DNA of 64,000 nucleotides from Chrysomallon squamiferum (lineage: Eukaryota; Mollusca; Gastropoda; Neomphalida; Peltospiridae), in the NCBI GenBank assembly GCA_012295275.1, contig CM022665.1:37878933-37942932 (forward strand), given 5' to 3'. Below are positions 1 through 64,000 of this stretch, in pieces. Below the pieces are notes generated by a model that searched no databases, was not told where the DNA came from, and saw only the letters and a list, made by a program, of their open reading frames with translations. Positions within the stretch are counted from its first letter, which is position 1, and every line of letters starts with the position of its first letter. A program made the position numbers and the translations under genes.

Positions 1-120
1 GGGCGGTAACTTTAAATATAACTGAACATCTCTCACACAAGGGCGATAACTCTAAATATACCGGTGAACATCTCTCACACAAGGGCGGTAACTCTAAATA
101 TATCGGTGAACATCTCTCAG
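1..120. repeat. Short tandem repeat, about three 40-43 bp units
   Basis: Three successive copies begin at 1, 41 and 83 with the same GGGCGGTAAC-type head. Each is followed by an AAATATA core and a GAACATCTCTCACACAA-type tail. Copies differ by a few substitutions and a 2-3 bp indel. The array continues off the left edge of the window, so its total length is unknown. No coding sense is visible. Confidence 0.85.
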
Positions 121-320
121 AGAAGAAAAACAAACGATGCTGATTCCAGACGAGAACCGATTATACGCGAAATGATGAAGAATCTGACATAGATGTAGAC
201 AATGAGTATAGACAACCTCGGCAGCCTGTTCCGCAACCGATTCAGCTGCAATATTTCAGTTATTTCTGGGTGTTTTTTTTACATTTTGCATCACATTTCT
301 TAGCATTTTGTGTGTAGTGT

Positions 321-351
321 GCCCCGACTTCAAAAAGTTTGAGGACCACTG
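321..351. mobile_element. Possible hAT-type transposon terminus
   Basis: Read on the minus strand, the segment starts CAGTGGTCCTCAAACTTTTT, the general form of hAT terminal inverted repeats. Only one end is visible. The other end would lie to the left, possibly outside the window, and no transposase is present. This is a motif-level call only. Confidence 0.4.
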
Positions 352-1180
352 TATTAAGCACAAGGCGTTATTGACTTTTTGTGTCCACGCTTTTTCTTAT
401 TTTTTTTTTGCTTTTATTTTTAAAATGCTAGTAAACATCACATTGTTCTGCCTGCCCATACTAAATTCTGGGTGACAGAAAAACAAAAATAGTGTGGAGA
501 ATTATAAAATCCATATCATTTATTATGTCAGTTTTAAAAATAGTTATGATTTGAATGCGTTATGTTACAGAAATTTGGGGAACGGCCTCATAAATTATAT
601 ATCATTCAGTAAAACATATAAAAATGTTTCATTACATTTTTAATATTAAATGTCATTTAGGTGTCTAACATTATTGCTGTTGTAAAAATTACGACAGAAG
701 AAATCGCTGCCTCTTTTCCAAGGGCCATACATGACAGTAAGTAGTACAGCACCATTCACAAGAGCGTAAAATTGCCACCATTTCATAAATATTAAAAATA
801 AACGTGTGACTTTTCTCATGTATGTTTTTATGATTCCGTGATCTGTTGAGGATATAGGAATGGATGTTTCTATTTATGTATGTACGCATATATTAAGGAA
901 GAATCCGACCACTCACTGGGCTTGTGTACTACTGCAGAATTAACAGTCATTAAATAAACAAATAAGAATGTCTGTAAAATAATTACTTCCTGCCCACATA
1001 TTATTAACTAACATTTTTATTAATATGCATATCAGATATATATAAACTCAAAAAAAACAAATTCAACAATACAATAAAATACAAATCAAATAATATTATT
1101 TGATTTTTTTTTCTTCTCTGTATTAAAAGTATTACAACTGGAAACAAGGAACAGCAATATCAAAGATTAACATAATCTTT
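352..1180. other. AT-rich 3' flank of the TAF6L gene, no gene seen
   Basis: The ORFs here are short and unsupported. TTTATT at 1016-1021 and at 1179-1184 reads AATAAA on the minus strand, so either could serve as a poly(A) signal for the TAF6L-like gene. The second overlaps its stop codon. Confidence 0.5.
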
Positions 1181-4100
1181 TTATTCCGACATCGTTTCTT
1201 TCGAAGGCACCTTTAATTTTAAAGTCAATTTTGACTTCTTCACTGCACTGTCTGACCCACTACTCTCACCACTGGGAGAATATATATGTAATGGAGTCAA
1301 ATTCATTCTACTGCCCCTGTTCTCCTCAGGGTCAGACTTATCGAATTCAAATGGATCAAAATCTTTGGGACTTCTTCCAGAATGCTTATGCTTATGTTTT
1401 GCCTTTAAGTCCTTATGCTTATCTATAGATTTATCCCATATTTTCTCTTTACTTCCTGAGGTCTTGTCCTGTGCCATCTGAAGCTTTATACGAGGCTGCA
1501 GTTTGATTTTCAACTTGATTCCTTCAGCTGGATCAGCTATGGTGCTGGTTATGTCAGCCACTGCAGGTGTTTCAGTTTCCAATTCTGCTTCTTTCTCAGG
1601 AACTTTTTCTTTGCTATCTGCAGGTAGATGTAATACCCTAGCATGCCTAGGTTTGAATTCACTGTCACTGTCACTGTCTTCACGGTAAAAACCTTCTTGA
1701 CGAGACAGCCTCCGACGTCTCATAATTGTCTCTTCACCCAGTTTTCTCTGCTCTTCGTAACGTCGTTTTTGTTGTTCCTGCTCAAGCCTCTGTCTCTCTT
1801 CCTCCTCCTTGCGAATTCTTTCTGCTTCCAGTCTTTCAAGTTCTGCTAGACGCTTCTGTCTTTCTTGCTCCTCTGAAAAAAAAAAATCAAAATGTTAAAT
1901 ATTATGAAAATTAACAGTTCTTACATAATAAAACATGGTATGTTTTTATAAAATAAATATTATCTTTTAATATATATATATATTAATGTCTAATTGTAAT
2001 TAAGAATAAAATACAGTAAACCATCAATGCTTTTTAATAATCATAGTATTCTCATATGAATTACTGGAGAATGGATTGTTTAACGTATTAAATTTTCCAA
2101 CAGGAATTTATAATTCTGAAAGATGATATCAAATAAATATAAATATTCATGATTACAAAAGTTAATGGCTAATTCACCTAGAAATACTCTTTGTTGCTCT
2201 TTGATCAGTCTCTGCTGTTCTTCTTCTAGCAGTCTTGCTTGTTCTTCGTCTTCCCAGTTCTGTGCTCTGCCCTCTTCATCCAAGATATTCTCCTCTTTAT
2301 CATCCTCCTCTTCTTCTGGATCATATTCATAATCTCCTTCAACATCATCATCATCATCTTGTTCTATATCATCCTCTTCACTCAGTTCTTGATCAGACTG
2401 CAGTGCTTTAAGTTTCCTTTGTTCCTCTCTTGCTCGTTTTTCTGCTGCCTTTTTTTCCTGTTTAGCTAGTCTCTTTTGCTCTAGTGCTGCCTTTCTCCTC
2501 TCTTCTTCAGCTTTTCTCTTTTCTTCAGCCATCTTTCTGCGCTGCTCCTGCTTTCGAAGATGCTCCTCCTTCTTTCTACGATGTTCTTCAATTTTCCTTT
2601 GCATTATTTCTTCTTGCTGCCGTCTCAGCTTTTCTTCCATTTCTCTTCTTTTTCTTTCTTCCTCTTTTCGTTTCATTTCTTCTTCTTGTCTCCTGATTTG
2701 TTCTAGCCTCTCCTGTTCCTGTCTCAGTTTTTCCTGTCTTTCTCTTTCTCTTCTTTCTTTTTCTTCCCTTTCCCTTCTTTCCTCATCCAATTTCTGTTGG
2801 ATCCTGACCTGCTCCATAAAATCTTCAAGCAGCTGCTCTCCAGACTTTGAACCATCAGGATCAGAGATGCCAAAGGTTTCTTTTTTTTTCAAAGGTTTGA
2901 ACACTCGAGACACATCCATAATTGGTAATTTCAATGACAAACTGTCTCCAAAATGTTCATAAAGTTCCTGGTAGAAATTGCGTTGGCATTTTCCAATAAG
3001 TTCTAACTGATCTTCTAGGATAGCAGCACTGTTTATTTGATCACTTTCTAACAAAACATCAACAAATTCCTCACTTGGCACAAACTGTGACTTGAAGTTT
3101 TCAATTCTTCCTTTGACTAACAGTTCTGCTGCCAGCTATTTAAAAAATAAAAAACTGAAGTAGTATATCATAGAAGACTTTGATTAGAGAAAAAGAAAAA
3201 GAAAAAAGATCAGAATTCTGAAGTTTTGCTAAATGAAAACAAATAAAGAAAACTGAAAACACAAATCTGAAACAAAAATATGAAATTTATCATTCAAAAT
3301 GAGAAACTCCCCCCAGAAATGACCTACAAATACCCAAGTTCATCATTTAAGGTATTTTATGCTATTTTTTTCAAAAAGTCACTGCCACATTAAAATTTGT
3401 TTAACTGATACACCTAATTTTTATTTGTCATTTTCCACTTGACAATCATTTTGAAATAAATAAAACATTAACAAGGACAAGGTATTAGCTTTCAAAATAT
3501 ATTTTTGGATTTCAAATGAAGTTAAAACTAATGAGAATAATTTTTAAAAAAAATGTGTTTGTGTGTAATAAACTTACAAGCAAGGCTCCATGTACTTTGT
3601 AGGCATCTGCTTTTGCCACAGAATTTGGTAATGAATTGTCTTCCATGACAGAATTCAAACGTGGAATAATGACTGATAGATGTGGGACTATTACATCTTC
3701 TACAACCTAAAAAGTAAAAAGTTATCCCAATTTATATCTTCAGTGAAAGATGTTATATATTTATAAAAAAATAAATAAAAATAAAAATAAAAATATCAGA
3801 AGATTATAAGGAGCTAAATAAATTAAGAAAACATTATAATGAAACACATATAGCAATGTAGAAATCTTAAAAGACACATTTAGCTTCACATCTCAGCAAA
3901 TGTATTACCTTATATTTCAGAAAGAAGGAGAAATATATATTAGACAGAACCTCATAACTGCCTCTTTGCCAGACTTGTTTTATATCGTATTTTTGTTTTC
4001 TGTGTAGTGAATTATATAATATTCACAAAACCCTTATTTTTATTTGCCCATTTAAAGCAGAATGTCTGTTACATTTTATTTTATTATATTACGGTAATAC

Positions 4101-6966
4101 TTAATTAGCTATCTTGTATAATCATGTTTATAATTTATATTTTTACATTTCTTAAATGTTTACCTAATTAATGTCAGAAAATGGGGTAAAAAACACAAAA
4201 ACAAAATAACAGAGCATATGCAGACATACATATATAATTAGGGGAAGTTCCATTATTTAATAAACTAAGAAACACTGGGGTTTAACAAAACCAAAATGAC
4301 ATTAAAGTTGCAAAGTAAATTCAGAAAGGCTGTCTGCAGAGGTGTTTACTGAACACCCATGTGATGGTTATATAAGTAGTCAGCACGCGTTTTGAACGAG
4401 ATCTCTTTGATCAGTGCCCTTCTTGTGACACGTTGTCCGAGGACTGTCTGCACAAGACAAAGGACCACTCAGGCAGTGGCTATTATGTTTTAATGTTTTT
4501 TGTATGTAACATACATGTTGAGTGATTGAAGATAGCTAAATCTATTACTGTTGGATTCTTATTGTGTTATTCTGTGGTATATACTTGCGCTTAAAACTAG
4601 GATAACGTATGCTAATAATTAAAAGATTAGTTAGAAAGTTAAAGTAACCAACTTGGCTTAATTAGTTTAGTATTATCTATCAAAGCTATTTGCTTTTATA
4701 GTGTATTGTCGAATTGTACGATTTAACTATATGTTACCTTTGAGGGTTAATGTATGTAAAAAAAAAAAATATATATATATTTTTTTATATATATATATAA
4801 AACAATTATCCATATTGAATTCTTGTTTGTGTTATTATTCTTTAGTGGATACAGAAAAGTCATTTAGTAGTTTAAGCTGTCTCAGATTATTAACACCTTG
4901 TCACTTGAAGCTATTAAAGTCTGGTACCTTTTAGACATGACAAGCCAAATTTCAGGTATTAGACTAGTCATCACGACAATCGGGACAATGAAAACAGTAA
5001 ACAAAATAAATAAAAAATCCCCACCTTTCAGTCTTTCAATAATTTTAATGTTAATAATTATTTGAATTTATTGAATTTGTTTTTTACCTTGTAAATATTA
5101 GAGAGATTACACCTAGGAAATTATTTCAGATTAGTTAATCTGTGAAGTCACCCTTGGTCATACCCAACCTAAGGTTCCATAAACAACTGACTATATTCAT
5201 ACCTGCATTTAACCATTAAATCTACAAGATGAACCAACTAATTTGCTAAATTATTTTTTTCACTGTATTAACCAAAAATACAAACCTGGCATCCTAATGC
5301 TAGAAGAGCCATGACAGCACCGTAGTGTGAACAGTGAGGTCTTGTAAGGTCATAAAGAGCATCTTTTAAAGACTTGACTGTGTTGTATCGCAAGTGGTTT
5401 ACTGGACTGTTCCATTTGCTGCAACAAATAAGACGTATCTTTCATTAAACTAGCAAACACTTAATATAAATAAGTTACAACTATGAACCAGTATCACTTC
5501 TTGGGAAGTAATTTCTTAATATTTTTTTTAAATATTTATTGGCAGAATGGAAATTTTAATACAATTATTTCATTCTTGCAATTAAACTTGACTGGCTCAA
5601 TATCACAGAAAATCTTATTGATAAATATAGGTTGAGTAATTAGCATTTTATATATATATATATATATATGTATATGTATAGCATACACATATGTTACAGG
5701 GAATATACATAATTGCTGAAATGTTCAGGCATTATCTGTAGTACATAATCCCTGAAATGTATAATAAAGGATAGCTATGTCAGGGCCTGTAGGATACAAA
5801 TCTATTCCTTATTTTTGTCTCTTTTTTAATTCTGGAACAATGAAGAATAACTGTGTTTTCTAAAATCTTTCTAGCTAACTCTAAGGAATACTATTAGGGT
5901 ACTAATTACAATTTTGTGGAATAATTGCTGGATTCTCAAGTTATCATTGAAGGAAAACATCCATAAAGACAAAACATAATTGTCACCTACCTTCTAATTA
6001 TATTATAAACAGAAAGCTTACTTGACTATTTTAGCTAAAAGATAGGCAGCATAGTCACGTAATACCCAGTGGTCATTTCGTGGATTAATTGATGCAGCTA
6101 AAGGCTCAAGCACACAATACATGACACCCTGAACTAGCACATTGAGCTGAAAAAAACCCATCAAAACCTGTCACAAACTAATCAGTAATAAAGCACAATA
6201 AAATTTAAAAAATGAGTAAAATTATCTTATCCACAGCAGATATCTGTAAAAAAAAATATTCTACTAGTACCAGACAAAAACATATTCTGTAATAACTGTA
6301 TGTAAACCCATTTTTAATTTTGTTTTAAACATTAACCTTAAATAAAAGATTAGACATTATATATATATATAATTATACACACACAATTAAAACTGTTAAA
6401 GCTTACATAAGGTTGTGGTTCAAAATTGAGATATGTGTTGTTGATGAGCGCATTTGCAGTATGAAGTAGTGAGATCATCTGAGTAAGATCATGGCTGATA
6501 GCTCGAACCTGAAAATTTATACATTATTATGTAAATAAAATATTATTCTTAATAAAATTCATAACATATAAAATGTGGATTTATTTCTTAGTCTTTACAA
6601 ATTATTACTCCAGCAGCACAAACTGGGCTCAAAATAAGACTTTATTAATTAAAACAAACATAAAATTATAAAGTTTTTTCATCTTCTAAATATTTAAATT
6701 CAGTAAACACACACACATACCCAAACATAACATATTTACATAAAATAATCTGATTGTTTTTTAAATATCAGTTTTAATGAAAAATCAGGTCATTAATAAT
6801 TTAAAAGCTCTCTTGACAGGGAATTTGCATTGGTTGGTTACTGACTCACCCCATTAGCAATGAAGTTGATGAAGTAGGACAACAATGGAGTTATGTTTGG
6901 ATTAGTTCGAAGATCATTAAGTGCTAACTGAAAAACAAAACATATGGATAGCTAAAAAATGACAAA

Positions 6967-6997
<31 letters not shown>

Positions 6998-9900
6998 AAT
7001 CATCATTTTTAAAAATAAATAAATATATAAAATAATTTCAAATTACATTCAGACCATTATTACTGTTTCAATATTAGAATCAGTTTTTGTATACAGCTTT
7101 CTGTGTTATGAATATTTAATTTATCTATGTATTTCATATTCTAAAAGGGACAAAACTCATTGAATAAAGCAATACATAGAATTCTGTGTTGAATATTTTT
7201 AATTCAGAGTATGTCCTTATTTATTAAACATTAAGAATGAACTGCCAAAAAATTAATAAAAAAGGTTTTGAATACAGAAGACACTGAAAATGATAGAACA
7301 AGTAAACTAAATTAGTTTTGTTAATAACTATCCCAACTCAACAAACTAGGTTTTATTTTTAAACCATATTCAAACTTTACCACATCTTTAAAACAAAACA
7401 AAAAAATAAAAAAGTAAAAAAGTAAAAAAGTAAGAAATAATAAAAATTAAATAAACATAACAGAACAGAAACTTTATTTTTCTCAGTGCATCATTTTACA
7501 CCAATAGTTATTTAGTTCATGTTTTCATACATGATAAGTCATGAGAACAAAATAATGACTCCTTCAGTGACGAAAGTGCCTCTTCAAACAATTGGCTGAA
7601 AATCTTAGTAGAATAAACCCTATAATTTTTTCCCCAGAAGACAGCAGTATATACAATTTCAGGTACTGTAGCACAACTAGTGAAACAAAAAAACCCTAAG
7701 ATATTTATTTTTCCCCCTTTCTCAGCCTCCTAAAAGATCAAACAAAGAGGGATTTTGTCTTCAATTTGAAACTGAAAGACTAAATTTTATACTATGAAAT
7801 ATGGCTGCCAACAACCTCTTCTAAGACAAAATGTTTTTTTTTCAACTTCACTGTATTTTGCTACAGTCCCTTAAAAATGCTGTGCACCATTCTTGTGTAG
7901 GAATGATACCTTGCATGAGGATATCAGCCAAAAACGAGGCAGAAATGGTGGAAGAATAATTGCAAACGCTATTTTGTAGGTTGCACCAACATCCTTGTCT
8001 GTCTAAAAGGTGGAATGGCACAGGAGTGCATTACTGTCAGAATAAAGTATTGGCAGACAGTTTTTACACCATTATTAGGTGGACCAAATGGTGGAAATCT
8101 GTAGATAGGCAGAGAACTCCGTTCACTGTTACTTTAATACCTGGGCAGTTTCTTCTTCTCCTGCTATAATAGCTTTTGTAATATTGTTGTAATACAAAAG
8201 TTGATCTTCATTAATTTCCTTCTTGATGTTCAGCTTAGCTGAAAGATAGATGAGAAACATTTTACAACAGTTTATTTATAATTAGTTTTAAACAATTAAC
8301 AACATTGTCAGCTGTTGTGAAAAGGTCATAAATAATTCACATACAAAATTTTAATTTAATAAAATTTAATATATGCATTTTTAACACAACTGTTAAACAT
8401 AATAAATAATGAAATATGATATTGTTCTGGCATGAAAACAAAATAGATCCCAGCCATTAAACTGATATTTTAAGTCATTATTTTACCCTTATTTTTTATA
8501 TTTCTTTTTAGGTCAGCTTAAAGGCAGGTGCTATTTGAGTGTCATGAAATCAAGTTGTTGGGTGTTAGCAGCCATCTATATCCCATCGGACATTAAGTTT
8601 TAACTGAAGAATGTCAGCAACATTGCATTTAAACTCACGCAGTCAGTGCGAAAATGTAAGTGAAACAAGATGATGATAATAATACGTGGCTTTCTATATT
8701 CCTTGTTCACAAGTGCAACATTCACAATGTTTCTCTGCTATCTGCTGCACTCAAAATATTTGATTAGGTAAAAATACTACAGGGAAAAGTTATGATTTTT
8801 ATGTAAGCTTAATGGATGGGAGTACCATAAATCATGTTATTTTAGGCATAAAAAATGACTTCAGCTTAATGGCCTGGACCTACGGAATATTAAACATAAA
8901 GTAAACTTAGCCATAATTGATTATAACACACATAAATCTATTAATTCAAAATTAACTACCTATGTTTTGTGGCTTTAGTTAATAAATAATCTGAAGGCAA
9001 AATGAAAAATAAAAAGTAAAATGGGAAATAAATTAGTTCTAAAGTTTATTACAGATGAAAGAGTCTTATGGCCAATTTTCCAAAAATTAAATCTGAATAC
9101 CAGTAATCAACAAAATTAAATACTAGATGTATCACCTGATCCTTGTTGGCTGGAAGTTACCTTCTGAATTCCTTCCACAGCCAACCATTGCGCTGAAACA
9201 TTTAATTTATGTAATTCATCAATGCAACAGCTTAGAATCATATCAGATAAATGGAAGGTGGATGAACAAGTGCTGATAGCAGCTGGTGTGATTATTGATG
9301 TAAAAAAAAAAAGGTGATCAATTTAAATAGGAAAACAATTTTTACACTAATTGTTCAGCATCTGGTAATTTTATGTAAATTTAAGTATAGTCTACTGGAA
9401 CAGCTGTGTGCTACTGCAGCTAAAAATGAATAAATTAAAAATTTCCAAAATATATATTTAAACTCTTATAATTTTTAAATACATGTAAACACAAAATACG
9501 TGTATTTATTACTGACTAAATCAGTACATAATGTAGATGTTACAGTATTTTTTTTTTTTTTTTTACCTTTTATTGATGTTTTCCCAAGATTTTTAGGAAC
9601 ATAACTATTAAATACAATATTGGAAAAGTTTGTGTCAAGATCTTCAACAAAATGTAGTTCTCCTTCTCGTGTCTGTCGAAACTGTGTTGGTTCCATAGAT
9701 CCATGTCCAAATACTGGCTATAAAGACACAAAAAGTTTATTTAAAAAAACATCACAAAAACAAAACAAATGTTTAATAAATCGTATATTTAAATTTTTCA
9801 AAAATTCGCTTTTCATAATTTCTTCATTACTTTTATTTTCTTTCACTCTCATTTAATTTCAGAAACATTTTATGAAAGCTACTGTATTTCACTTAGGAAT

Positions 9901-10482
9901 ATCAATGCTATACATAAAATCAAGGCAATGTTTAAAAATGTCTCAGTCCATAAACTAATAACTTATCAGTGAATAAAATGTGAAACAGTAAAAAATATAT
10001 TTAATTTGTTTTTACCTGTATATCACTTTGTCGTAGTGCCTTATTGAAATCTTCAGTTGTCAGCCTCCGACGTTTAGCATGTTTCATGAACTGAGTACAA
10101 CACTGTAAAAAAAAAAAAAAAGTATTTCTATCACTGTATAACTGTTGGTAAATTTCATTCAAAGAATTAAATTATAGGTGGGCAAAAACGGGAATCCACA
10201 CACACACACAGACACACACACACACACACACACAGAGCTTTATTAGAATTACATTTCAGGTTAAAAACACACATGCAGATTTTAAAACTTATTTACCATT
10301 GTTATTTCTCGGAGTCTATAGCTCACATCTTCTCCAAGCATAGCAGCAACATCATCAGGGAGATCAGAAATACCTGCTGCCTCAGCCATCATTCTTATAG
10401 ACTCCTTGGTAACAATGGCATATCTTTTTTCATCAAGTAGCTTCTTTTCCTCTCCTGAAGGTGCATTCATGTCGGAGGCCAT
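1181..10482 (-). CDS. TAF6L: TAF6-like SAGA subunit (TAF6L), histone fold + HEAT + long charged coiled-coil tail
   Basis: Twelve coding exons, in transcription order: 10482-10297, 10102-10016, 9717-9567, 9192-9136, 8238-8141, 6927-6850, 6508-6407, 6146-6022, 5418-5286, 3706-3578, 3135-2178, 1872-1181. All have GT-AG junctions and compatible phases, and together give 2796 nt and 931 aa. In other animals TAF6L replaces TAF6 in the nuclear SAGA acetyltransferase complex, pairing with a TAF9-type histone fold. Residues about 12-95 form the histone fold (SIRMMAEAAG, DVSYRLREIT, MKHAKRRRLTTEDFNKALR). Residues about 160-400 are the HEAT part; VLEPLAASINPRNDHWVLRD, KADAYKVHGALL and ELYEHFGDSL match TAF6L rather than canonical TAF6. 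Residues 486-628 are an almost pure E/R/K coiled coil, 636-664 a strongly acidic block, 676-750 a second coil. The tail contains KLKIKL and LTLKLKV motifs. The human protein is about 620 aa, so some 300 residues are extra. The start ATG is followed directly by the conserved fold. Confidence 0.92.
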
Positions 10483-10540
10483 TGTTATGGTAATATTATC
10501 TTCTCAGTGTTGTATCATATGTGGCCAATATTGTCATCAT
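10483..10540 (-). other. TAF6L: TAF6L 5'UTR part of the first coding exon
   Basis: Upstream of the ATG on the minus strand, a good acceptor (CTAATTTTCAG) ends the preceding intron at 10541. The leader is therefore spliced, and about 58 nt of it sit in the same exon as the start codon. Confidence 0.6.
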
Positions 10541-11299
10541 CTGAAAATTAGTAAATGTATAATGTTTTTTCACAAAGCACATTAATTTAGAAGAGGCCCC
10601 AAATAATTTCAAAATAACAGAATTTTACAAATAAACTTTTATTTCAGTTCTTCATTTCATTCACTTGTTAACTACACATCAAAGCCAGCAGTGACTATGA
10701 GAAAATTGTTCTCTGTAGATCACTTCTTGTTATTTTAGTTTAATCTCTGGAGATACAGATAACATTAATACATCTTAGTACCTAGTAAAAATTAAATATA
10801 TAATTTTCCAATTAATAGTTTTCAATAAATTCATTTATTATTATAAAACAGAATATGCCAAGTGGTAAAGGAACAGACGATAAAAAGGTTATTTCTAAAA
10901 CAGATTTTACCAAGGCTAAAAATAAAATGAAGGTTTACTGAACATAATTTGTGACATTACCAGATATATATATATAAATTCTATTTGATTTTTGTGGTGT
11001 CCATAGAAACTTTTACTATTATAAACAACTGAGGCTTGAGTCAACAGTAATTTGTCGATTTCATCAATTTGAATTTGATTATTTTGTGCTAATCGACTAG
11101 TGCAATCGAGTTCCTCAAACATTGCGCTATACATGTACATTAAACATATGACAGCTCAGAACTGCATACAACAGGTTTAATATTAACACGTCTGCTTTTA
11201 AAGAAAATTAAATTTTAATTACAAAGAACAATTATAATTTTATTTTGTGGAAATCTGAAATGCGTCTGTCATACGGCTATACGACTCAGTCTGTCTCAC

Positions 11300-11470
11300 C
11301 TTCCAAGACGCCACGACAATTAAAATTTTCTATTGAAGTAACTGAGAATTGGCAAACACTACATTATCATTCACTTATTCCATAATTATTTACATTTTAA
11401 ATTGAAGAACGCAGTTAAACCATAACGAAAACACTGAAAGAGATCTAATCGTTACTTTTCCGCCATACTC
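11300..11470 (-). promoter_or_regulatory. TAF6L: Candidate TAF6L first exon and promoter
   Basis: A strong minus-strand donor (CTTGGAAG then GTGAGA) lies at 11299/11300 and could pair with the acceptor at 10541. Just upstream, near 11460, the minus strand reads TATGGCGGAA, a YY1-like ATGGCGG motif often found at housekeeping starts. Position and motif are visible; the promoter role is inferred. Confidence 0.45.
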
Positions 11471-14400
11471 TTTCTTCTTTTTTCATTTTTTGTCCATAGA
11501 CCTGGAGCATACGAACATATTCAAATCGTAATAATTTTATTATTTTATGGATCTTTGCATACAGTTGTGAAAATAATGCTTGCCCGATTGGTAAGTATTT
11601 TGTTTCTTCCTTTTTTTTTTTTTTTTTTTTTTTAAATATAACAGTAGTAACTCTGCTCCGATAATTACTAATAAAATTGGTTTGGCTTTCTCACGTAAAT
11701 TGCTCCACATGATTTGGTGGATCCAACTTAAGTACAAATTCAAAGCTTGAAGAAAAAAAAAGTTTAAATGTTATGTATTTTATTGTTTACTGTAATTGTA
11801 ATTCATGTATTTAAAAGCAAGGTAATTTTGGTGAAAATGCAGTATTTGCTAAAATATTATTTAAACCATCAAGATTTCAAAAATAATCAAGACCTGTATT
11901 AATATTCATTTTTGTGACGGGCAATTAATTTAGATATGTGATAAAATTTTCAAAAATATCATTTTCCTATAAAATTATATATAATCAGAAAGAGCAAGAG
12001 AGAGAGAGAAGAAAAATGAAATGAAAAGAAGAAGCAGACTAAAATGACACCACGATATTTTTTATGACATTGATTTGAAAAACTTTACGAATTTTTATCT
12101 GAATACAATATGCCAGTATTTTTCTACCATAATCTATGGAAAAACTGATTGATTTCTTTCATTTGAATATCTAAATATATTCAAACGAATGTACATATAT
12201 TTTATGTCAAAATGAAGCTTTAGATGAGTTCTAGACCTATACAGTATTTGTTACCATGTTGCTAACATTCATGAATTTTAATTAATTAATTAACTGCACT
12301 AATTAGCTCAAAGGTACCTTACGTCTTAATTATGTAATTCTCAAAAACTCCACAAATTAAAACTGTATTCAAAAAGATCATTTTATAAGACTGGTGAATT
12401 GTACAGGCTTTTACATTTTCAAGTATTTTGCTAACAATTTTTTACCCCATATATATAATTTTGAAACGGTAAATTTGTCTTTTGCTTCTCCGTTATTTAT
12501 CGAAGACTACATGTCAAAAAAACAAAACAAAAAAACGAATAGATAGCTTCTTATCTTTTATTATTATTATATATTTTATTTTACCCTAAGATTTAACCAT
12601 TTATTAAAATATTATATTTTATCTATATGAGGAAAACAACAGTTAAAACATTTAACATCTGACATATACAACATTATATAAAAATAAATTGTATATTGCC
12701 TTGTTATCCCGAAATATCTTTTTTTTTCATTATTTAAATTTCTGCTCTGTCCTAGACCTTGGTCGTTCTAGGAGTTTATTGACTCAGCCAAAAATATTTA
12801 AAACTTTTAGCATTAGAACTTGAATATTATACAAAGTTGACAGGCCTATTGATATTTATGATATTTTTCGTTGTTAAAATTAATAAAATATCATTAATTA
12901 ATTTTAATACAAAATAAAGTTATCTGGGTCATGGCCTTAATTGTAAATGTCCTAGACCCAGAAAATCAAGGTTACAAAGACAAGGTCGTATCGAGACTTC
13001 TGCTTCAGCATTTTGGGACTGACAGTCCAAAGGTCAGCAGTCGTCACGAACAGGCTGCAGGTAAACAACGTTTGCGTCTGGACAGATAACGTAATAGAAG
13101 ACGGAGATAAATTTATTCTGCAACAGGTAATGCATACAACCTCTGTGCGCAACGGTGTTTGCATCGCCACTTTAGCTGTCAGTGGCAATAATGCGCATCT
13201 CACTATCTGTGTACGTTACAAATTACGATACTAGAGTTTGGAAAAACTGTTATTAATTTTCTGTTGTGATATCTTCGTTTTGTCATTGACCTAATCAGGG
13301 CAGAACGCACATTTATTGACAATAATTTAGCTTCGCTATCAGTGCAAGCGGACCCGTTTTTATGAAAGATGTAGCATTTTTATATACACATTATGGAATG
13401 GATTTTTTTGTTAAATTTTTAAATTTTAAATTTTTTAAAAATTATTATTATGACTAGAAATATAATTAAAATTATGATTATTAACTAAAATATAGAACAA
13501 ATTAATTTCCACTTTTAATTAAGTCAGTAAATGTAATCTTGTTGTATTTAATGCAAACAAATATCAGCATTTTTGTGTACCTTAATTTGGCTTAAAACTT
13601 AAAAGCTCTCATTAATAATACATGTACCTGACACTGACAGATTACGTTAATTTCCACATTTAAGTAATTCAGTAAACATTGAAATCTTATTATGATTAAT
13701 ACAAACAATCACTATATTTGAATGCATAACAGTAGCAAATTCATACGTATTGTTTTAATTAATTTTAGTATATAAATTTAGTTTAAAACATTTATTATTA
13801 TTATTATTATTATTATTAAAAAATTTTACTTAAGAAATTCCCATTTAAAAATTTCAAAGAAAGTTTACTCATGAAATAGTATACACTACTTTGGGATCAG
13901 TTTTTATTTAATTAAAATTATTAAAACAAAATAATAATAATAAAAAAAATTAAAAAGGATTGTTCAAAATTGTGTTATTATTTTTGCAACATTAAATACT
14001 ATAACAATAATTATATTTCAGAAAAATTGTTTGTTGCCAGTATCACAGTATTTGCTGAAAATTATTAACTGAGAGTTTTAGTTAAAAATGTACAAAATTT
14101 AGTCCCAATTTTTGCAATATTCTTTATTATATTATGCAAGTAAAAAAAAAAAAAGTAAATAAACACTGTTTATTAGTCTGTTCATTAGTCCAAAGTACAC
14201 TTCTAAACTGTTTGTTTTTCTTGATTTATCATTTGAAACCAAAGACATCAAGTGCCCCTTTGATTTATGACCTCTAAATAAATGCATTCTTACAACCCAT
14301 ATCATACACCAGTCTGTGCCCTTGAAACCTCAGTAAACAGTGTATCACGTTTTTATCTGAGCAGGCACACGTTTTCACTACCGAGACAGTATATATATAG

Positions 14401-14653
14401 CAACAGTGCTACAGTAAAAAGAAAACAACAACATCATATCTACTCTATCATTATAAACATATGCAGGAATTAAAATATTAGGAGTTACATTTTTCGTTAT
14501 AAATGGTGTTTCAGGATAAGTTAAAAAAATAGGTTATCATCTATGTTTTTAATTAAAGAAGAAAAATAATGATATTTAATCATTATTGATGCCACAATTG
14601 ATTTGTCTCATGGTATATCATGATTGATCAGTGAAAGTTATATTAATTTTCAG
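11471..14653. other. Intergenic region between divergent TAF6L and PC; GC-richer island 12940-13330
   Basis: Most of the stretch is AT-rich with short ORFs that look like chance. The segment 12940-13330 is clearly less AT-rich and contains CpGs and donor-like sites (CTGCAG/GTAAAC near 13060, CAACAG/GTAATG near 13130). It could hold the PC promoter and a non-coding first exon, since PC's first coding exon begins at an acceptor (14654). No TATA or definite start was identified. Confidence 0.4.
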
Positions 14654-14668
14654 TTTATCTAAGAGAAG

Positions 14669-30585
<15,917 letters not shown>

Positions 30586-32240
30586 ACCAATAAAACAGAA
30601 ACAAGAACAGGTTGTGGGCACAATGGTTTAAAAAGACATTTGGACTGAAAACGGTAGAAAGACCAATTTGTTATTCGGAATATTTTTAGTTTTTGAATAT
30701 TTAACAAGATAAGGAAGTTTGGAAGAATAAGAACTAATGTGACATGTTATTCAGTACTGCAGAACATTTAATATTAAGCAAAAAATTTAAAGTATAAAAA
30801 CTATCAACATCAAGAGGTTATTTAGTTTAAGTAGAAAAAAATAAGTGGAAATATAGAAGAGTTTGATAAGAATTTTAAATATTAATGAAAGACAAAATAA
30901 TTTAACTGACAAGAATAACTATATATGTTATTTAATTTATTTCATCTTTCATTAGTATTTTCCTAAATCATTTTATAGCAAGATGGCCTATTTGTTAAAA
31001 TTTTTTATTCATATATGGACTGTGAAACGGATGTAAAAAGAACTGACAACAGAATTCCTGACTATAAGAGACATATGACCAAACTGAACTGTTGCTTTCT
31101 TGTTAATGAATCCAGTTTTGCCCAATTCATTATTCTAATGGGATATCTAAAGTTATTAAATCAAATCTGGTTGATCTGTGAAAAATCTAATATAAGAACT
31201 GTGATAATAATTTTGCTCCTAGTTCAGGTCCTTCATTTAATTTTGTTGCTATTTATTTAGCATTTCCATTATTTTCTTATACATTTTCAGACTGTAAATA
31301 TTATTATATATATCAGATAGTTTTTCCTATCTTTCTTGTGTATAACTGGAACATCTTGCAAGAATAAATCGTGTATTTTGATTATATTTGACAACTTGAT
31401 TTTTTTTTCCAATTGTTCTGATACAGGGTTATTGCAATAAATTTTCATTTTGAATTCTAATTTCAGTTTGAACTGAATTCTAATTGTAATTTTTAAAACC
31501 AATGTTTATATTATAGTGTATGTAAAATGTGACAGGATTCACAAGGAATGGGATTTTAAAAACAAATGTTTTATTTTGTTAGCCTGTAGAATATGTAGAT
31601 ATGTATCACCATTATTTAATGCCTAGCATAAATTTCGTAGCATACTTATAGAGTCATTATGTTATCAGTAGTTAGTTATAATGATTTAACATTATACAGC
31701 TTTTATACTGATATCACTAGAGAGTTCTCGTGTGTACCTTTAATGTAATCTCTGATAGAGAAAAAGTAAGTTAAGGCATCAGATGCATTGCTTTGTTTTG
31801 TATGGAAAATAAATAGTGTTACTAGAGTTTGATGTTTAGTAAAATTGTGGAGCTGATTCCTTGAACATATCTCAGTAAAATTTACAGTAAATATTTATTC
31901 AGTATTAATTTTTATATATTCAGGATTTTCTAAATCTTGTACTGTTTTTCATCTTTTGAAAGTGTTCATTGTAAAAACTAAAATAACATTCATCCAATGT
32001 TTTTTGCTTAAAATTAGTGGATTTAAAAAATATATATTATTTTTTATTTTTTTTCTGTTTAAACATTCTTCATTATGAAAACTAAAAATTTAGTTTTGGT
32101 CAGTGCATATTAGTAGCTGTTAAGTTGTGAAATTTTGGGTAATAAATATTGGTGTATGAAAAGTTACAGTATGTTTGTCATATAAGAAGAACATTTTCAA
32201 GTTTATAATATAAACTTTAATAAACTTGGCTGATAAATAT
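30586..32240 (+). other. PC: Likely PC 3'UTR and downstream sequence
   Basis: AATAAA occurs at 30589-30594 (almost touching the stop), 31363-31368, 31808-31813 and 32219-32224. Any of these could end the transcript, so I cannot fix the 3' end. ORFs here are short and unsupported. Confidence 0.45.
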
Positions 32241-32877
32241 AAACTGATCACATAAACATTTTTTTTTTTTTTTTTTAATAAATCTTCACCATCTGTAAAC
32301 CACTAATAACAACAATTTACTGCCATCTGCAAGTATCTTTTGACAAAAAGAAAAAGTTAGTCAAATTGTAATGTACTTAAATTAATGGCAGCATTGTTAC
32401 ATTTAAAGAATTGTTCATGTAAAGTACATCTGAATATGTGAGAAGAATACAGATAATTCCACCTTTGTTAAAATATTCTGAACTGTTACTGTTGTGTCCA
32501 CTTGACTGTTTTGTTTGTTGATTGTTATTTCCCAATGAGACTGTGAATATAATTTTACATATTTTGTTTTACAGTAATGTGTATGAATTACTTTATATAT
32601 TATGTAAAATTTTGAGCTGTTTGTGTTGTTTTTCTTTATAATGTTGAAATCATTGTTACATGAGCAGGCTTCTTATGGCATAAACAGAATTTAATTTCTA
32701 GGTAATCGGGTATAAGTTAGTTTTGCTTTTGTTTTTAAATATATATATCAAAATGCACATCCATGTATGCACATGCACAGGCACATACACATTTAAATCC
32801 TTTTGGACTAATTGTTTCTGAATTGAAATCTTACTTTAGATGCTAGTTATTTCAATGTTATCTTTTTGTCATGTTGG

Positions 32878-32927
<50 letters not shown>

Positions 32928-34708
32928 TATATATGAGTGATGTGATAGTTACTTTTTTATTTTTGTTTGTTTGTTTTTTGTAATGTTGTGGATAATTATG
33001 TTAGGGCAGTGTTCAAATATTTGAGTTGTGAAACTGGAGACTGAAACCCTTTTGATTTGGATAAACCTGGGGAATTAGAAGATGAAAATGCCCTGATTTA
33101 ACATTAAGACATTCTTGTATCAAGATTTTTAAAAAAAGAAGGAAAAAAGTGCTGTCTTATAAAGAGACTGTTCTCAAGTAGTTCAGATATTGTAATGAAG
33201 TCATACATTTAAGATACACTAAAGTACATTTTTTTTTTAAAGTTAAACAGCTTTCATCACAGTAAGCTATTTGAAACTGAAATGAAGGATTTATTGTTGA
33301 AAAAGAATCAAATGTTTTGAAAAGACATAACTAACATCTAAATTATTGTCTGATAACCACATACATGTTATTTATATGGCTGTCAAACATCAAGCCATTC
33401 AGAAAATGTTTATATCCATTTTGATCCTTTGTTTCTCTATAATGCCCATCTTATTTGTTTACTTCGTAATTTTTTTGTTTCCAAAATTTTGGTACATTTC
33501 CATAATTATTTAATATTTGGTGCTAAAAATAATATTTAGAAAAAAAATATATATATTGTGTTCATTCTGCAGGTTTTAATTTTTCAGAAAAAAATTCCAA
33601 TTTGAACATTTATCTTTTCTTTTTCTTTTGAGAAACCGTGTTCAGTATTTTTACATATAAATTTATATACATAATTAAATAATAAATTAATATGTATTTC
33701 CTTGGTTCATTTCATCATTTTTGTTGATTTTATTGATATGTCTTTTTTATTTTTTTTTATTATGATAATAAATTTTAAAATGTTAATTTTATATTTAGCA
33801 ATAATTATTTAATGTCTCTTCAGTACAAGAACTAACAGTTTTTAATATAATTGCTAATGACTTTTATAAAAAACATTTTTTAAAAATGTATCTATTTCTG
33901 CATATAAAAGTTATGTATAATCATGTTTAAATAATTCTTTATATAAAAAAAAGAAAATATATACCTTTAACATACAAATATAGTATTGTTTCTTTAAAAA
34001 TCTAATTTGTTACATTTGGAAATAGAATTTTGTTTTATATGAACAATAATTTAAAGAAATATGTAAAATTATTATAATCTGAATGAATTTAAATTATTAT
34101 GAATAATATTCTTAACTACCAATAAAATACAAATATTATTTACATTTTCACTTTATGTATTTTTATTTTTTATTTATTTATTATTATTTTTATTATTACA
34201 TTTTATTCATTTATTTATTTGTTGTATTATCATTTATTTTGTTTGTTTTTTTTTACTTTAGATTCCTAATTAATTTTTTTCTTATAACTTTTTTCTTTTT
34301 CTTGCTGCTGTGGCTAATGTTTTAATAAATTTTTGAATTATTCACATAGATGCTAGAATATATTAAAAGTGTTTTATTACATCAATGAATGTAATTTTAT
34401 ACAGAGGTGCTTTTTTTATTTAATAAACACTGTTTTCATTTTCATTTGTTAAACTTTATGTATGTTACAACTAGCAATGAAATTTGTAGAATATTTGTAT
34501 TTCAGAATGAACAACAATCAGCTGCCATATAATTTATTTATAAGACTTAATGATTTCTAACCTGTACTTAGATGATATATAATTATTTCTAATTGTTGGT
34601 TTTCAATAAATAAATTGATATAAATTGTTTTTTGAGAGAAATAAAATACTGACTATTACTACTACACGTCTAGAGAAAGCAAATGGATAAAAATAATTAC
34701 GATAATAA

Positions 34709-34740
<32 letters not shown>

Positions 34741-35139
34741 CAAAATAACAATTTAATTTATTAAAACTTCTCAGGATATGACTTATATTGCATTTTACTG
34801 AAACATTTCTTAAATAAATTTAGAGTAATTCCCCTTACATAGTAATTCATATACTATCTTTGCTATGATTATTTTATTTATAAATTTTCTTTGTATATTA
34901 TTTATGATATTAAATTTTAGGTTGAGGCAGTTATAAAGTAAATATGAAATAAAATATTAATATTTTTTTACCAGCAAAAAAAGTTTTAATTATTTTTAAT
35001 TTAATATTTGACAATAATATTTCTCCCTGGAATTTAAATTTTTTTATTTATACATAATTTCTCACTTAAATATCAGTCCAGTATAATGAAAATACATATT
35101 CAAAGATAATCCTGTTTCACATCATCCCAGCAATTGTTG

Positions 35140-35181
<42 letters not shown>

Positions 35182-37556
35182 TTGTGTCAAAATCTAGCAT
35201 TTAATGTACAAAAATTAATCTGGAAAAATTATTCATTTACAGACTTAATTAACAAGGATTTTGTTAATGTGAAATATAATAATTTTAAAATATTCTTTAA
35301 AAAAAAAAAAAAGTGATTGCTATTCAAAAAGAATTCTGTCATTAATATTTATTTAAATTTTTAAATATTTACAGTGATTATATTATCCAACTTTACAGAT
35401 ACTAAAATGAAAGAAATGTTTTTCTGCAGATACTCTATTTTCCCACAGTTAATAATAATAATAGGACTTCTGTTGAAACTGATTTCATCATTAGGGACAT
35501 TTATAACTGAATGTAAAAATCTGAATTATTTAATAAAGTTTTCTCATAGAAATCTACAGTTCTAACAATGGTTTAAACTTGTGACCCTAACTTTTCTCAT
35601 TAAATATTAATACAGTCAGTCAAAAATGCCATGGATTATTAATTTAAAAGTTGATTTAGAATACTTCCTTCATTGATGCAGTCCATAAAAATTATATAAT
35701 GTGATAATGGCAGCAGATATAATGATGAATAGCTACAGTCACTGAACAGCAGATCTTGAATATATTAACACCTTTGTTTTTCAGTTTTTAGTTTTATTTA
35801 TCATTACTATAAGAATTAAATTTGATATCTACTTAATTTTAAGGGTATCATTTTTATTTATTTTTTAATGTTTTATTTGTTTTAAGGTGATCACTGAGAG
35901 GAAATTTGTTTTGTTACCATCTGTTACATTTTGTCTTGTTTTGTGTTTATTATACCAGAATCTATCTATCTATCTATCTATCTATATATATATATATATA
36001 TATATTAATTTTGTGCTAGTTTTTGATAGCTTTTTTTTCTAGCATAATGAGCCTGCCTCTATTGGGGAAGTCAGTTTTGTTATTTGATAGCACATAGATC
36101 ATTCTAAAGAATTTGAGACTTATTGTATCAATAAAATATCCAATTATTTTTGGTTTGGTTGTTTTTCAGTCCTTCTCAGTCTGTCAGTTGAACTATCTTC
36201 CATTTCAATGATTTTAATTCTGTGGTAAGATAAATATAACAGACCCAGTTCTCCAAAAATAAAGACAAATTAATATATAAATGTAGATATATATATTAGA
36301 ATTACACAAAAATTCAAGCAATTAAAATACTCTGAATACTGAATACTTAATAATTTATATTTTCCATGTCTCTATCAGAAGATATTTTGATATTGAAATT
36401 ATTCAGTTAAAACGAAATGTTACTTAGACTGTTATTTATTGATGTATTGACTTTTTTAAACATTTAACTAATCCCAGCATAAATTTGCATTTCCATTATA
36501 ATAGTACAGATTACAAGGCATTAAAATTTAAGTTCATATTAAAAAGAAGCACATCGAAGTGTAGCCAAATCATAATTCTTTAATAAAAAGTCTTAATATT
36601 TTCTAAAATATTTCCTGATTTGGAAGGCATCTCATTGCTGTTTATCAAGTTAAACTCATTACAGATTCAAAATTTTCACAATCACATGCCTCTCTGTATT
36701 AAGAAATTTGTCCACGATTCGTATGTGGAACATGAAAGTGTAATAGACGGAACAGTGATTTGGTGACTAAATCGCGAAAACTAGAGTGAAAAACCGTTTT
36801 GTTGTCGGGTCTCATGACAGTATCATAGATTCACCAAACCATTTTTGCGGCGAAAATTTATTACCGTTTGAAATATGATTGGGTTCTTTATCCTTTCTTT
36901 CTTTTTTTATTTTTCATTTCGCTAATTTATTGGTTCCATAGTGGGCATTTTATACTGAAGGTGTATCCGCTTTGATATCCTTGCAGTAAGATTTCTACTG
37001 ATTCTGCTTACAATGCGAAACCAGTTTGTATTATGATCAGTTCTCACTCTAATCAGCGAAAAAAGAAATACATTTCAGTAACTGTTGTAGTGTCATTTCG
37101 TGATTTTTCACAGGCACAAATTAATGCGATTCTTGTCGTCATAAAATGTAACCGCAATCAAATTCGCCCACGTCTTACCTTCCTTTACAAATGTAAAAGG
37201 CCGTATACATTATCACACCTCTTTAAGTTAATGAACCAATGAAATATGTCTAAATCGATAAAAAGGCGTAAAGAGTTGTTTGTTTCTTCGGAAATAAGAA
37301 AGGGCCAAGAGAATCGACTGTTAATTTTTTAAGAAATCTTTCAATGCTTTCTTATCTATGTATATTGCCTTCCCGTAACCACAATAGTTTTAACTTTATT
37401 ATAGAAGAGTAGCTTACATAATTATAAAATATAAACCTTGGTGAAATAAATTTTTCTGTTGTGGTGTTTTTTTTTTGTGGGTTTTTTCATGTAGAAATAT
37501 TTTCCATCAGTTAACATCTTTCTGGTGAATAAAAATTTGAAATCAATTTAGATTCA

Positions 37557-37593
<37 letters not shown>

Positions 37594-37600
37594 TAATAAA
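32241..37600. other. AT-rich intergenic DNA between PC and EHL-A, no gene seen
   Basis: It contains an (AC)n run at 32879-32925, an (AAT)n run near 35140-35180, a CTAT tetranucleotide run near 35961-35985, and T or A homopolymers, including 34708-34735 and 37558-37588. From about 36700 the sequence becomes less AT-rich, as may be expected upstream of a promoter, but I recognise no specific site there. Confidence 0.6.
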
Positions 37601-37604
37601 AAAA

Positions 37605-37763
37605 TCTTACGGCAGGACATTTCTGTCAGGCTTTTATAATCATCTCGTGGGAAGCAATTAGGAGAAGTATAAATTATATTAGCCTCCGCTGTGTTCAAGT
37701 GTTTGTTCTTGATCGAACTGTGGACTAACATTGCTCGTCTTGCACTGTGAGGATCTGAGACAG
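37605..37763 (+). promoter_or_regulatory. EHL-A core promoter and non-coding first exon
   Basis: A TATAAAT box at 37668-37674 is followed by a less AT-rich leader that ends with CTGAGACAG and the donor GTCAGT at 37764. This places a start near 37698 and a first exon of about 66 nt. The leader carries no ATG in a coding context. Its near-perfect counterpart lies upstream of EHL-B on the opposite strand. A 31-nt poly(A) tract at 37558-37588 interrupts the sequence just upstream of the shared promoter. Confidence 0.65.
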
Positions 37764-37827
37764 GTCAGTTTGTACACTCCTTAGTGAAGTGTTTGAAAAT
37801 AACTTTCTTTCTCTTCAGTTTTTGTTT
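37635..37827 (+). repeat. 193-bp perfect inverted repeat, arm A
   Basis: Base-by-base comparison with the reverse complement of 59565-59757 gives 193 of 193 identical positions and no gap. Looser similarity runs about 30 bp further upstream. The arm spans the TATA box, exon 1, the donor and 64 bp of intron 1 of EHL-A. Confidence 0.97.
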
Positions 37828-37878
37828 CAATTTTCAATCTGTTATTTTAGTTTTAAAAGAACTTTGTCTTTTCTTTTT

Positions 37879-37879
37879 A

Positions 37880-37921
<42 letters not shown>

Positions 37922-37932
37922 TATTATTATTT
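37879..37932. repeat. (ATT)n microsatellite
   Basis: About 16 ATT units lie about 50 bp downstream of the shared inverted-repeat arm, inside EHL-A intron 1. The EHL-B arm has a different, A-rich flank at this point. Confidence 0.95.
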
Positions 37933-38171
37933 TGTATTTATTCTTTGTCATCCATTTATCTCATACATATATCCACAGAAAGAGACATAAATATACGCGC
38001 GCGCGCACACACACGCACGCACGCACACACACACACACTCACATATTAGTACGCTCGAACCAGCTTTCTACCTATCCACCTATTTTTACGTACTTACCGT
38101 ACAAATATAACTAGATAAACATAGACGCATGCGTGTATTCATACACAGACACACACACACACACACACACG

Positions 38172-38207
<36 letters not shown>

Positions 38208-38949
38208 AAAAAAATAGTGAACAGATTCTAGGCGAATTAAAATGATTTTTAAAACATTTCCCACTTCAGTCCTTCCCAACAAAGACGCCTAAAACGCTTT
38301 GTTGTATATAATAGAGAATTAAGTGAATAAATCTCGGTATACGCTAAATTATTTCTGTTTTGCAGCAGTAATAATAGCGATGGGAACATTAGACAGACAT
38401 GTTTAAAAATTAACATTTTCTTGTTCCTCGGAATCGCGTAATATGTTTGAAAAAGTAATACATATCAGTGTAACAACAGGCACAGTTTAAAAAATGATGA
38501 AGTCAAGAAATATTTTGTCTATCTGTTGAAGTACATGTACTATAAATTAACCTTGACTCCTTATGACGAGTGGTGATATTCTGATATAAACAGCCCAACT
38601 AACTGAATTCAAAGATCACATCCATGACAGCCGTGCATGAACCTTGTTCGTATTGATAACATAAAAGATACATTTTTCTGTTAAAGTTTAAATTATTTTC
38701 CCATTCCAGAACAGTGCTGAAGTCATTAAAAATTGTATTACATGTGTCAAAAATACCGTCTTATTTTACAATTTTAATTTTTAAGCAACATGAAGCAATT
38801 TAAAAAAAAATAATTATCCTCCAATTACTGATATTTAAACTAATTAATACAAAAAGATTAGACTGAAAAATTTAGCAGCATAATTAACAACAACATACAT
38901 TTTTATATTTAACAAACTGGTTTCTTTAAAATAGTAATAAAATGGCAAA

Positions 38950-38986
38950 ACTGATTTTCTTTCTTTCTTTCTTTTTTTTTCTTTTT

Positions 38987-39023
<37 letters not shown>

Positions 39024-39191
39024 AACGTCATTTCTTCACTATTTCACATTCCTTGGGGAGGAAAGCTCGATAGTGTTCATAACATTTAAGTGCAGATATT
39101 TGTATGAATATGATATTTTTATTGCTATTTATTTATTCATAGCAACAGCGACAGTAGTGATAGTAATACAATCCTTCACGTATACTAAATA

Positions 39192-39227
<36 letters not shown>

Positions 39228-39710
39228 GTGGGTTTTTTTCCATCTGATTTTCATCATTTTTTTGTATATTTTTTCCTATGGTTTCTAAACGACGATGATT
39301 TTTTTCCTTCAAACCCCTTGGCGACCATCATGAATTTTTATACCGCGTCTTTCGTTGGGTTTTTTTAATAATGTTTTTTTTTTTTTTTTTTTTTTGTGAG
39401 TAAACTTGTTCAAAACAAGATTACAGCGACACAGAGATAACTGTGTTGTTTTCAGCTGTTTTTACGCAGTCCATTAACTGCGAAAAACCACACAGAGGAA
39501 ATGTAATCTGGCAGACTATATTTTACTGGTTACATCTGTTTTCTCTACTGGCAGCACTAATCAAATTGAAGATCCTTAGTGGAGATTTCAGAATCTGTCC
39601 AAGGGTTTTCAAACTTCACTGCATTGTGCACTAATCTGTTTAGCTATTAAAACCACAGGCTGTTGTTTTGCTGCAGATTTTTTATTTTTGTTTTTATTTA
39701 TTTATTTATT

Positions 39711-39753
<43 letters not shown>

Positions 39754-39875
39754 GAATTGAAATAGAAAAAGAAATATATGTTTTAAAATCGAAGTTTTTC
39801 ATACAGTAATTATGGAAGTATATAAAATAAATTTATCAACAGAAATAGCTGCAAGTGTAAATCGATTATTTTACC

Positions 39876-39909
<34 letters not shown>

Positions 39910-39910
39910 A
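38950..39910. repeat. Cluster of poly(T) and poly(A) tracts in EHL-A intron 1
   Basis: Long T tracts lie at about 38985-39022, 39370-39395 and 39713-39750, and long A tracts at about 39879-39908 and 39926-39943. The 39713 T tract and 39879 A tract form an inverted pair that could fold back in RNA. No element body was recognised between them. Confidence 0.7.
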
Positions 39911-40346
39911 ACAAATGAAATGAAAAAAAAAAAAAAAAAAAAAGAACAAAGAAAAAGAAAAAAAAGCACGATAAAATCCCGAAACAAAACAATTGCAAAA
40001 ACATGTAACATATATCACAAATCTAATCTAACAGTTATAAAAGCATTTGCTAGAAAATAGTATTATTATTCTAAGATTCAACATGGCGGTAAACAATGAA
40101 ATATATAACATAAGTGAATTTTTCTTTATTATGTTGTCTCTGCGTCGTTAACTTTCTCTGTCTTAAATAATAAATAAAACAGCAAACACTAAATTATTGT
40201 TTGCAAATAGTTCATTTCCGAGTTTCTCCACCGTGCAAGTTTTTATGAACAAATAACATTTTCAGTACGTAGACAGAACTAATATCTTATTACTTTTATT
40301 TGCCTCTCTCTCGCGATTCTGTTTTGAAAAAATCAACACCACTGCA

Positions 40347-40415
40347 TGACAATTTCTTTCTTCTGTGATGTAACATACGAACAAAAAATAGAAATACCTG
40401 TTCTCTTTTTCTCTT
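40347..40415 (+). promoter_or_regulatory. Intronic block shared by EHL-A and EHL-B (upstream block, copy A)
   Basis: Contains CATGACAATT then AAAAAATAGAAATACC and TGTTCTCTTTTT. The reverse complement of 56636-56700 has the same elements in the same order, with small gaps. A regulatory role is inferred from survival in two diverged introns. Confidence 0.45.
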
Positions 40416-41180
40416 TGTTGTCTACGACGATAAGGTTAAACAAATATATCTAATTACTCGTTTAAACATAAAAAAAATTTTTTTTTTTTAAATTAAAAAA
40501 ATTAAAAATGTCAGTATTCATTATGAATGTAGATTTCCCTTTTCAGCAACTGCATTCCTGATATAAATTCTATGGTATTCATTTCTACCGTGATGTATTG
40601 TATTCTTAAAAGTTAAGAATTTTAAAGAGAATTCTTATAGACCAAAATCATTGTTATTTAATTGTTTTTCTTCTAAAAACAGAATTTTAAAATTGAAATG
40701 TCAAACTGACCTGAACAGCTGAAATGTTTGGAATGTTAAAGACATTTACCTATTCTAAACATAAATGTCTATATCGTGTACTGTCGTAATACCAAAGATA
40801 CTAAATAAAATATAAAAGTATTTTGAATTACTTTAATTAAAAAAAAAAAAAAATTAAAAAGGGAAGAGAGAATATTAGATAATATTTTGGGTAAGCGTGT
40901 GTATATGTATGATAAAACTTCAGCTTATTGACATTAAAGCCGTATCTAACATTTTTTTTCCACTTCACTTTGAAACATTTGTTTTGTTACGTTATTTAAA
41001 CTTACTACAATAGTGGTGCAGAACAACATGACTTTCCCGCCAGTTAATGAAACAATTTCAAATATGTATATATGTATCTGTTTACCAAGTACATCATGAC
41101 TCTTCTCACAATTGAATGTTTGGGGAAACCTACATGCCTACACGGAAGAGCTATGTAATCTTTTTCTTCTTTTAATACAA

Positions 41181-41360
41181 AGTTATCTCTAAGAGCAGAC
41201 TAATCCATTTTTAATACATTCTGAAGACGAGTGTGAATAAAGAAATAACGATTTTCCAAATCTTGATTAAAACAAACGGTCATCTGGTATACTGTCAAGG
41301 ATATCAAAATTTCTAACCACGCCAGTTTTGCTTTGAGGTTTTTTCTTTTTCTTCTTTTTT
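41181..41360 (+). promoter_or_regulatory. Intronic block shared by EHL-A and EHL-B (main block, copy A)
   Basis: The first ~77 bp (AGTTATCTCTAAG, GCAGAC, AATCC, ATTCTGAAG, AGAAATAACGATT) matches the reverse complement of 55963-56040 at roughly 80%. Weaker similarity continues through GGTCAT and a T-rich end. It sits about 485 bp before exon 2, and the counterpart about 680 bp before EHL-B exon 2. A possible transcriptional enhancer, by inference. Confidence 0.55.
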
Positions 41361-41901
41361 CTCACCCACCCTATTGAAGTTGACAATGCGACGACTTCTA
41401 GCAATAAAGTATTTGTTTATTATGTTGTATTTTGATTAACGTTTTTAAAATAATCAATGTAATTTGTTATTCCTATTGACCTACGCATCCAATGAAAAGA
41501 TCTTTTTTGTTGAAAACTTCCTTGATGTTCTATTTGAGCTCACTGTATAGTTTGTAAAGGCCCATAGGAATAGGTCAGTCGGTTGGTTGATGGTTAAAAT
41601 AAATATAAAAATGCATCGTCTGCAACATATGCAGTCTAGTTAAAGAAGTTTATGGTGCAATAAAAAGTAGACTATGAGTATTTTTGCTTATGCTTAATTT
41701 ATGACGTGTGCAATTTCTTAAGAATTAGAACAGGTACAAAAAAGTATGTACAGATAAGTAGTATTTTGTGACTTGTGAAATAATATTAACAGATGTGTAT
41801 ATTATACATATTTCATTTATTTGTTACTAATGTTTTTGTTACAGAATACAACACATCAGTGGTGATAACTGGAGAATTTAACAAAAATAAAAAATTTAAA
41901 G

Positions 41902-43523
41902 ATGAATAGATCACCAACAGTGAGTATCAAATACTTATTATTTTAAGTTTCGGAAATTATTTCTAGCCATGTTCTTTTTCATAATAGTGAAATAAACAAT
42001 TGAGGGGGGGGGGCGAATAATAAAAATGTAAAGTTACAAATTTTCGTTTAAAAACAGTAAAATACATTAACAGTCTGCTATGAGCAACTATTTCATGTCA
42101 CACTTTTATATCGGACTTCTAATAACTAATTATAAATGAATATATGTGTATTTTCACGATAACCAGATTAGCTGCATGTGTATGCTACATCTACCAGTGG
42201 GTAGTTAATAGTTTACTACATTTTTTGTTTTTGTTTTTTTTTTTTTAATTAAATATTCATTTCTTTCATTTCCTACAATTTACGGTTCGATGTTTCACGT
42301 AGGCATTAATCTGTATTTCAAGAATAAAGAACATAACAATTTCTAAATTATTAATTAACTCAAAACAAGAAGAAGATGATAGAAGAAGAGAGAAAAAAAA
42401 AAAAAAAAAATAAGTAAATGATAATTAAAAGAAGAAAACAAAAACAACAAAAATTATTATACGAAACCAAATAACTATATTGATTTTAAACAGTTCAGCT
42501 ATATTATTACTTTAATTTAAAAATTGGTTAAATCGATTTTCATTCTATATCTCTTTAAATGAAATTGTGTTTATTTATTACCGTCCTAGCCATTTTACTT
42601 ATTTCGCCAGTACTGCAATACCAACTCGAGTGAGCATTGTCAGATAATATCTCTATATAATAAAAACAATTTATAACAGAAAATATTATTTTGTATTTCA
42701 GATTATACATTCTATCTTTCTGATGATCTTGGCATTACAAATGAGTATTACATTAGTGAACTCCCAAGCTGGTCCATGTGATCCAAACATTGCTGAAATG
42801 TCTTGTCTGTTAGGTTGTTTGTACTGTTTCGAAACTTTTGGCGCAGAAGTGTATGACACGGCCGCTTGTTGCACAGACTGCGTAATAACGCAAAGGGAGA
42901 TAATCGATTTAGGACCAAGCAAATGTTCGGAAAAGTATTTACGTCAAAGCTGGTTGAGGCGTCGTGGGTGAGTACGTAATTAATAAACTGCAGATGTTAA
43001 AGGTTTTAAAAACGACTTTAAATTTGATGTGCCGTGTTCGATTTTAAATTTGAATGCGCTACAAAAATTTATAATTCTATTCAGATAGAATATGAAGTCC
43101 TATGATAATTTTTTTTTTAATTGATTTATTTGTTTGTTTGTTTATTATTATTATTATTATTCGTTTGTTAATTAAACAGTGATTTAATTATTAAAATTTA
43201 TTATGAAGAGAGGGAGAGAGAGAATGTGTTTAATTTATTATGAAAAACGTATGTACATATTGCTTCAGAATTTGGACACTTCTATTTATTTATTTTAAAG
43301 CATAAAATTTGGTTTACAATACAGTACAGACGAATTAATGAATGTTGAATGATAGACTGACACAAAGTGAAAGCGAAAAGAAAAAAATAATTATATATAA
43401 AAAAATAAAATTAAAAAATAAAATAAAATGAAACATTTATTCTCTGTAATTTACCTGAACGACTTATATTACTGAGCAGAAATAACTTTCGTTTCTTTTT
43501 TTTTCTCCAGGTTTCTAACTTAA
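41902..43523 (+). CDS. Eclosion-hormone-like secreted prohormone, paralog A (EHL-A)
   Basis: Coding exons 41902-41919, 42702-42967 and 43511-43523 give 98 aa. The first coding exon (acceptor at 41844, exon from 41845) carries 5'UTR plus six codons, MNRSPT. Residues 7-27 are a hydrophobic signal peptide ending LVNSQAGPC; cleavage near S27/Q28 would leave an N-terminal Gln that could cyclise. Eight cysteines lie at 32, 41, 45, 48, 62, 63, 66 and 81. The core C-x3-C-x2-C-x13-C-x3-C-x14-C resembles arthropod eclosion hormone (C-x3-C-x2-C-x12-C-x3-C-x10-C), with one extra cysteine before the core and one directly after its fourth cysteine. CHH/ITP peptides lack the C-x3-C-x2-C opening. The tail is basic (WLRRRGFLT) without an amidation signal. 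Eclosion hormone is a neuropeptide acting on a receptor guanylyl cyclase in insects; the function here is inferred by family only. AATAAA at 43867 may end the transcript. Confidence 0.8.
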
Positions 43524-44700
43524 TGAGAACTCAGAATGTCTAATGACCAATATATCATAGAGGTGGATTAGGATAAAAACTCTCAACTGATCTCTTGTGA
43601 AAATTATTGCATTGCCTCATTTGTTATTCAAGTGTTAATTATATAAATCAGATATTTTCATTTATCTCTTCTTTTCCTTCTTGGCCCTTACCTTTTGCAT
43701 CATAGGCCCAACGTTTTATGATGAACTTCGTAAGTTCAACTTGATGTTTTTACTTTGGTTGTGTTAGTGGTTGAATTTAGATTTTTGTTTTTCTGATGTT
43801 CTCAAAAAATGCCAATGTTATAGGTTCACTATGTTTTGCATCAGTTTGCTGTTACTGTTTTAATTTAATAAACTATATGATTCATTCCACATTGTGAAGA
43901 AATAAATCATTATTAAGTGATGTATATGTGCTGTGTTTGGGAACGTTTTCTTTATAAATTATTAATATGCACCTAGTCAGTTATTACAAAATCACAGTGT
44001 AAATATTAAGTAACTAACACTGCTGAAGTAGTTTCTAGATTGGTCTTGTTAAGTAAGTCTGAAGAAATCCAAAATAGAACATCTCAAAGGAGACAATTTC
44101 ACTCTTTGGCAGTCGTGGGCACATCCAAGGAGGGATAAAGATAATTAATTTGCAGCTTCTCCTATCATTTACTGATTGTGCATTGTAAATTGAAATTTTA
44201 ATTTTGTTTTGGCTCAATGGCTGAAAACATTTGAGAACCACTATTCTAAAAGCTTTGGACTTTAACAAAAAAAAAAAAAAAATTAAAATAATAATAATAT
44301 ATATTTAGTATAATATAACAGTTATTAGATAGAAAAATAATAACCTTAAAACCAACAAATTTTCTCGCTTTTATTAGTAACAATTTAAGCTGAACAATAA
44401 AATTCAAATTCTAACATGTATCTAAAGTACACTGTATAAAACAACCAGTCTGCTACTTACATGCTATTGCTAATATACATATCTATATATATGTATGTAT
44501 GTAATTACTATCTTTGAAACAAGATCAACCCATTTATTCTGTTTAAACATCCTAAAATCCACCAACATACTCCTCAGTTACAGCAACAACAAAAAAAATA
44601 TGTTGGCAAATGTGGATGTTCAAAAACAAAAAAGTAACACTAGAATAATAATGACGACGACAATAATAAAACTATTATTCCATGTTTAAAGCTGATGAAA
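43524..44700. other. EHL-A 3'UTR and flank
   Basis: AATAAA at 43867-43872 is the first good poly(A) signal after the stop. Near 44230-44243 a GAGAACCACTA string resembles a hAT-type end read on the minus strand, but no matching second end or target duplication was found. No gene is visible. Confidence 0.45.
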
Positions 44701-44729
44701 TTATTTATGATTTTTATATAAATCAAATA

Positions 44730-44997
44730 CAGGTTGAGAATCTCTTATCTGAAATGCTTGTGATCAGAAGTGTTTTGGATTTTGGAATAGGATCTAGTCT
44801 AAATATGATTTCCATTTATATTACATATATTGCTTATACAAATAGTCTGCAGGATTTTTTTAAATAATATTTTTGTTAATTGTGGAATAAAATAAAGTTT
44901 GTATATGCAAAACAATCAGAAAACTAAGATATCAGTATATCTACTGAACACAAAAAGTTCTGGATTCTGGAATTTCAGATAAGGGATTCTCAGTCTG
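44730..44997. mobile_element. Tigger/pogo-like MITE, 268 bp, non-autonomous
   Basis: Terminal inverted repeats match at 24 of 28 positions: the left end starts CAGGTTGAGAATCTCTTATC and the right end, reverse-complemented, CAGACTGAGAATCCCTTATC. Both are flanked by TA, the target duplication of Tc1/mariner-pogo elements. These ends resemble mammalian Tigger/MER2-type termini as I remember them. The interior has no transposase. Confidence 0.8.
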
Positions 44998-45000
44998 TAT

Positions 45001-46749
45001 TAACAATTGAATATCTGTAATAAATAAAATAAAAAAAAAAAAAAAAAAAAAAAAAAAATAACAAAATAATAATAAATTAAAAAAAATAAAAGTTTAAAAA
45101 ATTAAAAAACAGTTAACAAAATAGGGAATGTAAATTTTCTACATAATTATTTCAACCTTATTGAAAACATTTGTAAATTTGAATATGAGAAAATATGCAT
45201 GACCTTGTATAAAAGCAATTCTTTGTTCAATATTTTTGATTTCAATAACAAAACTTATAAAAGATAAATTTAATGCTTTTTAAATTTTTTTTTTTACTTT
45301 GTTCAAATTCCAGATTATTAGTTCCAAACTACAACATGACTTCAATTAACCAATCACCTGTTGTTAAAGACCATTTCTTGATGCTCCTGTTTATCAGTTT
45401 ATCCAGATTTGTATTTAAGTATAATATTAAACCATGTCGATTTAATCATGAATTAATGTTAAAACTAATTCTTTATTATTAATGAAATAAAATTAATGCC
45501 ACATAACCAATATATTTCCAACAGCTGTGTGTGAGATTTTGGAATATTTGGAATCTCATGGTAGGCATGTGTTTTGTTTTTTCACTGATTTTGTTCTTAA
45601 TTATATTTCAACTGATAATTAATTTCATATATAATAAATAAAAAAATAAAAAAATAATAGTTGTTAATGTGTAGACGTAAAGCGAACAATACCAAGCTAA
45701 TACACTGCAACTGTTAACTTGTATTCACAACTGATCTCAATTAAGTAGTCACTCGAAAGATAAGCCCCAAATATCCCTACCTTGTGTATGCCCAATTGCT
45801 GTCGATATGCGTAATAATGATGGTGAAATATACAGTAACAAACAAAGTCCATATATTTATGTAGGACTATTTATACAAAATGAAAATGAGATATGTAAAA
45901 GCAATAGAAAACACTGTATAACTAATTATAAAAATGTGTTTTGTTCCAATTTGGGTTTTGGTTTTTTTATAATCATTATTTTTGTTGCAGTATTATAACA
46001 TGTTTCAACATTACAAGCTGCATATAAATGAAAGCCACAATAAGCATTATTACCATCACCAAAGCCATCAACCAGGAGACAATTCAGTTATCAAAAACTG
46101 ATTCCTGATGATATGTATTTCCATTAGATGGATATCTTAGTAACAGAGATCATCCATAAGCCTCCTTTCTTGCTGACGGTTGTAACAATGTCCCACATGT
46201 GGTATAAAGGGTTGTGTTATATTCTGTGGTTTTTCTTAGTATGCTTAGACATCATAATGAAAGACACCTAACTACTTTTCAATGAGTAAACTGCAAAATT
46301 ACTGTTAAGGAAAAGGTACTCTTGTTGTTAAGCCTAATTTTGTTTAAGCTGCAACTGATCAAATGATAATATTCAGCTATTTGTCAAAAATAGAAGAAAT
46401 CATATTCCAAAGATTTTTCATTTGCTTTGAAATATTAATAAAACAAACCTGCAAAAATGTATGATGAAAACTGCATGAGTTGTTAACACAAGAAGTTGAT
46501 AAACCATTGTGTCAAAATTAATAAAGTAGAATATTCAGAAAAAAACTTTTATATTTCAAGTGAAATATCTAAAGCTCATGCCAATTACAAGATAAAAAAA
46601 AAAAAAAGTTCAAAATGAAGGCACTAACGGTGGACAAAAAAAATAAAAAAATAAATAAAAAAATAAATAAATAAAATAACTATAAATATAAATAAAATAA
46701 AAATTTTTAAAATCTGTGTGGTAAATTAATGCAGGAAGAACTAGGTAAA
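45001..46749. other. AT-rich DNA between EHL-A and the RDH-like gene, no gene seen
   Basis: An A-rich tract occupies about 45027-45058, and AAAT-type low complexity 46640-46700. The stretch 45990-46330 is less AT-rich and might be an old repeat or UTR, but I recognise nothing in it. Confidence 0.5.
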
Positions 46750-49645
46750 TTAATTAATTTCAGAAAGCTTCTTTTTCAGTCCTGTCCATTCCAGAGTTTC
46801 TTCATACAACTTGTCAATTATCTTTTCATCTTTTGTGTTCTCTTCAAATTTCACTTCTTGACAATCCCTGGATTGAAGAACATGATTTACAGTTAATAAG
46901 ATAACATAAAGCTAAAGAAATAGAGTCTTGTAAACTGATTTAAGAGAATTTTCAGATTTTATCAATAGCCTAAGTAAATATTCATACTGGTAACAACTAC
47001 ATAGAGCAAAATAAAAATTCAGAAGTTTCCATGTCTTGAGATACTTATACTTGTACACACTATAAGTCTTTCATATCTCACATTTTGTTTTTTGAAAATG
47101 TAAAGAATTTGCAATAGAGTTTTATAGGCTTACAATATTGCAAGTTGATGATTCATTTACTCAGCATATCTGGTTATTTTTTCAAGAGAAAAAAAAAAAA
47201 TGAAAATACAATAACTGCCTCCATACATTTCCAAGATAATAATATACTTTATTACTAGAAAAAGTTTGCTGTCAAGGAACAAACAAATTAGCCATATAAA
47301 GAGTATGTATACTAATGGATCGAAACACCAGTTATACACTGGAAAAATAAACTCACTTGTAACGTTTGCCAGTGACACCTTCCAATTTCTCATCCACTGC
47401 TGCATAAATAGTTGTGTTTGCTCCATCTTTGGGGGTCTTCAGCATGAACCACACAGGAAGACCAAGACTAAGTCGAAGGAATGAACTGGTTTTCATTGGA
47501 AGATGTCTAAGACCAGGTGAGTTGACAATCCCAGGGTTCACACTGACAACAGTAACTTTTGTATCTGGAGAAAATTGAAACGAAAAAAAATGGACACATG
47601 TTATTTCTTTGGTTAAAGATCTTTTAAATATATATATATAGTAATACTAACAGGTTATTTCTTCAAAAATAATTCTTCAAAAATAGTAAACAAAACCTAG
47701 AAAATATCAAGAGATGTACACCTTTCAAAGCATTTAATTATAATACAGGATGTCACAGTACCAATGGACTATTTTTAACATACGTATCAGAAGTTGTAAA
47801 ATATTTTTAAACCAGGTGCAAATATTCTGAAATATAAGTACAGGATTTTTTTATTTAGAAAAATGTTAAGAATACAGTTCATCATAAAATATCCTAAAAA
47901 GGCTAAAACCTTTTATGTTCTGAATATATATATAATAATTATAACAGTAACAGAGTAAATATAATAATAATACTAACAGTAACAGTAACATACATAAACT
48001 AGACATAAAATAGATATAATAAGTGGGAATATAGATAAAATAAATATAATGATAATAAACAACCATCTTCAGTCCAAAAATTAAAATCAATTACTTTTAA
48101 GCCTCTCTGCTAATTTGATGGTGTACAGATCAACAGCTAGTTTGCTTTGCGCATAGGCCTGTCCTGGTGAATAGTCTTCTTTCATGTTGATATCATCAAA
48201 ATGGATTTTTCCAAGATTGCTTGCTGAGGCCGAGGTGTTAACAATTCTAGCTGAACCTGAAGCCTTCAACAAGTCTAACAGTAGCTCAGTCAAAAGAAAA
48301 GTACCTGCAAAAAGTTAAATATCTTAATGTTATCATAATGAAATAATACTGAATATAGGTTTGGCTTAAAAAAAAATTAAAGGAAAAAGGACTAGAAAGT
48401 GGAAAATAAAATATAAATATAAATACAAACTGAATCTGAAATATAGAAGTCTACAACTTAATAAAATGATAAATAAAAAAAAAAAAATTAAAAAAAATGT
48501 ATGCCATAATGAGATATATAATGTTTTCATTTAAAACACTTTAGAAAATATATATATAAAAAAATCAAGATAATAATAAAATTAAACATCAAAAAAATAT
48601 ATACATTGAATAAAAAGAAATAATAATAATCTTTATCTTTAATTATTTATGATGCTATGACATCACACTCCAAATACTAAAGTACAGTTAATTCACTGAT
48701 GTTTAACATACCAAGATAATTAACACCAAACTGCCTTTCAAATTTATCCTTAGTTTCATCTTCAGGGCACATCATCACACCAGCATTATTTATAAGTATA
48801 TCTAGTTTTTCTTCCTCTGCAATAAATACATATGACTTTTATAAGTTAGTAACTCAAGTAAAATAAAAAATTATTTAAATTCAGTTTTTAACAAATACTA
48901 AAGTAAATACTAGAATTCATTTTGAAACAAATAATGCATAATAAATAATTCCCCAGTATGAGTTAAGTACAAATGCATTAAAAAAATATATATATATATT
49001 TTTTATTTGTCAGCAATATCATCCATTTCTATCCATCTGTTAATATAAATACATTTTTAAAGTATAGAATTAAACATTAAACAGTACTAACTTTTCTTGA
49101 AATTTTCCACAAACTCTCGTATTGACTTAAAAGATCCAAGATCACATTTCATAAAAATGACATTCATGTTTTCTGTGGTTTTCCGAATTTCCTCTTCAGC
49201 TTCCTTTCCTTTCTGTTCATCTCTACATACAAGAAACACTCTGGCACCTATATAAAAAACATTTGGCACCATAATATCACATAATGACACTATACTAGTA
49301 AATGGTTAGCATTAACTAACATACACAAAAGATGAATGTGGAAATTCTTTTTCTTAATACATTTTAAAAAATATTTATAAAATCTTATAAATAAAGATCA
49401 GTGAAAATAAATAAAAATAAATAGAAGCTCTATCCTTCTTTTAACTATTTAGTGTTACAAATTATGTTATGATCCTGAAATTGCATCAACAGTGAAATCA
49501 AGTAAATCAAAATGTATGCCACTACCATGTTATTAAGTAAATTGCAGTTAAAAATGAATATTCTTATTAACACTGTGACACATCTATTTCGATTTAAAAT
49601 TATAAATCTAAAATTATTTGGAATTTAAATTGAATATACACTTCA

Positions 49646-49677
<32 letters not shown>

Positions 49678-50491
49678 TAATTTATACCTCTTGTTGCTAA
49701 GTCAGTTGCAACAGCCAGTCCTATACCAGAGTTAGCACCAGTTACAATTACAGTTTTGCCTTTTAGTTTTGAGGTGCCAATGTACTGTGGGCCACGGAAC
49801 CATTGTCTGCAAAGATGAAATATATTTAAAATAAAATTATATTTAACAATATATAATACTAAATTATAAAATAAACAATAAATGCTTTGGAATATCATAT
49901 TCATTTTAAAAACTTTCCTAATAAATTATGATACATTATGATTATGTATAAATGGAATTATTGTAATTTTTTGCCTTTTATTATTATTATTATATAACTT
50001 TCATTATAATTTTTATATTTTTTTGTTTGTTTTAAATATAAGAAAAATACTGTTATATTTATAACTATTAACTCACTGATACCAGTGATAAAAATGTTCC
50101 AGAAAAACAGAGCGCTAGGATGAGGCTGCAGAAAATATATATGCAGATTTGGGTGTGGTCATTATTTTATTTTATTCTGCTAATGCTGCATTTGCAACAT
50201 GTATTAATGATCATTAATAGTTATATTAAAATTCTGAACTTTTTTTAATCAACTACATTATGTATCTTTTGGTGAAACTTATTATAGGGTATTTTAATAT
50301 CTGGGGTTTTATAAAACCGGTTACATCTATTTTTACGAAATTAAGAGAGTAACGAAATAAAAGCGAGTCAAATTAATATATGTTAAATTTTACCTTAGTG
50401 CATACAGTACACCAGCTATTACAGCAATGCCAATTGGATACCAAGAACTAAAAATATTTGGCGGTTCGGGAAACATCATCGGAGATACCAT
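46750..50491 (-). CDS. Short-chain dehydrogenase, retinol dehydrogenase 11/12/13-like
   Basis: Seven exons in transcription order: 50491-50394, 49806-49688, 49247-49092, 48816-48712, 48304-48095, 47564-47357, 46867-46750. They join to 1014 nt and 337 aa, the usual length for RDH11-14. Residues about 17-33 are a hydrophobic N-terminal anchor, as in membrane-bound RDHs. TGANSGIG (55-62) is the dinucleotide loop, NNAG is at 134-137, and the catalytic Tyr and Lys are Y210 and K214 in [24 protein letters not shown] closely follows RDH13. At the place of the catalytic Ser (Ser175 in human RDH12, 25 residues before the Tyr) this protein has Ala185 in VNTSASAS. RDHs interconvert retinoids or lipid aldehydes and alcohols with NADP(H); the substrate here is unknown. 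The gene lies between the two EHL genes. Which RDH ortholog it is cannot be settled by eye. Confidence 0.93.
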
Positions 50492-51478
50492 TGTGCACAG
50501 CTAATTAATACAATAAAATCCTAAATGAATATAAAGTGGACTCCAAATAACAGGTTATTTAACACTGTTTTACAACAAACAAGTTCGCTTCATTAGTAGC
50601 AGTAATGTTTAGACGACTTCTACCAGTCTATTTGTTTATTCGCGTCTGCTACAGCCAAATCTCTGTGAAAATTACGAAGTTTAGTTTTTATTATTACTTA
50701 GGTGGAAATAAATATATTTTTAAGTTGTTAAATCAGTATGTTTAATTAAACTGTTAAAAGGCATTTACTTATTGTAATTACTGATATATCTCTTTTAGTT
50801 TATAGGAGATTACAAGTTAATTTGCGGATAAAAAAAGAAAAAAAGAAGAATCTTAGAATGTATTTAAGGAAACACTTGACATATTTAATATGTAGTTATA
50901 AAGCTAAGGACAATACAGCTAATAAAATTTCCAGGGAAGAATATTTTACATGCAACTTCCATAGACAGGAAGCATATACCACGATCTTTTTCAAACCAAT
51001 TAATCACTGAGAATGGCTGGTACGGTAAATGGTCTATTGGCGCACCGAATATACTTCAAAGTTAATATTTATGTTATGTATAAAAGCTTCTAATATTAAA
51101 AAGAAGAAGAAGAAACAAAAAAAAAATAAATAAATAAATAAATAAAATAAAATAAATAAATAAATAAAATAAAATAAAATAAAATAAATAAATAAATATA
51201 TATATAATAATAATAACAATAATAATAATAATAGTAATAAATAACTTATACAAATTGTTATTGTGATCTTTCTACATAGATATTTCGTTAATAAACTGAC
51301 TGTGGCTATGTTGTTTATGAATCAACGCGAAGGTTTTACTTACGAATGCTAAATCCCACACAGAACCGTATACTTACTTGTAGGTGCAGGTGGTACCGAG
51401 GTTTAGTCTTGGTGCTTTCAAAGCATAATTCAGTTTAGATTATTAATTTTCATCCGATTTCGTCACTTTTTTGTTGTT

Positions 51479-51480
<2 letters not shown>

Positions 51481-51547
<67 letters not shown>
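51481..51547. repeat. (TC)n microsatellite
   Basis: Over 30 uninterrupted TC units grade into TCTG. Confidence 0.97.
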
Positions 51548-51551
<4 letters not shown>

Positions 51552-52011
51552 GTCTCTTGTATTGTCATAGCAAAAAAGTGGTGAATGTGGAATACTCATC
51601 TAGTAAGTTATTAAAAAAAATCTATTTATATTTTTCATTTGTATTTATTTTTATTTATTTATTTTTTATTCTTTATTTGATTTGATTTGATTTAATTTAT
51701 TTATTTGTGTGTTTGTTTAGCAAAAAAATAAAGTTACTTTTCCTCTTTTCATTTTGTTACCTTTGACTCAAAATAAAAACTTTTCCATTTGTGTGTCTAT
51801 TAAGTTTCTTCATCTTCTTTTTTTTTATTTTTTTTTTAAATTTTTTATCCTAAATTTTTCTGATAAATTTATTTAAATATTATTATTTTTCATAGATGGA
51901 CGTATTTATTACTTTATTACCTTTTTTCTTTATCATGATCATCGTGATGATCGTCATCATCACCATTGTTGTTATTTCTGTTATTATTATTAATACTCGT
52001 AGTAATGGCAG

Positions 52012-52100
52012 AAGTAGTAGTAGTAGTAGTAGTAGCAGCAGCAGCTGCTGCAGCAATGGTAGTAGTAACAGTAGTAGTAGTAGTAGTAGCAGTAGTAGTT
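52012..52100. repeat. (AGT)n/(AGC)n trinucleotide tract
   Basis: AGT units are interspersed with AGC and a short self-complementary AGCAGCTGCTGCAGC. Frames read Ser, Val or Ala runs; no splice or start context supports coding. Confidence 0.9.
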
Positions 52101-53390
52101 GTTGTTTTTAGCTACTTATTTTTACTAATATTAAATAATGAAAATAAAGTAATTTTTGCCGCGCACATCAAAATGTTCCCTCACATTTTAATTTACAAAA
52201 CACTACTGTATATTTTCGTTTTTATTCAAAGGATCGAAAGTTCCGTTCAGTGGCTTGGAAAAGTTATACGATCGTTGCTGGCACAGATTTCGAGGAGTGT
52301 CAGAAAACTAATGCTGAAACTGTGATTGAATCGGCAAATCACAGCATTCACTCTCACTGACTTGATTTATCGTTCATGGCTTTTGTACAAACATTTGTTA
52401 AATTCTTCAAAGCATATAGAAAATGTTGTTATATATTTTATAATGTGTACCTTTAGTTAAAAAAATCAAAACCAAAGTGAGACTAAAAAATGATAAACTG
52501 TGTTATGACTACTAATTTTTAGAAAAAAGATACAGTATTTGTGTTTACTTTGTGATGTGGTATTTCAACGTTTTATTTCTCACTAGTTTAATGAAAATAA
52601 ATACTAAACTGAACAAGTTCGAAAAAAATTACAGATCAATGTATCTGCAGGAAAATGATCACGACAGCTATAAATTGGTGAATTAAGACATTAATCCGAA
52701 TTTATTAACGTGAATTGTTAATGCCATATATCTGATATAGCCTCATATAAAGTATAGCCTCATTCAAGCATACCTAACGGCACATCAGGAAATACTGGGT
52801 CCCTGATACAAAACGTGGCGTTAAGAACAAACGGAATAAATGAATGTTAATGTAACTTTATTCAAAATAACTGACATTTATACAACAAATGTGGCAATGT
52901 TGAAACCTGACTGTTAATTTTCACAAGATATTGTTATTCACTGCGATTGTTTTTAATCCACTGCTGTCGGGTTTCGGGTTTCAGCAGAAACTTGAATTCC
53001 CGCTAGTTATCAAACCTACAAATAAAAAAATATATATAATTAATAATTTTAATGTTGCATATTTATATATTATTCAAGGGTTCTTCGTGAATTTCATGTT
53101 AATAAAAGTAATTTTCATTATTTCATAATTATTTATATTTTATTTTTAGATGTTTACACGATGCTTTTTTCTTTCTTTTTCTCCAAGGTTTGTAAGTATA
53201 ATACAGAACAGTTGGACTATTGTTGTCTCGCAATACTTGATAGTTATATATATATATCTTCGTTTTTCTTTTATTTATTCGCCAACAAATAGAGGATCAC
53301 GTACTTAAACCATTCACTGCATGAAATAACAGAAATTCTCTCAAGTCCTTTCACGAACTCGTTATCAAAATCTTCGACGTAACGAACACT

Positions 53391-53985
53391 TTATGGTAAT
53401 AGCTCACTTCTGACTGAAATTATTTTAAAATATACTTGCCCATGACTCTTCAGCCAGCTCTTGCGTAAATACTTTTCAGAACACGTCTCTGGTCCAATAT
53501 CAATAATATCTTTTTGAGTCAGTATGCAGTCGGCGCAGCATGCAGCCGTGTCGTAGACGTCGCCACCAAAAGATTCGAAACACGACAGACAACCCATGAG
53601 GCAACTCATTTTGGCACGCTTCGGGTTGCACGGACCTCCTTGTGAACTCACTAAGGTTATTATCATTTGTAATGTGAAGACCGTTAAAATGAAGGAATGT
53701 CTGACCTGAAATACGTAAAGAAAATATTTTTATTTCTATCATACAAGATGGCTTTATTACAAAGCATTGGCTTTTAATGCCAGCGTTGCACACACACACA
53801 CTTTCAACATACACACACTTTCACACACACACACACACATAGTGATTTCCATTTTTCATAATTGAATGTTGTAATAAATATAAACATCACTGATATGTCA
53901 AATATCATTTGTTCTGGATATAGATATCGGGCAAAAAGTATAAAATAAATCAAACATTTAGATAATATAAATATCTATAATTTTA

Positions 53986-54019
<34 letters not shown>

Positions 54020-55128
54020 AAATAAATAAATATTAATACTAATTATAATCATCATTATCATCATAATAATCATCAAAATAATAATTAAAAAATCCCACAA
54101 CAAACCCAACCAAAAAAAAAAAAAAAAAAATAATTCCAAATGTATCTTTATTTATTATTATTCTTTTACAGTAATAAACAGTTAAGAAACGTTACTGTTC
54201 TGGATTCTTCGAATACAAACTAATGTTAAAGACAAACCCCCGGATAACTGTAAATTACACCTTTTATGTTTTGTTTTTTTTTATTTGATTTTTTCTCTTC
54301 GTTTCGAGTTAATAAATAATTCAGAACTGTGCTGTTATTCTTAAAAGACAAATTAATGTCAAACTGAAACTCGGAATTGTAAATTGCAGGAAATGAAAGA
54401 AATGAATATTTTGGTAAACTGCAACAATCGGTATTAACCACTCAGGTGTTCAACATAAAAAACATGCACGCACACACACGGATATAAATCGATGCATGCA
54501 CGCACATTCGCACACACCCACTTACACCTAGCTAATTAACCAGTTGTAGTAAAAAACAAGAAACGTATTCTCATATAACGGCATCGTTAATATTCCTCGT
54601 CTATCTTCTTCATCGTCACCATTATTTTCATTGATTAATGTTGTTAGTTTTAGCCACATCTGACTATCAACCACTAAAATATGCGCGTTTTAGTCTTTTG
54701 GAAAGCGTGTGTGAAAGAGTTTTTCAATAACCAAACAGAGAAAATGCTCTAAATAAATGTCACACGATACTGTCATAACAGAATACAAGACTCTTCAAAA
54801 AGATTTTCATAAAACCTGAAAGTCAATTTGGAATATCTATATTTTCATTTTACGCTTTTTTATTATTTTCTTTCTTTCTTTCTTTCTTTTTTTTTCTTTC
54901 TTTTTTTTTTTTTTTTTTTAATTTTAATTTTAATTTTTTTTTATCCTGTAACAGATGTTTTCAACGTTAAATATGAAATTAAATTTATTTCTCTCATCTA
55001 TCAATAACTATCAGATGTTTTGTTTTCCTTTGGGAATTTCTCTGACATTCAGACCAGTGTTTTAAAATAATAATTAAAAAAAACAAAACAACAAGTACAC
55101 GGAAACTTACCGACTGAGATTTAGTCAT
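53391..55128 (-). CDS. Eclosion-hormone-like secreted prohormone, paralog B (EHL-B)
   Basis: Coding exons 55128-55111 (MTKSQS; the exon starts at 55187 with 5'UTR) and 53705 downwards. Exon 1 codes for six residues, exactly as in EHL-A, and the intron phase is the same. The signal peptide ends LVSSQGGPC. All eight cysteines fall at the same positions (32, 41, 45, 48, 62, 63, 66, 81) with no gap against EHL-A. From residue 30 to 95, 45 of 66 residues agree. At the place of EHL-A's last donor (TGG/GTGAGT) this gene has TGG/GCAAGT. Either a GC-AG intron is used, with a last exon I cannot identify, or the frame runs on to TAA at 53391, giving 110 aa with a different tail. The stated end assumes read-through. 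A separate gene rather than a pseudogene: no stop, and all cysteines and splice phases are kept. Confidence 0.77.
53980..54015. repeat. (AT)n microsatellite in EHL-B
   Basis: About 14 AT units inside the intron between the two EHL-B coding exons; (AC)n runs lie nearby at about 53790-53840. Confidence 0.9.
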
Positions 55129-55425
55129 CTTTAGTTTTAATTCTTCTGTTAATTTCTTCTTTTTAACACAGTAAGATTCCGTGTAGTCTGTAAAAAAGAT
55201 ATATATTATAAAAATCTGATTTTCAAAAGTAAATTAAAGGAAAGACATATCAAAATCTGTCCAAATTTTAAAATAATTTTTAATATTTTCATAATAATAT
55301 TATCCACAAAAAAAAAAAAATAATAAAAAAAATAAACAATAAGTAAAAATAATAAAAATAATGATAAAATATTTTACTTAATGAACTTAATAAACTAAAT
55401 TGAGATATGTGGATTGTCATTACAT

Positions 55426-55427
<2 letters not shown>

Positions 55428-55498
<71 letters not shown>
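55428..55498. repeat. (CT)n microsatellite in EHL-B intron 1
   Basis: About 35 uninterrupted CT units. The plus-strand ORF across it reads Leu-Ser repeats only. Confidence 0.97.
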
Positions 55499-55505
<7 letters not shown>

Positions 55506-55869
55506 ATTTATTTAATCATCCATAAACTCATTAACCCAGAAATATATTTAGGTCAGGTTATTCTATTTTGCTTAAACATACTGACTGTCAACTCAATATT
55601 ACGATTAAACTTGATTTTGAAAAGTGAATCTCTTTCAAGTTTTTTAAAATTTTATTTCCGTGACCAAAATAAACAGGAAGTTTCCTAAAGTAGGATGATC
55701 TTTTCATCTTTGTGGTGAATGTGTGGGTCAATAAAGAACAAAAAAACCCACAAAAAGAACCTACATTGATTATTTTAAAACTCTTAACCAAAATACAGAT
55801 GAACAAATACTCCATTGTTAAAAGCTCTAACATTGCCTATTTGATTCGTGATTAAAATAACAGAACAAG

Positions 55870-56040
55870 AAAAAGCCCCAAGCAAACCTAGCCAGTTTTA
55901 CGCCGTATACGTTTTGCTGTCTTTGTCGGTAATTCAACATGACCCTTTGCTTTTAGCACAGTTTTGACAATCGTTATTTCTTGATGCACTTTCACCTTCA
56001 GAATATATTCAAAACGGATTTGTCTGCACTTAGAGATAAC
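55870..56040 (-). promoter_or_regulatory. Intronic block shared by EHL-B and EHL-A (main block, copy B)
   Basis: The reverse complement aligns with 41181-41360, best over 55963-56040 (about 80% by eye). Order and orientation relative to exons 1 and 2 agree with copy A, so it descends from the same inverted duplication. A regulatory role is inferred. Confidence 0.55.
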
Positions 56041-56635
56041 TCTTCTTTCATTAAAAACGCCGATAGCTCTCTATATAGCCTGTTGGTTACTCTTTGCCTA
56101 GAAATCTACGCTGCTGTAGGTATCGTGTTATTTCAATACCAAACATAATATTCGGAACCAAATAATAACAGATAGACTGTCAGAATTAATAATATATTCA
56201 CAAAAGACGCGATAATTTTTCAAATCTGAGTACAGCAACAACAATAACAACAACAACAATAGTAATGAACAAACAAAAATAAACGAATAACAACAACAAC
56301 AAAAACTCTGTCCAAAGCAGTAATTAATATAATTAATATAAATGAAACTATATTTAAAAACACAACTCCACAAGCAAATTCCTTTTTTTTACAACTATGA
56401 ATGTATGAAATTTTTTTTTTTTTTTTTTTTTTATGAAATTCCTGTCTGTAAAAAATCTGTAGTTCACAGAATGTATAAATCAGGAATGCAGTTGATAAAT
56501 ACGCAAATCCACTTTCATAATTAATATTGACATTTTTAAAATTAAAAAAAACCCTCAAAAAAAAAAAAAAACCAAAAAAAAAATTTTAAAAAACAACAAC
56601 GAGTAATTAGATATATTTGTTTGACATTATAACGG

Positions 56636-56700
56636 AAAAAAAGAGAACAAAAGGTATTTCTATTTTTTTATAATGCAGAGCAGTGAAGAATGTCATGTAA
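56636..56700 (-). promoter_or_regulatory. Intronic block shared by EHL-B and EHL-A (upstream block, copy B)
   Basis: Read on minus, it carries CATGACATTCTT, then AAAAAAATAGAAATACC and TGTTCTCTTTTT, matching 40347-40415 with small gaps. It is collinear with the main shared block. Confidence 0.42.
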
Positions 56701-57504
56701 CGGGTTTGACTTTCAAACTGTCCCATGGAAAAGATAAGATGAAAACAATGTAAGATCGATCTCTTTATAGATTTCTTTTAAAAATATGATCTGTCCGGAT
56801 ACAAAATTAAAAATAAACTGTAAAACAAAAATGAGAGGTTAATGATCTTGAAACAACAATATTCGACAGATATAGAAGGAAAAATACAAGAAAATTAAAT
56901 TCTGTAATTAAAATACGCTCTAGTACTTTCATCCTTCCATGGGCCTACACCTAATTTGGAGTTAATCCATTCATAAAAAAAAATATCAAGTAATATCAAA
57001 TAAATCATTATTATACACATACTTCCAGCACGAGTTAAAATTAGTCAACTAATAAAATTAATCTATGACTTGTGATTTTAATAAAACGAGAGGTTGATTA
57101 ACTCTGCACTGATCTTTTCTAAATTCTTGGAGAGATCCTAAGACAACCACTGGACCCAGTAAGTTGATTATTGGTGACAGCAGCCTACAGAAAGCAGATG
57201 TCAGCAGAGCAGCATTGTCTACCAGATTACGTTTCTTGAACTGCGGCTGAAGCTATGCAAAGAATCTTTATCCATTGTAATCTTGTTAAAAAGAGGTGTT
57301 TAAAATTCATGATGGCTTCCTGGTTGTTGAATGAAAACAGTTTTTTTTTTTTTAATTTAAAAAAAAGTTTTTAAACAAACTTGTAAATGTCTGTGTCACA
57401 GACATCAGAATAAAAATAAAATCGATAGTGTAGTTTTAATATTCATGGTATGGTAATAGTAGCAAATTCTGCTTCTCGCTAGTACAATCACTATAACTAC
57501 TGTT

Positions 57505-57508
57505 ACTA

Positions 57509-57554
<46 letters not shown>

Positions 57555-57556
57555 CA
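57505..57556. repeat. (ACT)n trinucleotide tract
   Basis: About 15 ACT units in EHL-B intron 1; the minus frame reads a Val run. Confidence 0.92.
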
Positions 57557-59066
57557 CTACTGCCAATGTCAGCACAGCTAATATTACTACTGCTGCTTCT
57601 GCTTCTATTACGTTATTATTAATAATAAATACAACATCGAATGAATGTATCAGTAAAATTTGATCAGTATTTTTATCCTTAGATACTCGTTCAGAAAAGT
57701 AAGTATAGTTTGCATACATTTTACATTGTCTAGCATAAAGAAATATACATACAGAAACAACAACAACAATAAAACTTTATAATAATAATAATAATAATAA
57801 TAAATGAGAAACAGGAACATTTTCTCGAATGTTTTATAGTAAAAAAGAATCTGAAAAAACCGCGACAAAGCTTACATAGAAAGATATATTAGAACTATGA
57901 TACATATAGTATTTTGTTTGAATATTTTTCATGTGTGCTTTTTAAATATTTCCAATTCTAAATTAATTGCACAAAAACACGATACGTTTTGATTACCGAT
58001 ATAATAACGATACATATGATACGTTTTACAATATCGATACATGTGATATATTTTAAATGGCTTTAATGCATATATTGGACTGGTGAAAATAATTTAAAGG
58101 AAGATCGAGTCTCTGCTGAGGACAAGTAAGTTTATTCCACGTATATGAAACGATTACATGGATAATAGATACACGAATAGGAGGTTTTTGTCTATTGTCT
58201 ATTATAAGTCCATCAAGGTTTTATTACAAAGCACGCAATCCAAGGAAAGATATCTTTGCTGTGGTACAGACGATGTTCTAAATAGGTGAAGAAAGGCTGT
58301 TTGTAATTCCAGGTTCTCATTTAGTTGTGCATAAAATCCTGTTTTAATGTCTGACATATTCAAGTTACTTAATTTATTAGATGTTTTGAAATAATAAATT
58401 AATAAAGCACCTTTTAATGTTAGCTGTTATTAAATACAATATTATTTATTTTATTTTATTATTTATATTTTTTGTTTTGCATAAAAGGAGAAATCTACTA
58501 TCAGCCCTATGGTTAAGAACAAAGGATCTTTGATATGAACTTTTCCACAGACAGAGAGAAATAATCATAATTTTTGATAAAACATCTGTTTCAATAGTTG
58601 GATTGCGAAGTAGCCCAATAGCATTGATTCTGTAACATAACACGCCCCAGGCCAGTTTTATTACATTCAGTGCCAGAGAAACGAATTTGAGAAAACCTAC
58701 ATTTACTTTAAGATGCATTGATCTTACAAAGAAAAATTATCAATGAGAAATTCTAACGCATCTTTATTAATTTTTCTTATCAAACGACATGTTATCGATA
58801 TCTTGCACTAAATGGAATTCTTTATTTTGTTTTTGATCATATTTAAAAAAAAATATCCAAAAAGCATTTGCTTTGATTATAATCTCCTCTGAAAAAATTT
58901 AAACTTTTACCTATAAGATACATACCGCTTAATTGATATTAGATAAAATCTTTTTCATTAACTAAATGATACATATATTTCGTTTTACCCACTAATTCAA
59001 CTTTATGCGATGAAAATATATCAGAAACATCTGTACATCTCTTTCTCTCTCTCTCTCTGTCTCTGT

Positions 59067-59068
<2 letters not shown>

Positions 59069-59117
<49 letters not shown>
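59069..59117. repeat. (AC)n microsatellite
   Basis: About 24 AC units preceded by a short TCTC run, in EHL-B intron 1 about 500 bp from exon 1. Confidence 0.95.
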
Positions 59118-59118
<1 letters not shown>

Positions 59119-59564
59119 TGTCTTGATTTACTTCATTGCCGTTAGGGTCATCAAGAATATATTTTGCGTCTCTGATAAGAACAGAAATGTCCACCCTTGT
59201 TTCTGACTTTCTCTCTGTGATGACGAATATTATTTCTTTTCAAATATAATACACTGAGCATACTTTTGAGTGAATTTAATGAAATACCTTTTACAAAAGT
59301 CATACATAACTCACCAAGACACTAAAAAAATGACAATAAGAAGAACACAAAAAACAAAACAAAAAAGGTAAGAAAACTAAATAAGCTACAATAATAACCA
59401 CAAAAACTTTAAAAAAAATATAAAAAAAATATAAAAAAAATAATAAAATAAAATAAAAATAAAAATAATAATAATAAAAAACGTAACAAAAGTCAAGAAA
59501 AAAAAAAAAAATACAGTAACAAAAGTCAAGAAAATTTTAAAAAGAAAATATAGTAACAAAACCC

Positions 59565-59757
59565 AAACAAAAACTGAAGAGAAAGAAAGTTATTTTCAAA
59601 CACTTCACTAAGGAGTGTACAAACTGACCTGTCTCAGATCCTCACAGTGCAAGACGAGCAATGTTAGTCCACAGTTCGATCAAGAACAAACACTTGAACA
59701 CAGCGGAGGCTAATATAATTTATACTTCTCCTAATTGCTTCCCACGAGATGATTATA
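59565..59757 (-). repeat. 193-bp perfect inverted repeat, arm B
   Basis: Its reverse complement is identical at all 193 positions to 37635-37827. The identity stops abruptly on the intron side (arm A continues CAATT, arm B GGGTT) and fades over about 30 bp on the upstream side. Confidence 0.97.
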
Positions 59758-59787
59758 CCAGTTTACTAGAGATGTCCCGCCTGCGAC
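59629..59787 (-). promoter_or_regulatory. EHL-B core promoter and non-coding first exon
   Basis: On the minus strand TATAAAT lies at 59724-59718. A start is expected near 59694, with exon 1 ending at 59629 (GAGACAG, donor GTCAGT). It is identical to the EHL-A core promoter. Confidence 0.65.
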
Positions 59788-59810
59788 ATATTTTTTTCTG
59801 CCACATAATT

Positions 59811-59847
59811 ATGCAAACTAATTTTCTCTCATTTGCATACGGCCAAT
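59811..59847 (-). promoter_or_regulatory. Paired octamer (POU) motifs and CCAAT box upstream of EHL-B
   Basis: ATGCAAAC at 59811-59818 and ATTTGCAT at 59831-59838 are opposite-facing octamer motifs; GGCCAATCAG follows at 59841-59850. They lie about 90-130 bp upstream of the EHL-B TATA box. Octamers bind POU factors, many of which are neural. EHL-A lacks this segment: its homology ends before the poly(A) tract at 37558-37588. Confidence 0.5.
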
Positions 59848-60816
59848 CAGAATTCGCCATTTCTTTGTTTTGTTTTACTAGCAAGCAGTATGGTAAGTTC
59901 TTTGACTTGTGATAATAATGATATATTTATATAAAGATTTCTTTTTGAAGTGACAACATATAGGCTTATTTTGTCTTTAAATCGAATGTTTATTACAAAT
60001 ATAATAAACACATAATGGATCAAGACTCTATTTGTTTATATGCTAAAAAGGAAAGGTTCGCGCCTCTCTTTCACTAATCCACGAAAGGACAAAGACACTA
60101 GTTATTAATAGACGAATAAAACAACAACAGCAGCAATAATAATAGATAAAACCAAAACTTGTGGAAATTTTAACAGGAATATTTAAAAAATATATTCACA
60201 ACCTCAAGATATTTGTTATTAACAATTAGGCGTAACAAATATGAAATGTGGGTTTTTACATAATTATGATGATTTGAGAGAAAAACCCGTTTTCCACCTT
60301 CCAAAGCTGAACTTATCCATTAGCAGCGAGATATCTTTTATTTGTATCTTTCCATAAACAGTCGTGGAGTACTGACTAGAAAGAAAATCAAAATAATCCA
60401 GAAGATTCTGCGAGGAGCTTTGATCCTCCGACAAATCACGCGTTTTGTCAACATTGTACGACTGGCTTTGGGTCCATTTCTGAATGTCGCATTTCGTCAA
60501 ATGAACCGTAAAAAACAAGCAATGAAATTAAATTAAAAGATACTACACAAAACGGATTTACTTTTTTTAAAAGTTAATTATTTACGTTACTGAAAGAAGA
60601 AATTTTAAAAGGAAATAAAGAAACTTCAGTAATTCTTCCTTTCGCTGCATGACTGAACTAATTAAACTGTTTGATGTGTTTTGACATGTTTTTCTTACTC
60701 TGTTTTTATTACTTCATTAACTCTTACTTACGCTGGTACAAACACATAATAAAAAACATTTCTGTCACTTCTAAGACTAAGAGACTGTTTTATTTGTCTC
60801 TAAGTACCTCCGTTTG

Positions 60817-60922
<106 letters not shown>

Positions 60923-61689
60923 AATAATAATTATAATAATAATAATAAAATATGAAATCAGCGAGAAAGAGCGGTAATGTGGCCGCATCAGTCTCCTTTT
61001 CTTTCCCCTTTTTTTCTCACACAGATATGAAAACGAGCACACCTTACTCTGAACACCAAACCTTTGGCGTAATAGTACCAGTGCTTCGTTCAAAGCAATA
61101 TCTTTAACTCAATAACAGTACAGTTATTGATAAAGCTAGCAAGACTTAGACTGACACGAAACCAATTTCCAAACATCAAATATCACCACACTGGTTAAGC
61201 AATGTGCAAATAAGCACTAATTCCTGACTTCCATTCTAATACCAAAATTACAAACTTAAGCGACCCTAATTAGACTACGTAAAAATTATCGCTATGTAAA
61301 ATATGACTCTCTGGATAATTTTATATTTAATAACGTTCAGTGTAATATGTTTCAGCACTTAAATGGATCACGAATTAGTGATACTAATAATGCAATAGAC
61401 CACGCACGTGTAAAATTTAGACAATTCTCTAAGGAGATGTGTGACCTCGGAGTTTTAAGTAAAAGTAAAAGTTATAGTCTCTGAATTATTTCATTTCTTT
61501 TCCGATCTGAGACTTCCAGTTCTTATAAACATTCTAAGAAATACGTTTTGTTCATTATTGTTGCAGAACAATAATTTGACTGTCTGTTAGTAATAAAAAC
61601 AAATATTCAAAGGGACGAAACACATATATTTGAGCTGTCATATAATTCCTGCGTACAGCTTTGCTGATACAGAATAAAAATCAGTTTTC

Positions 61690-61692
<3 letters not shown>

Positions 61693-61777
<85 letters not shown>
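61693..61777. repeat. (CT)n microsatellite
   Basis: About 42 uninterrupted CT units, some 770 bp from the complementary (AG)n run. Confidence 0.97.
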
Positions 61778-61779
<2 letters not shown>

Positions 61780-62462
61780 GTTTTATCGTCTAAAGATTAC
61801 TTCTCCTCGGTGTACAATTTATTTCACCAAATATGCACATTTCATACGCACATACAATAAACATTAAAAACACTCACAAATGTTTTCCGGTTTTTATCCA
61901 GCTATGAGATGTTCGAAAGACATCAAGTTCATTTGTGTTCTAATCCGAACAACTCTGTCTCATTAAACTGTGCATGTCTGTTTGCCCTTTTCAAATGATA
62001 AACGAGAAAACCTTCGCAGTGATGATGCTAATAAACCATTTATTAACTTGTCTAATTTTCTGCACATACGATTCTGTGTTTACTTTTTTTTTCTCTCTCT
62101 CTCTTTATTTTCTTGTTAGGATTGTTTCTGTTAAATTATCAGCCTTTCTTATTTCAGCATATTAGTTGACATCTGAACAGAGAAAGGGCTAATTAAAGAC
62201 AAATATGTATTATATACCAAATAGTGAGACAGTCAAACAGACACATACATACGGATAGAAAGACAGCTATACATGTAGACAGACCGACATACAAATAGAG
62301 AGAAAGACAGACTGATGGATGGATGGATGGAGGGATGGATAGATATATAGATAGACAGATAGATAGAATAATGGCAATAGAGATATTATCCTGACAATAT
62401 TCGTATCATATATAAATGCATAATAATTAATGAAATACTTAAAATTAATTAACTCTCTCTTT

Positions 62463-62469
<7 letters not shown>

Positions 62470-62543
<74 letters not shown>
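62470..62543. repeat. (CT)n microsatellite
   Basis: About 37 uninterrupted CT units; a GATG/GATA-type tetranucleotide tract lies just upstream at about 62313-62367. Confidence 0.97.
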
Positions 62544-62545
<2 letters not shown>

Positions 62546-63208
62546 ACCCACCAACCCACCATTTTTAGTTCTTTTAGTGTATCTTTCTCTCTTCGTCTGT
62601 CTTTATTTCTATCCCTTTATCATTTCTCTGTTTCTTTATTTCTGCTTATTATTATTATTATTATTAATTATTTATTTATTTATTTTTAATTTCTTTCCTT
62701 CTTTCTTAGTCACATTTTCTCTGACTTGCGTCAAGGAAACATTCACACCTGGGTCTACGCTCTACAGCAAAGAGACGTTTTCTGATTTGATTCATAACTT
62801 TTACCAGCTGTTAGATCTAGCAACAGTGATGACCGGCGATTGTCCAGGGACTGCTAGTGATGGATCAGCAAGGACATCGGTCACTAGTTAGTTTCAATAT
62901 CTAACGTAACAGTTATGACACTAACATCAAATACAACAATACGAGAATAAATATCACAGAGATGAAAAGAGTAAAGTTCATGGATCAAAAGTTAATTCAG
63001 ATATATTAACTAAAACACGGATTAATTAAGATTAATGCCCATTTCAAAACATGTATTATTAGAATAAAGCACATAGACCAGGCTTTAAGATGTGTGACAT
63101 AATAATAATAATTAAAACGATATGGAAGAATAAACCCTTTAGAGTAGGAACAAACCACATTAAAATGTTATATTAAAGATATACGTTACTAAATAAACCG
63201 TTTAGATT

Positions 63209-63210
<2 letters not shown>

Positions 63211-63250
<40 letters not shown>

Positions 63251-63263
63251 TGTGTGTGTGTGT
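63211..63263. repeat. (GT)n microsatellite
   Basis: About 26 GT units with single interruptions, followed by a short (TA)n run. Confidence 0.95.
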
Positions 63264-63696
63264 TTGTGTGTATATATATATATATTACAGAACACACCAC
63301 TCATTTTCATATAAACTGTTTGAGATATATTCACGAAAAACTGGAATTACTGAATATTTTAATACTCAGCTATAATCACAGAAACATTTACGTTTATTTT
63401 CTTTTTGATACACATTGCCTCGAGTTAAAATATGTTTAAGAATGAGATGAATTTTCATTCTGTTGAAATTATCAAAGCAAAGCATAGTTCGGCATACGTA
63501 TTTCTCATCAAAACAGAACTTGAAAATGAATATCGGATTTGAAGATATTAACATTGTAAAGCATCAGAAAGGAAAAATAATAAAGAATCCTTTGATTACC
63601 TGAGGCGTTTTGTTGTTTTTGTTTTGATTTTTGCCAGCCATTTTTAGATCAACATTTTCATTCACTCAGTAGAAATAAGAAAATTGTTGGGTCTGT

Positions 63697-63698
<2 letters not shown>

Positions 63699-63734
<36 letters not shown>

Positions 63735-63768
63735 CGATATATATATGGATGGATGGATGGATGGATGA
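63699..63768. repeat. (AC)n followed by (ATGG)n tract
   Basis: About 17 AC units, a short (AT)n run, then five or six GGAT/ATGG units. Confidence 0.92.
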
Positions 63769-64000
63769 ATGAATGGATAGACAGATAATTACACAGAGGG
63801 ATAGATAAAAAAACAAAAAAAGATAAAAAGGGAGTGAGAGGAAATGTGACTGTACGAACAAATAAGTAAAAACATTTATAGATTTCAAGTGATTGTTTCT
63901 TATCATCAGCCTTTGCTCAAAATAAAATATGGCATTAATAACGTAACAGTGCCCATAAGGGTTTTTCGATATCTCCTACAAAATGTGAAAGACAGAATTT

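Follow-up and report, generated by a model that had tools for sequence, protein, structure and literature searches.

The question raised by this locus is how two short stretches of non-coding DNA, lying in inverted orientation 21.7 kb apart, come to be identical at every base when the genes that they open have diverged far in their coding parts. The window analysed here—the whole stretch of 64,000 bases with 0 N, from contig C1 at 37.88-37.94 Mb—contains two convergent genes for small cysteine-rich peptides, gene A on the forward and gene B on the reverse strand, the peptides of both being probably secreted, and the two identical arms form the outer 5' ends of this pair. The main features are as follows:

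37635..37827 (+): arm A of the tract, with a TATA box, a putative 5'UTR exon 1, a donor-like site and 64 bp of putative intron; 100% identical to arm B over 193 bp; 2 places in the genome
59565..59757 (-): arm B of the tract; 100% identical to arm A over 193 bp; 2 places in the genome
42702..42968 (+): exon 2 of gene A, with a putative signal-peptide end and an eight-cysteine peptide, followed by a donor (GG/GTGAGT) or a stop (GGG TGA)
53439..53705 (-): exon 2 of gene B, with the same peptide, its mature part 68% identical, followed by GG/GCAAGT (a possible GC donor) or by 15 more codons to a stop (both exons read from the sequence alone)

The sequence-only reading had described a 193-bp inverted repeat of 100% identity between paralogs with peptides about 68% identical, and both halves of that description hold. 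Self-BLAST aligned arm A (37635-37827, +) with arm B (59757-59565, -) at 193/193 bases and 0 gaps, the base-by-base alignment placed the edges of identity at the same positions (37635-37827 / 59565-59757), and the mature peptides share 45 of 66 residues (68%), with 57 of 89 shared over the full frame of exon 2. The arm pair sits within a 287-nt inverted repeat of 85% identity and, among the best 150 matches by score in the self-BLAST of the window, it reaches 357 bits, the next ones being simple repeats with at most 159 bits and the exon-2 pair having 104 bits. With 0 differences in 193 bases, the divergence of the tract is below 1.54% at 95%. In the 404.6-Mb assembly of 22 contigs, the tract has 2 matches, both in the window (2 candidates, 2 scored); it should be noted that this search scores the best candidates, that repeat counts are lower bounds and that a strongly diverged third promoter could escape it. 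A repeat family or a transposable element as the origin of the tract was rejected, the genome search finding it in 2 places (2/2 candidates). A structured RNA as its nature was rejected as well, Rfam giving 0 matches at gathering scores over 36000-61000 and no unusual RNA structure being seen in the tract, with fold z-scores near zero (-0.22 and -0.52).

Concerning the anatomy of the tract, the TATA box TATAAATTA (37668-37676), the donor-like GTCAGT (37764-37769) and the 64 bases from that site to the end of the tract (37764-37827) were all found, in line with the earlier claim of a TATA box, exon 1, donor and 64 bp of intron; the exon 1, the donor and the intron of that claim are, however, better called putative, and an acceptor-like TTTCTTTCTCTTCAG with its last base at 37818 is also present inside the tract. 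The 3' end of the tract is pyrimidine-rich and intron-like. The tract contains 0 ATG, so that an exon 1 in it would be untranslated. It is read here as a core promoter with a putative 5'UTR exon 1 and the putative start of an intron. As a side observation, the acceptor-like polypyrimidine-CAG at 37811-37818 would permit a 55-nt intron, which would change the layout of exon 1 and intron given earlier.

The rest of the two genes bears on the age of their duplication. Besides exon 2, three intron blocks were aligned between them, the other rows of the list of collinear blocks being short or of low complexity:

40383..40574 (+) / 56465-56668 (-): intron block 1, collinear and inverted, 68.5% identical
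41181..41461 (+) / 55762-56041 (-): intron block 2, collinear and inverted, 71% identical
42251..42403 (+) / 54262-54411 (-): intron block 3, collinear and inverted, 76% identical

Since the intron blocks and exon 2 are collinear, the genes were duplicated from the promoter to exon 2, and not the promoter alone. Intron block 2 occurs in 2 places in the genome (2/2 candidates) and, by this genome search, does not represent a repeat family. Exon 2 has kept 191 of 267 nucleotides (72%) between A and B, with a dN of 0.21 (0.20 for the mature part), a dS of about 1.59 (1.70 for the mature part)—an imprecise value, the silent sites being near saturation—and identity at 7 of 21 fourfold sites. The dN/dS of about 0.13 in exon 2 indicates that the peptide is under purifying selection. 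Judging from the silent sites (dS 1.59-1.70; fourfold 7/21), the duplication of genes A and B is old, and older than the tract, as is to be expected if the latter arose by ectopic gene conversion. A recent duplication of the whole, already dismissed in the sequence-only reading, is ruled out by the near-saturated synonymous sites (dS ~1.6).

In ungapped columns, the four other blocks (exon 2 and the three intron blocks) are 75-82% identical each and 78.6% when pooled (892 columns). When all 1,108 columns were permuted 20,000 times, the longest stretch of identity reached 74, against the 193 observed; the column script itself returned 213, because it carries on from the tract into matching columns of the adjacent block, and the real value is 193. 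The run of identity thus lies far beyond the rest of the paralog alignment (193 against a maximum of 74), which is a mark of an ectopic gene conversion tract. Separately, the non-coding intron block 3 (76%) is more alike than the coding exon 2 (72%), and it may be a conserved intronic regulatory element or an exon.

The tract has the following neighbour on its promoter side:

37611..37634 (+): flank of arm A on the promoter side, with weak homology to 59758-59781 (-), by anchored extension score against shuffles

Of the shuffled pairs, 0/200, 2/200 and 0/100 attained the anchored extension score that the promoter-side flanks have over 40, 60 and 100 bp, respectively; for the intron-side flanks, which are T-rich, the corresponding counts were 6/200, 12/200 and 0/100, an ambiguous result. 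The low-identity homology past the promoter-side edge suggests that the tract lies in its ancestral place.

Ectopic (interlocus) gene conversion over the tract, recent and perhaps recurrent, is on this comparison within one genome the probable explanation. Long ago, the ancestral gene, which encoded a small, secreted peptide rich in cysteine, would have been duplicated to give an inverted tail-to-tail pair; the introns and silent sites would have drifted apart, purifying selection would have slowed the change of the core promoter and putative 5'UTR exon, and this more slowly diverging promoter island would have stayed similar enough for recombination. Recently, and perhaps repeatedly, double-strand-break repair would then have copied a short stretch—193 bp or slightly more—between the genes. 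We infer that the mechanism was conversion, that earlier constraint explains the place of the island and that the tract serves as promoter and exon 1; constraint must contribute at the tract, since a promoter is probably there. Conversion is supported by the contrast between a tract with no difference in its 193 bases and a dS of more than 1.5, by the genome searches, which found two places for the tract and as many convincing peptide loci, by the sharp edges and by the pyrimidine-rich, intron-like end of the tract, which has no evident need for base-perfect constraint, while the promoter-side homology that persists at low identity outside the edge is as expected of conversion in place. The sequence-only reading had offered conversion or extreme constraint as candidate causes; this was the right pair, and the evidence just listed leans to the former. 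Most estimates for interlocus conversion tracts range from 50 to several hundred bp (PMC3924818), and the 193-bp length fits such measured tracts. Counting against conversion are the T-rich intron-side flank, whose homology does not stand out clearly from shuffles, and the separation of 21.7 kb, rather great for homology this short, although opsin genes about 24 kb apart are described as converting (PMC3924837). Opposite patterns are also on record: in the account of Arabidopsis halleri HMA4, the coding sequence is converted and the promoters are independent (PMC3749932), and the yeast ribosomal duplicates are described as having little sign of conversion in their regulatory regions (PMC3924837).

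Extreme purifying selection alone, i.e. an ultraconserved promoter/5'UTR element with nearly every base needed in both genes and no exchange between them, is an unlikely cause. It would agree with the TATA box, putative exon 1 and splice-like signals held by the tract, with a GC content of 37.8% in the tract against 31.3% in either 1-kb flank of arm A, and with the retention of three other non-coding blocks, on account of which the locus may hold conserved regulatory DNA. It would, however, have to hold divergence at each of the 193 positions, those in intron-like DNA included, about a hundred times below the synonymous level, and to do so with abrupt edges, while the peptide exon, itself under purifying selection, has kept 191 of 267 nucleotides; the ordinary RNA fold and the absence of Rfam matches mentioned above also speak against it.

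Sharp edges and complete identity, together with an intron-side flank lacking clear homology, could also come from a recent short duplication or promoter capture, in which a copied 193-bp segment was inserted in one gene and no homologous site was converted. This is very improbable in view of the low-identity homology that extends beyond the promoter-side edge, the collinearity of the tract with exon 2 and the intron blocks in both genes, the lack of an obvious target-site duplication at the aligned edges (by eye) and the lack of further copies in the genome (2/2 candidates). The least probable of the readings considered is an assembly or consensus artefact, by which arms differing by a few bases were merged in assembly or polishing: a 193-bp repeat does exceed the usual short read, but the assembly has 22 contigs for its 404.6 Mb, both arms lie on one contig with different flanks, there is no N in the window, and the anomaly would largely persist if the arms did differ at a few bases.

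Conversion of this kind is an already known process, with opsin introns, Caenorhabditis inverted repeats and Culex vitellogenin promoters as precedents, of which the present tract would be a clean example. In the human red/green (LW/MW) opsins, introns are described as homogenised by conversion and exon 5 as kept different by selection (PMC3924837). This tempers the earlier remark that it is unusual for paralogs to be more alike in non-coding than in coding DNA, since primate red/green opsin introns and exon 5 behave likewise and are explained in that account by conversion plus selection (PMC3924837). The likeness consists in two paralogs, those of the opsins being about 24 kb apart, in which functional coding DNA has diverged further than non-coding DNA. 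The opsin paralogs, however, arose about 30-40 My ago, resemble each other closely throughout and come with cross-species proof in that account; here the synonymous sites are nearly saturated, homogenisation is confined to the 5' end and one genome was compared. In Caenorhabditis inverted-repeat gene pairs, the intergenic arms are kept alike, the authors leaving open conversion or structural selection, and the pair CBG13231/CBG13232 is 100% identical over the first 297 nt and 59.6% overall (PMC1803023). These are also inverted paralogs with promoter-side sequence and 5' gene ends near 100% and the rest diverged, but the spacers reported between their arms are short (126 and 414 bp), in contrast to 21.7 kb between the outer ends of a convergent pair here. 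The conversion tracts described in Culex vitellogenin paralogs include 5' promoters and introns (PMC2875236) and so resemble the present case in covering promoter and intron DNA; unlike here, the paralogs that convert differ little over their whole length (97.0-98.1% identity in Cx. tarsalis). Finally, in the account of the 24-kb flip/flop region of Saccharomyces, the inverted repeats at its ends are continually homogenised and a crossover inverts the interval (PMC9731477); inverted repeats bound an interval in both cases (24 kb in yeast), the yeast repeats differing in being 4 kb long with whole genes and in having a documented inversion.

With regard to meaning, it is possible, though we put it forward tentatively, that recurrent promoter-limited conversion, favoured by selection, keeps both genes under one shared promoter, their expression being locked together as the hormones diverge. 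If that were true, conversion would act as a device of long-term co-regulation across more than 1 synonymous substitution per site. Confirmation across species would make the locus a compact case of a core promoter in concerted evolution after saturation of silent sites, and would suggest that constrained islands can remain competent for recombination long after duplicates otherwise stop exchanging. As a caution, promoter identity between paralogs can mislead the dating of duplications.

As far as the genes themselves are concerned, when the genome was searched in six frames with peptide A, 3 candidates were scored, namely genes A and B and a third (E 8.73; 36% across 36 residues; 2 stops) that is taken as noise, leaving 2 convincing loci. 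Exon 2 of gene B offers no start codon from which a full signal peptide could be read, and a small start-codon exon should therefore lie between the tract and exon 2; a scan of both genes for such an exon and for a third exon gave no convincing pair, so the models of A and B are incomplete as regards the start-codon exon. A conserved ATG stretch in intron block 1, at 40506-40540 (+) / 56535-56500 (-), reads ATGTCARTATTMATTATGAAW before GT, and it could be a start-codon exon giving an in-phase signal peptide, with no conserved acceptor ahead of it by eye. The GG/GCAAGT near 53440 (-), at the end of exon 2 of gene B, would be a GC-AG donor if both genes splice there; alternatively, exon 2 may be terminal in both, with the TGA stop in A and the 15 further codons in B.

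Six of the eight cysteines of the peptides follow the pattern C-x3-C-x2-C-x13-C-x3-C-x14-C, the other two being extra. Their order and spacing resemble those of the Manduca eclosion hormone, whose spacings are x3, x2, x12, x3 and x10. Against this single sequence, the two peptides scored 6.3 and 6.4 bits in phmmer, and peptide A reached E 0.002 in BLAST. Pfam assigned neither peptide to a family, PF04736 included (cut-off E 10, with HMMER filters dropping most matches above ~0.1), a search of a protein collection with peptide A and one of the PDB with peptide B returned 0 candidates each, and AlphaFold, given the alignment of the two sequences, predicted helices throughout, at a confidence too low for the model to be of use (mean pLDDT 49.6). 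The term eclosion-hormone-like is accordingly to be taken as a lead only. Eclosion hormone has been reported in molluscs and other lophotrochozoans (PMC6660194, PMC8398477) and in echinoderms (PMC5627052), according to those accounts.

Two further features complete the picture of the window, the first of them lying between genes A and B:

47356..49925 (-): short-chain-dehydrogenase-like exons, from open frames with TGANSGIG and NNAG motifs

The family name is the one that these motifs suggest. Pfam found nothing in the two longest open frames at the start of the window. A multi-exon gene at 14663-30582 (+) shows motifs of biotin carboxylase and of carboxyltransferase in its frames, together with the biotinyl AMKM, and reads as a probable pyruvate carboxylase.
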